Source of the DNA: Chloroflexota bacterium | Lineage (GTDB): Bacteria > Chloroflexota > Limnocylindria > QHBO01 | NCBI GenBank assembly: GCA_040902225.1 | Contig: JBBDXT010000002.1 | Span: 342,036 to 406,035, forward strand | Reading direction: 5' to 3' | Length of the DNA: 64,000 nt | Part shown: positions 1-64,000 of the stretch, in pieces | Numbering within the stretch: position 1 is the first letter of the stretch | Layout of the letters: each line of letters opens with the position of its first letter | Notes under the pieces: generated by a model | What the model was told of the DNA's origin: nothing | Seen by the model: the letters and a program-made list of their open reading frames with translations, nothing else | Databases searched by the model: none | Translations under genes and position numbers: made by a program

Positions 1-221
1 CGGCGAGCATCGTCGGGGCGATCATCGGAGAAGGACCGGGGGCGATCCAGAACGGCCTTGGCTGGTCGATCATCGAGTTCAACCAGCAGTACGTCACCAA
101 CCCGGCGAAGCTCTGGAGCGCCATCTTCGTGGCCTCCCTGCTCGGCATCACCTTCTACGCCCTGGTCCGCCTGGTCGAGCTGCGCGTGCTGCGCGGCCGG
201 CCGGAGGCGTCCGCGGGATGA
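1..221 (+). CDS. ABC transporter permease, C-terminal fragment (cut by window edge)
   Basis: Read from base 3, this gives about 72 residues ending in TGA at 219-221. The fragment has the late part of a BPD_transp_1 permease: a conserved GEGPGAIQNGLGW stretch, then a hydrophobic segment (IFVASLLGITFYALV) and a short basic tail. It overlaps the following ATPase gene by 4 nt (ATGA). With the second permease at 1066 it would form a two-permease importer. The family (SsuC/TauC/ThiX-like) is inferred from the fragment and its neighbours, because the 5' part is outside the window. Confidence 0.8.
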   Translation, partial: ASIVGAIIGEGPGAIQNGLGWSIIEFNQQYVTNPAKLWSAIFVASLLGITFYALVRLVELRVLRGRPEASAG

Positions 222-1069
222 CCATGGACTCGGCCGCCGATCCGACAGTCGTCCGTCTGGCGGGGCTGGAAAAGACCTTCGCGCTGCCGAGCGGCGAGAC
301 GATGACGGCCGTCACTGGGATTGACCTCGAGCTGCGGCGTGGCGAATTCGTGTCGCTCATCGGCCCCTCTGGCTGCGGCAAGTCGACCCTGCTGCGGCTG
401 ATTGGAGACCTGACGCAACCTTCCGGCGGCGTGGTGACGGTCAATGGCAAGCCGGCGCATCAGGCCCGCATCGACCGCGACTACGGGATGGTCTTCCAGG
501 CGCCCGTCCTGTTCGAGTGGCGCACCGTCGAGGAGAACGTCCGGCTGCCGCTCGAGCTGACCACCCAGGATCGCGCGGCCCGCGACGCCAGGGTGCGCGA
601 GATGCTCGCGCTGGTCGAGCTGACCGATTTCGCGCGGCACCATCCCTACCAGCTTTCGGGCGGGATGCAGCAACGCGTGGCGATCGCGAGGGCGCTCACC
701 TTCTCGCCGTCGATCCTCCTGATGGACGAGCCGTTCGGCGCGCTCGACGAGATGACCCGCGAACGGATGAACTCCGAGGTGCTGCGGATCTGGGAGCAGA
801 CCGGCATCACCGTCGTCTTCGTCACGCACTCGATCCCCGAGGCCGTCTTCCTGTCAAGCCGGGTGGTGGTGATGAGCGCGCGGCCGGGGCGCATCACGCG
901 GGTTGTCGAGATCGACCTGCCCCGCCCGCGCGGGGTCGAGACGCGTGAGAGCCGCCGCTACTTCGAAATGGTGACCGAGGTGCGCGAGGCGCTGCGCGGC
1001 GGGGAGGAGCGACGCGACGGAGCAATCGCCTCGCTCGAACGGGCCGAGGCGGAGGGGCTGATCGGGTGA
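218..1069 (+). CDS. ABC transporter ATP-binding protein, SsuB/TauB/ThiZ-like
   Basis: This 283-aa cytoplasmic ATPase powers the importer formed with the permeases on either side. It has Walker A GPSGCGKST, a Q-loop MVFQAPVL, signature LSGGMQQR, Walker B ILLMDEPFGALDE and a switch His in VTHSIPEA. These are typical of the nitrate/sulfonate/taurine/pyrimidine-precursor family. The start ATG overlaps the stop of the upstream permease (ATGA), and the gene itself overlaps the next permease by 4 nt, so translation is probably coupled. The substrate cannot be read from the ATPase. The NMT1/THI5-type binding protein downstream points to a thiamine-pyrimidine precursor or riboflavin-like molecule. Confidence 0.93.
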   Translation: MTMDSAADPTVVRLAGLEKTFALPSGETMTAVTGIDLELRRGEFVSLIGPSGCGKSTLLRLIGDLTQPSGGVVTVNGKPAHQARIDRDYGMVFQAPVLFEWRTVEENVRLPLELTTQDRAARDARVREMLALVELTDFARHHPYQLSGGMQQRVAIARALTFSPSILLMDEPFGALDEMTRERMNSEVLRIWEQTGITVVFVTHSIPEAVFLSSRVVVMSARPGRITRVVEIDLPRPRGVETRESRRYFEMVTEVREALRGGEERRDGAIASLERAEAEGLIG

Positions 1070-1863
1070 GGAAGGCCCGGGCTCGGCTTGTCCGCTACCT
1101 GCCGGCGATCATCGTCGGAGTAGGGGGAATTGCCATCTGGGAGGCGGTGATTCGAGCATTAGAGATCCGTGCCTTCATCCTGCCGGCCCCCTCCTCGATC
1201 GTAAATGCCCTGTTCGAGAACTGGCAGGCCGGCTACCAGATCTTTCCGGCCGCCCAGGTCACCCTGCAGGAGGCGGGCGGCGGCCTGATCGCCGGCGCGC
1301 TGCTGGGCCTCGCGGTGGCCTTCGTGGTGGCGCGGTTTCCAAGCGCCCGCGACATCGTGCTGCCAATCGGTATCGCGGTGAACGCCATCCCGATCGTGGC
1401 CTTTGCGCCAATCGCAAACAACTGGTTCGGGTCGCAGAGCCCCTACTCCAAGATGGCCATCTCGGCCGCCCTGGTCTTCTTCCCGATCATGATCAACGTG
1501 CTGCGTGGACTGACCCAGGTCGATGCATCGGCCCTGGAGCTGATGCGCTCGTACGCGGCTCGTGACATGGCGGTACTGCGCAAGGTCCGCATCCCGAATG
1601 CGCTCCCCTTCTTCCTGACCGGCCTGAAGATCGGCACCACCCTGAGCCTGATCGGGGCGGTCGTCGGCGAGTACTTCGGCGGCCTGAACGTCGCTCTCGG
1701 CCGCGTCGTGGTCGAGAGCGCGAGCACGCTCGCCTTCGAGGTCACCTGGGCCGCCATCCTGGTCGTGTCGGTGACCGGGATCGTGATGTACCTCGTGGTC
1801 GCCGGGGCCGAGCGGTTCCTGATCCCCTGGCATCCTTCGGTGCGTGGCGAACGCGTGGCGTGA
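1066..1863 (+). CDS. ABC transporter permease, SsuC/TauC/ThiX-like
   Basis: A 265-aa integral membrane protein with about six hydrophobic segments. The cytoplasmic EAA-type loop is at about residues 160-185 (LELMRSYAARDMAVLRKVRIPNALP, with the conserved R-x-PxALP end). It belongs to the BPD_transp_1 family and partners the upstream ATPase. The start is a GTG that overlaps the ATPase stop by 4 nt. Having two permease genes and one ATPase suggests a heterodimeric membrane domain. The gap to the binding-protein gene is about 100 nt. Confidence 0.92.
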   Translation: MRKARARLVRYLPAIIVGVGGIAIWEAVIRALEIRAFILPAPSSIVNALFENWQAGYQIFPAAQVTLQEAGGGLIAGALLGLAVAFVVARFPSARDIVLPIGIAVNAIPIVAFAPIANNWFGSQSPYSKMAISAALVFFPIMINVLRGLTQVDASALELMRSYAARDMAVLRKVRIPNALPFFLTGLKIGTTLSLIGAVVGEYFGGLNVALGRVVVESASTLAFEVTWAAILVVSVTGIVMYLVVAGAERFLIPWHPSVRGERVA

Positions 1864-1897
1864 CCGGCTAGGGCTGGCCAGCGACTGGTGCCGCCCC

Positions 1898-1903
1898 TAA
1901 AAT
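1898..1903 (+). promoter_or_regulatory. Possible -10 element (TAAAAT) before the binding-protein gene
   Basis: TAAAAT lies 57 nt upstream of the ATG at 1961, in a short AT-rich patch between the permease and binding-protein genes. A small hairpin (GGCCCG/CGGGCC, 1922-1937) follows it. No convincing -35 is visible. It could give separate expression of the binding protein. Confidence 0.35.
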
Positions 1904-1960
1904 CAGCCTATTGCCGAAGGTGGCCCGCCCCCGGGCCGACGAATTGATCGAGGAGTGGAG

Positions 1961-3088
1961 ATGAGGGTTCCCAGAATCGGGCTGGCGATCGGCGTCAGCG
2001 TCATGTTCGTGCTCGCCGCGTGCCAGGCTGGGCCGGGCGCGAGTGTCGAACTCACCACGGTGCGCCTGCAGCTGCAGTGGTTCCCGCAGGCCCAGTTCGC
2101 CGGCTACTACGCGGCGCAGGAGCTCGGTTACTACGAGGATGAGGGCCTCGATGTCGAGATCGTCCCCGGCAGCGCCGAGATCGCTCCGCAGGTCGTCGGA
2201 TCGGCGTCGGACGGACCGGAATTCACGCTCGCCTGGGTGCCGAAGGTGCTCCAGGCGCGCGAGAGCGAGGCAGGCTCCGACCTTGTGAATATCGCCCAGG
2301 TCTTCCAGCGTGCCGGGACGCTCTCGGTCTCCTGGAAGGACAGTGGCATTACCTCCCCGGCTGACTTCGCCGGCAAGAAGGTGGGAGCCTGGGGCTTCGG
2401 CAATGAGCTCGAGGTGATCGCCTCCGCCCGGAAGGAAGGCCTGGAGCCGGGGGTCGACTTCACCCAGGTGACCCAGGGCTTCAGCATGGCCGAGCTGCTC
2501 GCCGCCTATGACGGTTGCGCGGAGGCCGATACCGACTGCGTCGACGTTGCCGAAGCGATGATCTACAACGAGTACGCCCAGCTCCTCTAAACGATCAACC
2601 CGGTCACGGGCGAGCTGTACACGGAAGACGACATCAACGTCATCGACTACAACGAGGTCGGGACGGCGATGCTGCAGGACGCCGTCTGGGCGCGCGCCGC
2701 GTGGCTCGCCGAGGGCGACAACGAGGACGTCGCCACCAAGTTCCTGCGGGCATCGTTTAAGGGCTGGATCTACTGCCGTGATAACGCCGCGGCATGCGAG
2801 CAGTTCGTGGTCGACAACGGCAGCACGCTCGGCGCCGGCCACCAGAAGTGGATGATGAACGAGATCAACGCGCTGATCTGGCCGTCGCCTGACGGGATCG
2901 GCATCCTGAGCGCTGATGCCTGGGCGCAGACCGTGGACACGGCGCTCGAGGCCGACATCATCGCGGCCGAGCCGCCCGACGAAGCGTTCCGCACCGATCT
3001 CGCCGAGGCTGCCCTCGACGGGCTCGAGGAAGCGACCGGCGACGACTTCGAGAAGGCTGTCGTGGAGGTCACCGAGGGAGGCGAGTAG
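1961..3088 (+). pseudogene. NMT1/THI5-type ABC substrate-binding lipoprotein, interrupted by an in-frame stop
   Basis: The reading frame encodes a periplasmic-binding lipoprotein. It has a signal peptide with lipobox LAAC (Cys21), then the NMT1 pattern QLQWFPQAQFAGYYAA, GLDVEIVPG and KKVGAWGFGNE. After 209 codons there is TAA at 2588-2590. The same frame then continues for 166 codons without another stop (VIDYNEVGTAMLQD, GWIYCRDN) to TAG at 3086-3088. Homologues usually have Glu or Gln at this site, so a single G>T or C>T change is enough. Either the gene is recently broken or the base is an assembly error. The start is ATG 1961 behind AGGAG (1951-1955), not the GTG two codons earlier. Confidence 0.85.
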
Positions 3089-3114
3089 CCCCAACCGTTC
3101 CCTGGTTCACGCTC

Positions 3115-3144
3115 AGGAGGCCCCTCGTCCGCGAGGGGCCTCCT
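3115..3144. terminator. Bidirectional hairpin terminator
   Basis: A perfect 13-bp stem (AGGAGGCCCCTCG at 3115-3127 with its complement at 3132-3144) closes a TCCG tetraloop. It sits between two convergent genes, ending at 3088 (+) and 3181 (-). There is no U-tract on either side. The very stable stem and its position suggest a shared terminator or 3'-end stabiliser. Confidence 0.75.
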
Positions 3145-3180
3145 GCATGTTCCAGGCTGCCCTGGCGCGCGGGCGACGCC

Positions 3181-4452
3181 CTACAGCAGGTAGCGCAGCC
3201 AGATGTAGGCGGTCGAGATCAGGATGCTGCCGAGGGTGACCGGCACCGCATACTTCATGAAGGTCCAGAAGCCGATGGGATGGCCCTCGCGCTCGGACAT
3301 GCTGGCCAGGATCACGTTTGCGGATGCCCCGATGATGGTCAGGTTGCCCCCCATGTCGGCACCGGCCGCCAGCGCCCACCACAGCGCCTGCGACCCACCG
3401 TGCGGCTCCGACATCTGCTCCACGACGGGGAGCATCGTGGCGGTGTACGGGATGTTGTCGACCACTCCCGACAGGACCGCCGAGAGCCACAGGATGACGA
3501 TCGCGCCACCGGCCAGCGCGCCGCCGGTCAGATCGGTCAGCGCGGTGGCGATGGCCTCGATCATGCCGATCTCGATCACGCCGGCGATGAGCATGAAGAG
3601 GCCGATGAAGAAGAAGAGGGTCGGCCACTCGACCTCCCGCAGCACCTCGTGCGGGTTCTCCCTGGCCACCACCATCAGCGCCACCGCGCCCGTCAGCGCC
3701 ACCGTGGCCGGCTCGTACCCCAGCGGTCCGTGGAGCACGAAGCCGAGCATGGTCAGGCCGAGCACGACGAGCGAGCTCCGCAGCAGCGTCGGGTCGGTGA
3801 TCATCTGGCGCTCGTCCAGAGCCAGGAGCGCGTCGCGCATCTCCGGGTCGACGACGAGCTGACCGCGGAAGAGCCACCGCGCAGCCACCAGGAATACGAC
3901 GAGCACGATGCCCGCCAGCGGCCCCATGTTCAGGAAGAAGGTGGCGAAGTCGATGTTCGCCGCGCTGGCGATGAGGATGTTCGGCGGGTCGCCGATGAGG
4001 GTCGCGGTCCCGCCGATGTTGCTGGCGAGGATCTCGGCAATGATCAGGGGCATCGGGTTGAGCCCAAGTCGAGCGGCGAGGAAGAGCGTGATCGGCCCGA
4101 CCAGGACAACGGTCGTCACGTTGTCGAGGAGAGCGGACGCCACCGCGGTGATGACACTCATCACCACCAGCACCCGATAGGCATCGCCCCCCGCGAAGCG
4201 CGCCGCGCGCACCGCCATCCAGCCGAAGACGCCGGTCTTCCGGATGATCCCGGCCAGGATCATCATCCCGGCGAGCAGGAAGATGACGTTGAAGTCGATG
4301 TGCTCGAACGCCTGCTCCTGGGTGACGATCCCGAGCAGGATCATCGCCACGCCACCGGCCATGGCGGCAATCGTCTTGTGGACCCGCTCGGTGGCGATCA
4401 GGACATACGTGCCCAGGAAGACGGCAAGGCCGAGGACGACAGTGGCGGTCAT
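3181..4452 (-). CDS. SLC13/ArsB-NhaD family anion or Na+/H+ permease
   Basis: A 423-aa membrane protein with about 11-12 hydrophobic segments. Two family signatures are clear: DNVTTVVLVGPIT at about residue 115 and ASNIGGTATLIGDPPNI at about 145-161, both from the ArsB/NhaD (COG1055) permease fold. A second-half repeat follows (GVVDNIPYTATMLP and GADMGGNLTIIGASAN). The ion may be Na+/H+, arsenite or an organic anion; no motif decides. The ATG overlaps the stop of the upstream CBS gene by 4 nt, so the two are probably co-translated. Confidence 0.9.
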   Translation of the reverse strand: MTATVVLGLAVFLGTYVLIATERVHKTIAAMAGGVAMILLGIVTQEQAFEHIDFNVIFLLAGMMILAGIIRKTGVFGWMAVRAARFAGGDAYRVLVVMSVITAVASALLDNVTTVVLVGPITLFLAARLGLNPMPLIIAEILASNIGGTATLIGDPPNILIASAANIDFATFFLNMGPLAGIVLVVFLVAARWLFRGQLVVDPEMRDALLALDERQMITDPTLLRSSLVVLGLTMLGFVLHGPLGYEPATVALTGAVALMVVARENPHEVLREVEWPTLFFFIGLFMLIAGVIEIGMIEAIATALTDLTGGALAGGAIVILWLSAVLSGVVDNIPYTATMLPVVEQMSEPHGGSQALWWALAAGADMGGNLTIIGASANVILASMSEREGHPIGFWTFMKYAVPVTLGSILISTAYIWLRYLL

Positions 4453-4991
4453 TCCCCGTCGGTGCCCGTGTCGGCGTCCGCGCTCGGATGGAGGAGGGGC
4501 TCTCGCCCGCTGGCACGCACCCAGACCAGGAGCAGCTCGAGCTGGTCGAGGTAGCTCACGACCCTGCCCTTCTCGTCGACAATCGGCAGGCCGTTGAGGC
4601 GGGCGTGGTGCATCGTCTCGAACGCGTCCCGCACGGTCGCGTCACGGCGCACGGAGGTGGGCCGCAGCATGATGTCACCGGCGGTTCGCGCCCCGAGGTG
4701 GCGGGCGTACTCCATCACGTCGTCCATATCGGTGATGACGCCCAGGAACTCCTCCGGCACGATCTTCAGGAAGATGTCGTTCACGAGCAGCCGCACGGGC
4801 ACCAGGCCGACGAGCAGGCCGGACTCATCGACAACCGAAAGGACCCGACACCCGGGCCGCTCGACCGCCATCTTGGCGAGTCGGTGCAGGCTGTCGCCGA
4901 GATTGACGAGAATCGGATCCGTGCCTCGCAGCAGCCGATCGACCTCGCCGATGGACGTCGCCTGGGTGACGGCTTCCGGGGTCAGGTCCAT
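4449..4991 (-). CDS. CBS-domain protein
   Basis: A 180-aa soluble protein with two CBS motifs: about residues 25-75 (RVLSVVDESGLLVGLVPVRLL) and 105-160 (MLRPTSVRRDATVRDAFETM, LNGLPIVDEKGRVVSYLD). Tandem CBS pairs bind adenosine ligands and often gate transporters. Its 4-nt overlap with the ArsB/NhaD permease suggests that it regulates that permease. I chose ATG 4991 because GGAGAA lies four bases upstream; a longer reading has a low-complexity Arg/Pro N-terminus without family character. Confidence 0.85.
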   Translation of the reverse strand: MDLTPEAVTQATSIGEVDRLLRGTDPILVNLGDSLHRLAKMAVERPGCRVLSVVDESGLLVGLVPVRLLVNDIFLKIVPEEFLGVITDMDDVMEYARHLGARTAGDIMLRPTSVRRDATVRDAFETMHHARLNGLPIVDEKGRVVSYLDQLELLLVWVRASGREPLLHPSADADTGTDGE

Positions 4992-5100
4992 GTTCTTCTC
5001 CGAAAACAGAAGAGACCGCGCGGCGATGCGCAGTCTCCACCTCAGGTCCGGCGATACGGGCCCGGCCTCGGCCCTGGCTCCCGAAGGAGGTCCGGTGAGT

Positions 5101-5769
5101 CTAGTCGCTCTCCTCCGCCTCGGGCAAGCCGGACCAGGCATCGTCGATCCGGTCTGCCAGCTCGGTCAGCGAGGAGACCATCAGCGCGGGGTGCACCCCT
5201 TCCGGCAGGCGCTCGATGAAGCCCCACGGTCCGCGCCGGATCCAGACCGCGCGCATCCCGGCCACGACCGCCGGCAGCACGTCATTGTCGACCCGGTCCC
5301 CGACGTAGGCGACCGATGACGCCCTGGGCGAGCCGAGCAGCTCGAGGGCGCGCTCGAAGAACTCCTGGGACGGCTTGGCGACCCCCATCTCCGCCGACAT
5401 GGCGATCACCTCGGCCTCGACACCGATCCGGCGCAGCTCCTCGTCTCGGCTCGCGGGCTGGTTGCCGATCACGGCCACCCGATACCCGCGGCCGCGGAGC
5501 GCATCCATGGCGGGGATGGCATCGGGGTAGAGGTCGTCGACCTGGAAGCCGCCGTAGATCGCCTCGTGCTCGGGCCAGGCGGTGCGCCAATCGGCGACGT
5601 TGAAGAGCTCGAACACGTCGCGATGCTCGCCGCCGCGGGCCAGCACCGCCCCGAAGCCCGCCAGGAAGGTGAGCCGTGGAATGCCGAGCATGTCCGCCCA
5701 GATCGACCAGACCCGCGTCTCATCGATGATCGTCTCCCCGACATCGAGGACCACCCAGCGATCGATCAT
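5101..5769 (-). CDS. HAD-superfamily hydrolase
   Basis: A 222-aa HAD fold. Motif I is LDVGETI, so the nucleophile Asp is present but the usual second Asp (DxD) is Gly. Motif II is VAVIGN, the motif III Lys is in GVAKPSQEFF, and motif IV is YVGDRVDNDV. Loss of the acid/base Asp occurs in some HAD branches and often means altered phosphatase chemistry. The substrate is unknown. Its GTG/ATG region overlaps the HIT gene upstream by 4 nt, so the pair is probably co-expressed. Confidence 0.85.
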   Translation of the reverse strand: MIDRWVVLDVGETIIDETRVWSIWADMLGIPRLTFLAGFGAVLARGGEHRDVFELFNVADWRTAWPEHEAIYGGFQVDDLYPDAIPAMDALRGRGYRVAVIGNQPASRDEELRRIGVEAEVIAMSAEMGVAKPSQEFFERALELLGSPRASSVAYVGDRVDNDVLPAVVAGMRAVWIRRGPWGFIERLPEGVHPALMVSSLTELADRIDDAWSGLPEAEESD

Positions 5770-6239
5770 CTCGCCATCAGCTCCCGCGTTCGTTCGATCA
5801 CGGCCACGACCTCACGCTCCGGAAGGTCCGGGTGATCCCTGCTCGTGATCATGGTCGCCCCGCTCGGCAGCCTGCGCTCCTCCAGCGGACCGTTGATCAG
5901 GGCCGTGCTGAGCACACCCTCCGGCTGGTTGGGCGCGAGGTGCACGTGCAGGTGCGGGATGCCGTCGCCGAAGACGTATGCGTAGACGATCGCCGCACCA
6001 CTCGCCTCCCGCAAGACGGCACTCGCGTGGGCGATGGCCGGACCGAAGGTCGCCGCCTCGGGACCGTCCAGGTCGGCGAGAAAGGGAATGTGCCGCAGCG
6101 GCTCCAGGTAGCCGAATCCGAGCGTCGGTCCGTGTCGGGACATGGTGAGGCGCCAGAGGTCGTCGCGCCAGACCTCCACCCGGTCAAGCTGCGGGTCCCC
6201 CGCCGGGCCGGCGCAGATCGCGCAATCCGAGGCAGTCAT
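5766..6239 (-). CDS. HIT-family nucleotide hydrolase/transferase
   Basis: A 157-aa protein with the histidine triad HLHVHLAP at about residues 95-102, and N-terminal CAIC and C..AGPAGD elements reminiscent of a zinc site in HIT proteins. HIT enzymes hydrolyse or transfer nucleotide phosphoramidates and dinucleoside polyphosphates. It is the first gene of a short run with the HAD hydrolase, with which it overlaps by 4 nt. TACAAC ends 7 nt upstream of the ATG and may be a weak -10 for leaderless initiation. The exact substrate is unknown. Confidence 0.85.
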   Translation of the reverse strand: MTASDCAICAGPAGDPQLDRVEVWRDDLWRLTMSRHGPTLGFGYLEPLRHIPFLADLDGPEAATFGPAIAHASAVLREASGAAIVYAYVFGDGIPHLHVHLAPNQPEGVLSTALINGPLEERRLPSGATMITSRDHPDLPEREVVAVIERTRELMAR

Positions 6240-6287
6240 CGGTGTGGTTGTACCACCGAGAGTGATATCCGCCAGACGACCAAAGGG

Positions 6288-7700
6288 CTAGGCTGCCTTG
6301 ACTCCGCTGACCAGCGCCTCAACGCTCTTCTTGGCATCACCAAACAGCATGGTCGTCTTGGGGTCGGCGTAGAGCGGGTTGTCGATTCCCGCGAAGCCGG
6401 CGGCCATCGAGCGCTTCAGCACGATCACGTGCTCGGCCTGGTCAACATTGAGGATCGGCATGCCGTAGATCGGCGAGGAGGTATCGGTCCTGGCAGCGGG
6501 GTTGGTGACGTCATTGGCGCCGATGACGAGCGCCACTGACGCGTTCGGGAAGTCGTCGTTGATCTCGTCCATCTCCTTGAGGCGGTCGTAGGGCACGTTC
6601 GCCTCGGCCAGCAGCACGTTCATGTGCCCCGGCATGCGGCCGGCGACCGGGTGGATCGCGAACTCGACGTCCACGCCCTTCTCAATCAGCAGGTCCATCA
6701 GCTCGCGCACGGCCTGCTGCGCCTGCGCCACGGCCATCCCGTAGCCGGGCACGATGATCACCTTCTTGCCGTAGGCCATCAGCACCGCGGCGTCATCGGC
6801 GCTGATCTCGCGCACGTCCTGGTCACCGCCGGCGCCCGCCGTGACCGCCCCGGCGGTCCCGAAGGCGCCGAACAGAACGTTGAAGATGGACCGATTCATG
6901 GCCCGGCACATCAGCTGGGTCAGGATCGTGCCGGACGCGCCGACCAGCGTGCCGGCCACGAGCAGCGCGTAGTTGTTCAGCACGAAACCGGTGGCCGCCA
7001 CGGCGATCCCGGTGTAGGCGTTGAGCAGGCTGACCACGACCGGCATGTCGGCTCCGCCGATCGGCATCACGGCGGCGACGCCCAGCACCAGCGCCAGCGC
7101 CACGAAGAGCAGGAAGAGAGGCACGCTGTTGGTGACCAGGGTCAAGACGACGCCAAGCACCAGGATCCCGGCCAGCAGCGCGCCGGTGACGATCTTGTCG
7201 CCGGGGTAGGTGACCGGGAGCCCGGAGACGATCCCCTGCAGCTTGCCGAAGGCGATGACCGAACCGGTAAGGGAAACGGCGCCGATGACGGCGCCGAGCA
7301 GGGTGGCCACCATGAAGGTCACCGGCAGCAGGGGCCCGGAGTCGCCCGCATCGCGCAGGAATTCGGCCGCGGCCACCAGCGCCGCCGCGCCGCCGCCCGC
7401 GCCGTTGAAGATGGCGACCATCTGGGGCATGGCGGTCATCGGCACCCGGCGAGCCCCCACCCCACCGACCAGCGCGCCGACCGGGATGCCCACGGCCAGG
7501 ATCCAGACGGTCGACAGCCCGCCGTCGCGGAGCAGGAATTCGGTGATGAAGACCCAGCCGACCACGATCGCCATGCCGGTCGCCGCCAGGCGGTTGCCCC
7601 GTCGCGCCGAGACAGGCGAGGAGAGGAACTTGAGGCCCAGGATGAAGCTGACCGAGCCGACCAGGTAGACGAAGAAGGTGACGACCTCGAGTGTGGTCAT
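6288..7700 (-). CDS. pntB: NAD(P) transhydrogenase, beta subunit
   Basis: A 470-aa membrane subunit. The N-terminal two thirds (to about residue 265) are hydrophobic helices that form the proton channel. The C-terminal domain III binds NADP(H), with KKVIIVPGYGMAVAQAQ, AIHPVAGRMPGHMNVLLAEA and VALVIGANDVTNPAA as hallmarks. With PntAa and PntAb it couples hydride transfer from NADH to NADP+ to proton flow. The true start is ATG 7700 (MTTLEVV), which overlaps the pntAb stop by 4 nt. A longer frame upstream is a shadow of the alpha genes. Confidence 0.96.
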   Translation of the reverse strand: MTTLEVVTFFVYLVGSVSFILGLKFLSSPVSARRGNRLAATGMAIVVGWVFITEFLLRDGGLSTVWILAVGIPVGALVGGVGARRVPMTAMPQMVAIFNGAGGGAAALVAAAEFLRDAGDSGPLLPVTFMVATLLGAVIGAVSLTGSVIAFGKLQGIVSGLPVTYPGDKIVTGALLAGILVLGVVLTLVTNSVPLFLLFVALALVLGVAAVMPIGGADMPVVVSLLNAYTGIAVAATGFVLNNYALLVAGTLVGASGTILTQLMCRAMNRSIFNVLFGAFGTAGAVTAGAGGDQDVREISADDAAVLMAYGKKVIIVPGYGMAVAQAQQAVRELMDLLIEKGVDVEFAIHPVAGRMPGHMNVLLAEANVPYDRLKEMDEINDDFPNASVALVIGANDVTNPAARTDTSSPIYGMPILNVDQAEHVIVLKRSMAAGFAGIDNPLYADPKTTMLFGDAKKSVEALVSGVKAA

Positions 7701-8017
7701 GGCTTGGCGTCCGGGCGGCGCTTGAACATCTCGAGCATCCGGTCGGTGACGACAAAGCCGCCGACCACGTTGATCGTGCCCAGGATCACGCCGAGCAGGG
7801 CCAGCACGATCCGCAGTGGACCCTCCGCCGAGGCGGCGACCAGCATCGCCCCGACCACGATCACGCCATGGACCGCGTTGGCCCCCGACATGAGCGGGGT
7901 GTGCAGCATGGTCGGCACCTTGCTCACCACCTCGTAGCCAACGAAGGCGGCCAGCACGAAGACGAAGAGGGCCTGGAGCAGCGCTTCGGTGGCGAGGGTC
8001 TGGACGGCCTCGTTCAC
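7697..8017 (-). CDS. pntAb: NAD(P) transhydrogenase, alpha-2 membrane subunit
   Basis: A 106-aa protein with three to four transmembrane helices. It has the conserved KVPTMLHTPLMSGANAVHG segment that continues the proton path, and GTINVVGGFVVTDRML near the end. This is the split form of PntA found in three-subunit transhydrogenases (as in Rhodospirillum). It overlaps both neighbours by 4 nt, so the three subunits are translated as a coupled set. Confidence 0.95.
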   Translation of the reverse strand: MNEAVQTLATEALLQALFVFVLAAFVGYEVVSKVPTMLHTPLMSGANAVHGVIVVGAMLVAASAEGPLRIVLALLGVILGTINVVGGFVVTDRMLEMFKRRPDAKP

Positions 8018-9207
8018 ACCGAGTCTCCGGCCGGAGCCGATGCAGCCGGCGCCGGATCGGCCACCTCGATCCCCAGCGCCTTGGCGGTCGCCTCATTGAC
8101 CACCTTGCCGCCGTGGGTGATGGTCGCGCCGCGGGTGATCTCATCGGTGAAGTCGAGGGCGATGGCGCCGTCCTTGATCAGGTGCTTGAGGAGGGTCTGC
8201 ATGTTCTTGGCGTACATGGCGGTGGCGCTGCCGGGCATGGTGGCCGGCAGGTTGGTGAGGCCGATGATGGTCACGCCGTGCTTCACCACTTCCTTGCCGG
8301 CCTCGGTTCCCTCGACGTTGCCGCCCGCCTCGGCGGCCATGTCGACGATGACGCTGCCGGGCTTCATGGAGGCGACCATCGCATCGGTGACCAGGCGCGG
8401 GGCGGGGCGCCCGGGGATGAGGGCGGTGGTGATCACGAAGTCCGCCTCCTTCACCCGCTCGGCGATCAGCGCGGCCTGGCGGGCCTTGTAGTCGTCGCTC
8501 ATCTCGCGGGCGTAGCCACCGGCGGTCTGGGCGTTCGCCTTCTCCTCCTCGATCATCTCGACCTCGATGAAGATCCCTCCCAGGCTCTCGACCTGCTCCT
8601 TGACGACCGGCCGCACGTCGGTCGCCTCGACCACCGCGCCAAGCCGCCGCGCGGTGCCGATCGCCATCAGCCCCGCCACGCCGGCGCCCATCACGATCCC
8701 GCGCGCCGGTCGGACGGTACCCGCTGCGGTGGTGAGCAGCGGCATGAATTTCGGCAGCCGCTCGGCGGCAATCAGGACCGCCTTGTAGCCGCCCACGGTC
8801 GCCTGGCTGGAGAGAGTGTCCATGCTCTGGGCGCGGGAGATCCGAGGGATGGAATCCATGCTGATGGCCGTCACGCCGGTCTCGGCCAGGCGGCGTGCCA
8901 GCTCGGGATTGGCGAGGGTCCCCAGCGTCCCGATCAGGATCGCGCCGGACCGCAGCATGCCGGTCTCTTCGTCCGAGGGCCGACCAACACGCACCACCAC
9001 GTCGGCGTCGCCGTAGAGGGCGGCCGCATCCGGGACGATGGTGGCTCCAGCCTCGCGGAAGGCCTCATCGCTGATGAACGATGCGTCGCCCGCGCCCGAC
9101 TGCACGACCACCGCTACGCCGTCCTCGAGCAGGGCGGCGATGGCCTGCGGCGTCAGCGCGACGCGCGTCTCGCCGGGCGCGGTCTCGCGGGGGACAGCGA
9201 TCTTCAT
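8014..9207 (-). CDS. pntAa: NAD(P) transhydrogenase, alpha-1 NAD-binding subunit
   Basis: A 397-aa soluble domain I of the AlaDH/PNT family. It has the N-terminal MKIAVPRETAPGETRVALTP, the NAD-binding region VMGAGVAGLMAIGTARRLGA at about residues 170-189, and TALIPGRPAPRLV. It binds NAD(H) and docks on the membrane subunits encoded next. I chose ATG 9207 because the family starts at MKIAVPRE and AGGA lies at a plausible distance upstream. The roughly 70-nt leader holds a hairpin. Confidence 0.95.
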   Translation of the reverse strand: MKIAVPRETAPGETRVALTPQAIAALLEDGVAVVVQSGAGDASFISDEAFREAGATIVPDAAALYGDADVVVRVGRPSDEETGMLRSGAILIGTLGTLANPELARRLAETGVTAISMDSIPRISRAQSMDTLSSQATVGGYKAVLIAAERLPKFMPLLTTAAGTVRPARGIVMGAGVAGLMAIGTARRLGAVVEATDVRPVVKEQVESLGGIFIEVEMIEEEKANAQTAGGYAREMSDDYKARQAALIAERVKEADFVITTALIPGRPAPRLVTDAMVASMKPGSVIVDMAAEAGGNVEGTEAGKEVVKHGVTIIGLTNLPATMPGSATAMYAKNMQTLLKHLIKDGAIALDFTDEITRGATITHGGKVVNEATAKALGIEVADPAPAASAPAGDSV

Positions 9208-9242
9208 TGGGCAGTTCCTGGCGTTCCAACGGGTGACACCGA

Positions 9243-9276
9243 CGAACCGCCGCAGCGGTCGACGCGTGGCGGTTCG
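9243..9276 (-). promoter_or_regulatory. Hairpin in the pnt leader
   Basis: A 9-bp perfect inverted repeat (CGAACCGCC at 9243-9251 and GGCGGTTCG at 9268-9276) lies between the likely pnt promoter and the pntAa start. It would fold at the very 5' end of the transcript. It may protect the mRNA or bind a regulator; no known riboswitch is recognised. Confidence 0.45.
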
Positions 9277-9284
9277 GGAGGCAG

Positions 9285-9290
9285 AGTGTA
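9285..9290 (-). promoter_or_regulatory. Likely pnt -10 element (TACACT)
   Basis: TACACT on the minus strand lies 77 nt upstream of the pntAa ATG, at the outer edge of the leader hairpin. It is a good -10 match with no clear -35. This would make pnt one of the few leadered transcripts in the window. Confidence 0.45.
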
Positions 9291-9342
9291 GCACCGGGTC
9301 CAGCGCGGCCACCCAACCCCCCGCGGCTGCCCGGCATCGGTG

Positions 9343-9348
9343 TAGATT
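9343..9348 (+). promoter_or_regulatory. -10 element TAGATT, leaderless-type
   Basis: TAGATT ends 7 nt before ATG 9356 of the ABC ATPase. At this distance transcription would begin at or next to the start codon. No Shine-Dalgarno is present. Confidence 0.6.
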
Positions 9349-9355
9349 GCCCTCC

Positions 9356-10291
9356 ATGGACGCCGAGCCGATGGGCACGCCGCAGGCGGTCATCGCCACC
9401 GATGCGCTGACCAAGCATTACGGCAACGTGGAGGCGCTCGTCGACCTGACCCTCGACATCCGCCCCGGCGAGATCTTCGGCTTCCTGGGGCCGAACGGCG
9501 CGGGCAAGTCGACCCTGATCCGGACCTTGCTCGGCTTCCTGCATCCGACCCGGGGGTCCGCGACCGTGCTGGGACTCGACATCATGGCCGACTCGGTCGA
9601 GATCCGGCGGCGGACCGGCTACCTCCCCGGCGGCATCGCCCTCTACGACTCGCTGAGCGGAGCCGATGCGCTCGAGTACCTGGCCGACCTCCAGGGCCAG
9701 GGCTCGGCGATGCAAGCTGAGCTGTGCGAACGGCTGCAGATGCCGGCATCGGTCCTGCGCAGGCGGGTGCGGGACTACTCGCGCGGGATGCGGCAGAAGA
9801 TCGGCGTGATCCAGGCCCTGCAGCACGACCCGGAGCTGGCGATCCTGGACGAGCCGACCGAGGGGCTCGACCCGCTCATGCAGCACGCCTTCTACGCGCT
9901 GATGGACGACCAGCGACGGAAGGGCCGCAGCATCTTCTTCTCGAGCCACGTCCTGTCGGAGGTGGAGCGCATCTGCGACCGCGTCGCGATCATCCGCTCG
10001 GGTCACCTGATGGCGCTTCAGAACGTCGACGACCTGCTGGCACGGCGCAAGAAGAAGGTGGAGCTGCGCTGGCGGGGCGTCGCGCCAGACCTGGCCGGCA
10101 TTCCCGGCCTGGCTGACATCGAGGTGGTGGGCGATCGCATGCGGGCCACCCTGCAGGGCGACGTCTCGGGCTTCGTGCGCGCCATCGCCTCCCCTTCGCT
10201 GGAGGACCTGACCATCGAGCCGGCGCGGCTGGAGGAGGCGTTCCTGGAGTACTACGCTGGCGACGACGCCAGCGAGGAGCGACGCGGTTGA
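9356..10291 (+). CDS. ABC-2 type exporter ATP-binding protein
   Basis: A 311-aa ATPase with Walker A GPNGAGKST, signature YSRGMRQKIG, Walker B LAILDEPTEGLDP and switch FSSHVLSEVERICDR. These are typical of CcmA/DrrA-like drug or lipid exporters. The C-terminal 80 residues (LRWRG...RLEEAFLEYYAGD) are the usual extension that contacts the permease. It overlaps the downstream permease start by 4 nt (TTGA). ATG 9356 was preferred over ATG 9371 because the -10 lies 7 nt before it. The substrate is unknown. Confidence 0.92.
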   Translation: MDAEPMGTPQAVIATDALTKHYGNVEALVDLTLDIRPGEIFGFLGPNGAGKSTLIRTLLGFLHPTRGSATVLGLDIMADSVEIRRRTGYLPGGIALYDSLSGADALEYLADLQGQGSAMQAELCERLQMPASVLRRRVRDYSRGMRQKIGVIQALQHDPELAILDEPTEGLDPLMQHAFYALMDDQRRKGRSIFFSSHVLSEVERICDRVAIIRSGHLMALQNVDDLLARRKKKVELRWRGVAPDLAGIPGLADIEVVGDRMRATLQGDVSGFVRAIASPSLEDLTIEPARLEEAFLEYYAGDDASEERRG

Positions 10292-11091
10292 ACCTCCGCC
10301 TCTTCTTCCAGACATTGCGCTGGAACCGGGTTCGGCTGGCGGCGGTGGTGGTCGCGTCCGTCGGCTGGGGGATGCTGATCCCCATCATCTACGTCCAGTT
10401 CGCCGAAGCCTTCAAGGACCTCGCGAATTCAGGTGTGTTCCCCGAGGAGCTCATGAATTTCGGCTCCGGCAGCCTCTTCACGCTGCCGGGAGCACTGACC
10501 CTGGGGCTGCAGCATCCTCTGGCCATCGCCTTCGTCGGCATCTTCGCCGTCGGCTCGACCGTGAGTGCCATCGCCGGCGAGCGCGAGGGCGGCACGCTGG
10601 AGGTGCTCCTGTCGCGACCGATCTCACGCCGAACGCTGTACGTGACGCTGGCGGTGGCTTCGGCCACCCTCGTGGGGATCGTGATGCTGGCGCTGTTGGG
10701 CGGCCAGCTCATCGGCGTCGCGATCCAGGGAGTGACCGACGAGCTCGATCTGGGTCTGATGCCGCTGGTCTTCCTCAACGGCGTCATGCTCTGGGCGGCC
10801 TTCGCCGCGTTCGGCCTGGCGGCCTCGGTCACCTTCGACCGGCACGCGCCGGCGCTGGGGCTGACGATGGCCTACCTCCTGGTCAACTACTTCCTGGAGA
10901 TCCTGGGCTCGCTCTGGCGCGACGTGGCCTGGTCGCAGCAATACTCGCTCTTCCACCACTTCAATCCCGGCAACATCCTGACCGGCAACACCGACTGGCT
11001 GGACTTCGTGATCCTGGCCGTCGCGATCGTCATCCCGGTCGCCTATGCGCTGATCATCTTCCCTCGCCGAGACCTCGCCGCCCCCGCCTGA
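10288..11091 (+). CDS. ABC-2 type transporter permease
   Basis: A 267-aa membrane protein with about six hydrophobic segments. GEREGGTLEVLLSRPISRRTLY at about residues 95-116 is the conserved cytoplasmic coupling-helix region of ABC2_membrane permeases. It starts with TTG overlapping the ATPase stop (TTGA). With the ATPase it forms an exporter. It ends only 8 nt from the convergent regulator gene, without an obvious terminator. Confidence 0.9.
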   Translation: MNLRLFFQTLRWNRVRLAAVVVASVGWGMLIPIIYVQFAEAFKDLANSGVFPEELMNFGSGSLFTLPGALTLGLQHPLAIAFVGIFAVGSTVSAIAGEREGGTLEVLLSRPISRRTLYVTLAVASATLVGIVMLALLGGQLIGVAIQGVTDELDLGLMPLVFLNGVMLWAAFAAFGLAASVTFDRHAPALGLTMAYLLVNYFLEILGSLWRDVAWSQQYSLFHHFNPGNILTGNTDWLDFVILAVAIVIPVAYALIIFPRRDLAAPA

Positions 11092-11099
11092 GGCTCGGC

Positions 11100-13715
11100 C
11101 TATCCGCGGCCCAGGGCGAGTTCGGTGGCCTGCTCGACCGTGAGCCGTTGGCCTTCCATGAAGGCTGCAGCCAGCGAGGGAGCGTCGGTCAATGTCTCCG
11201 GGTAGAAGCCCGCGAACTCGCGGTTCATCTTGGCCAGGCCAGTGCCGGCGCTCGCCTCCGTGGCCGCCGCGTACCCCGCCAGCCTGACGGCGCGCTTCAC
11301 GTCGCCCTCGATCCAGTACAACGCCGCGAAGGCGTCGAAGACGAGCGCGTATCCGGACTTGTCCTCGCTCTCGGTAAAGAGCGGGAGGGCCTCCTCGAGC
11401 AACCGCCGCATGGCCGCCTGGTCAAGGGTCAGGTTGTAGAGGGCCATCATGTAGAGCGTCCAGCCGGTCATGAACCGATCTTCGATGCGCCGGAAGACCT
11501 CCAGCGCCTCCCGAGCCAACTCGATGCCGCCTGCGAAATCGCCGAAGAAGTAAAACGAGTTGGCCAAACCCCAGAGGGAGCGACCGATCCCCGCGTCGTC
11601 CCCCACCCGACGATAGATCTCAACCGCCTCCTGTGCCAGGGTGTGCGCGCGCACCTGGTCATCGTGCTCCATGCCCGCGGAGCTGGCCAGGTTGTAGATG
11701 GCGTTGGCGATGCGAGCCTCGTCATTCGAGGCCCGTGCGATCTCGAGTGCCCCCTCGTACCAGGCCCGGGCGGGCGCCAGGTCGCCCTGCCAGTAGGCGA
11801 TCCCACCCGCAGCCTCGAGTGCTGCGCCTCGCGCGTCGGGTTGATCGGTACTGCCGGGGAGCGCGAGCACACGCTCGGCATGCTCCCGCGCTTCGGCGAG
11901 GTAGCCGCGCATCTGCCAGAACCGCCAGCAGGCCGCGAAGATGCGCATCGCCATCTCGGCCTGATCGCGGGCGATCGCGCGAGAAAGCGCGGCGCGGATG
12001 TTGTCGTGCTCGCGCTCGTATCGGTCCAGGATCGCCTTCTTGTCCGGTCCGAAGACCGATGCCCCCGCCGCCTCGACCAGGGCCAGGATCCAGGCGGCGT
12101 GCCGGTCCGCGAGACCGTCGGCCTCGGCGCGCTCGGCGAGCTTCTCCATCGCGAACTCGCGGATCGTGCCCAGCATCCGGAAGCGCGGCTCACCGTCCGG
12201 CTCGCTCTCCTGGCGCACCAGGCTCTTGTCGACCAGCGATGCGATCGCGTCGAGGGGGTCCGCCCCGTCATCGGCGTCGAATACGACCTGCTCGATGGCA
12301 TCCAGCGTGGCTCCCCCCGCGAAGACCGCGAAGCGGGCGAACAGGCGCTGGTCTGCCTCCTCGAGCAGGTCGTGGCTCCAGGCGATCGCGCCGCGCAGCG
12401 TCTGCTGGCGTTCCGGAAGATCGCGGGAGCCGCCGGAGAGGAGCTTCAGCCGGTCCCCCAGCCGTTCCATGATCGCCTGCGGGCTGAGGACGCGGACCCG
12501 GGCGGCGGCCAGCTCGATCGCCAGCGGCAATCCGTCAAGGCGCACGCAGATCTCCGCCACAGCCGGCGCGTTGGCGCCGGTTACCGCGAAACCGGGCCGC
12601 ACCGCCATGGCGCGCTCGACGAAGAGCGCCACCGACTCGTACGTCGAGAACTGCTCCAGGTCGGGAAGGTGCTGCGGATCCGGGACGCCGAGGGGCGGAA
12701 CCGGGTACTCGCGCTCACCATAGACCCGCAACGGGCTGCGGCTGGTGACCAGCACCGAGATCCTGGTGGCCCGCACCAGCAGCTCGGCGATCTGCGGGGC
12801 GGCGTCGCTGACCTGCTCGAAGTTGTCGAGCACCAGCAGCATGCACTTGTCGCCGATGTGCTCCGCCAGGCGGTCGAGCGGCTGGGTCCCCGGGTCGACC
12901 AGCCCCAGCGCCTGCGCGATGGTGGGGAGCACCAGGTCGGACTGGCTGATGGTGCCCAGCGGCACGAAATAGACGCCGTCCGCGAATCGATCGGTGGCGT
13001 CGGCCGCGATCTGCAGCGAGAGGCGGGTCTTTCCCGTCCCACCCGGGCCGGTCAGCGTGAGCAGGCGACCATCGATCAGCAGCTGCCGGCCCTCGGCGAT
13101 CTCGCGCTGGCGCCCAAGGAACGAGGTCAGCTGCATCGGCAGGTTATTTGGAACCGCGTTCAGGGTGAGCAGCGGCGGGAAGTCGCCGGCTGCTCCCTCG
13201 ATGACCAGGTCCCAGATGCGCTCGGGTCGTGACAGGTCCTTGAGCCGATGCTCCCCCATCTCGCGCAGCGAGACGCCATCGGGCAAGCTCCCCTCCACCA
13301 GTGCTCGAGTGGTGGCCGAGAGGAGCACCTGGCCGCCGTGCCCCGCGTTGGCAATCCGCGCCGCGCGATGCACGTCGAGCCCCACGTAGGAGCCGCCGCT
13401 CAGCACGCCCTCGCCGGTGTGCAGCCCCATCCGGCTGCGGACCTGGCCGCCGACCGGCCACGCCTCTGCGCCCAGGCCGCGCTGTACCGCCACCGCCGCC
13501 GCAACCGCCTGCGGTGCGCTGGTGAAGACCACGAAGAAGGAGTCACCCTCCGTCCCGATCTCGACGCCGTGCTGCTCCGCCCACGCCGCTCGCGCGATCT
13601 GGCGATGCCGCTCCAGGAGGGGCGGCCACTCCTCGCCCAGGTCCTGGGCGAGGCGGGTCGAACCCTCGATGTCGGTGAACAGGAACGTGACGGTTCCGGT
13701 CGGACTCTCGGTCAC
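11100..13715 (-). CDS. Class III nucleotide cyclase/NB-ARC ATPase/TPR signalling protein
   Basis: An 871-aa multidomain protein. Residues 1-165 are a class III cyclase domain: FLFTDIEGST carries the first metal Asp, EGDSFFVVF the second, and HRAARIANAGHGGQ is the region of the transition-state Arg. Residues about 190-480 are an AAA/NB-ARC ATPase (Walker A GPGGTGKTR, Walker B LLVLDNF, and LPLAIELAAARV). Residues 560-871 are alpha-helical TPR repeats. Similar proteins are abundant in Chloroflexota and Actinobacteria, where ligands and targets are mostly unknown. It lacks the usual C-terminal LuxR HTH, so direct DNA binding is not indicated. The start is GTG 13715. Confidence 0.88.
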   Translation of the reverse strand: MTESPTGTVTFLFTDIEGSTRLAQDLGEEWPPLLERHRQIARAAWAEQHGVEIGTEGDSFFVVFTSAPQAVAAAVAVQRGLGAEAWPVGGQVRSRMGLHTGEGVLSGGSYVGLDVHRAARIANAGHGGQVLLSATTRALVEGSLPDGVSLREMGEHRLKDLSRPERIWDLVIEGAAGDFPPLLTLNAVPNNLPMQLTSFLGRQREIAEGRQLLIDGRLLTLTGPGGTGKTRLSLQIAADATDRFADGVYFVPLGTISQSDLVLPTIAQALGLVDPGTQPLDRLAEHIGDKCMLLVLDNFEQVSDAAPQIAELLVRATRISVLVTSRSPLRVYGEREYPVPPLGVPDPQHLPDLEQFSTYESVALFVERAMAVRPGFAVTGANAPAVAEICVRLDGLPLAIELAAARVRVLSPQAIMERLGDRLKLLSGGSRDLPERQQTLRGAIAWSHDLLEEADQRLFARFAVFAGGATLDAIEQVVFDADDGADPLDAIASLVDKSLVRQESEPDGEPRFRMLGTIREFAMEKLAERAEADGLADRHAAWILALVEAAGASVFGPDKKAILDRYEREHDNIRAALSRAIARDQAEMAMRIFAACWRFWQMRGYLAEAREHAERVLALPGSTDQPDARGAALEAAGGIAYWQGDLAPARAWYEGALEIARASNDEARIANAIYNLASSAGMEHDDQVRAHTLAQEAVEIYRRVGDDAGIGRSLWGLANSFYFFGDFAGGIELAREALEVFRRIEDRFMTGWTLYMMALYNLTLDQAAMRRLLEEALPLFTESEDKSGYALVFDAFAALYWIEGDVKRAVRLAGYAAATEASAGTGLAKMNREFAGFYPETLTDAPSLAAAFMEGQRLTVEQATELALGRG

Positions 13716-13779
13716 CCGGCAAGTGTCGTCGGCCGATCAGCGGACGGCAAGCCATATGCGAACGGCCTGACCGCTCGGC

Positions 13780-13785
13780 TACCCT
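13780..13785 (+). promoter_or_regulatory. -10 element TACCCT, leaderless-type
   Basis: TACCCT ends 8 nt before ATG 13794 of the EamA transporter; no ribosome-binding site is visible between them. Confidence 0.55.
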
Positions 13786-13793
13786 GCGCAGCG

Positions 13794-14726
13794 ATGATCG
13801 TCTCCGTCTTCGGCGCCCTTGCCGATCGACCCGTGATGACGGCGGGGCTCGGAGCGATGGCGATCGCGTTCTCCGGCATCCTGGTACGGCTCGCGGACGT
13901 CGAGCCCGCGACAGCGGCAATCTTCCGCTGTGCGTATGCCCTGCCCGCGCTGGGCCTGATCGCGTACCTCGAGCGACGAGCCTACGGCCCGCGGCCCGCC
14001 GCACAGGTGCGCCTGGCGATGCTGGCCGGCGTCTTCCTGGCGCTGGACCTCGTCATCTGGCACCACACCATCGGCCTGGTGGGCGCCGGCCTGGCGACGG
14101 TGCTCGGCAACACCCAGGTGGTGATCGTGGCGGTGCTGGCCTGGTGGATCCTGGGCGAGCGTCCGCCGAGGCGCACGCTGCTGGCATTGCCGGTGGTGCT
14201 GATCGGCGTGGTCCTCATCTCCGGCGTGGTCGGCACGGGGGCCTACGGCACGAATCCTGGGCTCGGCGTCATCCTGGGCCTGGTGGTCGGACTGGCGTAT
14301 GCCGCCTTCCTGCTCGTGCTGCGACGCGGCAATGCCGATCTGCAGCGCCCCGCCGGGCCGCTCTTCGAGGCGACCCTGATCGCTGCCTTCGCCTCGCTGG
14401 CAATCGGGCTGCCGCTGCGGGAGGTGAACCTGGTCCCGAGCTGGCCGGCGCACGGGTGGCTGCTGCTCCTGGCGCTCACGTCGCAGGTCGTGGGCTGGCT
14501 GATCATCAGCGTCTCGCTGCCACGGCTCCCGGCGGCGCTGACCAGCGTCATCCTGACCCTCCAGCCGGTCGGCTCGGTGATGCTTGCGATGCTCCTGCTG
14601 GGCGAGGCGCCGTCGCTGATCCAGCTGCTCGGCGCCGGCACGATCCTGATCGGCCTCGTGCTTGCCACCCTTCGCTTCCGGGGTGAGCCCCGGCGCCAGC
14701 CGATCGCCGAGCCGGAGATCGGCTAG
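13794..14726 (+). CDS. EamA/DMT-superfamily transporter
   Basis: A 310-aa membrane protein with ten predicted helices in two five-helix EamA repeats. The first repeat carries FSGILVRLADVEPATAAIFR and the second ends in LTLQPVGSVMLAMLLLGEAPS and GAGTILIGLVLA. DMT transporters export amino acids or other metabolites. The substrate is unassigned. ATG 13794 was chosen because the -10 is immediately upstream and the first helix follows directly. The next gene (HutI) has its own -10. Confidence 0.9.
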   Translation: MIVSVFGALADRPVMTAGLGAMAIAFSGILVRLADVEPATAAIFRCAYALPALGLIAYLERRAYGPRPAAQVRLAMLAGVFLALDLVIWHHTIGLVGAGLATVLGNTQVVIVAVLAWWILGERPPRRTLLALPVVLIGVVLISGVVGTGAYGTNPGLGVILGLVVGLAYAAFLLVLRRGNADLQRPAGPLFEATLIAAFASLAIGLPLREVNLVPSWPAHGWLLLLALTSQVVGWLIISVSLPRLPAALTSVILTLQPVGSVMLAMLLLGEAPSLIQLLGAGTILIGLVLATLRFRGEPRRQPIAEPEIG

Positions 14727-14730
14727 GGGC

Positions 14731-14736
14731 TATGGT
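14731..14736 (+). promoter_or_regulatory. -10 element TATGGT, leaderless-type
   Basis: TATGGT ends 7 nt before ATG 14744 of hutI. It overlaps an in-frame upstream ATG at 14732, which makes that ATG unlikely as the start. Confidence 0.55.
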
Positions 14737-14743
14737 TGGGCCG

Positions 14744-15925
14744 ATGCCTGGCGATTCGTTCCTGCTCACCGGGCGCGGCCGACTCCTCAGGCCTGAGCCG
14801 TACGACGGAGTCCTGCCGTGGGCGATCCTCGTGCGCGGTGGCCGGATCGAGTGGATCGGCGCTCGGACCGAGGCGCCCGATGCCGGCGCCATCACCGACC
14901 TGCCGGACGCCCTCGTGACGCCGGGCCTTGTCAATGCGCACACCCACCCCGCCTTCGTGGGTGACCGGTCCGACGAGGCTGCGGCCCGGCTGGCTGGCGC
15001 TCCGTATGACGGCGGCGGGATCCTGCGCACCGTCGCTGCGACGCGAGCCGCATCGGACGAGGAGCTGCGCTCCGCGATCGAGGGACGGCTGCGCGCCGAG
15101 CTGGCGTCGGGCACCACCACCGTCGAGTGCAAGTCCGGGTACGGGCTCTCCACTTCGGAGGAGGTTCGTTGCCTGCGCCTGATCGGCGAGGCTGCCGAGT
15201 CCGTATCGGTCCACGTCGTGCGCACCTTTCTCGGAGCCCACGCCGTTCCGACGGAGGCCGGCTCCATGGACGCCCACGCCGCGGCCGTTGCCGAGGAGAT
15301 GCTTCCCGCGGTGGCGGCGGCGGGAGCCGCCGAATTCTGCGACGTCTTCTGCGATCGCGGCTTCTTCTCACTCGAGGCGGCAGAACGGATCCTCACCGGT
15401 GCGGCAGGTCTTGGCTTGGGGATCCGCATCCACGCCGACCAACTCGAGCGCACCGGCGCAGCGGAGCTCGCCGTCCGGCTCGGCGCGACCAGCGCCGATC
15501 ACCTCGAGCAGCTCGATGCAGCCGGCGTGGCTGCGCTCGCCGGGTCGCGCACCGTGGCGACGCTGCTCCCCGGTCCCGCACTCGTCATGCGCGGCGGCCT
15601 CCCGCCGGCACGCGCGCTCCTCGATGCCGGGGTGACCGTCGCCCTGGCGAGTGACGCCAATGCCGGCACGTTCGGCGCATGGGGGGCGATGCCCCTCGTG
15701 ATCGGACTCGGGGCCACGATGCTCGGCATGACCGTGCAGGAGGCTGTCACCGCTGCGACGGCGGGAGGCGCTGCGGCCCTGGGGCTCGCCGGGCGAAAGG
15801 GTGCGCTGGAGATCGGCGCCGACGCCGACATCGTCGCGTGGGACGCCGAGCATGAAGGGGCGTTCGCCCTGAGTCTCGGGTCACTGAGGCCGATGCGAAC
15901 CTGGATCGCGGGGGTGGTGGCCTGA
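14744..15925 (+). CDS. hutI: Imidazolonepropionase
   Basis: A 393-aa amidohydrolase. The metal ligands are in NAHTHPAFVG (HxH), IHADQLERTG (His) and ASDANAGTFG (Asp). The HutI-specific ECKSGYGL, TFLGAHAVP, CDVFCDRGFFS and SADHLEQL are all present. It opens the ring of 4-imidazolone-5-propanoate to N-formimidoyl-glutamate in histidine catabolism. No hutH, hutU or hutG is nearby, so it is an orphan here. Start ATG 14744 is set by the -10 at 14731. Confidence 0.93.
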   Translation: MPGDSFLLTGRGRLLRPEPYDGVLPWAILVRGGRIEWIGARTEAPDAGAITDLPDALVTPGLVNAHTHPAFVGDRSDEAAARLAGAPYDGGGILRTVAATRAASDEELRSAIEGRLRAELASGTTTVECKSGYGLSTSEEVRCLRLIGEAAESVSVHVVRTFLGAHAVPTEAGSMDAHAAAVAEEMLPAVAAAGAAEFCDVFCDRGFFSLEAAERILTGAAGLGLGIRIHADQLERTGAAELAVRLGATSADHLEQLDAAGVAALAGSRTVATLLPGPALVMRGGLPPARALLDAGVTVALASDANAGTFGAWGAMPLVIGLGATMLGMTVQEAVTAATAGGAAALGLAGRKGALEIGADADIVAWDAEHEGAFALSLGSLRPMRTWIAGVVA

Positions 15926-15975
15926 GCCACAACCATGCAAGCATTCTTTACGTCATCACTTGGAAGGACAGAACG

Positions 15976-16338
15976 ATGAGCCGACTCCTGGTCCACATCA
16001 CGTCCGGCCCCGAGCACCCGACCCGCGCATCCCTCGGTTTCCTGGTGGCGCGAACTGCCCTGTCGAACGGGCATGAGGTGGACCTGTTCCTTGCCGGCGA
16101 CGCGGTGGCTCTCCTTCGCAACTCGACAATGGACCTCGCGCAGGGGATTGGGACGGGCAGCCTGCGCGAGCATTACGAGGCGCTCGCGGCGGGCGGCGCC
16201 ACGTTCTATGCCTCGGGCATGTCGAGCAAGGCACGCGAAGTCACGGTCGAGGCACTCGGCGGCAAGAGCGTCGAGTTCGCCACGCCAGATCAGCTGGTCG
16301 AGCTCGTCTTTGCGGCGGATCGCGTTCTCAGCTATTGA
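15976..16338 (+). CDS. DsrE/DsrF-like family protein
   Basis: A 120-aa alpha/beta protein. LLVHITSGPEHPTRASLGFLVA at the start and GHEVDLFLAGDAVALL match the DsrE-like fold. There is no cysteine in the protein, so sulfur relay of the TusD/DsrE kind is unlikely. GGAAGG at 15962-15967 gives a proper Shine-Dalgarno, unlike its neighbours. Role unknown. Confidence 0.8.
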   Translation: MSRLLVHITSGPEHPTRASLGFLVARTALSNGHEVDLFLAGDAVALLRNSTMDLAQGIGTGSLREHYEALAAGGATFYASGMSSKAREVTVEALGGKSVEFATPDQLVELVFAADRVLSY

Positions 16339-16369
16339 GCGGCTGGTCGTCCCCGGCCAGGCCTCGTCC

Positions 16370-16909
16370 CTAGGCGTCGTCCAAGTAGATCAGCGCCTCG
16401 CGCCGGATTCCACGACCCACCAGCCGCGCGAACAGGTCCGGAACCCACCAGCGCAGGAAGAAGAGGCGGCAACCGAGGCAGAAGCCAGTGACCGCCAGGA
16501 GCGCCTGCAGCCCGATCACGGCCAGCACCGGCAGCCAGCCCCACGGCGCCAGGCCGGCCGCCAGCAGCGCGCTCCCGAGCGCCAGGAAGGTCGCTCCCAG
16601 GGCCTGCGCGAAGCGGGGCGGGAGCTCGTGCTCCAGCTCCGACGGCCCGAGACGGAGCCAGGCGCGCACGAATGGCCACGGCCGAGCGAACAGGAACCAC
16701 CGGGTCCCAAGGGCTGCGGAGAGAGCGAGCAATGAGCCGGTCACGGCGACGATCGGCCACGCGTTGAGGGCCGCCGCGAGCAGCAGCGTGATTCCGGACG
16801 TTGCCGCGCCCAGGCGCTGGGCGCGCGGGTCGATCCAGCGACCGGGCACCGGCCGTTTCGCCGGCGCCAGCGTGGCGGGAATGGTGATTGGGCGACTGAA
16901 CAGGGACAT
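16370..16909 (-). CDS. DUF4395 membrane protein
   Basis: A 179-aa protein with four hydrophobic helices and a CLGCRLFF motif near the end, typical of DUF4395. It opens with a basic PAKRPVPGRWIDPRAQR segment. Members are often found beside thioredoxin or rhodanese genes; here a CxxC and a disulfide oxidoreductase gene (17124, divergent) fit a redox theme, but this is inference. Start ATG 16909 follows AGGAGGAG at ideal distance; a longer reading has no family resemblance. Confidence 0.8.
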   Translation of the reverse strand: MSLFSRPITIPATLAPAKRPVPGRWIDPRAQRLGAATSGITLLLAAALNAWPIVAVTGSLLALSAALGTRWFLFARPWPFVRAWLRLGPSELEHELPPRFAQALGATFLALGSALLAAGLAPWGWLPVLAVIGLQALLAVTGFCLGCRLFFLRWWVPDLFARLVGRGIRREALIYLDDA

Positions 16910-16990
16910 CGGCTCCTCCTGGAGTACGTGGCGAATCGTCACGAGATGCGAGGGGCCGGGCGCGCGGCGCGGATGGCGCCGGACGAGAGC

Positions 16991-17014
16991 TACGCGGCGG
17001 CTCCCCGCCGCGTA
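16991..17014. repeat. Perfect palindromic hairpin between divergent genes
   Basis: TACGCGGCGG at 16991-17000 and CCGCCGCGTA at 17005-17014 form a 10-bp perfect stem with a CTCC loop. It lies in the 214-nt region between the DUF4395 gene and the flavin oxidoreductase gene. It could be an operator or a structured leader for DUF4395. The rest of this region shows nothing else beyond the promoter at 17109. Confidence 0.5.
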
Positions 17015-17108
17015 CAACCGCAGGGCTCGCCCTCGAGGCGCGACAGCAGGTCGACGGCGCTCGGTGAGAGGCGGAGCGGATTCATGAGGTCGGAAGGATA
17101 CGCCGCCC

Positions 17109-17114
17109 TATGAT
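17109..17114 (+). promoter_or_regulatory. -10 element TATGAT, leaderless-type
   Basis: TATGAT, close to the -10 consensus, ends 9 nt before GTG 17124. There is no ribosome-binding site in the 9-nt gap. Confidence 0.6.
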
Positions 17115-17123
17115 GCTGCGCCA

Positions 17124-18479
17124 GTGGACAGATTCGACCTGGTGATCATCGGCGCCGGCCCGGCGGGAGAGGCCGCTGCCTTCAAGGCCAGGAAGCTCGG
17201 CGCCTCGGTCGCGATCATCGATCGCGACCTGTTCGGCGGCGCCTGCCCATTCTTCGCGTGCATGCCTTCCAAGTCGCTCCTCCATTCGGCGACGGTGCAT
17301 GCCGGCGGGGGCGACTACCCGTGGCCGAAGGCCTCGCTGCGACGCGACTGGATGATCAGCCGCGAAGGGATCGACTACCCCGATGACTCGCGCCATTTCA
17401 GGGACCTGGAGAAGGCCGGCGCGGTCGCGATGCGCGGCACCGCCCGACTCGACGGCCAGGGACGCGTCGTTGTCCGCCACGACGATGTCGAGCACGCGCT
17501 CGAGGCCGGCGCCGTGATCGTCGCCGTCGGCTCTACCAGCAAGGTGCCCGAGCTGCCCGGCCTGTCAGAGGTCCCCTATTGGACGAACCGCGAGGCCACC
17601 TCGACCCGCGAGCTGCCGGCGAGCCTCCTGATCCTCGGCGCCGGCCCGACTGGCGTGGAGCTGTCGCAGGTCTACGCCCGCTACGGGGTCCCGGTCACGC
17701 TGGTCGTGCCGAGCCCGCGCATCCTGCCGCGCGACCACGAGCGCAGCTCGGCCGCGGTGGCCAGGGCGCTGGTGCGCGACGGCGTCACGATCCGCACCGG
17801 TGCGCGTGCCGTTGCGGCGCACGCTGGTGCCGGCGCGAACGGTTCGCATCGGTTCGACCTCGATGATGGCTCGAGCGAGGAGGGCGCCGCGGTGCTGCTG
17901 GCCATCGGCCGCAGCCTGCCGCTTGCCGGGCTCGGGCTGGAGAGCGTTGGGGTGGACACTTCGACCGGTACGCTGAAGCCTGACGCCCAGCTGCGCATCG
18001 CGCCGAGGGTCTTCGTGGCCGGCGACCCGGCAGGCCCCGAGATGCACACCCACGTCAGCCACTACGAGGGCGAGATGACGGCCCGCATCGCGCTCGGCGA
18101 CGAGGTCACCCCGGACCTTCGCGCCATCCCGCGCGCCATCTACACCAATCCCGAGGCGGCGTCGGTTGGGCTGCTGGTCGAGGAGGCGCAGGAGCGCGGC
18201 ATCGACGCCGATGAGCTGACCAGCGACCTGGCATCGACCGCCAAGGGCGAGGCGGCCGAGGCGGAGGGCCACGTCACGATCGTGGTCGATCGCGTGGCGG
18301 GCACGCTGGTCGGCGTCTTCCTGGCCGGACCCGGCGTCAGTGAGGCGATCCACGAGGCGGTGCTGGCGGTGAAGCTGCAGACGCCGCTCTCCGTGCTGGC
18401 AGACACGATCCATGCCTTCCCGACGGTGGCCCGGGTGATGGGCCTGCTCTTCGCCGATGCGTCTGCCGGGCGCCGCTGA
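17124..18479 (+). CDS. Class I pyridine nucleotide-disulfide oxidoreductase (Lpd/mercuric reductase-like)
   Basis: A 451-aa flavoprotein. FAD-binding GAGPAGEAAA is at residues 10-19, and the redox disulfide CPFFAC plus MPSK is at about 43-52. The NAD(P) site is LGAGPTGVELSQVYA, and FAD contact is VFVAGDPAG. The C-terminal dimerisation domain ends IHAFPTVARV. Dihydrolipoamide dehydrogenase and mercuric reductase relatives have HPT with the catalytic His here; this protein has Phe in that position, so the natural disulfide partner is probably unusual. No 2-oxoacid dehydrogenase genes are nearby. The start is GTG. Confidence 0.88.
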   Translation: MDRFDLVIIGAGPAGEAAAFKARKLGASVAIIDRDLFGGACPFFACMPSKSLLHSATVHAGGGDYPWPKASLRRDWMISREGIDYPDDSRHFRDLEKAGAVAMRGTARLDGQGRVVVRHDDVEHALEAGAVIVAVGSTSKVPELPGLSEVPYWTNREATSTRELPASLLILGAGPTGVELSQVYARYGVPVTLVVPSPRILPRDHERSSAAVARALVRDGVTIRTGARAVAAHAGAGANGSHRFDLDDGSSEEGAAVLLAIGRSLPLAGLGLESVGVDTSTGTLKPDAQLRIAPRVFVAGDPAGPEMHTHVSHYEGEMTARIALGDEVTPDLRAIPRAIYTNPEAASVGLLVEEAQERGIDADELTSDLASTAKGEAAEAEGHVTIVVDRVAGTLVGVFLAGPGVSEAIHEAVLAVKLQTPLSVLADTIHAFPTVARVMGLLFADASAGRR

Positions 18480-18485
18480 CGCCCC

Positions 18486-18991
18486 CTACTCCGGGAACTC
18501 CTCGGGGTGGAAGGCATAGGCCCACATGGATCGCGGCTGGATGCGGAAGAGCACGACACCGTCACCCCAGGTATAGGGATCGGACTCGTACGCCTCACTC
18601 CACGTGCGGTGGATCTCGTCGTGGTCCGGATGCTCTCGCGCGATCCATTCGACGGTGCCGTTGGCCACGACGGCAATGCGATCGCCCTCCATGTGCACGG
18701 CACTGCAGGCGGGATTCAGCCGCAGGTGCTCGAGGCGGGTCGCGCCCGCGCCAGTGCTCACGGTGAACCGGCCGTGAATGAAGAGCGTGTCGAGTGGAGA
18801 CACCCGCGGCTCGCCGCGCGAGGTCACGGTGGCGAACGCGACGTGCCGGATGCCGTCCAGATGGCGAACCACCTGCCGCGCAGTGAGCCGGCGAGTGGGC
18901 TTGACGATCTCGCGCATATGCTCGTGGCACGCGCGAAGTGCGCATCGAACATGGCCTGCAGCTCGGCGAGCTCCGCGTCGGTCTCGAACAC
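18486..18991 (-). pseudogene. Pyridoxamine 5'-phosphate oxidase-like protein, frameshifted near the N-terminus
   Basis: Reading from GTG 18991 gives VFETDAELAELQAMFDAHFARA. The family sequence then continues in a different frame as HEHMREIVKPTRRLTARQVV and on to a normal split-barrel flavin-binding core (VAFATVTSRGEPRVSPLD, AVVANGTVEWI) and stop at 18486-18488. Inserting one C at about 18925-18929 (GCCAC to GCCCAC) joins the frames perfectly. The gene therefore lost one base, or the assembly did. The intact product would be about 168 aa. Confidence 0.8.
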
Positions 18992-18998
18992 GACTATC

Positions 18999-19004
18999 AG
19001 CGTA
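18999..19004 (-). promoter_or_regulatory. -10 element TACGCT, leaderless-type
   Basis: On the minus strand TACGCT ends 7 nt before GTG 18991. It lies 5 bp from the opposing -10 at 19010. Confidence 0.5.
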
Positions 19005-19009
19005 GCCCG

Positions 19010-19015
19010 TAGCAT
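19010..19015 (+). promoter_or_regulatory. -10 element TAGCAT, leaderless-type
   Basis: TAGCAT ends 6 nt before GTG 19022 of the TauE/SafE gene. It faces away from the -10 at 18999-19004. Confidence 0.55.
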
Positions 19016-19021
19016 CGCTGC

Positions 19022-19759
19022 GTGGATCCGACCCTGATCCTGGCCGTCCTCTTCCTCGTGGCCGCGCTGCTCTATGGCTCCGTCGGCCACGCCGGCGCAT
19101 CGGCCTACCTCGCCAGCATGGCGCTCGTCGGTGTCGCTCCGGAGGTGATGAAGCCGACCGCGTTGGTGCTCAACATCCTGGTGGCGAGCATCGTGACGCT
19201 CCGCTTCGCTCGGGCCGGCTATGTCCGACCCCTGGCTCTCATCCCGTTCGTGGCGGGCTCGATCCCTGCTGCCTTCATCGGCGGCGGGCTCACCCTGCCG
19301 ACCACGATCTATCGGCCGCTTGTCGGAGCCGTCCTGCTGGTGGCGGCAGCGCGATTCGGCTGGACCGCCTCCCACGCCGGCGCTGACTTCCCACCCCGAG
19401 CTCCCTGGCCCGGCGCGGTCGCTACCGGGTCGGGGATCGGCCTGCTGGCCGGCCTGACTGGCACCGGCGGCGGGATCTTCCTGACGCCACTCCTGCTGGC
19501 CGCGGGCTGGGCGGGGACGCGCTTCGCGGCGGGAACCTCGGCCGCCTTCATCCTGGCCAATTCGATCTCGGGCCTGGCCGGCAACCTGGCCTCGGTCGGC
19601 AGCCTCCCGCCCGCCCTTCCGCTCTGGCTGGGTGCCGTTGCGATTGGCGGCGCTGTCGGGTCGCAGCTCGGCAGCCGGCGCATGCCCGCCCCCTGGATCC
19701 GCCGCGCGCTCGCAGCGGTCCTGCTCGTCGCCGGGCTGAAGCTGATCTTCCTGCCCTAG
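19022..19759 (+). CDS. TauE/SafE-family sulfite/anion exporter
   Basis: A 245-aa membrane protein with about eight helices. The two TauE/SafE signatures are GSVGHAGASAYLASMAL at about residues 20-36 and the second-half GLTGTGGGIFLTPLLLAAGW at about 143-162. The family moves sulfite, sulfonates or other small anions. Its TAG stop lies within CTAG, which also supplies the stop of the convergent FAD-oxidase gene. Confidence 0.88.
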   Translation: MDPTLILAVLFLVAALLYGSVGHAGASAYLASMALVGVAPEVMKPTALVLNILVASIVTLRFARAGYVRPLALIPFVAGSIPAAFIGGGLTLPTTIYRPLVGAVLLVAAARFGWTASHAGADFPPRAPWPGAVATGSGIGLLAGLTGTGGGIFLTPLLLAAGWAGTRFAAGTSAAFILANSISGLAGNLASVGSLPPALPLWLGAVAIGGAVGSQLGSRRMPAPWIRRALAAVLLVAGLKLIFLP

Positions 19760-21144
19760 GCCTCCGCTTGGCGGAGCAGGACGCCGGGGTTCAGCATCCA
19801 GCCCGGGTCGAGCGCACGCTTGATGGCCCGCATGGCGGAGACGTCGGCGACTCCGCGATCCGCATCCAGCCAGGCCACCTTGGCGGCGCCGATGCCGTGC
19901 TCGGCACTCACCGTTCCCCCCATCTCGATCGTGAGCCGCAGGACGGCGTCGTCCACGGCCTCGTCGTCGGGTGCCGGACCGATGATCCCCACGTGCACGT
20001 TCCCGTCGCACACATGCCCGTACAGGTAGGTCGCCGCGCCCGGCGTCGTCTCCTCAACCACCGAGGGAACGAGCTCGATGAACTCAGCCAGGCGCGCGAG
20101 TGGCAGCGCCACGTCGAGCTTGTGGGCGACACCCTCGCCGCTGATCGCCTCGGTGTGGCGCTCTCGCAGGCTCCAGAGCCGGTCGCGGCCGGCCTCGTCG
20201 GAGGCGATGACCGCATCGTCGACCCCGGGCGCGTCGGCGATGGCGTCGGCCAGCCGCTCGGTCGGGTCGGCGTCGCCATCGGCCTCGAACAGCAGGTAGG
20301 CCGGATGGCGGTCGCGGAATGGGCGGTCGGAAGCGACATGGCGCAGCACGAGCTCCATCCCCTCGTCGAAGAAGAGCTCGGCAGCTGCCAGCTCGGGCAG
20401 GGATCGCCGCAGATCTCCGGCCAGCGACACCGCATCTGCCACTCGCGCCAGGCCGAGCAGGGCCACCGCGCGCCGCGGCCTGACCGGAACGACGCGCAGG
20501 TGTGCGCGCGTGATCAGGGCCAGGGTCCCTTCGCTGCCTGCGAGCAGCGAGGGAAGGTGATAGCCGGTGTTGTCCTTGACCATTCCCGGCAGTCGTCGCA
20601 CGACGCTGCCGTCGGCCAGAACCGCCTCCAGGCCCAGCAGCTGCGCGCGCATCGGCCCATGCCGCAGCACATGGATCCCGCCCGCGTTGGTCGCGATCAT
20701 GCCGCCGATGGTTGCGGAGTCCCTGGCCCCGAGGTCGACTCCGAACGCGAAGCCAGCGGGACGCAGATGAGCCTGCAGCGCGGCAAGCGTCCCACCGGCG
20801 CCCATCGTCACCTCGCCCGCCAGGGTGTCGACCGGCTCGAGGTCGCGCAGGCGCAGCATCGAGACGACGACCTGCGGACGGTCCGCGAGGCTATGCGGTA
20901 CCGAGCCGCCCACGAGTCCGGTGTTGCCACCCTGGGGAATCACGGCCGCGCCCGCCGCCGCGCAGGCCAGGACGACGGCGACCACCTCGTCGGTCGTGGC
21001 CGGACGCACCACGGCCAGGGCTTCACCGCGCCAACGACGGGTCCAATCGGTCTCGTATGAGGCACGCAGGTCGGGGTCGGTCAGGACGTGGCTGGCACCG
21101 ACCGCGGCGCGCAGCGAGTCAAGGAAGGCGTCGTGAGGCGTCAT
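19756..21144 (-). CDS. FAD-linked oxidase, GlcD/D-lactate dehydrogenase family
   Basis: A 462-aa flavoprotein. The FAD_binding_4 (PCMH) domain has VIPQGGNTGLVGGSVP and DLGARDSATIGGMIATNAGG. The FAD-oxidase C-terminal domain has LYGHVCDGNVHVGII and SAEHGIGAAKVAWL. It oxidises a D-2-hydroxyacid such as lactate, glycolate or 2-hydroxyglutarate; the acceptor is not evident. No GlcE/GlcF partners are nearby, so it is a single-subunit type. ATG 21144 was taken as start because it precedes the family N-terminus; a longer frame reads into the divergent CPBP promoter. Confidence 0.9.
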   Translation of the reverse strand: MTPHDAFLDSLRAAVGASHVLTDPDLRASYETDWTRRWRGEALAVVRPATTDEVVAVVLACAAAGAAVIPQGGNTGLVGGSVPHSLADRPQVVVSMLRLRDLEPVDTLAGEVTMGAGGTLAALQAHLRPAGFAFGVDLGARDSATIGGMIATNAGGIHVLRHGPMRAQLLGLEAVLADGSVVRRLPGMVKDNTGYHLPSLLAGSEGTLALITRAHLRVVPVRPRRAVALLGLARVADAVSLAGDLRRSLPELAAAELFFDEGMELVLRHVASDRPFRDRHPAYLLFEADGDADPTERLADAIADAPGVDDAVIASDEAGRDRLWSLRERHTEAISGEGVAHKLDVALPLARLAEFIELVPSVVEETTPGAATYLYGHVCDGNVHVGIIGPAPDDEAVDDAVLRLTIEMGGTVSAEHGIGAAKVAWLDADRGVADVSAMRAIKRALDPGWMLNPGVLLRQAEA

Positions 21145-21169
21145 CGGCGAACATGCTGCCACGCCTCGC

Positions 21170-21991
21170 ATGATCCGCGTCCCGGCCAGCACGTTGCTGC
21201 CGCTGATCCTCCTCGTGGCAGGAGCGGCGGTCGAATGGATGCGCCTGCCCGTGATGCTGAGTCTCCTGCTGGGATTGCTGGCATCCGTGCTCCTCGCGCG
21301 GCGCAGACCCGACGAGCGGGCCGGCCCGGTGGTCCTGGTCTATGCCGGCTGCCTCGTGGTCGCGCTGAACATGGCGTGGGCCAGCGTGCCATTGGGGGGA
21401 TTCGCCGATGACCTCGCCTGCGCAGACCGGTTCGCTCCGTTCGCGGTCCTCCGGATCATCGGTGCGCTGCTGGTGCTCACGTCGGTTGGGCTGATCATGC
21501 GACTCGTGCGCGCCGATCCCGCCGACGTCGGCCTGCGCTGGCCGTCCCGCCGGTGGCTGCTCATCTGGCTGGCGGCCCTGCCCGCGATCGGGGCTGCCGC
21601 GGTCCTGCTGGGACCGATCCTGGCGAAACCGTTCTTCGGACCGATCTCGCCCATGCCGGCCGATCTGCTCAGTCTCGTTCCCGCGCTCGCCTTCGCAATC
21701 GCCAACGCCAGCATGGAGGAGGTCGCCTATCGCGGGGCGCTCCTCCGCTGGTTGACGCCCATCACCGGCGCGGCCTCCGCCCTCGCGTTGCAGGCCCTCG
21801 TCTTCGGCCTGGCGCACGGCGCCGGGACCGATTTCATCGGCTCACCATTGCCGGTCATGGCGGCCACCGCCGCGGCGGGCCTCATCCTCGGCGCCATCGC
21901 GCTGCGGACTCGCTCGCTGCTGCTGCCGATCGCGATCCACGTCGCGCTCGATATCCCGGTCTTCTACGGCAAGGTGTGCCTGGGCACCTGA
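21170..21991 (+). CDS. CPBP intramembrane metalloprotease (Abi/Rce1 family)
   Basis: A 273-aa membrane protein with seven to eight helices. The catalytic motifs are [11 protein letters not shown] (EExxxR) at about residue 181, VFGLAHG (FxxxH) at about 205, and a C-terminal HVALDIP His/Asp. CPBP proteases act in prenyl-protein processing, bacteriocin immunity or membrane proteolysis. It diverges from the FAD-oxidase gene with only 25 bp between start codons. Confidence 0.88.
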
Positions 21992-22006
21992 CCGGCCGGC
22001 GGCCGG

Positions 22007-22012
22007 TAGACT
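22007..22012 (+). promoter_or_regulatory. -10 element TAGACT, leaderless-type
   Basis: TAGACT ends 6 nt before ATG 22019. The same hexamer recurs upstream of genes at 41868, 42479 and 45183. Confidence 0.6.
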
Positions 22013-22018
22013 CGGGCG

Positions 22019-22687
22019 ATGGGCGACCGGTGGGCGACCTTCGACTGCTACGGCACCCTCGTCGACTGGATGGGCGGCATCCGCAGCTCGCTTGCCCGCA
22101 TCTGGCCCGATGCGGACGCGGCCGCTCTGCTGACCCTCTACCACCAGCTCGAGCCCGCGGTCCAGGCCGGGCGCGGGATGACCTATCGCGACGTTATGGC
22201 GGAGACGCTGGCGAGCGTGGCGGCTCTCGCCCACCTCGAGTTGCCCCGCGGCGAGCAGGATGCCCTGGGCTCGTCGCTCCCGGCCTGGCCGGTCTTCACC
22301 GAGGTGCCCACTGTCCTCGCCGAGCTGCGGAGGCGTGGCTGGCGGCTCGCCATCCTCTCGAACACGGACCCGGACCTGCTCGAGGCTTCGCTGCGCGCGA
22401 TCGGGGTGCCGGTCGACCTGCGGATCGTGGCCTCCGAGATCGGCTCCTACAAGCCCGCAGTCCGCCACTGGGACGCGTTCTTCGCGCAGACCGGGGCCGA
22501 TCGCGGGCGCCACGCGCACGTGGCAGCCTCGCTCTTCCACGACATCCAGCCGGGTGCGCGGCTTGGGCTTCGCTGCGTCTGGATCAACCGCGGGGCGGAG
22601 CAAAGCGACCTGCCGCGGGCCGCGGAGCTGACCGACCTGGCCGGCCTCCCCGAGCGTCTCGAGGCGCTGGTCCCCGACCGAGCGTAG
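22019..22687 (+). CDS. HAD hydrolase, (S)-2-haloacid dehalogenase type
   Basis: A 222-aa protein. [10 protein letters not shown] is the motif I (DxYGT) typical of L-2-haloacid dehalogenases. [10 protein letters not shown] is motif [11 protein letters not shown] holds the catalytic Lys, and [11 protein letters not shown] replaces the motif IV acidic pair in the way this subfamily does. It may dehalogenate 2-haloacids, but many relatives have other activities. Its TAG stop forms the first three bases of the moaA -10. Confidence 0.85.
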
Positions 22688-22690
22688 CAT
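22685..22690 (+). promoter_or_regulatory. -10 element TAGCAT overlapping the upstream stop codon
   Basis: TAGCAT begins with the TAG stop of the HAD gene and ends 8 nt before ATG 22699 of moaA. Confidence 0.55.
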
Positions 22691-22698
22691 CTACGCCC

Positions 22699-23724
22699 AT
22701 GCCCGAGCTCCTTCCGATGCTGCCCCGCGACACGCGCGGCCGGCCGCTCCACGACCTCCGCATCAGCGTCACTGACCGCTGCAACTTCCGGTGCGTGTAC
22801 TGCATGCCGCGCGCCGTCTTCGGTCGCGACCACGCCTTCCTGCCCCGCGCGGAGCTGCTCACCTTCGAGGAGATCGCGCGGCTGGTGGCGATCTTCACTC
22901 GCCTCGGCGTGGAGAAGGTGCGCCTCACCGGCGGCGAGCCCCTGGTACGGCGCGAGCTCCCGACGCTGGTGGGGATGCTGGCCGCGATCCCGGGCGTGCG
23001 CGACCTGACCCTGACCACCAACGGGGTGCTGCTCCCGGAGCAAGCCTCCGAGCTGCAGGAGGCGGGGCTGCATCGGGTTACGGTCAGCCTCGACGCCGAT
23101 GACGACGCCACCTTCATGCGCATGAACGACGCCGGTGTACCCGTCTCCCGGGTGCTGGCCGGGATCGAGGCGGCGGAGGCGGCCGGCCTCGGCCCGATCA
23201 AGCTGAACATGGTGGTGAAGCGCGGCTGGAACGAGCACGCCGTGCTGCCCATGGCGCGGCGCTTCCGGGGGACGGGCCGCATCCTGCGCTTCATCGAATA
23301 CATGGACGTCGGCCACTCCAACGGCTGGCGCCTGGACGAGGTCATCACCGCGGACGAGATCCTGTCGACCATCAACTCGGAATTTCCCCTTGAGCCGATG
23401 GCGCCCACGAAGCGTGGGGAGGTGGCGGAGCGCTACCGCTATCTCGACGGCGGCGGCGAGATCGGGATCATCGCGTCGGTCAGCCGGCCGTTCTGCGGCG
23501 ACTGCGATCGCGCCCGTCTCTCCGCCGACGGGCAGCTCTACACCTGCCTCTTCGCGACCGCCGGCCACGATCTGCGGGCGCTGCTGCGAGGCGGCGCCTC
23601 CGATGCGGAGATCGAGGCGGCTTTGCGTCAGATCTGGGAGACCCGCGACGACCGCTACTCGGAGATCCGCTCTGCGGAGACAGTGGCGCTTCCGAAGGTC
23701 GAGATGAGCTACATCGGCGGCTAG
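22699..23724 (+). CDS. moaA: GTP 3',8-cyclase (molybdenum cofactor biosynthesis)
   Basis: A 341-aa radical SAM enzyme. The N-terminal CNFRCVYC gives the SAM [4Fe-4S] cluster, [12 protein letters not shown] is the SAM motif, and the C-terminal cluster is held by [18 protein letters not shown]. The protein ends in GG, as needed for activity. It performs the first step of molybdopterin synthesis. No other moa genes are in the window, but the XdhC gene at 27306 also points to molybdenum-enzyme maturation. Confidence 0.95.
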
Positions 23725-23760
23725 ACGCCAAGCGGCCTAGGCACGACTCGCGCTCGCCGG

Positions 23761-23766
23761 TATTCT
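23761..23766 (+). promoter_or_regulatory. -10 element TATTCT, leaderless-type
   Basis: TATTCT ends 9 nt before ATG 23776 of the large cyclase gene. The GTG at 23767 directly after it is less likely as start, as the zinc-ribbon family begins at the ATG. Confidence 0.5.
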
Positions 23767-23775
23767 GTGCGCCCA

Positions 23776-26700
23776 ATGCAGTGCCCTTCCTGCGGCGTCG
23801 CCGCGTCCCCGAACCAGAAGTTCTGCGCCGAATGCGGCACCCGACTTCAGCAGGTGTGCCCATCGTGCGCCACGCCATACGAGGGGAGCCCGAAATTCTG
23901 CCCCGAGTGCGGGTTTGCGCTCCAGAAGGCCGCGCCCACTGCGCAAGGCGCTGCGACGAACGGCGCCCCCGCGGGCGCGCCACAGCCAGCCCCGGCAATG
24001 GCCGTTGCACCCGATGCAGGCTCTGCGAGCACGGTCGCGGAACGGAAGCTGGTCTCCGTCCTCTTCGCCGACCTAGTCGGCTTCACGACGATGTCCGAGG
24101 TGCGCGACGCGGAGGCGGTGCGCGAGCAGCTGACCGAGTACTTCGGCGTCGCCCAGGAGATCGTGACCCGGTACGGCGGATCGGTCGAGAAGTTCATCGG
24201 CGACGCCGTGATGGCCGTCTGGGGCACACCGGTCGCCCACGAGGATGACGCCGAGCGGGCGGTGCGGGCCGCGCTCGACCTGGTCGATGCCGTCAGCCAC
24301 CTGGGGCACGACGGCGAGAAGCTCAGCGCACGGGCTGGGGTGCTCACCGGCGAGGCGGCAGTCACGCTCGGCGCCTCGAACCAGGGGATGGTGGCGGGCG
24401 ACCTCGTCAACACGGCCTCGCGACTCCAGGCGGTGGCGACGCCTGGCACCGTGATCGTCGGCGAGGCCACCCGGCAGAGCGCCGAGAGCGCCATCGTCTT
24501 CGAGCCGGTCGGGGAGCAGGAGCTGAAGGGCAAAGTCAGTCCTGTCCCCGCCTATCGTGCGCTGCGGGTGGTCGCCCAGCGCGGCGGCGTCGGGCGAGGC
24601 GATCAGCTGGAGGCGCCCTTCATGGGGCGCGACTCCGAGCTGCGCCTGGTGAAGGACCTCTTCCACGCCGCGCCGCGCGAGAAGCGCCCGCGGCTGGTCT
24701 CGATCATCGGCCAGGCAGGCATCGGCAAAAGCCGGCTGGCATGGGAGTTCCTGAAGTACATCGACGGGATCAAGATGACCGTCCTCTGGCACCAGGGCCG
24801 CTCGCCGGCGTATGGCGAGGGGATCAGCTTCTGGGCCCTGGCCGAGATGGTGCGCAGCCGAGTCGGCCTCCTCGAGCTGGACGACGCCGCCACGACCCGC
24901 GCCAAGCTCGGAGTGGCGTTGGAGACCTACGTCCCCGACGACGCGGAGCGGCGCTGGATGGGGCCACGCCTCGAGCAGCTGCTCGGAATGGCCGACGCCG
25001 ACACGGTGGGCCGTGACGATCTCTTCGCGGCCTGGCGCACGTTCTTCGAGCGGGTGGCAGGCGACAACACACTCGTCATGGTCTTCGAGGACCTGCACTG
25101 GGCCGATCCGGGCCAGCTCGACTTCATCGACCACCTGCTGGAATGGAGCCGCGGCTACGCGATCTACATCATCACCCTGGCGCGCCCCGAGCTCCTCGAG
25201 CGCCGCGCGAACTGGGGGGCTGGACAGCGCAGCTTCACCAGCCTGGCCCTGGAGCCGCTCCCCGACGATGTGATCCGGGACATCCTCGCCAGCCTGGTGC
25301 CCGGGCTCCCAGATACCACGGTCGCGCAGATCGTGACCCGCGCAGAGGGGATCCCCCTGTATGCCGTCGAGACGGTACGGATGCTGCTGCAGGATGGCCG
25401 CTTGGAGCTGCGCGATGGAGCGTATCGGCCGATCGGCGACCTCAGCACCCTGGCCGTGCCCGCCACCCTGCACGCGCTCATCGCGGCCAGGCTGGACGCG
25501 ATCGATGCGGCCGATCGGTCCCTGCTTCAGTACGCATCGGTCCTTGGCCAGACCTTCACGCTGCAGGGCCTGAAGGCCGTCACCGGCCAGGGAGACGACC
25601 TCGAGGCCCGCCTGCACGGCCTCGTCCGGCGCGAGCTGCTCACGCTTGACACCGACCCGCGGTCACCTGAGCGCGGCCAGTACGGCTTCGTCCAGGCGCT
25701 GGTACGCGACGTCGCCTACGGCACCCTCACCAAGCGCGACCGCAAGGTGGTGCACCTGGCAGCCGGCGAGCACTTCGAGTCGCTCCAGGACGACGAGATC
25801 ATCGATGCGACCGCATCGCATTACCTTGACGCCTATCGCAGCGCGCCCGACGATCCCGATGCCGACCGAATCCGCGCGCATGCCGCGGAGCTCCTCCAGC
25901 GGGCCGCTGAGCGGGCCACCGCCCTCGGCTCACACGAGCAGGCGGTCCGCTTCCTTGAGCTCGCGATGGATGTGACGGCCGACGCCTCCGACCAGTCCCG
26001 GCTGCTCCGGCGGACCGGCGAAGCAGCCGGCGCCGCGGGCAAGTACGACCTGGCCGAGGGCTACTTGCGTCGGGGGGTCGCCGCTGCCCGAGAGGCAGGC
26101 CATCCGCCATCGGAAGCGCAGTCGGTGGCCAGCCTCGGGAGGCTCCTCGCCAGCGGTGCGCAACCGGCCGTTGCAATCTCGGAGATCACGGCTGCCCTGC
26201 CCGCACTCTCTGGCCTCGGCCAGGATGCGAGCATCGTGGCCGTCTGGGCGGCGCTGTCGCGGGCTTACATGCTCCACGGTGAATTCGGTCCGTCGGTCGA
26301 GTGGGCCGACCGCGCCCTGCCCTTGGCGGAACGGCTGGACATGGTTCCCGAGATCGCCGACCTGCTGAACACCCGCGCAACCGCGCTGGGCTTTGGCGGC
26401 CGCGTCCGCGAGGGCGTCGCGGGGCTGCGCGGCGTGCTCGAGATGAGCGATTCCTACGGGCTCTCGTACGCCGGCATCCGGGCGCGGGTCAACCTGAGCA
26501 GCCTGCTCGCCGCCGAGGACCCGCAGGCCGGCTTTCGGCTCGCGTTCGAGGGGTTCGAGGTGGCCAAGCGAGCTGGCAGTCGGGACATGATGGCGACTAT
26601 GGGCGCGAACGCGAGCGAGCTGGCCATCCACGTCGGCGAATGGGACAGCGCCGAGGCGATCCTCGCGGACCTGCTGGCAGCCGACCTGGCGCCGCCCGAC

Positions 26701-27309
26701 CGCTTCGTCGCTGATGTCTACACCTCCATCCTGGAGGCGCTCCGCGGACGACCGTCGGAGGCGGGTACGGCCCGAGCCGAGACCTTCGGCGAGACGACCG
26801 ATGAGCCGGTCGTGCTCTCTCAGTTGCATGCCTTGAAGGGCTGGGTTGCCCTCGCCGAAGGACGCTTTGCGGACGCGCACGAATCGTTCGCCGCGGACGT
26901 GGCGGCGATCCCCGACGGCGCATCCGCCGACCTCCCCCTGGTCGGGCGTGCGGCTCTGTGGGCCGGCCTACCGGAGGGCGCGCGCGCGGCGGCGGAGCAG
27001 CTTCGCAAGCTCGGGTTCCACGGTCGCGCGATTCACGCCAGCACCCGCGCTATCGACGGCGGCATCGCCGCGCTGAGCGGCAATCTCGAGGAGGCTGCCG
27101 TGGCATTCCGCGATGCAATGCGTCAGTGGCGCGATCTCGAGTGCTGGTTCGACCTCGCGCTCTGCGAGCTGGACTTCGTGAAGTTCGTCGAGGGCGAGAG
27201 TCCGGACACGGAGGCCGCTGCGAGCGAAGCGCGGTCGATCTTCACACGACTCGGGGCGCCAGCCTTCCTGCGACGCCTGGACGAGGCGGTCGGCCTGCCG
27301 AAAAGCTAG
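23776..27309 (+). CDS. Zinc-ribbon/class III cyclase/AAA ATPase/TPR signalling protein
   Basis: A 1177-aa protein. Residues 1-55 hold two CxxC...CxxC zinc ribbons (CPSCG...CAECG and CPSCA...CPECG), followed by an Ala/Pro linker. Residues about 90-270 form a class III cyclase (LFADLVGFTTM with the first Asp, FIGDAVMAVWG with the second, and VNTASRLQ with the Arg). From about 280 comes a large AAA ATPase (GQAGIGKSR, MVFEDLHWADPG), then TPR-like repeats to the end. These Chloroflexota-type proteins are presumed stress or nutrient sensors. It shares a CTAG stop overlap with the convergent xdhC gene. Confidence 0.9.
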   Translation: MQCPSCGVAASPNQKFCAECGTRLQQVCPSCATPYEGSPKFCPECGFALQKAAPTAQGAATNGAPAGAPQPAPAMAVAPDAGSASTVAERKLVSVLFADLVGFTTMSEVRDAEAVREQLTEYFGVAQEIVTRYGGSVEKFIGDAVMAVWGTPVAHEDDAERAVRAALDLVDAVSHLGHDGEKLSARAGVLTGEAAVTLGASNQGMVAGDLVNTASRLQAVATPGTVIVGEATRQSAESAIVFEPVGEQELKGKVSPVPAYRALRVVAQRGGVGRGDQLEAPFMGRDSELRLVKDLFHAAPREKRPRLVSIIGQAGIGKSRLAWEFLKYIDGIKMTVLWHQGRSPAYGEGISFWALAEMVRSRVGLLELDDAATTRAKLGVALETYVPDDAERRWMGPRLEQLLGMADADTVGRDDLFAAWRTFFERVAGDNTLVMVFEDLHWADPGQLDFIDHLLEWSRGYAIYIITLARPELLERRANWGAGQRSFTSLALEPLPDDVIRDILASLVPGLPDTTVAQIVTRAEGIPLYAVETVRMLLQDGRLELRDGAYRPIGDLSTLAVPATLHALIAARLDAIDAADRSLLQYASVLGQTFTLQGLKAVTGQGDDLEARLHGLVRRELLTLDTDPRSPERGQYGFVQALVRDVAYGTLTKRDRKVVHLAAGEHFESLQDDEIIDATASHYLDAYRSAPDDPDADRIRAHAAELLQRAAERATALGSHEQAVRFLELAMDVTADASDQSRLLRRTGEAAGAAGKYDLAEGYLRRGVAAAREAGHPPSEAQSVASLGRLLASGAQPAVAISEITAALPALSGLGQDASIVAVWAALSRAYMLHGEFGPSVEWADRALPLAERLDMVPEIADLLNTRATALGFGGRVREGVAGLRGVLEMSDSYGLSYAGIRARVNLSSLLAAEDPQAGFRLAFEGFEVAKRAGSRDMMATMGANASELAIHVGEWDSAEAILADLLAADLAPPDRFVADVYTSILEALRGRPSEAGTARAETFGETTDEPVVLSQLHALKGWVALAEGRFADAHESFAADVAAIPDGASADLPLVGRAALWAGLPEGARAAAEQLRKLGFHGRAIHASTRAIDGGIAALSGNLEEAAVAFRDAMRQWRDLECWFDLALCELDFVKFVEGESPDTEAAASEARSIFTRLGAPAFLRRLDEAVGLPKS

Positions 27310-28316
27310 CCCGCATCGTGGATCGGGCCGCTCCGATCGCGCAGCGGACCGCCTTTCCGACCACGGGTTGCAGCCAGGATTTCGGCGATGATGGCATGAG
27401 CCACCTCCTCCGGCCCTTCGGCGCCGATGTCCAGGCCGGCGGGCGCGTGGAGCCGCTCGATGGCCTCCGGCGCACCGATCTCGGCCAGCATCTGCTCGGT
27501 GCGGCCGCGGGGGCCGAGCACGCCGAGGTAGGCAAGCGGCCGATCGAGGAACGAGCGCAGGTAGGCGATGTCGCGCAGATAGTTGTGGCTCATCAGGATG
27601 GCCGCGGTGCGCGCATCCGGGGCGAGCGCGTCGGCCGCGGCCTCCGGGTTCGGATTGGCGAAGTCGACCCCAACCCCGAAGCGTTCCGGGGTCAGCAGCG
27701 CCTCGCGCACGTCGACCACCACCACCCGCCAACCCAGCTCCGTCGCCTGACGCACCAGCGGGATGGCATCGTGGCCGGCGCCGCATACCAGCAGTCGCAG
27801 AGGTGGCAGCAGCGGCTCGTAGTAGACCCGCTCGCCGCCGAGCTCTTCGACGCGCGGTGAGCCGGCGTGGAGCGCCGCGGCGGCGGCGCCATCGGTCTCC
27901 AGCCGATGCGTCCCTGCGTCCGGGCCGCCGAGCGGGATGACCAGGCATGCGCCCTCGCCGGTGCGCAGCGCCCCAACCGATTCGAGCGCCCCGCCGGTCG
28001 GCTCGACGTACAGTTCGATGGCTCCGTTGCAGCCCAGCCCGTAGCCCCACACCGCGTCCTCGTCCGCGGTCATGTCGAACTCGACGAGGCGCGGCTCACC
28101 GGAGGCGATCACCTCGCGGCCGATGCGGGTCACGTCGCCCTCCAGGCAGCCGCCGCTGACGTTGCCAATCGGCTCGCCCGCGGCGGGTATGAGCAGACGC
28201 GCGCCCGCGCGCCGGTAGGTTGAGCCCCGCGTGGCCACCACGGTCGCCAGCGCCATCGGTTCACCGCGGGAGGCCATCGCCTCCGCGGCGTCGAGAAGCT
28301 GCGTCAACTCGGACAC
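27306..28316 (-). CDS. xdhC: XdhC/CoxI-family molybdenum-enzyme maturation factor
   Basis: A 336-aa protein. The N-terminal XdhC_CoxI domain has GSTYRRAGARLLI, GNVSGGCLEGDV and YGLGCNGAIEL. The C-terminal Rossmann domain has LLVCGAGHDAIPLV. XdhC binds molybdenum cofactor and helps insert the sulfurated form into xanthine dehydrogenase-type enzymes. No such enzyme is in the window. The start is GTG 28316, which has its own -10 overlapping the upstream ketosynthase stop. It is therefore probably expressed separately from the cluster. Confidence 0.88.
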   Translation of the reverse strand: MSELTQLLDAAEAMASRGEPMALATVVATRGSTYRRAGARLLIPAAGEPIGNVSGGCLEGDVTRIGREVIASGEPRLVEFDMTADEDAVWGYGLGCNGAIELYVEPTGGALESVGALRTGEGACLVIPLGGPDAGTHRLETDGAAAAALHAGSPRVEELGGERVYYEPLLPPLRLLVCGAGHDAIPLVRQATELGWRVVVVDVREALLTPERFGVGVDFANPNPEAAADALAPDARTAAILMSHNYLRDIAYLRSFLDRPLAYLGVLGPRGRTEQMLAEIGAPEAIERLHAPAGLDIGAEGPEEVAHAIIAEILAATRGRKGGPLRDRSGPIHDAG

Positions 28317-28322
28317 GAGCCG

Positions 28323-28328
28323 ATGCTA
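28323..28328 (-). promoter_or_regulatory. -10 element TAGCAT overlapping the ketosynthase stop codon
   Basis: On the minus strand TAGCAT begins with the TAG stop of the gene at 28326 and ends 6 nt before GTG 28316 of xdhC. Confidence 0.55.
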
Positions 28329-29555
28329 CGTCGCGCGGAAGACGAGTGCGGCGTTCATGCCGCCGAAGCCAAACGAGGTCGAGAGCGCCGCCTGCGGGCG
28401 CGCTGCGACGGGCTCTCGCAGGACGTTCAGCTCGCATCGCTCGTCGAGGTTGACGAGGTTGCACGTTCCCGGCAGCAGGCCGTTCCGCAGCGCCATGACC
28501 GTGATCGCCGCCTCGATCGCCCCGCTCGCCCCCAGCGGGTGGCCGTACAGTCCCTTCGTGCCCGAGACCGGCACGGCAGCGGCGTGCTCTCCCAGCGCGA
28601 GGTGCAGCGCCTTCGCCTCGGCCAGCTCGTTGAGCTGCGTGCTCGAGGCGTGCGCGTTGACATAGCCGACTTCGCCGGGCGCAACGCCCGCATCTGCCAT
28701 GGCCGTTGCGATCGCCGCCGCGGCAGCCTCGCCGGAAGGCAGTGGCGCCGTCAGGTGGTACGCATCGGTCGAGGCGCCGAAGCCGGCCACCTCGCCCAGG
28801 ATGGTGGCGTTTCGCCGCTCTGCCGATTCCCACGCCTCCAGCACGAGCATGGCCGCGCCCTCGGCCATGACGAAGCCGTCGCGGTCGCGGTCGAAGGGAC
28901 GCGACGCAGCAAGAGGGTCGTCGTTGCGCTGCGAGAGGACGCGGATCATCGCGAATGCGCCATGGGTCAGCGGCGCCAGCGGTGATTCGGCTCCACCGGC
29001 GATCGCCATGTCGACCATCCCCGATCTGATCGCCCCGAACGCCTGTCCGATGGCGACCGCGCCCGAGGCGCATGAATTGGCGTTCCCGACCGCCGGCCCG
29101 CGACTGCCGAGGTCGATCGCCACGTTGCTCGCCCCCGCCCCGCCGAAGACCGCCGTGGCCAGGGTCGGCGCGACTGCCCGGACTCCACCGAGCACGTAGG
29201 CGGCGTGCTGCTCCTCACCGAAGGCGACGCCACCCAGCGCCGAACCGATCCAGACCCCGGTGTGGCCATCGGACCGATCGGCATCGGTCAGGCATGACTG
29301 ACCGATGGCCATCCTTGCGGCGGCGACCGAGAGCTGACTGAATCGATCCAGCCGCCTGGCGCGCCTGGCGTCGAGATGGTCGGTTGGCACGAAGTCGTTG
29401 ATCTGGGCCGCGATGCGCGATGGGAATGGCGAGGCGTCGAACCGGTCGATCGCCTGCACCGCCGAGCGGTTGGCCAGGACGCCGGCCCACAGCCCATCCG
29501 CTCCCGAGCCGATGGGGGTCACGGCCCCGATCCCCGTCACCGCCACCCGTTTCAC
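28326..29555 (-). CDS. Beta-ketoacyl-ACP synthase, FabF-like
   Basis: A 409-aa thiolase-fold condensing enzyme. The catalytic triad is complete: Cys in NANSCASGAVAIGQA, His in VNAHASSTQLNE and His in KGLYGHPLGASGA. The start is GTG 29555 (MKRVAVTGIGAVTP), overlapping the SRPBCC gene by 4 nt. A housekeeping FabF usually sits with fabD/acpP/fabG; here the partners are a cyclase-like SRPBCC protein, an FAD oxidoreductase and a methyltransferase. A dedicated small-molecule pathway is therefore more likely than bulk fatty acid synthesis. No ACP or chain-length factor is nearby. Confidence 0.88.
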   Translation of the reverse strand: MKRVAVTGIGAVTPIGSGADGLWAGVLANRSAVQAIDRFDASPFPSRIAAQINDFVPTDHLDARRARRLDRFSQLSVAAARMAIGQSCLTDADRSDGHTGVWIGSALGGVAFGEEQHAAYVLGGVRAVAPTLATAVFGGAGASNVAIDLGSRGPAVGNANSCASGAVAIGQAFGAIRSGMVDMAIAGGAESPLAPLTHGAFAMIRVLSQRNDDPLAASRPFDRDRDGFVMAEGAAMLVLEAWESAERRNATILGEVAGFGASTDAYHLTAPLPSGEAAAAAIATAMADAGVAPGEVGYVNAHASSTQLNELAEAKALHLALGEHAAAVPVSGTKGLYGHPLGASGAIEAAITVMALRNGLLPGTCNLVNLDERCELNVLREPVAARPQAALSTSFGFGGMNAALVFRAT

Positions 29556-29995
29556 GAGCCCGTCTCCGCCAGGACCTTCACGCGGCGCAGCGTCCGGCGC
29601 GCGATCGCCTCGATGAACTGCGGGCCGAGGACCCACTCCGCCGCCACGCCACCGATCAGGGGCCAGTCCAGCTTCAGCTGGTGCTCGATGCTGACTTCCC
29701 AGCCGCCGTCGCTCGGCTCGAAGCGCCAGGCGACCCGCATGCCGCGCGTCACGCCGCCGGTGTGCGTGAACTCGATCCGCCGCTCGTCGGGGAGCGGGCG
29801 CTGGGTCGCCTCCCAGCGAACCGGGACCGGGCCGCGACGGGCGCCCATCGCGAAGCGTCGCTCCCCGTTCGAGGCGGGCAGACGATGCACGTAGCGGTAG
29901 TGCGGCAGTCGCTCGGGCCAGCGCTCGACCTCGGCGGCCAGCGGGAAGATGCGCTCCAGCGGTGCGTCGATGTGGATCTCCACTCGGCTCTTCAT
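29552..29995 (-). CDS. SRPBCC (START/polyketide cyclase-like) protein
   Basis: A 147-aa protein. MKSRVEIHIDAPLERIFPLAAEVERWPERLPHY... is the classic N-terminus of the SRPBCC hydrophobic-cavity fold, and the C-terminal helix is IEAIARRTLRRVKVL. Members include aromatic polyketide cyclases. It overlaps both neighbours by 4 nt, so it is translated with the ketosynthase and the FAD enzyme. That context supports a cyclase or ligand-carrier role in the same pathway. Confidence 0.82.
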   Translation of the reverse strand: MKSRVEIHIDAPLERIFPLAAEVERWPERLPHYRYVHRLPASNGERRFAMGARRGPVPVRWEATQRPLPDERRIEFTHTGGVTRGMRVAWRFEPSDGGWEVSIEHQLKLDWPLIGGVAAEWVLGPQFIEAIARRTLRRVKVLAETGS

Positions 29996-31179
29996 GGCCG
30001 GAGGACCTGCGCCAGGAAGAGCGGCGAGAGGGCGTCGCTGGCCGGGCGGCAGTCGCCCAGGGCGCTGCCCAGCCGCTCGGCCGTCTCGGGCCTGGATGCG
30101 AGGCGACGCAGCGCGTAGCCCATTATGGGCGGCGCGGCGAGCATCCCCTGGACCAGCCAGGTCAACGCGTCCTTGGCCGCGAAGGAACGCCGGCGGGCAG
30201 CGAGGTAGCGCTTCTCGGCGCCGTCATCGTTGCCGGCCAGCGACTCCGCGGCCGCCCGGGCGGAGCGCAGCGCGCGATAGATCCCCTCGCCGGTGAACGG
30301 GTCGATGAAGCCGGCCGCGTCGCCGACCAGCATCCAGCCGGGGCCGGCGGCGCGCGCCACGCGATGGCCGATCGGCGAGGCACCCCGGATGGGCGTCAGG
30401 CGCCTGCGCCCCGCGAGGCGAGCGGCGACCGCCGGGATGCCATCGATCCCCGCCTGGAACCGCTCCAGCGCAGTGCGACCCATTCGCCCGTCCATGGGTA
30501 GTGCCATCCCAACGTTCAGCCGGCCGCCGGCCAGCGGGGCCAGCCCCACGTACCAGCCCGGGCCCACGTGCATCTCGCCGTGGTCAGCAAGCTCGGCGTC
30601 GCCCTGGTAGTGGGCGACCATGCCCAGTCGCCGGGGGACGACGACCGGTCGCTCCACGCCCAGCCGATTCGCGACCCGGGAGCGAGCCCCATCGGCCCCG
30701 ATCAGCCAGCGGCAGGTGACGGTGGCGGGTCCATTGGGTGTGCTGACGACCGCCCCGCTGACACGGCCATCCGTCCACAGAGGCTCGCCGAACGAGGCGT
30801 GCTCCCAGAGCCGGGCGCCGGAGGCCACGGCGTAGGCCGCCAGTGCCGCATCGAAGACGAGACGGTCGAGGCCCCACGCGCTGCGAGGACCGGCCGCATC
30901 GCGATACCGAACATCGACCGCATCGTCCCCGCGGATCACGCGCATGCCGGACAGGGGCAGCGCATCGGCCCTCCAGGCGTCGTCAGCAAGGCCGAGCCGA
31001 CGGAGCTCCTCGACAATCCGCGGACTGGCGTACTCGGCGCAGGCCTTCGGCCGCGGATGGGCGCGAGCCTCGAGCAGGAGCACGTCGCGACCGTGGGCAG
31101 CGAGGGCAGCGGCAACGGCCGACCCCGCCGGCCCCGCGCCGACCACCAGGACCTCGCAGTCGAGCGCCGCCGTGCTCAC
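29992..31179 (-). CDS. FAD-dependent oxidoreductase, geranylgeranyl reductase family
   Basis: A 395-aa flavoprotein. VVGAGPAGSAVAAALAAHG is the N-terminal dinucleotide fold at about residues 11-29. GADGARSRVANRLG is the DG motif, and MLVGDAAGFIDPFTGEG is the FAD ribityl site at about 282-298. The family includes geranylgeranyl reductases and hydroxylases that act on polyketides and lipids. It overlaps the methyltransferase upstream and the SRPBCC gene downstream by 4 nt each. The substrate is unknown. Confidence 0.87.
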   Translation of the reverse strand: MSTAALDCEVLVVGAGPAGSAVAAALAAHGRDVLLLEARAHPRPKACAEYASPRIVEELRRLGLADDAWRADALPLSGMRVIRGDDAVDVRYRDAAGPRSAWGLDRLVFDAALAAYAVASGARLWEHASFGEPLWTDGRVSGAVVSTPNGPATVTCRWLIGADGARSRVANRLGVERPVVVPRRLGMVAHYQGDAELADHGEMHVGPGWYVGLAPLAGGRLNVGMALPMDGRMGRTALERFQAGIDGIPAVAARLAGRRRLTPIRGASPIGHRVARAAGPGWMLVGDAAGFIDPFTGEGIYRALRSARAAAESLAGNDDGAEKRYLAARRRSFAAKDALTWLVQGMLAAPPIMGYALRRLASRPETAERLGSALGDCRPASDALSPLFLAQVLRP

Positions 31180-31859
31180 CGGTACACCGTCGTGACGCGG
31201 GGCCAGAAGCGCCCGCTCCTGCTGACCCGCTTCAGGCCAGCCTTCGACGCCAGCGTGTCCAGCTCCGCCAGGGTGTAGGCGCGGCGCGCCGAGAGGACGC
31301 CGTCGTGCCGCGTGTAGGCGCCACGACTCAGGGCCAGGACCGCGGCCGCGGTCATCACAAACGGCAGCGGGCCGCGCCGCAGGTCATTGATGACCACGCC
31401 GAGCCGCGAGACTCGTCGCATCTCGGCAAATGCCGTGATCGCGTCATCGGGATCGAAATGGTGCATCAGCAGCGACGCGTGGGCGACGTCCACCTCGCCG
31501 TCGGCCAGCGGGATGGCGCGCGCATCGGCCTTCAGCAGGGACACATTGTTGGTACCGGCCAGGTTACGAGCGGCGATGTCGAGCACCTCCGCCCGCAGGT
31601 CCGACGCGATCACCTCGACGTGCCTCTGGCGCCGGAGGCGACGCACGAAGTCTCCCGACCCCGTCCCGACGTCCAGGACGGTCGCCTCGGTCTGCTCGCC
31701 CAGCAGCCGTTCGACGGCCCGCACGCTCTCGCCGATGCCTCCCGGGAGGCGATTGAGCATCGCCATCTCGCGCAGGTTCCGGCGCAGCTCGAGCAGGTCG
31801 AGATGCTCCGCGTCGAGCAGCTCGTGCACGGTGGAACGGGCGTTGAGGAGGCTGACCAC
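31176..31859 (-). CDS. Class I SAM-dependent methyltransferase
   Basis: A 227-aa enzyme. Motif I is VLDVGTGSGDFVRRL, followed by VIASDLRAEVLDIAARNL and ALADG/VDVAHASLLMHHF (motif II/III region). It resembles UbiE-type and small-molecule methyltransferases that occur beside FAD oxidoreductases in polyketide or quinone-like clusters. It is the first gene of a four-gene coupled run. The start is GTG 31859. The upstream region to the divergent racemase gene is only 56 bp. Confidence 0.85.
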   Translation of the reverse strand: MVSLLNARSTVHELLDAEHLDLLELRRNLREMAMLNRLPGGIGESVRAVERLLGEQTEATVLDVGTGSGDFVRRLRRQRHVEVIASDLRAEVLDIAARNLAGTNNVSLLKADARAIPLADGEVDVAHASLLMHHFDPDDAITAFAEMRRVSRLGVVINDLRRGPLPFVMTAAAVLALSRGAYTRHDGVLSARRAYTLAELDTLASKAGLKRVSRSGRFWPRVTTVYR

Positions 31860-31915
31860 GAGGCGGTCACTATGCGCGATGTCCCCGGGCAGCGCAGGCG
31901 TGGCACCATGCCGGC

Positions 31916-32980
31916 ATGCGACTTGACCCGACCATCACGGCCGTCGACGCGCATGCCGGAGGTGAGCCGGGGCGGGTCATCATTGGCGGAGTCCACGACG
32001 TGCCGGGCGCGACGATGCTCGAGAAGCGCAACCACCTGGCCGAGCACGGGGACCAGCTGCGACGCCTGATGCTGCGCGAGCCGCGCGGCTACCCTGCCCT
32101 CTGCGCGAACGTGATCCTGCCCCCCACCGACCCAAAGGCCGATGCGGGCTTCGTGATCATGGAGCAGGCGGAGTACCCGGCCATGAGCGGCTCGAACACG
32201 ATCTGCACCGCCACCGTCCTGATAGCCGAAAAGCTGGTTCCGGTCGCGGAGCCGATCACCCAACTCACCCTCGAGGCGCCCGCCGGCCTGATTCGCATCA
32301 GAGCGGAAGTCCGCGACGGCAGGGCCACCTCCATCACCTTCGAGAACGTCCCCGCCTTCGCGATCGAGATCAACGCGCCGGTCGAGGTGCCCGAGATCGG
32401 CCGGGTCAAGGTCGATGTGGCGTGGGGCGGGATGTTCTACGCTATCGTCGAAGCTTCGGCGCTGGGCCTGCGGCTGACGCCCGACGAGGGGCGCGACATC
32501 GTGCGGCTGGGCGAGATGGTCAAGGCCGCCGCGCGCGAGCAGATCCCGGTCGCGCATCCCGACTACCCCGAGATCCGCGGCATCAGCATCGTCGAGCTGA
32601 CTGGCCCGCCAACACTCGCCGGGGCCGACGGCAAGAACACTGTGGTCGTCTCGTCCGGCACGCTGGACTGGGATCGCCCCGAGTCATTCACCGGCGTCCT
32701 GGACCGCTCCCCGTGCGGCACCGGCACGTGCGCCCGCATGGCCGTGCTGCACGCGCGCGGCAAGCTCGGCATCGGCGAGGATTTCGTGCACGAGGGGATC
32801 CTGGGCACGGCCTGGACCGGCCGGCTGCTGCGCGAGACGACCGTCGGGCCGTACCGTGCCGTCGTGCCGCAGCTGACCGGCAGCGCCTGGATCACGGGCC
32901 GAGCCGAGTACGTACTCGATCCAGACGATCCGTTCCCCGAGGGATTCACCGTCGGCGATCTGTGGGGCCTCGCCGACTAG
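31916..32980 (+). CDS. Proline racemase-family epimerase/dehydratase (Ser/Cys type)
   Basis: A 354-aa PrpF/proline racemase fold. The second catalytic motif is DRSPCGTGTCARMA (Cys). The first, normally MCGH, is MSGSNTIC, so Ser replaces the first Cys. Ser/Cys-type members act on hydroxyprolines, as 4-hydroxyproline 2-epimerase and/or trans-3-hydroxyproline dehydratase; a true Pro racemase would need Cys/Cys. No hydroxyproline pathway genes adjoin it. The ATG at 31916 has CACCAT preceded by TGG 6 nt upstream, a weak leaderless promoter. Confidence 0.85.
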   Translation: MRLDPTITAVDAHAGGEPGRVIIGGVHDVPGATMLEKRNHLAEHGDQLRRLMLREPRGYPALCANVILPPTDPKADAGFVIMEQAEYPAMSGSNTICTATVLIAEKLVPVAEPITQLTLEAPAGLIRIRAEVRDGRATSITFENVPAFAIEINAPVEVPEIGRVKVDVAWGGMFYAIVEASALGLRLTPDEGRDIVRLGEMVKAAAREQIPVAHPDYPEIRGISIVELTGPPTLAGADGKNTVVVSSGTLDWDRPESFTGVLDRSPCGTGTCARMAVLHARGKLGIGEDFVHEGILGTAWTGRLLRETTVGPYRAVVPQLTGSAWITGRAEYVLDPDDPFPEGFTVGDLWGLAD

Positions 32981-33008
32981 CGAACTTCCCCCCGGTGGCG
33001 CGGTGTCC

Positions 33009-33014
33009 TATGAT
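33009..33014 (+). promoter_or_regulatory. -10 element TATGAT for the sugar ABC operon
   Basis: TATGAT lies 78 nt upstream of ATG 33093. In contrast to most starts here, this transcript would have a leader of about 70 nt. No -35 is obvious. Confidence 0.5.
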
Positions 33015-33092
33015 GAAGGACCCGCGGTATCGCGCGGCCAGGTTGACCCGCCCGATGGGCGAGCGCAGACCCCTCATGAGGACCATTGCGAG

Positions 33093-34184
33093 ATGGCGAC
33101 GGTCACCTTCGATCACGTGTTCAAACGCTTCCCCGGTGAGGTCATCGCGGTCAACGACCTGAACCTGCAGGTCGCCGATGGCGAGTTCCTGGTCCTGGTG
33201 GGCCCCTCCGGTTGCGGCAAGACGACGGCCCTGCGCTGTGTCGCCGGGCTGGAGTCGATCAGCGACGGGCGCCTGTTGATCGGTGACCGGGTGGTCAATG
33301 ACGTGGCTCCCAAGGACCGCGACATCGCCATGGTCTTCCAGAGCTACGCCCTCTACCCGCACATGTCGGTCTATGACAACCTTGCCTTCGGCCTGAAGCT
33401 GCGCAAGATGCCAAAGGCCGAGATCGAGACCCGGGTCCGAGATGCGGCCGGGATCCTGGGCCTTGAGAAATTCCTAGACCGCAAGCCGAAGGCGCTGTCC
33501 GGTGGCCAGCGGCAGCGAGTGGCGCTGGGCCGAGCCATTGTCCGCGAGCCGCAGGTCTTCCTGATGGACGAGCCGCTCTCGAACCTCGACGCCAAGCTGC
33601 GGGTCCAGACCCGCGCCGAGATCGCGAGGATCCACCGACGCCTTGGCACCACCATCGTGTACGTCACCCACGACCAGGTCGAGGCGATGACCATGGGCGA
33701 CCGGATCGCGGTGATGAAGGACGGGCTCCTCCAGCAGGTCGGCACCCCGCAGGAGCTCTACGCGCATCCCGCCAACCTGTTCGTGGCCGGCTTCATCGGT
33801 TCGCCGGCGATGAACTTCGTCACCGTCACCGCTTCGGGCGAGCAGCTGATGATGGGGCAGGCGAAGCTGACGCTGTCGGGCGAGCCCGCCAGGGCCGCCG
33901 CTGCGCGTCCTGCTGGGTCGAGCCTGACCATCGGCTTTCGGCCTGAGCACCTGGAGTTGGTGAATGGGAGTGGCGAGCAGGCGGTGCGCTTCCCGGCCAT
34001 GGTGGACGTGGTGGAGTACATGGGCAACGAAGAGTTGATACACGCGCGGGCGGAGGGGAACGACATCGTGGCGCTCCTGCCGTCCGATCGGAAGGTCAAG
34101 GCCGGGGAGCAGGTCGAGTTGGCGGTGCCGCTCGACCGGCTGTACGTCTTCGACCCGGAGTCCGAAAAGGCGCTGGTCAGTTGA
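33093..34184 (+). CDS. Carbohydrate ABC importer ATPase (MalK/UgpC/MsmK type)
   Basis: A 363-aa ATPase with Walker A GPSGCGKTT, Q-loop VFQSYALYPHM, signature LSGGQRQRVALG, Walker B VFLMDEPLSNLDAKL and the VYVTHDQVEAMTMGDR switch. The C-terminal TOBE-type regulatory region has TIGFRPEHLEL. It matches the CUT1 family that feeds disaccharides and polyols. It is first in the ABC operon. ATG 33093 (MATVTFDHV) fits the family N-terminus. Confidence 0.93.
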   Translation: MATVTFDHVFKRFPGEVIAVNDLNLQVADGEFLVLVGPSGCGKTTALRCVAGLESISDGRLLIGDRVVNDVAPKDRDIAMVFQSYALYPHMSVYDNLAFGLKLRKMPKAEIETRVRDAAGILGLEKFLDRKPKALSGGQRQRVALGRAIVREPQVFLMDEPLSNLDAKLRVQTRAEIARIHRRLGTTIVYVTHDQVEAMTMGDRIAVMKDGLLQQVGTPQELYAHPANLFVAGFIGSPAMNFVTVTASGEQLMMGQAKLTLSGEPARAAAARPAGSSLTIGFRPEHLELVNGSGEQAVRFPAMVDVVEYMGNEELIHARAEGNDIVALLPSDRKVKAGEQVELAVPLDRLYVFDPESEKALVS

Positions 34185-34257
34185 CTGATTCTGGAGCAGC
34201 GGACCGACGAACCACGAGCATTCGCCACTCACAGGTGGCTTCGTAATGGAGGAACTC

Positions 34258-35523
34258 ATGGCGAGACGATTCCGTTGGTTCATGCCGCTCGTGGTCGTCA
34301 CCCTCGTGGTGGCGGCGTGCGGCACTTCGACCACCACTGATGACAAGACCGTAACGGTCATCGGCACTTGGACCGATGCGGAGCAGGACGCCTTCCTCGC
34401 CATGGTCAAGCCATGGGAGACCGATACCGGGAATACGGTGAAGTACCAGGGCACGCGATCGATCAATGACATCCTGGCCGCCGGCGTCCCGACTGGCGTG
34501 CTGCCCGATCTGGCAGGGCTGCCAGGCCCCGGACAGATGGCCGAATACGCCGCCGCTGGCGCGCTCCAGCCGCTCGACGACGTCCTCGACGTGGCGACGT
34601 ACACCGACGAGACATCGCCGGCCCTGGTGGAGCTGGGCAAGTCGGAGGGCAAGACCTACGGGGTCTTCATCAAGGCCGCCCTGAAGGGGCTGATCTACTA
34701 CAACACCGCCGCGCACGATTACGCGGCGAGCCCGCCCGCGACCTGGGACGAGCTGATCTCGCAGGGCGCGACGAACCAGGGTGACGCGGAGGCCCTGTGG
34801 TGTGTCGGCATCTCGTCCGGCGACGCATCTGGATGGCCTGCCACCGACTGGATCGAGAACATCCTGCTCCGGCAGTCCGGTCCGGAGGTCTACAACGACT
34901 GGTGGGCGGGCAACGTCGAGTGGACCGACCCGAAGATCAAGGCCGCCTTCGACCTCTACGTGGACGTCATCGACAACTCGTATGGTGGCGGCACCAACAC
35001 GGTCGCAACCAAGTTCGAGCTGGCCGGTGACCCGCTCTTCTCGAGTCCGCCTGGATGCGAGTTCTTCCAGCAGGCGAACTTCATGAGCGGCCTCGGCAAG
35101 TTCGCCGATCTCGCGGCGGGGACCGACTTCAATGCGTTCCCGTTCCCCGCAATCAACCCTGATTACGCGAAAGCGGTGGAGGGTGCCGGCGACCTGTTCG
35201 GCATGTTCCATGCCACCGACGCGGCCAAGTCGCTGATGAAGTACCTCGTCACTGCCGAGGCCCAGGACATCTGGGTCGCGGCCGGTGGCGCGCTGTCAGC
35301 CAACAAGAATGCGACCTCGTATCCCGACGACTTCAGCAAGAATGCCGGGGCGGCGGTCGCGAACGCGGAGCAGTTCGTGTTCGATGCGTCGGACCTGATG
35401 CCGAGCGCCATGAACGCGGCCTTCTGGTCGCACATGGTCAGCCTGACCAATGGTGATGAGACGGTGGACGAGGCCCTTGAGGCCCTGCAGGAGGTCGCCA
35501 TCGACGCCTACGCCGCTGAGTAG
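34258..35523 (+). CDS. Carbohydrate ABC importer substrate-binding lipoprotein
   Basis: A 421-aa SBP_bac_1-type protein. The signal peptide ends with lipobox VAAC (Cys21). The mature part has TWTDAEQDAFLAMVKPWETDTG, typical of alpha-glucoside-binding proteins, and ends in ALEALQEVAIDAYAAE. ATG 34258 is the start, preceded by GGAGGA 5 nt away; the ATG at 34246 lies inside that ribosome-binding site. The likely ligand is an alpha-glucoside such as trehalose, maltose or glucosylglycerate, given the GH63, TreS and maltokinase genes downstream. Confidence 0.9.
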   Translation: MARRFRWFMPLVVVTLVVAACGTSTTTDDKTVTVIGTWTDAEQDAFLAMVKPWETDTGNTVKYQGTRSINDILAAGVPTGVLPDLAGLPGPGQMAEYAAAGALQPLDDVLDVATYTDETSPALVELGKSEGKTYGVFIKAALKGLIYYNTAAHDYAASPPATWDELISQGATNQGDAEALWCVGISSGDASGWPATDWIENILLRQSGPEVYNDWWAGNVEWTDPKIKAAFDLYVDVIDNSYGGGTNTVATKFELAGDPLFSSPPGCEFFQQANFMSGLGKFADLAAGTDFNAFPFPAINPDYAKAVEGAGDLFGMFHATDAAKSLMKYLVTAEAQDIWVAAGGALSANKNATSYPDDFSKNAGAAVANAEQFVFDASDLMPSAMNAAFWSHMVSLTNGDETVDEALEALQEVAIDAYAAE

Positions 35524-35542
35524 CGGCATCTGACCCTCATCA

Positions 35543-35576
35543 GAGCCGAGGCGCGGCACACGCCGCGCCTCGGCTC
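35543..35576 (+). terminator. Intra-operon hairpin between binding protein and permeases
   Basis: A perfect 15-bp stem (35543-35557 with 35562-35576) closes an ACAC loop. There is no U-tract, and the permease gene begins 33 nt later with a good ribosome-binding site. It probably stabilises the upstream mRNA or partly stops transcription. Either would raise binding protein over permease, as seen in malE-malF. Confidence 0.75.
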
Positions 35577-35608
35577 ACAACGGACCTCCTGATCACCCGA
35601 GGAGGAGC

Positions 35609-36586
35609 ATGACCGACAAGCTGATCACCGCGGTCATCGTGGTCATCGGTGTGCCTGCCGTCCTGGTCGGTTACATCTGGGCCACGGAGCAGGTGCTTCG
35701 CGTCCTGCCCGAGAGTCGGCGGCCGGCTGTTCGGCCCTGGCTGTGGCTGGCTCCCGCTCTCGCTTTCCTCGCCCTCTTCCTGGTCTGGCCGATGCTCGGG
35801 ACTGCCATTCACAGTTTCCAGAACCATCCCGGCACAGAGTTCGTCGGGCTCGACAACTATGTCTGGTTCTTCGGCAGCAGCGACGCACTGTCGGCGCTGA
35901 AGAACAACGTGCTGTGGCTGATCTTCCTGACCCTGTTCGTGGTGGGCTTTGGCCTGCTCGTGGCGGTGCTCGTCGACAAGGTGCGCTACGAGTCGGTCGC
36001 CAAGAGCGTGATCTTCGTGCCGCTTGCCATCAGCATGGTCGCCGCAGGCGTGATCTGGCTGTACATGTACCAGTACAAGCCACCGGGGGCCATCCAGACC
36101 GGGACCCTGAATGCGGCGATCGGCATCGGGGGGTTGGGGCCGGTGCCCTGGTTGCAGGTCGAGGACTTCAGCGTCAATACCTTCATGCTGATCATCGTCA
36201 TGGCCTGGATGTGGACCGGCTTCGCGATGGTCATCATCTCGGCTGCTCTCAAGGGCATCAATCCCGAGCTGATGGAAGCGGCGCGCATGGACGGTGCGAC
36301 GGAGATGCAGGTCTTTCGCGGCATCGTCTTCCCCCTGCTCGTGCCCACCCTGGTCGTCGTATCGACCACGATGATCATCACCGCCCTGAAGGCGTTTGAC
36401 ATCGTCTACAGCATGACCAGCGGGCAGCTGAACACCAACGTCATCGCCAACCAGATGTACTCCGAGATGTTCAAGTTCGGCCAGTACGGGCGAGCGAGCG
36501 CGATCGCCGTGGTGCTCCTGCTCGCCATCATCCCGATCATGTTCTTCAACATCGGTCGCTTCCGAGCCCAAGAGGCGGTCCGATGA
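35609..36586 (+). CDS. Carbohydrate ABC importer permease 1 (MalF/AglF type)
   Basis: A 325-aa membrane protein with seven to eight helices. It carries the EAA loop EAARMDGATEMQVFRGIVFPLLVP at about residues 230-253. An extra N-terminal helix and a PAVRPWLWLAPALAFLALF lead-in match AglF-type permeases. AGGAGG sits just before the ATG. It overlaps the next permease gene by 4 nt. Confidence 0.93.
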   Translation: MTDKLITAVIVVIGVPAVLVGYIWATEQVLRVLPESRRPAVRPWLWLAPALAFLALFLVWPMLGTAIHSFQNHPGTEFVGLDNYVWFFGSSDALSALKNNVLWLIFLTLFVVGFGLLVAVLVDKVRYESVAKSVIFVPLAISMVAAGVIWLYMYQYKPPGAIQTGTLNAAIGIGGLGPVPWLQVEDFSVNTFMLIIVMAWMWTGFAMVIISAALKGINPELMEAARMDGATEMQVFRGIVFPLLVPTLVVVSTTMIITALKAFDIVYSMTSGQLNTNVIANQMYSEMFKFGQYGRASAIAVVLLLAIIPIMFFNIGRFRAQEAVR

Positions 36587-37470
36587 CCGCCGCCGGTGCC
36601 GCCCTCGACCGCGTCGGGCCGAAGCAGGGTTGGCTGGCGCACAGGCACATTGGCCTGCATACCGCCCTGATCGTGCTGATGATCATCTGGGCGATCCCAA
36701 CCCTGGGGCTGTTCATCAACTCCTTCCGGCCGGCAACGGACGCATTCGGCACGGGCTGGTGGTCGGCGCTCTTCCCGCCCTACAACTTCACCTTCGAGAA
36801 CTACGAGCACGTGCTCGGCCAGAGCAACATCGGCACGAACTTCCTGAACAGCCTGTTCATCAGCATCCCGGCCACGGTGATCCCGATCTTCGTGGCCGCC
36901 TTCGCCGCTTATGCCTTCAGCTGGATGGAGTTCCCCGGCCGCAACATCCTGTTCGTGGTGGTGGTGGGGCTGCTCGTCGTCCCGTTGCAGGCTACCCTGA
37001 TTCCGGTTCTCAGCATGTTCGCCAGCTGGGGCATCGCGGGCACCTTCCTGGCGGTCTGGCTGGCGCATACCGCCTATGGGCTGCCGTTCGCCATCTACCT
37101 GTTGCGGAACTTCATGGGCTCGCTGCCGCGCGAAGTGTTCGAGTCGGCGGCCATCGACGGAGCGAGCTCGGTCACCAGCTTCTTCCGCCTGGCACTGCCG
37201 ATGAGCGTGCCGGCCATCGCGGCGCTAGCGATCTTCCAGTTCCTGTTCGTATGGAACGACCTGCTGGTGGCGCTGATCTATATCAGCATCGTCAATCCGG
37301 ACAACCTGCCGCTGACGGTCAGCATCGCCGGCCTGATGACCTCACAGGGGGCGGGCACGGAGTTCCTCGGAGCTGCGGCATTCATCTCGATGGCGCTGCC
37401 GCTCATCGTCTTCTTCGGCCTGCAGCGCTTCTTCGTGCGCGGCATCGTGGGCGGCGCGGTCAAGGGCTGA
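36583..37470 (+). CDS. Carbohydrate ABC importer permease 2 (MalG/AglG type)
   Basis: A 295-aa membrane protein with six helices. The EAA loop is ESAAIDGASSVTSFFRLALP at about residues 187-206. NSLFISIPATVIPIFVAAFAAYAFS and VWNDLLVALIYIS are typical of MalG relatives. It overlaps permease 1 by 4 nt and closes the ABC operon. Confidence 0.93.
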   Translation: MTAAGAALDRVGPKQGWLAHRHIGLHTALIVLMIIWAIPTLGLFINSFRPATDAFGTGWWSALFPPYNFTFENYEHVLGQSNIGTNFLNSLFISIPATVIPIFVAAFAAYAFSWMEFPGRNILFVVVVGLLVVPLQATLIPVLSMFASWGIAGTFLAVWLAHTAYGLPFAIYLLRNFMGSLPREVFESAAIDGASSVTSFFRLALPMSVPAIAALAIFQFLFVWNDLLVALIYISIVNPDNLPLTVSIAGLMTSQGAGTEFLGAAAFISMALPLIVFFGLQRFFVRGIVGGAVKG

Positions 37471-37494
37471 GCCTGGGCTTGCGTGTCGGGCGGC

Positions 37495-37500
37495 TACAAT
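37495..37500 (+). promoter_or_regulatory. -10 element TACAAT, leaderless-type
   Basis: TACAAT is one base from the -10 consensus and ends 6 nt before ATG 37507 of a 16-codon open frame. It is the best -10 match in this stretch. Confidence 0.5.
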
Positions 37501-37506
37501 CTCAGC

Positions 37507-37557
37507 ATGTCGTTCCTGCGGCGCATCTTCAACCGATTTCGACACCGCGCTCGTTGA
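37507..37557 (+). CDS. Possible leaderless micro-ORF (16 aa) or N-terminal relic
   Basis: An open frame of 16 codons, MSFLRRIFNRFRHRAR, with TGA at 37555-37557. It is strongly basic and amphipathic. It lies behind a near-consensus -10 in the geometry of other leaderless genes here, and its last 29 nt run antisense to the end of the GH63-like gene. It may be a real small peptide or the 5' stub of a gene lost by deletion at this junction. Nothing else supports translation. Confidence 0.35.
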   Translation: MSFLRRIFNRFRHRAR

Positions 37558-38824
37558 CGCGAGTTTCGGCCATGTCGAGGACGAGTGCCGACCAGGCGAA
37601 TCCCTTCGCCCCGTAGCCCTCGCCGCTCTGCGCGTTGTAGTGCTCGCGGAAGTCTGACTGCTCCACCAGCGACAGGCTGGCATCCTCGATCCTCGCGGCC
37701 AGTTCCTCGCGGCCATGGCGTCGCAGCCCGCGCGCGATGTACCAGTTGGTGTTGATCCAGCTGGGCCCGCGCCAGAGCACCGTCCCGCCGGCCGGCGCCG
37801 CCCGATAGGCGGGGTGGCCCAGCGACACGCACGGGACCGGGTACCTCGCGCCAAAGTCAGCCGGGTCCTCGATCCTGCGCACGATGCGGTCGACGATCTC
37901 GCCCGGCAGCTCAGCCAGGATGATCGGCAGCAGGCCAGCGACCGTTCCACCGGGGAGCCGCGTCTCGCTCCGACCGGCAAGGCCATGGAAGTCCTCGTCC
38001 GCCGGCGACCAGCAGCGTTCGAGCAGGGCCGCGGTCGTTCGTTGAGCACGTTCGCCGAGGAGCGCCGCCCCGTCTGCATCACCCGTCTCGTCGAGAAGCC
38101 GCCCGAGCACGCGCTGGTTCTCGGCATAGAGGGCGTTGATGGCGAGGTCCTCGACGACGAACCGGTCGCTGTCGAAGATCGCCTCCGCGATGTGGCCGGC
38201 CCGTGCGTTGCTCTCAGCGACCTCGCGCCAGGCCGCCTCGAAGGCCGCCGGCTCGTCTCCGTTCACGCCGAGGTAGGCATCGTACGCAGGGGTCTGGTCC
38301 ATCCCCGACTCGTGCGGCTCGAAAATCGCGATCAGCCCGTCCCGATCGGGGTCACGCTCCCGTGCGCACCAGTCGTAGAAGCGCCGGACCGCGGGCAGCA
38401 CCTCCCGCGTGAAGGCGGCTCCCCGTCCGCGGGCCGCCACCGCCGCGACCGCCTCGGCCAGCACCGGCGGCTGCATGCTCGCCGATAGCCACGGCGATCG
38501 TCCCGCCACGCGGTAGGGGCCTGAGGAATCAGGAGCGCGATCCGCCGGCCAGAGCGTCATGTGCGGCACGAATCCGTCCGGCTGCTGGTTGGCGAGGAGG
38601 GTGGTCAGCTCGCTCTCGGCACGCACGACGTCGAGATGGCTCAGCACAACGGCGTGAAAGCACGAGTCCCAAAACCATTGGTATGGGTACGTCCCTGCGG
38701 ACGGGCAGACGTAGTCGTAATCGGCCCCGCACCAGTCCGCGTGGCCCTGCCGTCGATTTGCGCGGTACAGCGCTGCAACGTCCGCCCGCAGATCTGTCAG
38801 GCGGTCGCCATCGGTCCGGCTCAT
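37529..38824 (-). CDS. GH63-like glycosidase (mannosylglycerate/glucosylglycerate hydrolase-like)
   Basis: A 431-aa (alpha/alpha)6-barrel protein. YPYQWFWDSCFHAVVL, EPHESGMDQTPAYDAYLG (with the acid Asp) and the C-terminal SGEGYGAKGFAWSALVLDM (with the base Glu) match mannosylglycerate-hydrolase-like GH63 enzymes. It would cleave a glucosyl or mannosyl compatible solute or a trehalose-like disaccharide. It is divergent from treS, with 40 bp between the start codons. Its neighbours suggest that it works on the sugar brought in by the ABC importer. Confidence 0.85.
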   Translation of the reverse strand: MSRTDGDRLTDLRADVAALYRANRRQGHADWCGADYDYVCPSAGTYPYQWFWDSCFHAVVLSHLDVVRAESELTTLLANQQPDGFVPHMTLWPADRAPDSSGPYRVAGRSPWLSASMQPPVLAEAVAAVAARGRGAAFTREVLPAVRRFYDWCARERDPDRDGLIAIFEPHESGMDQTPAYDAYLGVNGDEPAAFEAAWREVAESNARAGHIAEAIFDSDRFVVEDLAINALYAENQRVLGRLLDETGDADGAALLGERAQRTTAALLERCWSPADEDFHGLAGRSETRLPGGTVAGLLPIILAELPGEIVDRIVRRIEDPADFGARYPVPCVSLGHPAYRAAPAGGTVLWRGPSWINTNWYIARGLRRHGREELAARIEDASLSLVEQSDFREHYNAQSGEGYGAKGFAWSALVLDMAETRVNERGVEIG

Positions 38825-38830
38825 GCGGCA

Positions 38831-38836
38831 AGCCTA
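38831..38836 (-). promoter_or_regulatory. -10 element TAGGCT, leaderless-type
   Basis: On the minus strand TAGGCT ends 6 nt before ATG 38824 of the GH63-like gene. Confidence 0.5.
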
Positions 38837-38852
38837 GCCAGTTGCGAGCGGG

Positions 38853-38858
38853 TACCCT
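38853..38858 (+). promoter_or_regulatory. -10 element TACCCT, leaderless-type
   Basis: TACCCT ends 6 nt before ATG 38865 of treS. It stands 16 bp from the opposing -10 of the GH63-like gene. Confidence 0.55.
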
Positions 38859-38864
38859 CTCGCC

Positions 38865-40538
38865 ATGAGCCGCCAATCCACGCCAGGCCCGCCTGATGAC
38901 CCGCTCTGGTACAAGGACGCGGTCATCTACCAGCTGCACGTGAAGGCCTTCGCAGACTCGTCGGGAGACGGCATCGGCGACTTCATCGGCCTCACCGGAA
39001 AGCTCAACTACATCGCCAGCCTGGGCGTGACCGCCATCTGGCTGATGCCGTTCTACCCGTCACCGCTGCGCGACGACGGCTACGACATCGCCGATTACAC
39101 CAACGTCCACCCCGCGTATGGCGACCGCCGCGACTTCCGAGCCTTCGTGCGGGCCGCACACAAGCGTGGCCTGCGAGTGATCACCGAGCTGGTCATCAAT
39201 CACACCAGCGACCAGCACCCGTGGTTCGTGGAGTCGCGCGCATCCGCGACGAATCCCCGGAGCGACTGGTATGTCTGGTCGACCGATGACAGGAAGTTCG
39301 CCGACGCCCGGATCATCTTCGTCGACACGGAAGCGAGCAACTGGGCCTGGGACAACGGGCGGCAGGAGTATTACTGGCACCGCTTCTTCTCCCACCAGCC
39401 CGATCTCAACTACGACAACCCCGCCGTCCTGCGCGCCGTGCTGCGGGTGATGCGCTTCTGGCTGGAGATGGGCGTCGATGGCCTGCGGCTGGATGCGGTC
39501 CCCTACCTGGTTGAGCGCGAAGGGACCAACTGCGAGAACCTGCCGGAGACTCACACGGTCCTAAAGCGGCTCCGCGCGGCGATGGACGAGAAGCACCCGG
39601 GCCGCATGCTGGTGGCAGAGGCGAACCAGTGGCCGGAGGACGTGCGGCCCTATTTCGGCGACGGCGACGAGTCCAACATGGCGTTCCACTTCCCGCTCAT
39701 GCCGCGCATCTGGATCGCACTGCGAAGGGAGGATCGCACCCCGATCGTGGACATCATGGAGCGCACCCCGGAGATCCCCGCCACGGCGCAATGGGCGCTC
39801 TTCCTGCGCAATCACGATGAGCTGACGCTCGAGATGGTGACCGACGCCGAGCGCGACTACATGTGGACCGAGTACGCGGCCGACAAGCGCGCGCGCATCA
39901 ACCAGGGGATCCGGCGCCGCCTCGCACCCCTGGTCGAGAACAGCCGCCGCCGCATCGAGCTGCTGAACGCGCTGCTCCTGTCCATGCCAGGAACGCCGGT
40001 CATCTACTACGGCGACGAGATCGGGATGGGCGACAACGTGTACCTGGGCGACCGCAACGGGGTCCGCACGCCGATGCAGTGGACGCCCGACCGCAACGCC
40101 GGCTTCTCGACCGCCGATGCAGCGGCCCTCTACTCGCCGGTGATCGTCGACCCGGTGTATGGATACCAGGCGGTCAACGTCGAGGCCCAGGAGCGAATCC
40201 CGGGCTCGCTGCTGCACTGGATGCGCCGCATCCTGCGCGTGCGTCACGAATTCCCTGCCTTCGGTCGCGGGTCGCTGCAATTCCTCGCCCCGGAGAACAT
40301 GCGCGTGCTCGCCTATCTGCGCGAGCACGAAGGGGTCACCATCCTGTGCGTGGCCAACCTGTCGCGCTTCGCGCAGTACGTCGAGCTCGACCTGCGCGCC
40401 TTCGACGGGATGGTGCCGGTCGAGATGATCGGTCACGTCCGCTTCCCGCCCATCGGCGAGCTGCCATACCTGCTGACCTTCGGCCCCCACGGGTTCTACT
40501 GGTTCCTGCTCACCGATGGCACCCAAGCCGGCGATTGA
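38865..40538 (+). CDS. treS: Maltose alpha-D-glucosyltransferase / trehalose synthase
   Basis: A 557-aa GH13_16 enzyme. The catalytic residues are Asp in [13 protein letters not shown] (nucleophile), Glu in [12 protein letters not shown] (acid/base) and Asp in [33 protein letters not shown] opens the barrel. It interconverts maltose and trehalose. It overlaps the maltokinase gene by 23 nt, and the pair makes maltose 1-phosphate. GlgE, the usual next enzyme, is not in the window. Confidence 0.94.
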
Positions 40539-41871
40539 TCGCCGGCTCCAGCGCCTGGCGTCGGCGTTCACCCCCGAGTGGCTCGCCGCCCAGCGCTGGT
40601 TTCGCGGCAAGAGCCGGGCGCTGGCGACCGTCGAATTCGTTGACGCGGCGGAGATCGGTGGGCCCCCCGGCTGGCTTGTGGTCCTCGAGGCGACCGACGT
40701 CGCTGGAGGGCGCGCCCGCTACCTGGTGCCGGTGACCCTGGCCGGGGGCCAGTTTCGCGAGCCACGAGAGGGGGAGGGGGTGTGGCGCAGCCTCGCCGCG
40801 CTGATGCTCGCCGGGGGCGAGCTGTCCGGCGCTCGCGGCCAGTGGCTGTTCACACCAACCCGCGCCGCGCCCGAGCTGCTCCCGGGCGGGGCGGCGGCGC
40901 TCACGTCGCTGGCCGAGCACCGCCTGGGGGTGCAGCAGTCGAACACCTCGGTGGCGCTGGGCGAGGCGCTGATGCTCAAGGTGTATCGGCTGGTGGAGTC
41001 AGGCCCCAACCCGGAGGTCGAAGTGAACGCGTTCCTGACCGACGTCGGGTTCCGCCAGGCGCCCGCCCTCGCAGGTTCCGCAACCTACCTGCTCGACGGC
41101 GAGCCGCATTCGGCAGCCATGCTGCAGCAGCTCGTGAGCTCTAAGGACGACGCCTGGACCTGGGTGCTCGACCGCCTCGCCGCGGAGCCGGACGGGCCGG
41201 TGGAGGCGATCCGTGGAATCTCTGAGATCGGCCGCCTCACCGCCGGGATGCACGCGGCCCTTGCGTCGCAGCCCGGGGCAGCCGGCTTTCCCGTCCGCCT
41301 CGCCACCGAGGCTGAGCTCGTCGCCTGGGGCGCCTCGGCCGGGCGTCAGCTGAACGCTGCGTTGAGCGTATTGAACGCTGCAACGCTGCCTCGCCTGTCG
41401 GGCCTGGCTCCCCGCATCACGGCCGCCTTCGCAGCGATCGAGGACGCAGGGGTAGTTCGCGTGAGCCGAGTCCATGGCGACTACCACCTGGGCCAGCTGC
41501 TGCGCAGCCACGATGGTTTCACGGTGATCGACTTCGAAGGGGAGCCGGCGCGGACCCTCGCCGAGCGTCGGGCGCCGGCGTCGCCGCTGCGCGACCTGGC
41601 CGGCATGCTGCGCTCGCTCGACTACGCGGCGCACACGGCGGCCGCCCAGGGGTCGGCACCAGGCGAGCGCAGCCAATGGCTCAGTACGGCCCGAGCGGCT
41701 CTCCTCGAGGGGTATGGCGGGATCAGCCCGGACGCGGTGCCGCTGCTGGCCGCATTCGAGCTCGAGAAGGCGTGCTACGAGGTCGTGTACGAGGCGAACA
41801 ACCGGCCGGATTGGACCTGGCTGCCGCTCGAGGCTCTGGAACGGCTCGCCCTAGACTGGCCTCGCGCATGA
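40516..41871 (+). CDS. mak: Maltokinase
   Basis: A 451-aa phosphotransferase. An N-terminal cap has [16 protein letters not shown]. The kinase core has [12 protein letters not shown] (catalytic loop Asp) and [11 protein letters not shown] (metal Asp), near residues 320-345. It phosphorylates maltose with ATP to maltose 1-phosphate, for entry into alpha-glucan synthesis by GlgE. It starts inside treS (23-nt overlap), so translation is coupled. Its last codons also contain the -10 of the lipoprotein gene that follows. Confidence 0.93.
41852..41857 (+). promoter_or_regulatory. -10 element TAGACT inside the maltokinase 3' end
   Basis: TAGACT ends 10 nt before ATG 41868. The 18 bases at 41841-41858 recur at 42451-42468 with one mismatch. 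Confidence 0.45.
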
Positions 41872-42443
41872 CAACCGACGCTGTGACCGCGGTGTTGCTT
41901 GGGGTGCTGCTAATGGGCTGCTCGCCGCGGCCGATCCCCTCCGAGTCCAACAGCGCCCAGGCTTCCGCGACGGCGGTCGCGTGGCCCCGCTGCTCCAATC
42001 CCAACGGATTCTCGGTTTCGTATCCGCCAGGCTGGTTCGTTCACCCAGCCGACCCTTCGTTGAACCTCACTGAGTGTCGCCTCTTCGCAAAGCAACCATT
42101 CAGCGCGGAGCAGGACGAGAACGGAGGGTGGATGGGCGCCCAGATCGCCCTGACGATGGGAACTGGGTGCCTTGGATCCTTCGAGGTAGTCATTTCGGAA
42201 AGAGTGCTGGTGATCCAGGGGTTCCCGGCCTGGGCGCGAGAGCTGGCGTTCGGCGAGGGAGCAAACGCTGGTGAGGTGTCCGGTTATGCGTACTTCATCG
42301 ACCTTCGTCCGGGGGTGGCTTGCGAGAACGGATCATGGTTCATCGCACGTACAGGGCCCGACGCACCGGGCGACTATGCCGCCAATGAAGCAACGCTGGA
42401 TGAGATGATTCAATCCCTCGAGTTCTCAATCGGGGTGGAGTAG
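41868..42443 (+). CDS. Small secreted lipoprotein of unknown function
   Basis: A 191-aa protein with a signal peptide ending in lipobox LMGC (Cys18). The mature part begins with a Ser/Ala-rich linker, then NPNGFSVSYPPGWFVHP, a surface-protein motif seen in PsbP-like or stress-induced lipoproteins. It ends with an ATLDEMIQSLEF helix. The gene is visibly less GC-rich than its neighbours. It sits between two copies of the same promoter-containing sequence, which suggests it was inserted here. No function is assigned. Confidence 0.75.
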   Translation: MTTDAVTAVLLGVLLMGCSPRPIPSESNSAQASATAVAWPRCSNPNGFSVSYPPGWFVHPADPSLNLTECRLFAKQPFSAEQDENGGWMGAQIALTMGTGCLGSFEVVISERVLVIQGFPAWARELAFGEGANAGEVSGYAYFIDLRPGVACENGSWFIARTGPDAPGDYAANEATLDEMIQSLEFSIGVE

Positions 42444-42461
42444 CGCTGCAACGGCTCGTCC

Positions 42462-42467
42462 TAGACT
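42462..42467 (+). promoter_or_regulatory. -10 element TAGACT, second copy
   Basis: TAGACT ends 11 nt before ATG 42479. It lies in the duplicated 18-mer and would give a very short leader. Confidence 0.45.
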
Positions 42468-42478
42468 GAGCCTCTGAC

Positions 42479-43360
42479 ATGACAAGCCATGCCGTGACGG
42501 GGGCCGCCAGCTTCACGGGCCGATTCATCGCCCAGCGCCTGGTCGCCGCGGGTGACAAGGTCCGCAACCTGACGCGTGAGGTTCTCGCGGATCCCGATCG
42601 GCTGAACGCGGCCCTGAGCGGCAGCGACACCCTCTACAACACGTTCTGGATCCGCTTCGAGCGTGGACCGGTCACCTACGCCTGGGCGATCGAGCGCAGC
42701 CGGATGCTGTTCGAAGCCGCGCGCCAGGCCGGGGTTCGGCGCATCGTGCACATCAGCGTCGTCAACGCCTCGCATGACGCCCCGACCGCGTACTTCCGCG
42801 CCAAGGCGGTGGTCGAGGACGCGCTGCGCGCGTCCGGCATCGGGCATGCCATCGTGCGGCCCACGGTGACCTTCGGGCCCGGCGACATCCTGGTCAACAA
42901 CCTGGCCTGGACCCTGCGTCGGCTGCCCGCCTTCGGGATCCCGGGCGACGGACGCTATCCGATCCAGCCGGTCCATGTGGAAGACGTTGCCGAGGTGGCG
43001 GTGCGGGCTGGAGGCATGGCCGAGGACACCACGCTCGATGCCGGTGGGCCCGACATCTTCGCCTTCAACGACTTCGTTGGCCTCGTGCGCCGTGCGGTCG
43101 GCAGCCGGGCGCTGGTCGTCCATACGCCGGTAGCCTTCTCGCTTGCGGCCGCGGGGCTCATCGGCCTTGTCGTGCGTGACGTGGTGCTGACCCGACACGA
43201 GGTGACCGAGCTGCAGCAGCGCCTCATGTTCTCCGAGCAGCCGCCGGCCGGCACGATCCACCTCGCCGATTGGCTGACCACGAACGCCGAGGGCCTGGGT
43301 CGCCGCTGGGCGTCCGAGCTGGACCGCCATTTCCGCAAACCACTGGAGGTTGACCGATGA
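42479..43360 (+). CDS. NmrA/NAD(P)-dependent epimerase-like oxidoreductase
   Basis: A 293-aa Rossmann-fold protein of the atypical SDR class. AVTGAASFTGRFIAQRL (residues 5-21) replaces the usual GxxGxxG with GAASFTG. RIVHISVVNASHD and the YFRAKAVVEDALRAS segment (Tyr-x3-Lys variant) follow. A C-terminal helix-rich tail with a hydrophobic stretch (VAFSLAAAGLIGLVV) may touch the membrane. It overlaps the next gene by 4 nt. The substrate is unknown. Confidence 0.82.
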   Translation: MTSHAVTGAASFTGRFIAQRLVAAGDKVRNLTREVLADPDRLNAALSGSDTLYNTFWIRFERGPVTYAWAIERSRMLFEAARQAGVRRIVHISVVNASHDAPTAYFRAKAVVEDALRASGIGHAIVRPTVTFGPGDILVNNLAWTLRRLPAFGIPGDGRYPIQPVHVEDVAEVAVRAGGMAEDTTLDAGGPDIFAFNDFVGLVRRAVGSRALVVHTPVAFSLAAAGLIGLVVRDVVLTRHEVTELQQRLMFSEQPPAGTIHLADWLTTNAEGLGRRWASELDRHFRKPLEVDR

Positions 43361-43767
43361 CCCTCTCCGACGAAGCCCGCCTGACCGCCGGGGTGCTGCT
43401 GCTCAGCGTGGTCGCCGTCGAGTCCGGAGGCCTCTACATGCTCGCGATCGTCCGACGCCAAGTGGCGGCCACCGGCTTCCAGATCTCGTTCGCCCGGGCC
43501 GGCCATGCGCATGCCGGCGTGCTGGTCGTCTTCAGCCTGGTCTGCCAGGTCTACGCGGATGCCATCGGGCTCGGCCAGCCGTGGTCGGCGATCGCCCGCT
43601 CCGGGGTGCCGCTGGCGGCGATCCTGATGCCGGCCGGCTTCTTCTTCTCGTCGGCCGGTGCGGGAAGGACCGAGCCGAATCGGTTCATCTGGCTCGTGTA
43701 TGCGGGCGCCACGTCGTTGGCGATCGGGGTCGTCACGCTCGGGATCGGCGTTCTTACCGGTCCATGA
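43357..43767 (+). CDS. Small four-helix membrane protein of unknown function
   Basis: A 136-aa protein with four hydrophobic helices. The conserved-looking FARAGHAHAGVLVVF contains two His spaced as HAH, which might bind metal or heme. It is coupled to the NmrA-like gene by a 4-nt overlap, so the two may act together. I do not recognise a named family. Confidence 0.75.
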   Translation: MTLSDEARLTAGVLLLSVVAVESGGLYMLAIVRRQVAATGFQISFARAGHAHAGVLVVFSLVCQVYADAIGLGQPWSAIARSGVPLAAILMPAGFFFSSAGAGRTEPNRFIWLVYAGATSLAIGVVTLGIGVLTGP

Positions 43768-43780
43768 CGCTGCGAGAGGG

Positions 43781-44512
43781 CTAGCGGCCGGTGTGGGACC
43801 CCAGGACCGGGGCAGGCTGCGCTGCCTGCTCGGCAGCCGCGCGGACTGCAGGGTCGTGGACCTCGTGCAGTCCAACGAGGGGCTGCGGTGCGTCACCGGC
43901 CCTCCGGTCGCGGCGTTCCGAGGCACTGGTGGTGATTGCAGCTGAGAGACCGCTGAAGATCGCGACGCTGGCCACCACCAGGAGGCTGGCAGCCAGGCTG
44001 GCGTGCAGCGCGACCGAGAAGAGCAGCGCGGAGGTGAGAGCGGAGACCAGCCAGGCGGCGGTCAGCCAGGCGCGTCGGTGTGACAGGACGGCGCGGATCG
44101 GCGACATCGACGTTTCAACGGCTGCCTGGGCCTTCCTCGTCGCGAACTGCCAGGCGGCGCGCGGTGCGCCAGGGACTGCGCGCACAAGTCGCACCAGGTG
44201 GGCGAGACTTCGACCAATCGTGGCCGCGACGGTGCGCAGCCGGGCCAGCAGGACGAACTCACGGGGCGGAGCCGGCTCAGCGGCGACGGGGGTGGTCGGC
44301 TCGGGGGCTGGCGCCGGCGGGGGCGGGGGGGCGGTCAGGCTGGATACCTTCTTCCGCTCCTCGTTGGGCTTGCCATCCGGCGTGGAGAAGGTGATGGGCT
44401 CGGGCATCTCCCTCCGCTTGGGGACCGCGTGACAGCGATAGCAGCGCTCGTCCTGCTCGCGATTCGCGGACCAGCACTCGCGACAGATCCACCCGTTCTC
44501 AAAGACTGGCAT
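43781..44512 (-). CDS. RanBP2-type zinc-finger membrane protein
   Basis: A 243-aa protein. Residues about 9-27 form WICRECWSANREQDERCYRC, matching the W-x-C-x2-C-x3-N-x6-C-x2-C RanBP2 zinc-finger pattern. A Pro/Ala linker (PPPPPAPAPEPTTP) follows, then a basic stretch and two hydrophobic helices at about 170-215. The C-terminus is charged. Role unknown. ATG 44512 is set by the -10 at 44519. Confidence 0.75.
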   Translation of the reverse strand: MPVFENGWICRECWSANREQDERCYRCHAVPKRREMPEPITFSTPDGKPNEERKKVSSLTAPPPPPAPAPEPTTPVAAEPAPPREFVLLARLRTVAATIGRSLAHLVRLVRAVPGAPRAAWQFATRKAQAAVETSMSPIRAVLSHRRAWLTAAWLVSALTSALLFSVALHASLAASLLVVASVAIFSGLSAAITTSASERRDRRAGDAPQPLVGLHEVHDPAVRAAAEQAAQPAPVLGSHTGR

Positions 44513-44518
44513 TGGACG

Positions 44519-44524
44519 AGCGTA
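44519..44524 (-). promoter_or_regulatory. -10 element TACGCT, leaderless-type
   Basis: On the minus strand TACGCT ends 6 nt before ATG 44512. Confidence 0.5.
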
Positions 44525-44650
44525 GCCATTGGACGGACCATGTCGATGACGGGAAAGTACCGTAGGCGCCCAGCATGGTGTAACGCCGGGCGTACGTTGA
44601 GATAAGGGCACGTGGCCTGTCACACCAAACCGCGCCAGGGAGAAGAACCG

Positions 44651-45151
44651 ATGCGTCTCGCCTCAAGCATGGCTGCCGGCGCGCTGCTGCTCGCCGCGTG
44701 CACTCCGCAGGTCGGCGCCGGAAGCCCTTCGCAGGCCGGCGGCATCGAGATCACCGTTTCGACCACCAGCGCAGGTGACGCACTTGCCGGGCCGGACGGA
44801 ATGACGCTCTACATCTTCACGGCCGATACCGCGGGCACGAGCACCTGCACCGGCGAGTGCGCCGCCGCCTGGCCACCCCTGCTGGGCGATGGCTCCGACG
44901 TCAACGCCGGCGAGGGCGTGACGGGCGAGTTCGGGACGACCATCCGCGATGACGGCAGCAAGCAGGTCACGCACGGCGGCCAGCCGCTCTACTACTACGG
45001 CGCCGATCAGGCGGCAGGCGATTCGGAAGGCGAGGGGATCGGCGGCGTCTGGTTCATCGCGCCGGTCGACGCATCGTCGCCCAGCCAGCCGGCCACAGGG
45101 TCGGATGCCGAAGAGCCGTCAAGGACGCCCTACAACCCGCCCGACTACTAG
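44651..45151 (+). CDS. COG4315-type secreted lipoprotein repeat protein
   Basis: A 166-aa lipoprotein with lipobox LAAC (Cys17). It has LYIFTADTAGTSTCTGECAAAWPPL (the Yx(F/W/Y)xxDxxxxxxxC repeat) and a second copy LYYYGADQAAGDSEGEGI that lacks the Cys. These lipoproteins of unknown function occur in many bacterial envelopes. ATG 44651 has GGAGAAG upstream, a proper Shine-Dalgarno. Confidence 0.85.
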   Translation: MRLASSMAAGALLLAACTPQVGAGSPSQAGGIEITVSTTSAGDALAGPDGMTLYIFTADTAGTSTCTGECAAAWPPLLGDGSDVNAGEGVTGEFGTTIRDDGSKQVTHGGQPLYYYGADQAAGDSEGEGIGGVWFIAPVDASSPSQPATGSDAEEPSRTPYNPPDY

Positions 45152-45167
45152 AGGCTGCGCCCGGGCG

Positions 45168-45173
45168 TAGACT
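45168..45173 (+). promoter_or_regulatory. -10 element TAGACT, leaderless-type
   Basis: TAGACT ends 9 nt before ATG 45183. Confidence 0.5.
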
Positions 45174-45182
45174 CGCTCACGC

Positions 45183-45407
45183 ATGAAGCGCAGACGTGAG
45201 CAGGAACGCGACGAGGCCATCGCCCGAGAGCAGGCCGATGCTCGCCAAGAGGCCCTGCTCGCCGAGCTGAAAGCGCGCCAGACAACCACCGCGCCGGTGG
45301 CTGAGCCGCCGCCTGCCGAGGCGGAGCTGGATGAGCCCGAGCCCTCCGCGACCGACGAACCGACAGGCGCAGATGAGGTCCCCGGCGCGGAATCAAAGCC
45401 GGCCTGA
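45183..45407 (+). CDS. Small charged protein of unknown function
   Basis: A 74-aa protein. The first 35 residues are very charged and helical (RRREQERDEAIAREQADA), probably a short coiled coil. The rest is an acidic Pro/Glu/Ala tail. There is no family match. The -10 placement supports a real gene. Confidence 0.6.
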   Translation: MKRRREQERDEAIAREQADARQEALLAELKARQTTTAPVAEPPPAEAELDEPEPSATDEPTGADEVPGAESKPA

Positions 45408-45426
45408 TACGGCCAGCCTGCGACCG

Positions 45427-46341
45427 CTATGAACCGACGAGGGCGTCGTGGACAACCTGGGCGTCGTGCAGGAGCATGCCGTCCAGCGTCTCACCGCCTG
45501 AGCCGGGAGCCCCAAGAGAATCGGTGAAGAGCGGCGCGTCAACCACCCGGGCGCCGGTCTCATCGGCGATCGCCTGCGCCAGCCCCGGGTTCACGGCCGA
45601 TTCGCTGAAGATGGCGGTCACGCCCTCGCTGCGGATCGTGTCAGCCAGCGCGGCGAGCTGGGCGGGATCGGGCTCCGAGGTCACGTCCAGGCTGGGAAAG
45701 ACCGATCCCACGAAGTGCAGGCCGTACTCGGCAATGAAATAGCCGAGCGCGTCGTGGTTGGTGACAATCCCGCGTCGCTCCTCGGGGATCTCGGCCATCC
45801 GGCGCCGGATCTCCACATCCGCCGCCTCGAGTCGGTCGATGTAGGTCGCTGCGCGGGAGGCGAAGCCGTCGGCCAGGTCCGGTCGCGCGGAGGTGAGCGC
45901 GTCGCGCACGTGCTCTACCAGCTTGATCGCGTTCGGGGCACTCAACCAGTAGTGCGGGTCGAACTCCTCTGACTCCGTCGGATCCTCCGGCGCGCGCAGC
46001 TCAATGCCGGTGCTCATGTCCCGGACGCGGTCCGCGCCGCCTATCGTGTTGAGCGCGTCCTCCAGCCATGTCTCGAGCCCGGCGCCGCTCTCCAGGATGA
46101 GGTCCGAGTCCTCGATGGCGGCCGCCGCCGGTGGCGTGATCTCGAAGTCGTGCGCCTCCGCGCCAGGCGTCAACAGCACGGTGAGCTGGATGTCGTCGCC
46201 GCCGACCTCCCTGGCCGCCGAGCCCACCTGCGTGGTGGTGGCCACCACCCGCAGCAGCGCGTCATTCGGGCTGGGGGTTGAGGTGGCGCAGGCGGCGAGA
46301 AGGAGCCCCGGCAGCGTGACGAAGATGAGATGGTGTCTCAT
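45427..46341 (-). CDS. znuA: Zn/Mn ABC transporter substrate-binding lipoprotein
   Basis: A 304-aa lipoprotein (lipobox LAAC, Cys18) of the TroA/ZnuA cluster. Metal ligands are likely His in GAEAHDFEIT, His in FDPHYWLS, His in VTNHDALGYF and Glu in FSESAVNP. There is no His-rich loop, so manganese is also possible. It is one arm of the uptake system with the ATPase and permease at 46872-48575, and is separated from them by the Fur-family gene. A palindrome overlaps its start codon. Confidence 0.88.
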   Translation of the reverse strand: MRHHLIFVTLPGLLLAACATSTPSPNDALLRVVATTTQVGSAAREVGGDDIQLTVLLTPGAEAHDFEITPPAAAAIEDSDLILESGAGLETWLEDALNTIGGADRVRDMSTGIELRAPEDPTESEEFDPHYWLSAPNAIKLVEHVRDALTSARPDLADGFASRAATYIDRLEAADVEIRRRMAEIPEERRGIVTNHDALGYFIAEYGLHFVGSVFPSLDVTSEPDPAQLAALADTIRSEGVTAIFSESAVNPGLAQAIADETGARVVDAPLFTDSLGAPGSGGETLDGMLLHDAQVVHDALVGS

Positions 46342-46352
46342 GACTGAGACAC
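46333..46352. promoter_or_regulatory. Palindromic operator at the znuA start
   Basis: GTGTCTCATGACTGAGACAC is a perfect inverted repeat with 8-bp arms around TGAC. It covers the znuA start codon and the region just downstream of its -10. This is the size and position of a Fur/Zur or DtxR-type operator, and the Fur-family gene is the obvious candidate to bind it. No copy is seen before the ATPase gene. Confidence 0.65.
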
Positions 46353-46356
46353 AGTA
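46351..46356 (-). promoter_or_regulatory. -10 element TACTGT for znuA
   Basis: On the minus strand TACTGT, preceded by TGA, ends 9 nt before ATG 46341. It abuts the palindrome, so a bound repressor would block it. Confidence 0.5.
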
Positions 46357-46383
46357 TCAGGTGGCCGAAGATGGTGTCAACCC

Positions 46384-46830
46384 TCAGCCGGAAGCGACGC
46401 GCTCCTCGGCGCGGCAGGTGGCACAGCGGCCGTAGAAGTCCAGGCGCGCGTCGTCGATTTCGAATCCCATGTCGCGTGTCAGGCGCTCGGCGATGGGCTG
46501 CACGTAGGCCTCATTGATCTCCTCGACTCGGCCGCAGCGGGTGCACGAAAGGTGGTGGTGGTGCTCCGGCAGGCACGCCACGTAGGCGTAAACGTGCCCG
46601 TCCTGCTCAAGGCGGCGCGCAACCCCGGCGTCCACGAGCGTCTCGAGCGTGCGAAAGACGGTCGCCCGCCCAATGCTCGGCTCCTGTCGTCGGAGGTCGC
46701 GATACAGCTGCTCGGCGGTCAGCTGGCGTCCGGCGGCACCCAGCGCATTGGCAACCAGGAGCCGCTGCTGGGTCACCCGCTCGCCGGCCGCGGCAAGCCG
46801 GTCCCCCGCAGCCAACGTTCGTCGATCCAT
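46384..46830 (-). CDS. zur: Fur-family metalloregulator (Zur-like)
   Basis: A 148-aa protein. The winged helix has GERVTQQRLLVANALGA and SIGRATVFRTLETL. The metal-binding part has EHHHHLSCTRCGRVEEI and the second CxxC CATC at the end, giving the structural Cys4 zinc site. Its position between znuA and the ABC genes argues for Zur rather than Fur or Mur. It probably represses znuA through the palindrome at 46333. Confidence 0.85.
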   Translation of the reverse strand: MDRRTLAAGDRLAAAGERVTQQRLLVANALGAAGRQLTAEQLYRDLRRQEPSIGRATVFRTLETLVDAGVARRLEQDGHVYAYVACLPEHHHHLSCTRCGRVEEINEAYVQPIAERLTRDMGFEIDDARLDFYGRCATCRAEERVASG

Positions 46831-46836
46831 GCGACA

Positions 46837-46842
46837 ACGCTA
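46837..46842 (-). promoter_or_regulatory. -10 element TAGCGT, leaderless-type
   Basis: On the minus strand TAGCGT ends 6 nt before ATG 46830, with TGC just upstream as an extended -10. Confidence 0.5.
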
Positions 46843-46859
46843 GCACAGCCGAGACTACG

Positions 46860-46865
46860 TATCAT
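46860..46865 (+). promoter_or_regulatory. -10 element TATCAT, leaderless-type
   Basis: TATCAT ends 6 nt before GTG 46872 of the metal ABC ATPase. Confidence 0.55.
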
Positions 46866-46871
46866 GTCGGC

Positions 46872-47672
46872 GTGACTGAACACCGCCCCGGACTGGTCCT
46901 CGACGGCGTCGATGCGGGCTATGGCGACGGGCCGGTGCTGCACGACGTCAGCCTGGCGGTCCCGCCCGGGACGCTGGTTGGTGTCATCGGGCCGAACGGA
47001 TCGGGCAAGAGCACCCTGCTCAAGGCGATCCTGGGACTTGCGCCGGTGGTGACCGGCAGCGTCCTGCTCGACGGCCGTCCGATCTCGGAGCAGCGCACCC
47101 GGCTTGCCTACGTCCCGCAGCGTGAGGCCGTCGACTGGAGCTTCCCGGCCAGTGCGGAGCAGGTGGTGATGATGGGCCGCTACCCGCGCATCGGCTGGCT
47201 GCGGATGCCCGGCTCGGCCGACCGGCGCGCCGTGCGCGAAACGCTCGATCGGGTGGCGCTGGCCGACCTCGGCAGACGGCAGATCGGCGCCCTGTCAGGC
47301 GGCCAGCAGCAGCGCGTCTTCCTGGCGCGCGCCCTGGTGCAGGAGGCATCGGTCCTCCTGCTGGATGAGCCGATGACCGGCGTCGACCAGACCACCGAGC
47401 AGCTGATCGTGGGTCTGCTGCGGGAGCTGCGCGACGCCGGCACCACCATCGTCCACGCGACGCACGACCTCGAGTCGGCGGCCGAGATCTCCGACCAGCT
47501 GTGCTTCGTGAATCGCCGCCTGATCGCCTACGGGCCGCCGGCGGAGACCTTCACCCCGCCGATCCTGCACGCGACCTTCGGCGGCGAGCTGCTGATCGTG
47601 CGCGAAGCCGACCACACCCACGTGCACCTCGGCGGCCACCACGGGCCGACCGACCAGCCGCCAGCGGGCTGA
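46872..47672 (+). CDS. znuC: Zn/Mn ABC transporter ATPase
   Basis: A 266-aa ATPase with Walker A GPNGSGKST, Q-loop VPQREAVDWSFP, signature LSGGQQQRVFLA, Walker B VLLLDEPMTGVD and HATHDLESA. VDWSFPA is typical of the Zn/Mn family. It has a His-rich C-terminal tail (HTHVHLGGHHG) that may sense metal. It is followed 3 nt later by the permease gene. Confidence 0.92.
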   Translation: MTEHRPGLVLDGVDAGYGDGPVLHDVSLAVPPGTLVGVIGPNGSGKSTLLKAILGLAPVVTGSVLLDGRPISEQRTRLAYVPQREAVDWSFPASAEQVVMMGRYPRIGWLRMPGSADRRAVRETLDRVALADLGRRQIGALSGGQQQRVFLARALVQEASVLLLDEPMTGVDQTTEQLIVGLLRELRDAGTTIVHATHDLESAAEISDQLCFVNRRLIAYGPPAETFTPPILHATFGGELLIVREADHTHVHLGGHHGPTDQPPAG

Positions 47673-47675
47673 GCG

Positions 47676-48575
47676 ATGGACTGGCTGACCGATCCGCTCG
47701 GCTACGACTTCGTTCTGCGCGCGCTCTCCGAGGTGGTCGTGATGGGAGCCACCTGCGGAGCCATCGGCGCGTACGTCGTCGTCCGCCGCCTGGCCTTCAT
47801 CGGGGATGCCATCAGTCATGCCGTCTTTCCCGGGATCGTGCTCGCCTATCTGGCCGGGCTCAGCATCTTCGGCGGCGCCCTTGCGGCTGGGCTGATCACC
47901 GCGCTCGCCATCGCGCTGGTGACGCGCAGCGGGCGCGTCCGCGAGGACGCCGCCATCGGCATATTCTTCGCGGCCGCCTTCGCGCTGGGGATCGTCCTGA
48001 TCAGCACCCGCCACACCTTCCAGGGCGACCTGACCGGGTTCCTGATCGGCAACCTGCAGGGCGTGTCGACCGCCGACATCGCCGTCAGCGCGGCGGTCGG
48101 GCTGGCGATCATCGCGGTGCTGGCGGTGCTCCACAAGGAGCTGGTGCTCGTCTCCTTCGACCGCACCCTGGCCGCCGCCCTCGGCTACCCCGTCTTCGCG
48201 CTCGACTTCCTGCTGCTGGCGCTGCTGACGGTCACGATCGTGGTGAGCATCCAGGCGGTCGGCATCATCCTGGTACTGGCCATGCTCGTCACCCCGGCGG
48301 CGACGGCGCGCCTGCTGGTGGACCGATTCGTGCCAATGCTTGCGCTGGGATCAATCATCGGAGCGGGCGTGGGCGTGGCCGGGTACTACATCTCCTTCCA
48401 CCTGGGGACGGCGTCCGGCGGCACTATCGTGCTGCTGGCAACCGCCCTCTTCGTGGTGGCATTCGTGGCCAGCCCGACGCACGGTCTGCTGGGCCATCGG
48501 CTTCGCCGTCATCCGCAGCACGCCGGCACCTCCCCCGCCGTCGATCCGCCACCGGGCCACCAGCACGGGTCTTGA
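47676..48575 (+). CDS. znuB: Zn/Mn ABC transporter permease
   Basis: A 299-aa membrane protein with eight to nine helices. The ABC-3 family features are YVVVRRLAFIGDAISHAVFPGI (residues 28-49) and QAVGIILVLAMLVTPAATARLL. It starts 3 nt after the ATPase stop. It ends in a Pro/His-rich tail (RRHPQHAGTSP...GHQHGS). Confidence 0.92.
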   Translation: MDWLTDPLGYDFVLRALSEVVVMGATCGAIGAYVVVRRLAFIGDAISHAVFPGIVLAYLAGLSIFGGALAAGLITALAIALVTRSGRVREDAAIGIFFAAAFALGIVLISTRHTFQGDLTGFLIGNLQGVSTADIAVSAAVGLAIIAVLAVLHKELVLVSFDRTLAAALGYPVFALDFLLLALLTVTIVVSIQAVGIILVLAMLVTPAATARLLVDRFVPMLALGSIIGAGVGVAGYYISFHLGTASGGTIVLLATALFVVAFVASPTHGLLGHRLRRHPQHAGTSPAVDPPPGHQHGS

Positions 48576-48630
48576 TCGGATCGTCGACAGGCCTATCATC
48601 TCGTTCCACGTTCCCCACAGGAGGAGTCCC

Positions 48631-49023
48631 ATGGCCGACCACCCCAATGCAGCCCTGGTTCGCAGCATGATGGAGAGCTTTAACAGCGGTAGCATCGGAG
48701 AAATGGCCGCCATGCTCGCCGATGACGTCGAATGGCACGAGATCGGCCGCGCCGAGCCGATCATCGGCAAGGAGGCTCTCGCCGCGCGGTTCGGGATGGG
48801 TAGCGACACGCCTCCGCCGTACGAAATCACCGGAGACCTGCACGACGTGATCGCCAACGACGACCACACCGTCGTATTGGCCAGCGCACACGCCACGAAG
48901 GATGGGCAGACCTTCGACTACAAGGTCGCCGAGATCTATCACATGAAGGATGGAAAGATCACCAAGCGCTGGGCATTCTCCGACGACACCGCAGCGATCA
49001 ACGACTTCTTCGGGGGCGAATGA
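48631..49023 (+). CDS. SnoaL-like/NTF2-fold protein
   Basis: A 130-aa protein. ALVRSMMESFNSGSIGEMAAMLADDVEWHE is the NTF2-like lead helix and strand, and KVAEIYHMKDGKITKRWAF the end. These proteins bind small hydrophobic ligands or act as isomerases. AGGAGG 5 nt before the ATG and TATCAT at 48594 give a leadered transcript. It overlaps the following membrane protein by 4 nt. Confidence 0.85.
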   Translation: MADHPNAALVRSMMESFNSGSIGEMAAMLADDVEWHEIGRAEPIIGKEALAARFGMGSDTPPPYEITGDLHDVIANDDHTVVLASAHATKDGQTFDYKVAEIYHMKDGKITKRWAFSDDTAAINDFFGGE

Positions 49024-49646
49024 CGCTCACCCCGGCTCGCGGCCTGACCTGGGCGGCGCTGTCGTTCGTCTTCTTCCTGGCTGCGCTCCTCGCGGTCCTG
49101 CCATTCACTGCCGCGTTGAGACTGGTCTGGGATACGCCACATCTCGTGGAGATGGCCGCGTGGTCGCCGATCTGGGGCGTCCTGTCAGTGCTCGGCGTCC
49201 TGCTGGCCGCGCAGTTGGCCCTGGGCGCGTGGCTGCGGCCGCCACTCCTTGCCATCGGCGTCGCGGCGTTCGGCATCGGGCTATCGGCCGTCCTGAACAT
49301 CGTTCTCCAGCAATGGGAGGTGGCGCGATTCGGGATCACCGAGCCGGAGCTGGTCGGCCCGACGGCCGGGCTTTTCGCCGTGCTGATCGGCCTCGCGGTT
49401 GCGGCCTTCGGCGCCCTGATCGCACCGAGGCGGCTGATCGGCTGGCCGCTGGCGGCGTTCGCGCTCGGATTCGTCGGGGTGGCGATCATCGTGCTCAGCA
49501 ATATTCCCGGGCTGGAGGACGGAATCGGCGCTGACAGCTGGCCGCTGGCGGTGTGCGTCGGGCTGGCCGGGGTGTATGCCCTGGTCACCGGCGTCCTGGT
49601 CGTCCGACGTGCCTTCGACCGCTCCGCAGACACCCTCGAGGGCTAG
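49020..49646 (+). CDS. Membrane protein of unknown function
   Basis: A 208-aa protein with six hydrophobic helices and no charged core motif. It overlaps the NTF2-like gene (ATGA), so the two are co-translated. No family is recognised. The 212 nt that follow, up to 49858, hold no gene or clear hairpin. Confidence 0.7.
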   Translation: MTLTPARGLTWAALSFVFFLAALLAVLPFTAALRLVWDTPHLVEMAAWSPIWGVLSVLGVLLAAQLALGAWLRPPLLAIGVAAFGIGLSAVLNIVLQQWEVARFGITEPELVGPTAGLFAVLIGLAVAAFGALIAPRRLIGWPLAAFALGFVGVAIIVLSNIPGLEDGIGADSWPLAVCVGLAGVYALVTGVLVVRRAFDRSADTLEG

Positions 49647-49858
49647 GCCGCGTTCGCTTGCGCCCAGCGTACGTATCGGCCAAGTTGGAGGCCTCCCGCG
49701 CCAAGGGAAGCGGCGTCCTCCTTCCGGCTGAGCACGAGCCAGCCCCGGGTTGCGCGCTATTGCGGTCGCCATGGCCGGTAGGGCCGACTTACTGAGCCGA
49801 TCTCTGTCGTTACGCACGCTGGGTGTAAATGGGCAGCCGAACGAGGTCGGCGCGACTC

Positions 49859-50518
49859 CTAGATCAGGCGGCGGTCCGAGGCCCAGCGGGTCAGCTCGTA
49901 TCGGTTCGAGAGCTGGAGCTTGCGAAGCACGGCCGAGACGTGGGTTTCGACGGTCTTGACCGAGATGTGAAGCTCGGTGGCGACCTCCTTGTAGGTGTAG
50001 CCGCGCGCGATGAAGCGCAGCGTCTCGCGCTCCCGGGCGGTGAGGAGGTCGAGCTCCGGGTCGATCGGCTGGTCGGACTCGCCGGCGAACGCGTCCAGCA
50101 CGAAGCCCGCCAGGCGCGGCGAGAAGACGACGTCTCCATCGTGGACGCGCTGGACCGCGGCGACGAGCTCGTCGGCCGAAATGGACTTGGTCACGTAGCC
50201 ACGGGCGCCCGCCCGGATGATGCCGATCACGTCCTCCGCGGCATCCGACACCGAGAGCGCCAAGAACTGCGCCCTGGAACCCTCGGCCCGCACCCCCTCG
50301 ATCACCCCGCGACCGCCTCCGGCCGGCATGTGGACGTCGAGGAGGACCACATCCGGGTCAGCATCGACGATCCCGGCCACCGCCTCCTCGACGGTCCCCG
50401 CGTCGCCCACGATCCGACAGCTGCGGCTCAGCTCCGAGCGCACCCCGGAGCGGAACAGCTCGTGGTCGTCGACGACGAAGACGGTTACGCCAGCCGCCAC
50501 TCGGGTCGGCGCGGTCAC
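49859..50518 (-). CDS. NarL/LuxR-type response regulator
   Basis: A 219-aa regulator. The receiver domain has VFVVDDHELFRSGV, phosphoacceptor Asp in VVLLDVHMP and Lys in YVTKSIS. The GerE HTH has LTARERETLRFIARGYTYKEVATEL and VKTVETHVSAVLRKL at about residues 150-210. It is coupled to the sensor kinase by a GTGA overlap (start GTG 50518). It probably controls the PspC/ABC genes on the opposite side. Confidence 0.92.
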   Translation of the reverse strand: MTAPTRVAAGVTVFVVDDHELFRSGVRSELSRSCRIVGDAGTVEEAVAGIVDADPDVVLLDVHMPAGGGRGVIEGVRAEGSRAQFLALSVSDAAEDVIGIIRAGARGYVTKSISADELVAAVQRVHDGDVVFSPRLAGFVLDAFAGESDQPIDPELDLLTARERETLRFIARGYTYKEVATELHISVKTVETHVSAVLRKLQLSNRYELTRWASDRRLI

Positions 50519-51744
50519 GACGGCTTCCTCGGGAGCCGCATCCCGATCTCAGTCCCTGCGCCGGGCCGGCTGTCCACGAGCGCAGTCCCGCCGTGGCGCT
50601 CCATCCGCCCGATGATCGAGTCCGCAATCCCCCGCCGGTCCGCAGCGACCTCCGTCGGGTCGAAGCCGGTGCCGTGGTCGCGCACATATGCGCTGATCGC
50701 CTCATCTTCGACCTCGACGTAGACCGATACCTCCGTCGATCCCGAGTGCCGCGCGGCGTTGAGCGTGGCCTCGCCGACCGCCGAGACGAGTGCGCGGGCG
50801 TGCTCGTCGAGATCGGCCTCGCCAACCACGATCGCCTCGACCTTGACCTGCTGGTCACGCTCCACCCGGCCGGCCATGGCGTCGATCGCGTCCCGCAACT
50901 GCGCACCGGCCTGCGTTGGAGCCCGCCCGTACAGCCACGCGCGCAGCTCGCGCTCCTGGGTGCGCGCCAGAGTCACCATCTCGCGCTGCGCCGGCGAGCG
51001 CTGAATAAGGGCCAGGGTCTGCAGCACCGAGTCGTGGAGGTGCGCCGCCATCTCGGCGCGCGCCTCGGTCCGCACGCGCTGGCTGCGCTCCTCGATCAGC
51101 TCGCGGACCAGGTTCCAGGCCCACGGCCCCAGGATGAGTCCGAGCCCGCCGATCGCGACGAGCGCGGCCAGCACCATCGGCCCGGCGACATCGAGCGAGG
51201 CGTTGTAGCCCAGGAAGATGGCCATGGCGCCGACGATCAGAGAGATTCCGATGCCCAGCCGCAGGAGCGAGACGCGGCGGGTGAGCACGGCGTCAAGCGG
51301 CCAGCGTCCGCCGCGCTCATCGCCCGAGCGGGCCCACAGGATGGCGAAGCCGATGGCGGCCAGCGAGATAGGCCAGGCCAGGGTCTCGCCGAACCAGAAG
51401 CCGCTGACGAACACGAGCAGGAACACGCCGCCCAGGATCAGCGCTCCACCCAGGGCCTGGCCGAGCGTGGGCCGGACCAGCGGGCCTCGTCGAGGCGCCG
51501 TCGCGGCATCGACTGCCTCCTCGGGGGCCAGCAGCCACGCGAGCAGATACACCACGACACCGAATCCGAGCGCGAGGCTGAGCGCCACGAATGCGAAGCG
51601 CACGAAGATCGGCTCGACGCCCAGGTGGTTGCCAATGCCGGCCGCCACGCCACCGATGACGCGGTCGCTTCGGCTGCGCTCCAATCGCGCACGCGCGGCG
51701 CCGGCCAGCTCCCCCCTTCCTCGCCGGACGCCGACCTGTGCCAT
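50515..51744 (-). CDS. PspC-domain sensor histidine kinase
   Basis: A 409-aa membrane kinase. Residues about 20-75 are a PspC domain (RSDRVIGGVAAGIGNHLGVEP). Five to six further helices follow to about residue 215. The HisKA_3 H-box is AHLHDSVLQTL, and HATPase has GEATLNAARHSG and DHGTGFDP. Such LiaS/PspC kinases sense envelope stress. ATG 51744 is the better start; an upstream GTG adds a short unconserved piece. Confidence 0.9.
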   Translation of the reverse strand: MAQVGVRRGRGELAGAARARLERSRSDRVIGGVAAGIGNHLGVEPIFVRFAFVALSLALGFGVVVYLLAWLLAPEEAVDAATAPRRGPLVRPTLGQALGGALILGGVFLLVFVSGFWFGETLAWPISLAAIGFAILWARSGDERGGRWPLDAVLTRRVSLLRLGIGISLIVGAMAIFLGYNASLDVAGPMVLAALVAIGGLGLILGPWAWNLVRELIEERSQRVRTEARAEMAAHLHDSVLQTLALIQRSPAQREMVTLARTQERELRAWLYGRAPTQAGAQLRDAIDAMAGRVERDQQVKVEAIVVGEADLDEHARALVSAVGEATLNAARHSGSTEVSVYVEVEDEAISAYVRDHGTGFDPTEVAADRRGIADSIIGRMERHGGTALVDSRPGAGTEIGMRLPRKPS

Positions 51745-51789
51745 CCCAGCATATTCGCACACCCTTGACCTCCCCACGATCGGGGATGA

Positions 51790-51818
51790 CCCTGAGCTGA
51801 TCTCGGTCCCGCTCAGGG
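51790..51818. promoter_or_regulatory. Inverted repeat between divergent PspC genes
   Basis: CCCTGAGC (51790-51797) and GCTCAGGG (51811-51818) form an 8-bp inverted repeat, and a further TCAGGGT (51824-51830) repeats the half-site. TTGACC at 51765 could be a -35 for rightward transcription. This is a likely operator for the response regulator encoded next door. Confidence 0.5.
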
Positions 51819-51875
51819 TTGTTTCAGGGTGCTCCCCGATGGGCAGCCGCGCGGCATGCGCCCATCCTCACGCCA

Positions 51876-53048
51876 ATGACCGGCCAACGCTCAGAACGCA
51901 CCGGCGCCCCGCCGCGCCTCCTTCGACGGCGAACGAGCGATCGGGTGCTGGGGGGCGTCGCAGGCGGACTCGGGGACTACTTCAATGTCGATCCGCTCCT
52001 GATCCGCATCGCCTTCGTGGGGCTGATGATCTTCGGCGGCGCCGGTCTCGTCCTCTATGTCGTGGGCTGGCTGCTGATCCCCGCGGACGGCGAGAACGTT
52101 TCGAACATCGAGGGCTTCTTCCGCCGCCTCGGACTCACGTCGCAGCGCCTTGCCTGGATTGCACTCGCCTTCGTCGTCTTCATCGTGGTGATCGCCGGCG
52201 CGCCGGTGGGCGGACCGCTCGACGGCTCGGGAACAGTGTTCATCGGCCCGCTGCCCGGGGTGAATCAGTGGACGCTGTGGGCGGTTGCGATCATCGTCGT
52301 GGGGATCGTGATGCTTCGACGTCGCGAGTCGCCGGCTCCGGCGCCCCCGGCGCCCCCAGCGACCCCTGCCATGACCGCCGAAGCGACGATCCCCGCGCAA
52401 CCGTCCACCCCCGCGGTGACGGCGGTGAAGGCCGCGCCGCGGCCGCGCTCACCGCTCGCCCTCTACACGTATGGCGCGATCCTGCTGAGCATCGGGCTGT
52501 TGGCGCTCGCCAGCCAGATGGCCGACGTGTCAGTCTCACCTGGCCAGTTCTTCGGGACGGCGCTGGCTGTGCTGGGGATCGGCCTGGTGGTCGGCGCGTG
52601 GTGGGGGCGCGCCCGGATCCTGATTCTGGTCGCGTTCCTGCTCGCCCCGATGGCGATCGTGGCCAGCTTCATCACCGCGCCACTCGCGGGCGGGATCGGC
52701 GATCACCGGTACACGCCGGTCACGGCGGCCGAGGTGAGGGACGAGTACCGTTCGCTTGGCGGTCGGCTGATCCTCGACCTGACCGACCTGAAGACAGGCC
52801 CGCGCACCATCCACATCTCGGTGAGCGTGGCTGTGGGTCAGCTGGTCGTGATCCTGCCCGAAAATGCAACGGTCGAGCTGCGCACCCGGGTCGGGGCGGG
52901 CGACTCGGTGGTCCTCGGCTCACAGGACGTCGGCACGAGCCTTGACAGCAGCTATGTTCGCCACCATTTCAACCCGATCAGCTACATCCTGGATCTCGAA
53001 ATGGGTATCGGCCAGGTGTTCGTGACCGACTCGAGGATCAACTGGTGA
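51876..53048 (+). CDS. PspC-domain membrane protein with DUF2154-like C-terminus
   Basis: A 390-aa protein. The PspC domain at residues 15-75 has TSDRVLGGVAGGLGDYFNVDP. A Pro/Ala linker sits near residue 165-190, and four to five helices span 35-300. The end (YRSLGGRLILDLTDLKTGPRTIHISVSVAVGQ...) is an all-beta toast-rack-like domain similar to LiaF/DUF2154. LiaF-like proteins modulate LiaRS-type two-component systems, which fits the adjacent kinase. It overlaps the next gene by 4 nt. Confidence 0.87.
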   Translation: MTGQRSERTGAPPRLLRRRTSDRVLGGVAGGLGDYFNVDPLLIRIAFVGLMIFGGAGLVLYVVGWLLIPADGENVSNIEGFFRRLGLTSQRLAWIALAFVVFIVVIAGAPVGGPLDGSGTVFIGPLPGVNQWTLWAVAIIVVGIVMLRRRESPAPAPPAPPATPAMTAEATIPAQPSTPAVTAVKAAPRPRSPLALYTYGAILLSIGLLALASQMADVSVSPGQFFGTALAVLGIGLVVGAWWGRARILILVAFLLAPMAIVASFITAPLAGGIGDHRYTPVTAAEVRDEYRSLGGRLILDLTDLKTGPRTIHISVSVAVGQLVVILPENATVELRTRVGAGDSVVLGSQDVGTSLDSSYVRHHFNPISYILDLEMGIGQVFVTDSRINW

Positions 53049-53257
53049 CGCGCCATCCGGCCGATCTGCTCTCGCTCGTGGCGGGGCTCGCGGTGCTCGG
53101 CCTCGGCCTGGTGCTCCTCTCGGGTGGCGTCGGCGACATCCCGATGGAGTGGGTCGGTCCGGCGGTGGCGATCGGCCTTGGAGCTCTGATCCTCTATGCG
53201 GCGCGACCTGCGCGCGAGGCGAGCGAGGATGCGCCAGTTCCGAGCGACGAGTCATGA
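53045..53257 (+). CDS. Small two-helix membrane protein
   Basis: A 70-aa protein with two hydrophobic helices and an acidic tail. The GTG start overlaps the PspC gene, and its end overlaps the ABC ATPase start, so it belongs to the same coupled operon. No family is recognised. Confidence 0.7.
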   Translation: MTRHPADLLSLVAGLAVLGLGLVLLSGGVGDIPMEWVGPAVAIGLGALILYAARPAREASEDAPVPSDES

Positions 53258-54126
53258 GCACAGAGCCCGTACTGGAGGCGCACGACCTCGCCAAGCGGTA
53301 CGGACGTCGCACGTGGGCGCTGACGGGGATCGACCTCTCCATTCCGGAGGGGGGCATCACCGCGCTGGTCGGGCCGAACGCTGCGGGCAAGTCAACGCTG
53401 ATCAAGACCTGGATCGGCTTCGAGCGTCCGACGCGCGGCGGCGTGAGGGTGGCCGGCATCGATCCGTGGAAGGACCGCTCCGCAGTGCTTGGGCAGGTCG
53501 GCTACGTCCCGCAGTCGCCGGCGCTGTACGACGGGCTGAGCGTCGACGACCACCTGGACCTGGCCGTTCAGCTGCGTCCCGATTTCGATCAGCACTATGC
53601 CCGGCTGCGGCTGGATCAGCTCGGCATTCCTCCCGATCAGGGGGCGAAGTCACTCTCTGGCGGCCAGCAGGCGCAGGTGGCGCTCGCCCTGGCTCTCGGC
53701 ACACGTGCCAGGATCCTCCTTCTCGACGAGCCACTGGCCAGCCTCGACCCTCTGGCACGGCGCGAGTTCCTGCACGTCCTGACCGATGCGGTCCGTTCCG
53801 ACGGCGCCACCGCGCTCCTCTCGAGCCACATCGTCACCGACGTGGAACAGGCGTGCGACAGGCTGGTGGTGCTGGGCGTGGGCAAGATCCTGCTGCACGA
53901 CACGGTGGCAGACGCCAAGGCGACCCACTGGATGGCGACCGATGGCGCCGCAACAGGCGATGGCGAGGTGATTGGCTCGTTCGGTGGCCCCGCAGGTGAG
54001 CGCCTGACCCTGATGCGAGGATCAACCCGTTCTGAGGGAGAGAACCTTCGCCCCGCGTCGCTCGAAGAGGTCGTGCTCGGCTACCTGGCCTCGGGCCGTG
54101 GCAAGCCGGGCGAGGCGGCCGCGTGA
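53254..54126 (+). CDS. ABC-2 exporter ATP-binding protein
   Basis: A 290-aa ATPase with Walker A GPNAAGKST, signature LSGGQQAQVALA, Walker B LLLDEPLASLDPL and LSSHIVTDVEQA. Ala in the Walker A x-position is tolerated. The C-terminal LRPASLEEVVLGYLASGR reappears in the relic at 55081. It is the only ATPase for three permease genes, so it may serve more than one transporter. It is coupled to the upstream 70-aa gene (ATGA). Confidence 0.9.
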   Translation: MSTEPVLEAHDLAKRYGRRTWALTGIDLSIPEGGITALVGPNAAGKSTLIKTWIGFERPTRGGVRVAGIDPWKDRSAVLGQVGYVPQSPALYDGLSVDDHLDLAVQLRPDFDQHYARLRLDQLGIPPDQGAKSLSGGQQAQVALALALGTRARILLLDEPLASLDPLARREFLHVLTDAVRSDGATALLSSHIVTDVEQACDRLVVLGVGKILLHDTVADAKATHWMATDGAATGDGEVIGSFGGPAGERLTLMRGSTRSEGENLRPASLEEVVLGYLASGRGKPGEAAA

Positions 54127-54142
54127 GGCAGGGGCGCGACCG

Positions 54143-55072
54143 ATGACGTGGGCGCGCCTCGCCTTCAGACTCCAGCGGTCGCCCATCGGCTTTGCGGCGT
54201 TCGTGTGCCTCGGGCTGGCGGGGACAGCGGCGTGGCTGACGATGAACTTGCCGTCGATGCTCGCGGAATGCGAGACGTCCGCTGCGCCGGATGGGTGCGG
54301 GGTCATCCACCTGTTCGGGTCGCCCCTCGGCGAGACAGCGATGATGACCCAGCTGGCGATCGGCGTCGCGATGTACGCCGTCCCGCTCGTGCTCGGAGTG
54401 CCGGTGCTGACGCAGGAAATCGAGCCGCGGACCGCGATGATCGCGTGGCCGCTGGCGGGTTCGCGCCTGAAGTGGCTCGCATGGCGGGCGGGGTCGGTGC
54501 TCGTCATCGGCATGGTGCCGATCGGCGTCCTGGCCTTTGCCGCCGAGGGGCTGGCGGGTGTCCACGCACCGGGCAGCGACCTCGGCTTCGCCCAGCACGG
54601 AGGGCGCGGCATCTCGCTGATGACCCGCGCCGGACTGATGCTCGTCGTGGCCGTCGCCCTTGGTGCGGTGATCGGGCGGCTGCTGCCGTCCCTGCTGATC
54701 GGCATCGCGCTGGCCGTGGGACTCTCGACCGCGGTCGGGTCCCTACCGCCGTACGGAGTCGCGCCGACTGAACTCACGCTCTCCGGAGAGAACTTTGAGG
54801 GCGGGCAGCCATTTCAGACGGGGCATGCGTACCGAGCGCCCGACGGCACGCCGATCACCAACGACGAGGCCGAGGCGATGCTGATGGCGGTATACGAGGA
54901 GTACAGTCCCAACCTGCCTCCGTCCTCGGTCCTGCCCCAGGGCGTGTTCTACGGCATCGCCGGCTCGCGGTACTTCGAGGTCCTCGCCCGCGAGTCCGCG
55001 GTGCTGGTCGGCGCGACGGTGCTGGTCGGCGGCGTCGCGGCAGCGGTCGTTCAGCGTCGGCGGCCCGAGTGA
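54143..55072 (+). CDS. ABC-2 exporter permease A
   Basis: A 309-aa membrane protein with about six helices. VPLVLGVPVLTQEIEPRTAMIAWPLAGSR at about residues 88-116 is the cytoplasmic coupling region, shared with permeases B and C. A large extracellular loop lies at about 220-280. It begins 16 nt after the ATPase stop. Confidence 0.87.
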   Translation: MTWARLAFRLQRSPIGFAAFVCLGLAGTAAWLTMNLPSMLAECETSAAPDGCGVIHLFGSPLGETAMMTQLAIGVAMYAVPLVLGVPVLTQEIEPRTAMIAWPLAGSRLKWLAWRAGSVLVIGMVPIGVLAFAAEGLAGVHAPGSDLGFAQHGGRGISLMTRAGLMLVVAVALGAVIGRLLPSLLIGIALAVGLSTAVGSLPPYGVAPTELTLSGENFEGGQPFQTGHAYRAPDGTPITNDEAEAMLMAVYEEYSPNLPPSSVLPQGVFYGIAGSRYFEVLARESAVLVGATVLVGGVAAAVVQRRRPE

Positions 55073-55080
55073 GCAGACCG

Positions 55081-55209
55081 ATGGCCTTGGCACGGCTCGC
55101 GTTCCGCTCCGGCCGGGCGGCAAACCTGCGCCCGGCGTCCCTCGAGGAGGTGGTGCTCGGCTACCTGGCCTCGGGCCGTGCGCGCCCCGATGAGGCCGTT
55201 GCGTGCTGA
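55081..55209 (+). pseudogene. Chimeric relic of a permease start and an ATPase C-terminus
   Basis: A 42-codon frame. Its first nine residues (MALARLAFR) resemble the start of permease A (MTWARLAFR). From residue 16 it reads LRPASLEEVVLGYLASGR, identical to the C-terminus of the ATPase at 53254. The stop TGA at 55207-55209 overlaps the start of permease B. It looks like a deletion scar between a lost permease and a lost ATPase of a once duplicated exporter. Confidence 0.75.
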
Positions 55210-56183
55210 GGATCGGCTCGTGGCTGGCCCTTTCGTTTCGGCTGAACCGCTGGGAGGTTCTCGCGTCGGTGGCTGGGACTGCCCTGCTCGCGGCGGCGAT
55301 GCTGTGGTTCACCTGGCAGCTGCGGACGCTGGCTGCCACCGAGCCGGCGTGCCTCGACCCCACGACCTATGTCGCGGCCTGCGAGCAGTCCCCCCAGCCG
55401 TTCTACGAGCTGAGCAGCCGAGCCGAATTGCTCTCCTACCTGGGCTGGGCCGCCCCGTTCGGGATTGGCCTGGTGCTGGGCGTTCCGCTCGTCTCGCGCG
55501 AGATCGAGCAGCGAACCGCCGGCGTGGCCTGGACGTTGAGTCAATCCCGGGCGAGGTGGCTGGCGTGGCGCGTCGCGTTCGCGGCCCTCGTCATGATCGT
55601 GCTGCTCCTCGTCGTGGCGATCGCCAGCGAGGTGCTGGCCTCCGCACAGATGCCAAACAGGCACCTCGATGACGACTTCGCCTGGTACGGGCGTCGTGGC
55701 GGGCTCATCGTGGTGCGCGGGCTGGCATCGCTGGGGATCGGAGTGCTGCTGGGTGCCATGCTCGGGCGCGTCCTGCCCGCGCTCCTGGTGGCGGCCTTTG
55801 CATCGGTGCTGATCTTCACCGCCATCAGCTTCGGCATGGACCGATGGATGGAGACGGATGCCATCGTGCAGGCCTACGGCGCGGATCTCGCGGGTGGCCG
55901 GTACCTGGGCCAGCGCGTGGAGCTGCCGAGCGGTGAGTTGATCGATTACGGCGAGCTCCAGCGACGCGGCCTCTCGGCCGAGTGGTTCCAGGACGACATG
56001 ATCTTTGCCCGCGAGGAAGACGTTGGCCATCCGGAGAGGATGATTGGCCGGGACCGTGGGCTGATCGTGCCGGGGCGGCTCTACCCGCAAATCGTCCTGC
56101 GTGAGTCGGCGGTCGTTGGTGCCACGGCGCTACTGCTGGGCCTCGTCAGCGCAGCGGTGGTCGCGCGTCGGAGGCCTGGATGA
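55203..56183 (+). CDS. ABC-2 exporter permease B
   Basis: A 326-aa membrane protein, paralogous to permeases A and C. GIGLVLGVPLVSREIEQRTAGVAWTLSQSR at about residues 90-119 is the shared motif. A large external domain with many acidic residues lies between helices 5 and 6. The GTG start overlaps the relic stop. It overlaps permease C by 4 nt. Confidence 0.87.
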   Translation: MLRIGSWLALSFRLNRWEVLASVAGTALLAAAMLWFTWQLRTLAATEPACLDPTTYVAACEQSPQPFYELSSRAELLSYLGWAAPFGIGLVLGVPLVSREIEQRTAGVAWTLSQSRARWLAWRVAFAALVMIVLLLVVAIASEVLASAQMPNRHLDDDFAWYGRRGGLIVVRGLASLGIGVLLGAMLGRVLPALLVAAFASVLIFTAISFGMDRWMETDAIVQAYGADLAGGRYLGQRVELPSGELIDYGELQRRGLSAEWFQDDMIFAREEDVGHPERMIGRDRGLIVPGRLYPQIVLRESAVVGATALLLGLVSAAVVARRRPG

Positions 56184-57136
56184 CGCTCCGCGGCTGGCGC
56201 CTTGCCTTCAAGATGCAGCGCCTCGAGCTGCTGCTCTTCGTTGCGGCCGCGGTCCTCCTCGTAGTGGCCTCGGTGCTGATCGCCAAGGGGGCGAGCGAGG
56301 CGCGGGCCGCCTTCGACGCGTGCTACCAGGCGTCGGGGACTGACACCAACTGCGCGACCTCTCCCAGCCTGAATGACTTCTCTGGGTGGGGCGGCTTCGC
56401 CAGGATCGGCGCGTTCCTCACGCCGTTCGCCCTGGGCCTGTTCCTGGGGGTCCCGGTCGTGGCTCGCGAGATCGAGGGACGGACGGCGGGGATCGCCTGG
56501 ACGCTCAGCCGATCCCGCTCTCGCTGGCTGATCCAGCGCGTCCTTCCGCTGGTGGTCGTGGTGATCGTCCTCGCGACGGCGGTCGGCATCGGCAGCGAGT
56601 TCGTGACACGGACGAACCCCTTCGCGGACCTCGCCGCCAACCCGGGCTTCGCGGATCACACTGCTAGAGGCTGGATGCTGCCGGTACGGGCGCTCGCCGT
56701 CCTGTTGCTCGGAATCGCGGTCGGTGCCATGGTGCCCCGGCAGCTGCCTGCGCTCCTGCTGGCCGGCGCCGTCACGCTGGCGCTGTTTGTGGGGCTGTCG
56801 ATCGGCATGGATGCCTGGATGACCGCGGAGGCCCAGCCGATCCTCATCGACGAGAGCAGCCGATTCGGGCCGTTTGGCGAGGGGCCTCGCATCTTCGACG
56901 TGGCCTACCGGGACGATGCCACCGGCGAGGTGATCACGATGAATGACTTCTACAACCGGTACGGCGACGTCTTCGTGCCGGATGGGGGAATGCCAGAAGG
57001 ATTCACGGAGGTTGCGATCGGGATTCCGGGCACCGAGTACGGCATCTGGGTCCTGCGCGAGTCCGCGGTCCTGGGTCTAGTCGCGCTGGCAAGCGGCGGG
57101 CTGGCGACGCTCGTGGTACGCCGGAGGCGCCCCTGA
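56180..57136 (+). CDS. ABC-2 exporter permease C
   Basis: A 318-aa membrane protein. ALGLFLGVPVVAREIEGRTAGIAWTLSRSR at about residues 82-111 is the shared coupling motif. It has the same layout as B (six helices, long external loop ending VLRESAVLG). It is coupled to B by an ATGA overlap, so B and C may form a heterodimeric membrane domain. Confidence 0.87.
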   Translation: MTLRGWRLAFKMQRLELLLFVAAAVLLVVASVLIAKGASEARAAFDACYQASGTDTNCATSPSLNDFSGWGGFARIGAFLTPFALGLFLGVPVVAREIEGRTAGIAWTLSRSRSRWLIQRVLPLVVVVIVLATAVGIGSEFVTRTNPFADLAANPGFADHTARGWMLPVRALAVLLLGIAVGAMVPRQLPALLLAGAVTLALFVGLSIGMDAWMTAEAQPILIDESSRFGPFGEGPRIFDVAYRDDATGEVITMNDFYNRYGDVFVPDGGMPEGFTEVAIGIPGTEYGIWVLRESAVLGLVALASGGLATLVVRRRRP

Positions 57137-57147
57137 CCGGCGACGGG

Positions 57148-57153
57148 TAGAGT
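57148..57153 (+). promoter_or_regulatory. -10 element TAGAGT, leaderless-type
   Basis: TAGAGT ends 6 nt before ATG 57160 of the MFS gene. Confidence 0.5.
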
Positions 57154-57159
57154 CCCCGC

Positions 57160-58440
57160 ATGGCGCCCGAGCCCGCCCCCAACGAGCATGCACGAGCCGT
57201 CGAGCGCACCTACTTGACCCTGACCCTGCTGAGCACGCTCGCCTCGTCGTTCATCTGGGGCATCAACACCATCTTCCTGCTCGATGCCGGACTTAACAAT
57301 GCCGAGGCGTTCGCGGCCAATGCCTTCTTCACCCTGGGGATGGTCATCTTCGAGATCCCTACCGGCGTGTTTGCGGACACGCGCGGCCGCCGCTTCTCGT
57401 ACCTGCTGGGCGCCGCCACGCTCCTGGTCTCAACGCTTCTCTACCTCGTGATGTGGCAGATCCACGCTCCGCTGTGGGGCTGGGCGATTGCCTCCATCCT
57501 GCTGGGCCTGGGATTCACCTTCTTCTCGGGCGCCACCGAAGCCTGGCTGGTCGACGCTCTGCACGGCACCGGATTCCAGGGCCACCTGGAACATGTCTTC
57601 GGTCGGGCGCAGACGGTGACCGGAGCGGCCATGCTGGGTGGCACGGTCGCGGGCGGGCTCGTCGCCCAGCTCACCAACCTGGGCGTTCCATACATCATCC
57701 GCGCGGCGATGTTCGGTGTGACCCTGCTGGTGGCCTGGCGCTTCATGCGGGACATCGGCTTCTCGCCGGACAGCGATGCGAGCGCGGTCACCGCCGTCCG
57801 CAACGTCCTCAGGGGGTCCATCGATGGCGGCCTGCGCAACCCGCCGGTGCGCTGGCTGATGCTGGCGGTCCCATTCACGGCCGGCACCGGCATCTACATC
57901 TTCTACGCCGCGCAGCCCTACCTGCTGGAGCTGTACGGGGACCCAACCGCCTACAGCATCGCGGGCCTGGCCGCGGCGATCTTCGCCGGGGTGCAGATCG
58001 CCGGGGGGCTCCTGGTGCCCTACGTCCGTCGGCTGTTCCGGCGCCGGACCGATGCGCTGCTGATCGGCGGCGTGCTGGGCGTCGCCTTCCTGGCGGTGCT
58101 GGGTCTCAAGCCGGGCTTCATGGTGGCCCTGGCACTTCTGGCAGCCTGGTCCCTCATCGGCGCTGTGACGAGGCCAATGCGATCGGCCTTCCTGAACGAC
58201 GTCATCCCCTCCGAGCAGCGCGCCACGGTGCTGTCCTTCGACTCGCTGATGGGATCCGCGGGCGGCGTGGTGGCGCAGCCCGTGCTGGGCCGCGTCGCAG
58301 ATGGCGGCGGCTACGCGGCCTCGTACCTGATCTCGGCCGGGGTGCAGCTGGTCGCGCTGCCGCTGGTCTTCCTGGCGCGCCTCGAGAAGTCACCCGCGGA
58401 CCCGATCACCGACGTTGACGAGGTGATCGAGCCCACATGA
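57160..58440 (+). CDS. Major facilitator superfamily transporter
   Basis: A 426-aa protein with 12 predicted helices. GVFADTRGRRFSYLLGA at about residues 69-85 is the MFS loop 2-3 motif. GFTFFSGATEAWLVDALHG and a second-half PMRSAFLNDVIPSEQRATVLSF follow. It resembles tetracycline/drug efflux MFS proteins; the substrate is unknown. It is the last gene before the non-coding stretch with the tRNA fragment. Confidence 0.9.
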   Translation: MAPEPAPNEHARAVERTYLTLTLLSTLASSFIWGINTIFLLDAGLNNAEAFAANAFFTLGMVIFEIPTGVFADTRGRRFSYLLGAATLLVSTLLYLVMWQIHAPLWGWAIASILLGLGFTFFSGATEAWLVDALHGTGFQGHLEHVFGRAQTVTGAAMLGGTVAGGLVAQLTNLGVPYIIRAAMFGVTLLVAWRFMRDIGFSPDSDASAVTAVRNVLRGSIDGGLRNPPVRWLMLAVPFTAGTGIYIFYAAQPYLLELYGDPTAYSIAGLAAAIFAGVQIAGGLLVPYVRRLFRRRTDALLIGGVLGVAFLAVLGLKPGFMVALALLAAWSLIGAVTRPMRSAFLNDVIPSEQRATVLSFDSLMGSAGGVVAQPVLGRVADGGGYAASYLISAGVQLVALPLVFLARLEKSPADPITDVDEVIEPT

Positions 58441-58488
58441 CGACGTAGGAGAGCGGAATCTCGGCGGGATCGGCCGGGGGTCTGAGAC

Positions 58489-58538
58489 TGGCTGGGGCGG
58501 AAGGATTCGAACCTTCGATCTCCTGATCCAGAGTCAAG
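58489..58538 (-). tRNA. tRNA-Gln(CUG) 3' half, partial (probable attachment-site duplicate)
   Basis: On the minus strand the sequence runs from the anticodon stem through the loop CTCTGGA (anticodon CUG) and a 5-nt variable loop. A perfect T-arm (GAAGG-TTCGAAT-CCTTC) follows, then acceptor strand CGCCCCA, discriminator G and CCA. The matching 5' half (TGGGGCG plus D-arm) is missing: the bases before the anticodon stem do not fit a D-arm. A 3' tRNA half ending in CCA is what integrases leave at the far end of an inserted element. By orientation the element lies to the right. Confidence 0.8.
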
Positions 58539-58630
58539 TGCCGCCCGGAGGCCCGCAGCGGCCGTCCTCAGCCAAGATTCGTGCTCAGACTCGGCCCACG
58601 CCTCGTCCTCGCATGTTCGGTTTTCCGGTG

Positions 58631-58697
58631 AGTCAGGTGCCCAGCCCGGAAGGGAGTCAGGTGCCCACGCGCGAAAACGGAAAGAATCAGGTGCCCA
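58631..58697 (+). repeat. Three direct repeats of AGTCAGGTGCCCA
   Basis: Copies start at 58631, 58655 and 58685 (the third begins AATCAGG), spaced 24 and 30 bp apart; a weaker AGTCAGGTG is at 58818. They lie just inside the tRNA fragment. They could be arm-type integrase binding sites or relics of REP-like palindromes; neither is proven. Confidence 0.55.
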
Positions 58698-59009
58698 CGC
58701 GCTGGCGGCTCCTGAGGGGATTGTATAGGTTGGGCGCCCCGAGGCGTGGCTGTCCCATTCGACCTTGTACTGGCTTGGCCGCACATGAGTGGGCTGCCTC
58801 TCGATATCCTTATACGCAGTCAGGTGATCACGGATGTCGCGTCCCATCGGTGAGGCAGGATTGAAGCCCGGTCGAAATCGGCGCTCGATCCTGCATTGGC
58901 GGCTAGCTGCATTCCCGAATCCCCACCTCAAGCCTCGCTACGCATCCCGCCCGGTCCGCGAGGCGCGACCGAAGCCGGCAGGCCATGGCTGGTCGTCCAT
59001 CACGCAGAA

Positions 59010-59957
59010 CTACGCCGGCCACGCCAACAGGCGTGCGGGATTCGTCACGAGCACGGCATCGAGGAGGGCCGGACCGGCAGCTGCGGTGAGGCGCGGAATG
59101 AAGCGGGTCGGAAGGTATGCCATCCCCGGGAGCCCCCCATAGGACGCGAACGAGGAGCGCCGCGCGACGTCCCCACCGAGCAGAATGCGGTCGGCAGCTC
59201 CGCCCCGCGCAACTGCAAGAAGGCACTCAATGAGGATGGAGTCTGGCCAGTACTTCGCCCGTCCCGCTCCGTCATAGCCCAGGTACACTCCCGAGGCGGC
59301 GAGCTCGAGGTGGAGCTCCGCGTCGGGGTTGCGGTCGACGTGGGCGAGCGCGAGTCGGTGGCGCGGGACGCCTTCCTCTTCGAGGAGCGCTGCGACCTCG
59401 AAGCCCGCCGTTCCCTGCTCAAGATGGCAAACGACCGGCGCGCCGGTTCGTCGGTGCGCAGCGCCCGCCGCCGCCAACACGTTGCGCTCGAACGTCGATA
59501 TGTGCCAGTAGCCAATGCCGACCTTGATTACACCGGCACGCACATCGGTCGCCGGTGGCGGAGTCGACGATCGGTCATCGGCGTTCATGCCCTCCATGAG
59601 GTCACCAACGAAGCGCTCCGCCAAGTCGTCCGCGGTCATCTCGCGAAGCCAATGCCTGTCCGGGTAATGCGCCTCTTGATGCACGCCTGTGCTCGCGACG
59701 ATCGTCATGCCTGACCGCGTGGCGATGTCTCGCAGGCCCTCCGGACGCCTGCCGAGGCCGATGGGGGTTAGCTCGACGAGAGCATCGATTCCCGCCGACC
59801 GGAGCGCGGTCGCTTCGTGAGTGGAGCGGGCCACGTCATCCAACTCGTCGCCACGCATCAGAGAACTACTCTGGAGGAGGTGCTCGTGGTAGTCGGTGCG
59901 CCCGAGCGATCCAGCGGGTATGTCGCCCGTCACGGTCCGGACGAATGATGGCGTCAC
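59010..59957 (-). CDS. Phosphotriesterase-family lactonase-like hydrolase
   Basis: A 315-aa TIM-barrel amidohydrolase (COG1735). All metal ligands are present: HEH in TDYHEHLLQ, carbamylated Lys in VIKVGIGYW, His in VVCHLEQG, His in LALAHVDRNPD and Asp in ILLGGDVARR. PTE-like proteins in catabolic operons are usually sugar- or acyl-lactonases rather than phosphotriesterases, which fits the operon here. The start is GTG 59957, overlapping the stop of the AroE-like gene. It is the last gene of the operon. Confidence 0.88.
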   Translation of the reverse strand: MTPSFVRTVTGDIPAGSLGRTDYHEHLLQSSSLMRGDELDDVARSTHEATALRSAGIDALVELTPIGLGRRPEGLRDIATRSGMTIVASTGVHQEAHYPDRHWLREMTADDLAERFVGDLMEGMNADDRSSTPPPATDVRAGVIKVGIGYWHISTFERNVLAAAGAAHRRTGAPVVCHLEQGTAGFEVAALLEEEGVPRHRLALAHVDRNPDAELHLELAASGVYLGYDGAGRAKYWPDSILIECLLAVARGGAADRILLGGDVARRSSFASYGGLPGMAYLPTRFIPRLTAAAGPALLDAVLVTNPARLLAWPA

Positions 59958-60880
59958 AGGCGTTCGGCCTTTGCGATCACCGACAGCCGCCTGAGCATCG
60001 CCCTGTCGATCCGGATTCCGAAGACCTCCCCGATCACCTCGCTCCACCCATGGACGAAGTAGCGCCAGCCATCCTCCACCGCCTCGAGCTGCGCACGCTG
60101 CCTCGAAGCCTGCTCGAGGAACCGAAGCTTGCCGCGATAGTTGAGCTCCCACGCGATGCCACCCTCGGGGAACCGTGCGGCGTCGGTGAGCGGTGAGCCC
60201 GGACGGTCCTTTCCCATGCCGGTGGCGTTGATGACGAGCGATCCGCCAGGCAGCGCGGCCATGCGTCGATCGTTCTTCTCCGGGACCTCGTTGCAGACGA
60301 GCTCGACGCGATCGGCGACGCCGAGCCACTCGAAGACCGATCGGCAGGCGTCAAGCCTAGGCGCTGTCCGATTCACGAGCGCCACGCGTCGAGGGCGGTC
60401 CGCCGCGGGTCGCTCCGCAAGAAGATGGACGGCGATCGCTAGGCCGGCGCCGCCCGCCCCGAAGCACAGAACCTCTGCGCCTGACGCAAAGTGCCCGGGA
60501 GGCACGAACGCGTCGAGCGCTCGTCCGCCGGTGATCACGTCCTTCGCCTGCCCGATGAACCGTCCGTCGCGTTTCGAGATGCACGACACCTCGCCGAGAA
60601 GTCGCGCGTGCTCGTCAAGCTCGTCGAAGAGATTGCTTGCCGCGTCGAGGATGCGGACCTTGTGCGTGGTGACGAGCGCACCGCGTACGCAGGTGTCGTC
60701 GCGAAGATCGGCGATCACCGCCCGGTAGGCTGCCGGATCGGTGTCGAGCGGCAAGTCGATGGGCTCGAGCACCGTACCGGTGATGCCAAGGGCGCTGGCC
60801 CACTGCGGGAAGAGACGGTTGATCGAGCTGCGCGTCGCGGTCACGCCGACGAAGGCGAGGGTGTCGGCAGTCCGCGTCAC
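59954..60880 (-). CDS. Shikimate/quinate dehydrogenase-like oxidoreductase
   Basis: A 308-aa AroE-fold protein. The N-terminal substrate domain has GVTATRSSINRLFPQWA (Ser-x-Ser-Ile/Ser-rich binding) and GALVTTHKVRIL with the catalytic Lys. The NAD(P) domain has CFGAGGAGLAIAVHLLA and LVINATGMGKD. It has HK instead of the usual PxK, so the substrate is probably not shikimate. The start is GTG 60880, overlapping the previous stop (GTGA). In this operon it may oxidise a polyol or sugar acid. Confidence 0.85.
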   Translation of the reverse strand: MTRTADTLAFVGVTATRSSINRLFPQWASALGITGTVLEPIDLPLDTDPAAYRAVIADLRDDTCVRGALVTTHKVRILDAASNLFDELDEHARLLGEVSCISKRDGRFIGQAKDVITGGRALDAFVPPGHFASGAEVLCFGAGGAGLAIAVHLLAERPAADRPRRVALVNRTAPRLDACRSVFEWLGVADRVELVCNEVPEKNDRRMAALPGGSLVINATGMGKDRPGSPLTDAARFPEGGIAWELNYRGKLRFLEQASRQRAQLEAVEDGWRYFVHGWSEVIGEVFGIRIDRAMLRRLSVIAKAERL

Positions 60881-61827
60881 GCCGAGGCTCCTGCGCTGAC
60901 CGGATGCTCCGGAGCCTCGCCGCGCACGAGGACCCGCACGCACTCACGTGCGGCGCTCATCCCCATTCGGTCGACGGCCTGAACACTCTGCCCTGCGATA
61001 TGCGGCGTGACAATGACATTCGGCGCGTCGAGGAGCGGGCTCCGGCCATGGTCTTCCGTGCTGAGGACGTCGGTCGCCAGCGCTCCGAGCCGGCCCGTGC
61101 GCAGCAGCTCCGCGACGGCGGCCTCGTCGATGAGCGCCGCGCGCGCCGTGTTCACGAGGATGGCGCCGGGTCTCATGGCCGTGAGCAGCGTGCCGTCGAT
61201 GAGGGGCCTGGGCGTCGCGGGGGCGTGGAGCGTGACGATGTCGGCCACACGGACCAGCTCCGCGAGCGAAACGAGCGGGATGTCGACGTCAACCGCATAT
61301 GGATCGTGCGCCACCACTCGCGACCCGAAGCCGTTGAGACGCCGGTGGACGGCCCGACCGATCCGGCCGTAGCCGACGATCCCGACCGTGCACTCGCCGA
61401 GCTCGCGCCCTACCTTGCCGGACCAATGGCCCGCCCGCACTGCACGGTCACCCTCGACGATGCCGCGCAGGGCGGCAAGTGCCAGCCCGATGGTCAAGTC
61501 GGCGACGGCCTCGGCGTTGGCACCGGGGGTGTTGGTGACGATCACGCCTCGGCGACGAGCGGCGTCGAGGTCGACGCTGTCGACGCCGACCCCGTAGCGG
61601 GCCACGATCCTCAACATCGGCGCTGCGTCGAGATGCTCTGCGCCGATCGGAGCGGTGCCGGCGATCCATCCCTCGGCGCGGGCGAGGTGCGGCAGGAGCG
61701 CGACCAACTCATGGCCCGGATCGCCGCGGACGACGTTCAGGCCCTCGGCGCGAAGCAGAGCCTCTGGATCCTTCTCGCCGCCGCCGAACGACCGCGTCGT
61801 AACGAGGACGGTCCGGTCCTTATCCAC
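60877..61827 (-). CDS. D-2-hydroxyacid dehydrogenase (SerA-like)
   Basis: A 316-aa NAD-dependent dehydrogenase. The NAD site is GIVGYGRIGRAVHRRL at about residues 145-160. The catalytic Arg is in NTARAALIDEAAV, the Glu in ALATDVLSTEDH, and the His in VIVTPHIAGQ. It reduces or oxidises a 2-oxo/2-hydroxyacid pair. It overlaps the fused regulator-aldolase gene by 8 nt (start GTG 61827). Confidence 0.9.
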   Translation of the reverse strand: MDKDRTVLVTTRSFGGGEKDPEALLRAEGLNVVRGDPGHELVALLPHLARAEGWIAGTAPIGAEHLDAAPMLRIVARYGVGVDSVDLDAARRRGVIVTNTPGANAEAVADLTIGLALAALRGIVEGDRAVRAGHWSGKVGRELGECTVGIVGYGRIGRAVHRRLNGFGSRVVAHDPYAVDVDIPLVSLAELVRVADIVTLHAPATPRPLIDGTLLTAMRPGAILVNTARAALIDEAAVAELLRTGRLGALATDVLSTEDHGRSPLLDAPNVIVTPHIAGQSVQAVDRMGMSAARECVRVLVRGEAPEHPVSAGASA

Positions 61828-63310
61828 GCGGCACCTCGTCGATGACGGCACGAAGTGCCGTCGCGCGACGAGCGAGCTCCCGAGCATCGCCGGCAGCCAC
61901 CGCGTCGGGCGGACACAGTGGCCCCCCCACGTTCACCGCCACGGCGCCGGCCTCGAGATACGCGGCGATGTTCGAAGCGTCGACGCCGCCCGACGGCATG
62001 AGCGGCACGTGGGGCATGGGTGCCGCCACCGCGCGCACGTAGGCGGGACCGCCGAGGGACGCAGGAAAGAGCTTGACGGGGCCGCCCGTGAGCCGATAGG
62101 CGGCCAGGAGCTCGGACGGCGTCTGACCGGCGAGGATGACCGGCACAGCGGCACCCGCAGACGCCACCTCCGGCACCAAGGCCGGGCAGACGAGGAACTG
62201 CGCGCCGGCCTCGATCGCCAGGCGAGCCGATCCAGCGTCGAGGACTGACCCCGCGCCCACGACGACGTCTCCGAGCGCTCGCGCCTGCTCGATCGCCTCC
62301 AGTGCGTTCTCTCCGGTCAGCGTGAACTCGACGAGACCGACACCGCCCTCAGCGAGAGCGCCCGCGATGACGCGACCATCAGCGTAGCGAGGCGCGCGAA
62401 CGACGGCGACGATCCGGTCGGTCCGCAGCCGCGCACCGAATGGCGTCGACCAAACGTCCACGCCAGGGCCCGACCCGCGGCGGTCGACCCGTATCGGCGC
62501 ACGATCTCCCCCGAGCAACGGAACCACGGTCGGCTGGAATGGGAGCGTCGGCTCGCCAGGGACCATCTCCACCGCGAAGCGCGTCCGATCGGCCCGATGC
62601 CACGCCTCGAACCACTCGAGCGGCGCCCCGTCGTGTGTTCGGCCCGCACTTCGCAGGAGCAGGAGTGGCGTGCCCTGGGCGACCTCCAGGTGGTGGGCGA
62701 CCTCGCCCTCGGCGGGCACGGCCTCAACGGTGCGCTCGCCGGAGTGGACTCGCAGGCCATACGCGCTCCGAAGGTGCGCATAGAGCGATCGATCCGTGAG
62801 GTCGAAAGTCTCGAGGCCCGGGCATCGCTCGCGCGGCAGGTACGTAACCACGTACGCGAGCACGCGGCCAGCGACCGAGCGCACACGATCGATGCGGATC
62901 GCGTGGGTGACGCCCAAGAACTCCCCCACCTCCAGCGGTACCTCGGTGATCTCCTGCCGCAGGACGCGGGTGCCGACCTCGAGCCCCATGCGCGTCACGT
63001 CGTCGTAGAAACCGCTGGCGCGCTGGACGAAGCGCTCGGAGAGCTTCTTTTCGGCGACGAAGCTGCCGCGACCGCGCACGGTGCGGATGAAGCCAGCGTG
63101 CGCGAGGTTGCGGAGCGTCTGGCGCGTCACGCTGCGCGATACATGGTACGTGGCGCAGATCTCGTTCTCCGACGGGAGGAGGTCGCCGGGTCGATACAGC
63201 CCCGCGTCGATCTCGGCGCGGATGATCTGCTCGAGCTGGTGATAGAGCGGCGTCGGCGCGGTGCGGTCGATCTGTCGTAATCGTCCGGGTGATCGTGCCT
63301 GATCAGCCAT
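61820..63310 (-). CDS. GntR-UTRA regulator fused to a KDPG/KHG-type aldolase
   Basis: A 496-aa two-part protein in one uninterrupted frame. Residues about 15-85 are a GntR winged helix (PLYHQLEQIIRAEIDAGLYRPG, LPSENEICATYHVSRSVTRQ). About 90-247 are a UTRA ligand domain. After a linker of about 45 residues, 296-496 form a class I aldolase. Its catalytic Glu is in GLVEFTLTGENAL (about 328), Schiff-base Lys in GGPVKLFPAS (about 413), and phosphate site in MPSGGVDASN. The usual Arg after the Glu motif (TLRT) is Thr-Gly here. ATG 63310 is chosen; it overlaps the cupin stop by 8 nt. Separate GntR and Eda proteins are normal, so the fusion is unusual. Confidence 0.88.
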   Translation of the reverse strand: MADQARSPGRLRQIDRTAPTPLYHQLEQIIRAEIDAGLYRPGDLLPSENEICATYHVSRSVTRQTLRNLAHAGFIRTVRGRGSFVAEKKLSERFVQRASGFYDDVTRMGLEVGTRVLRQEITEVPLEVGEFLGVTHAIRIDRVRSVAGRVLAYVVTYLPRERCPGLETFDLTDRSLYAHLRSAYGLRVHSGERTVEAVPAEGEVAHHLEVAQGTPLLLLRSAGRTHDGAPLEWFEAWHRADRTRFAVEMVPGEPTLPFQPTVVPLLGGDRAPIRVDRRGSGPGVDVWSTPFGARLRTDRIVAVVRAPRYADGRVIAGALAEGGVGLVEFTLTGENALEAIEQARALGDVVVGAGSVLDAGSARLAIEAGAQFLVCPALVPEVASAGAAVPVILAGQTPSELLAAYRLTGGPVKLFPASLGGPAYVRAVAAPMPHVPLMPSGGVDASNIAAYLEAGAVAVNVGGPLCPPDAVAAGDARELARRATALRAVIDEVPRG

Positions 63311-63722
63311 CCGAATCACCGTCGCTCCGAACAGCCATGTCGGGGGTCACGCCATCGGGGACGATCGCCACCGCCAGGAGCGTGTCCTCCTCGATGTCGT
63401 GCCAGTCATGCAACGTGCCGGGATGGAAGACGTAGGTCTCGGGGCCTACATAGTCGAGGGCGCGCCCGGTGGGAAGCCCCAGCGTGCCGCGCCCGCGAAC
63501 AATGAGACAAAAGGCGAGCTTGGGACTGGAGTGCATGACGTAGCCGCCGCCGGCGGCGATCTCGACCAGCTGAAGCTCGACTTCGCCGCGATCCTCGATG
63601 CGGTAGACGCCCACCCCGTGGAGCGGCTGCCCGTCGAGGTGAGGCACCGGATCCAATTCCGGTGCCTCACGGACGTTGGCGCTGATCTCGCCGTTGACGA
63701 TGTCGAAAACCGTGACTCGCAT
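63303..63722 (-). CDS. Cupin-domain protein
   Basis: A 139-aa single cupin. GGGYVMHSSPKLAFCLIVRGRGTL is cupin motif 1 with one His, and HPGTLHDWHDI is motif 2. Metal binding is probably incomplete but possible through the second motif. Cupins in sugar-acid operons include isomerases and KdgF-like ring openers. It begins 5 nt after the upstream kinase stop and is coupled to the regulator-aldolase gene. Confidence 0.82.
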   Translation of the reverse strand: MRVTVFDIVNGEISANVREAPELDPVPHLDGQPLHGVGVYRIEDRGEVELQLVEIAAGGGYVMHSSPKLAFCLIVRGRGTLGLPTGRALDYVGPETYVFHPGTLHDWHDIEEDTLLAVAIVPDGVTPDMAVRSDGDSDG

Positions 63723-63727
63723 GACGT

Positions 63728-64000
63728 TCAGCTCCGTTCCTCGACCGATGCGCCCTGCGGCGCGTCTGCCATCGCGCGGAAGACCGGCGTGAGCGCGTCG
63801 CCCAGTGCCCGGTAGGCGCCGCGCAGCTGGTCATAGATTGCGTGGCGTTCGGCATCAGGCCGAACAGCCGTGCCGGCTCTCTGCCACGAGTCTGCCGCCG
63901 AGGCCACATCGCGCACGTGCCCGGTGGCGGCGGCGGCGATGATTGCGTCGCCCAGGACGCCGCACTCCTGCGTCACGACCGGAATCCAGTCGATGCCCAG
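63728..64000 (-). CDS. FGGY-family carbohydrate kinase, C-terminal fragment (cut by window edge)
   Basis: The last 90 codons of a kinase, open to the right edge. TQECGVLGDAIIAAAATGHV is the EGAALGAAILA-type helix of FGGY kinases, with Cys and Gly at the usual Ala/Ala spots. YDQLRGAYRALGDALTPVF is the typical C-terminal helix. FGGY kinases phosphorylate pentuloses, gluconate, glycerol or erythritol. As the first visible gene of the operon it would make the sugar phosphate for the aldolase. Confidence 0.82.
   Translation of the reverse strand: MGIDWIPVVTQECGVLGDAIIAAAATGHVRDVASAADSWQRAGTAVRPDAERHAIYDQLRGAYRALGDALTPVFRAMADAPQGASVEERS

Follow-up and report, generated by a model that had tools for sequence, protein, structure and literature searches.

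A conserved GntR/UTRA-KDPG/KHG aldolase fusion as a putative repressor and enzyme of its own catabolic operon

We asked whether a single reading frame of a Chloroflexota bacterium, in which a transcription factor appears to be joined to an aldolase, encodes a genuine protein, and how its two halves may work together. The frame lies near the end of a stretch of 64,000 nucleotides, the whole of which is referred to as the window (genome G000). An earlier note on this DNA had described a complete GntR/UTRA repressor and a complete class I aldolase, with its Lys and Glu, in one frame. ORF analysis of the window yielded a stop-free frame on the minus strand, which comprised 499 codons from the GTG at 63319 or 496 codons from the ATG at 63310, the latter being the end coordinate given in the earlier note. 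The gene and its parts are as follows.

61820..63319, minus strand: GntR-UTRA-KDPG/KHG aldolase fusion gene (499 aa; alternative ATG start at 63310)
63056..63247, minus strand: GntR winged-helix DNA-binding domain (residues 25-88; PF00392, 60.8 bits)
62582..62989, minus strand: UTRA effector domain (residues 111-246; PF07702, 112 bits; alignment to 4u0v)
62441..62563, minus strand: interdomain linker (residues 253-293, ~45 residues; variable length, poorly conserved, low pLDDT)
61874..62434, minus strand: class I KDPG/KHG aldolase domain (residues 296-482; PF01081, 121 bits)
62327..62329, minus strand: Glu331 codon, catalytic general acid/base (from the alignment of aldolases)
62072..62074, minus strand: Lys416 codon, Schiff-base lysine (from the alignment of aldolases)

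The three Pfam matches were all well above the cut-off, and E331 and K416 of the window protein fell in the alignment columns of the catalytic Glu and the Schiff-base Lys, which are kept in 112 of 113 aldolases. That is, the description of two complete halves in one frame was confirmed. Structure prediction and inspection of the linker, which the note had proposed, succeeded in part. The aldolase domain was modelled by AF2 with a pLDDT of about 98, its PDB matches being the KDPG aldolases 8di1 and 1wa3, and the linker had low pLDDT, but AlphaFold gave no reliable model of the GntR half or of the domain arrangement.

A missing stop or a frameshift in the assembly could also produce such a frame, and the note had named this as the finding that would overturn its claim. 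We consider the probability of an assembly or sequencing artefact negligible, and this reading was discarded on account of intact orthologs in other genomes. Intact frames were found in G009, which belongs to another genus of the same family (508 aa, 96% identity to the 499-residue window protein), in G602, in G645 (two copies), and in G826, and Ka/Ks was low. Between G000 and G009, Ka/Ks was 0.09 for the HTH, 0.11 for UTRA, and 0.14 for the aldolase, indicating purifying selection on both halves; the linker value of 0.49 was derived from only nine changes. In a third genus (G019), residues 1-101 and 426-499 were present as pieces at two contig ends. The window fusion is a genuine, conserved protein that is common to two distant bacterial groups.

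Among 177 genomes of the window's class, full-length fusions occurred in G000 and G009 only, apart from the pieces in G019, and a 400-genome sample of the phylum added none in Chloroflexota. The note had recommended a search for other GntR-UTRA proteins with an appended PF01081 domain; besides the G009 protein, it returned full-length fusions in a 346-genome sample of Actinomycetota, i.e., in G602 (66% identity), G645 (two copies, 55% and 52%), and G826 (48%). These three genomes fall in one class, in which 66 genomes were searched. Two further phyla, sampled with 297 and 299 genomes, yielded no fusion; the first sample lacked a positive control. None of 72,556 plasmid records covered 80% of the fusion query, and no GntR relative was found in viral contigs. 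In maximum-likelihood trees built from 49 rows for the GntR half and 113 rows for the aldolase half, the six fused proteins formed a single clade with support of 100/99 and 100/98, respectively. Therefore, the simplest reading of the trees would be one fusion event, followed by horizontal spread.

As the note had stated, GntR regulators and aldolases are normally separate genes, and this also holds for the sister operons. G061, of the same class as the window genome, carries an orthologous operon with 52-71% identity for most genes, in which the GntR and aldolase genes are free-standing at opposite ends; as they lie some 15 kb apart, their separation is not explicable by a frameshift. In G237 and G216 (Chloroflexota), G843 (Actinomycetota), and Arthrobacter sp. 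MA-N2, the two are separate genes within one cluster, accompanied by an AroE-like gene and mostly also by FGGY, GPI, and 2-hydroxyacid dehydrogenase genes. Hits of a lactonase probe, part of which was out of frame, were disregarded here. The Arthrobacter proteins are close to the fused clade in both trees. Because regulator and aldolase are separate but co-clustered in these sister operons, the fusion appears to have united two parts that were already working in one pathway. Two independent domains may nevertheless have been joined by chance, with a benefit limited to co-expression, and we hold such a neutral fusion at somewhat less than an even chance. The linker is flexible and unconserved, and each half resembles ordinary free-standing relatives. 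However, the fusion has been kept over 48-66% identity and in two phyla, and no split descendants were seen within the fused clade.

The fusion gene overlaps its neighbour genes on both sides, resembling a tightly packed operon. The surrounding features are as follows.

63728..64000, minus strand: FGGY sugar kinase, C-terminal part (gene runs past the window end)
63303..63722, minus strand: cupin-like protein (by eye), 139 aa, directly upstream and overlapping the fusion start (no Pfam/NCBIfam match)
60877..61887, minus strand: D-2-hydroxyacid dehydrogenase (SerA/GhrB-like), directly downstream of the fusion
59954..60943, minus strand: shikimate-dehydrogenase (AroE)-like protein, operon gene
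59010..60329, minus strand: phosphotriesterase-family protein, phospho-furanose-lactonase-like (PF02126; extent of the frame, true start probably downstream)
58981..64000, no strand assigned: window part of a ~13.4-kb block (G000 vs G009 96.5% identical; continues to G000:C2 about 414461)
58485..58542, no strand assigned: match to the tRNA-Gln(CTG) 3' end (in G009, this 3' end borders the block as a direct repeat)

The operon begins with a short-chain dehydrogenase, a sugar ABC transporter (binding protein, ATPase, and permease), a Gfo/Idh dehydrogenase, and a Zn alcohol dehydrogenase, continues with a cupin-type GPI, the FGGY kinase, the cupin-like protein, and the fusion, and ends with the 2-hydroxyacid dehydrogenase, the AroE-like protein, and the phosphotriesterase-family lactonase-like protein. 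G602 has a nearly identical gene set in conserved order. The Gfo/Idh dehydrogenase is closest to inositol 2-dehydrogenase and the Zn alcohol dehydrogenase to scyllo-inosose 3-dehydrogenase; an inositol route (IolG/IolM), which these enzymes suggested, was set aside as no further operon gene confirmed it.

The ~13.4-kb operon block is 96.5% identical between G000 and G009, whereas the rpoB regions of the two genomes are about 84% identical. In addition, the G009 block is bordered by a direct repeat, perfect over 55 bp, that corresponds to the 3' part of tRNA-Gln(CTG); G000 retains a decayed copy. The block and rpoB identities and the tRNA-Gln repeats together point to recent horizontal transfer of the operon block as a genomic island. 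The locus exposes a sugar-acid catabolic operon, apparently uncharacterised, that seems to be mobile between bacterial genera. The putatively moved block occupies 58485-64000 of the window and beyond, and 3296-17067 of L050. Its orientation relative to the tRNA-Gln repeat differs in G000.

We then turned to the DNA that the GntR half may recognize. NagR/DasR-type GTNTANAC sites were not found at the operon heads, and the search was therefore directed to another motif, the 10-mer TGTACGGACA, which lies at the operon head in G000, G009, and G061, shortly downstream of a TTGACA element. After the motif had been selected visually in G000 and G061, it was tested by counting, which gave five exact matches in 156 kb of operon loci versus one in 1.54 Mb of background. 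All four operon copies outside the motif choice have a site near the operon or gene start, exact in G645b and G826 and with one mismatch in G602 (TGTACGTACA) and G645a (TGTACTGACA, twice); matches with at most one mismatch to TGTACGGACA occurred in the background at a rate of 8 in 695 kb. The motif or its close variants are common to fused and unfused versions of the operon. A strict scan for sigma-70 promoters returned no complete one. We infer that TGTACGGACA is an operator-like site of the GntR half, as a prediction from sequence.

The effector pocket was compared with that of NagR, which holds the phosphate of its effector by Thr90, Arg133, Arg135, Ser165, Ile166, and Tyr167 (PMC4333415). 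In the alignment to 4u0v, Arg145, Arg147, Ser178, Leu179, and Tyr180 of the window protein correspond to NagR Arg133, Arg135, Ser165, Ile166, and Tyr167, and both the R-x-R pair (Arg145/Arg147) and the S-L-Y stretch (Ser178-Leu179-Tyr180) are kept in all six fusions. NagR Glu145 and Tyr228 are not conserved, being Val157 and His241 in the window protein. The retained phosphate-binding residues suggest a phosphorylated inducer and the replaced Glu145 a ligand unlike GlcNAc-6-P; thus, the effector is likely to be phosphorylated and other than GlcNAc-6-P. The sugar-phosphate inducer supposed by the earlier note is plausible on the same grounds, given the NagR-type site in UTRA.

In the aldolase half, the note had remarked that the Arg beside the catalytic Glu is replaced, and it had concluded that the enzyme may have a new substrate or a sensory role. 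The replacement is real (Thr335, at the position of Eda Arg49), but Thr is the family norm: it occupies this position in 84 of 113 aldolases, Arg in 6, and the T. maritima KDPG aldolase 1wa3 likewise has Thr. We therefore rejected it as a special feature, and an argument for a sensory role is left only in G826. The catalytic Glu and Lys are kept in the other five of the six fusions. At least 90% of free aldolases have Gly at positions 397 and 411; both glycines are altered in all fusions. In G000 and G009, the fusion was the only PF01081 protein found, i.e., the pathway would have no spare of this family, which favours an active enzyme.

In G826 (L200, 5164-6684), Glu331 is changed to Ala and Lys416 to Glu, making this the sole one of the 113 aldolase domains without either residue. 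The domain has lost 8 of 26 strongly conserved positions and sits on an end branch of 2.06 in the aldolase tree, compared with a median of 0.36, and the frame stays open to its end. Identity to the window protein is 56% in the GntR half and 42% in the aldolase half; the aldolase half of G826 evolves fast, the GntR half does not. The G826 genome has another PF01081 protein. A non-catalytic (sensory or structural) role of the aldolase domain is possible in G826; alternatively, the domain may be decaying. Extended to the whole family, such a role would mean that the aldolase half serves mainly to sense a second ligand or to mediate oligomerisation, much as MocR regulators use their aminotransferase domain. 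G826, which keeps the domain in frame on its long branch after the loss of E331 and K416, fits this proposal. The known KDPG aldolases form trimers and GntR proteins form dimers; joining the two would allow higher-order assembly. However, the preservation of both catalytic residues in five of the six fusions, the sole PF01081 protein in G000 and G009, and the aldolase Ka/Ks of 0.14 make a family-wide sensory or structural role distinctly unlikely.

We regard a bifunctional protein, in which a self-regulating repressor is combined with an active aldolase of the same pathway, as the best explanation, with a probability of about 0.7. The GntR/UTRA half would bind the TGTACGGACA sites and their variants just downstream of TTGACA and repress its own catabolic operon, and a phosphorylated pathway intermediate in the UTRA pocket would lift repression. 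The C-terminal half would be an active class I KDPG/KHG-type aldolase that carries out the retro-aldol step of the same pathway. The fusion would hold enzyme and repressor at 1:1; negative feedback would follow should the inducer be the substrate of the aldolase or a metabolite next to it. The domains, their conservation, the operon context, the single fused clade, and the shared motif are direct results, and DNA binding at the motif, the inducer class, catalysis, and feedback are inferred. We prefer this explanation because the domains are complete, the aldolase is modelled with a pLDDT of about 98, the catalytic residues are kept in five of the six fusions, and selection is purifying; further reasons are the unfused sister operons, the single fused clade, the enriched TGTACGGACA motif, and the kept R-x-R and S-L-Y residues. 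Counted against it were the loss of Glu and Lys in G826, indicating that in this genome, at least, the protein can do without the catalytic function of its aldolase half, as well as the Gly397 and Gly411 changes, the choice of the motif by eye, the lack of a strict sigma-70 promoter, and the replacement of NagR Glu145.

The earlier note had gone further and suggested a trigger enzyme or built-in timer. In that case, the aldolase would consume the inducer that UTRA binds, or DNA binding would change allosterically when the aldolase active site is occupied, and catalysis would reset the operon. A same-pathway fusion conserved across two phyla, a UTRA site that looks phosphate-binding, the retained Schiff-base aldolase residues, and the persistence of the domain in G826 after catalytic loss are consistent with this proposal. 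The variable, unconserved linker does not favour tight allostery, however, and the sister operons function with separate genes; we thus consider the timer doubtful, with an appreciable chance. The probabilities given to coupling and to neutral fusion overlap with that of the bifunctional repressor-aldolase, since both are sub-cases of bifunctionality. We judge unlikely a self-limiting switch in which a phosphorylated keto-acid intermediate would release the protein from repressing its operon and the protein's own aldolase would destroy this inducer or its neighbour, with G826 as a dead sensor branch. If true, G826 would show a path from bifunctional enzyme to pure regulator.

The window protein can be compared with several known systems. 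With the GntR/HutC repressors NagR/YvoA and DasR (sequence relatives PDB 2ra5, 4u0v, and 4zs8), it has in common the N-terminal winged helix and UTRA, the phosphate-binding Arg pair with Ser-x-Tyr, and a predicted operator-like site of the TGT-N4-ACA type, whereas it differs in the extra C-terminal enzyme domain and in the replaced NagR Glu145 and Tyr228. Like Eda and the T. maritima enzyme (1wa3/1vlw), it has a complete (beta/alpha)8 domain that includes Glu and Lys, and, as in T. maritima, Thr takes the place of Eda Arg49. Unlike Eda, the domain sits behind a repressor, scores below the NCBIfam eda cut-offs, and differs at Gly397 and Gly411 in every fusion; by sequence, one of the fusions is catalytically dead. 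MocR/PdxR regulators also join a GntR winged helix to an enzyme fold, in their case an aminotransferase-like domain (PMC6677901), but they have no UTRA. The window protein keeps UTRA, and its C-terminal domain is PF01081, an active-looking aldolase, rather than the fold-type I aminotransferase domain that defines MocR. PutA and BirA are trigger enzymes or enzyme-repressors in which coupling has been shown (PMC6978683). The window fusion would likewise hold a pathway enzyme and the repressor of its own operon in one protein, although folds and pathway differ and coupling is only presumed here.

Proteins that fuse a regulator to an enzyme form a small but recognised class. No description of the GntR/UTRA and KDPG aldolase architecture was found in the open-access literature searched, to which it apparently adds a new regulator-enzyme pairing. 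Unfused relatives, active-looking fusions, a catalytically dead member, and a predicted operator stand here side by side, which makes testable both the evolution from enzyme to regulator and whether a circuit that resets itself arises when a repressor is fused to an enzyme of its own pathway.

Several minor observations concern the unfused operons. In G061, a gene resembling the cobalamin-independent methionine synthase family (by eye; L183, about 11300-13270) lies between the lactonase-like gene and the free aldolase, and the lactonase-like and AroE-like genes look frame-shifted, perhaps through assembly errors. In Arthrobacter sp. MA-N2 (L059), the GntR/UTRA gene is followed by a phosphotriesterase-like gene and a YhfT-like membrane protein (by eye), with the aldolase and AroE-like genes on the other strand; this locus resembles the E. 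coli yhf region and may itself be related to the pathway of the window operon.
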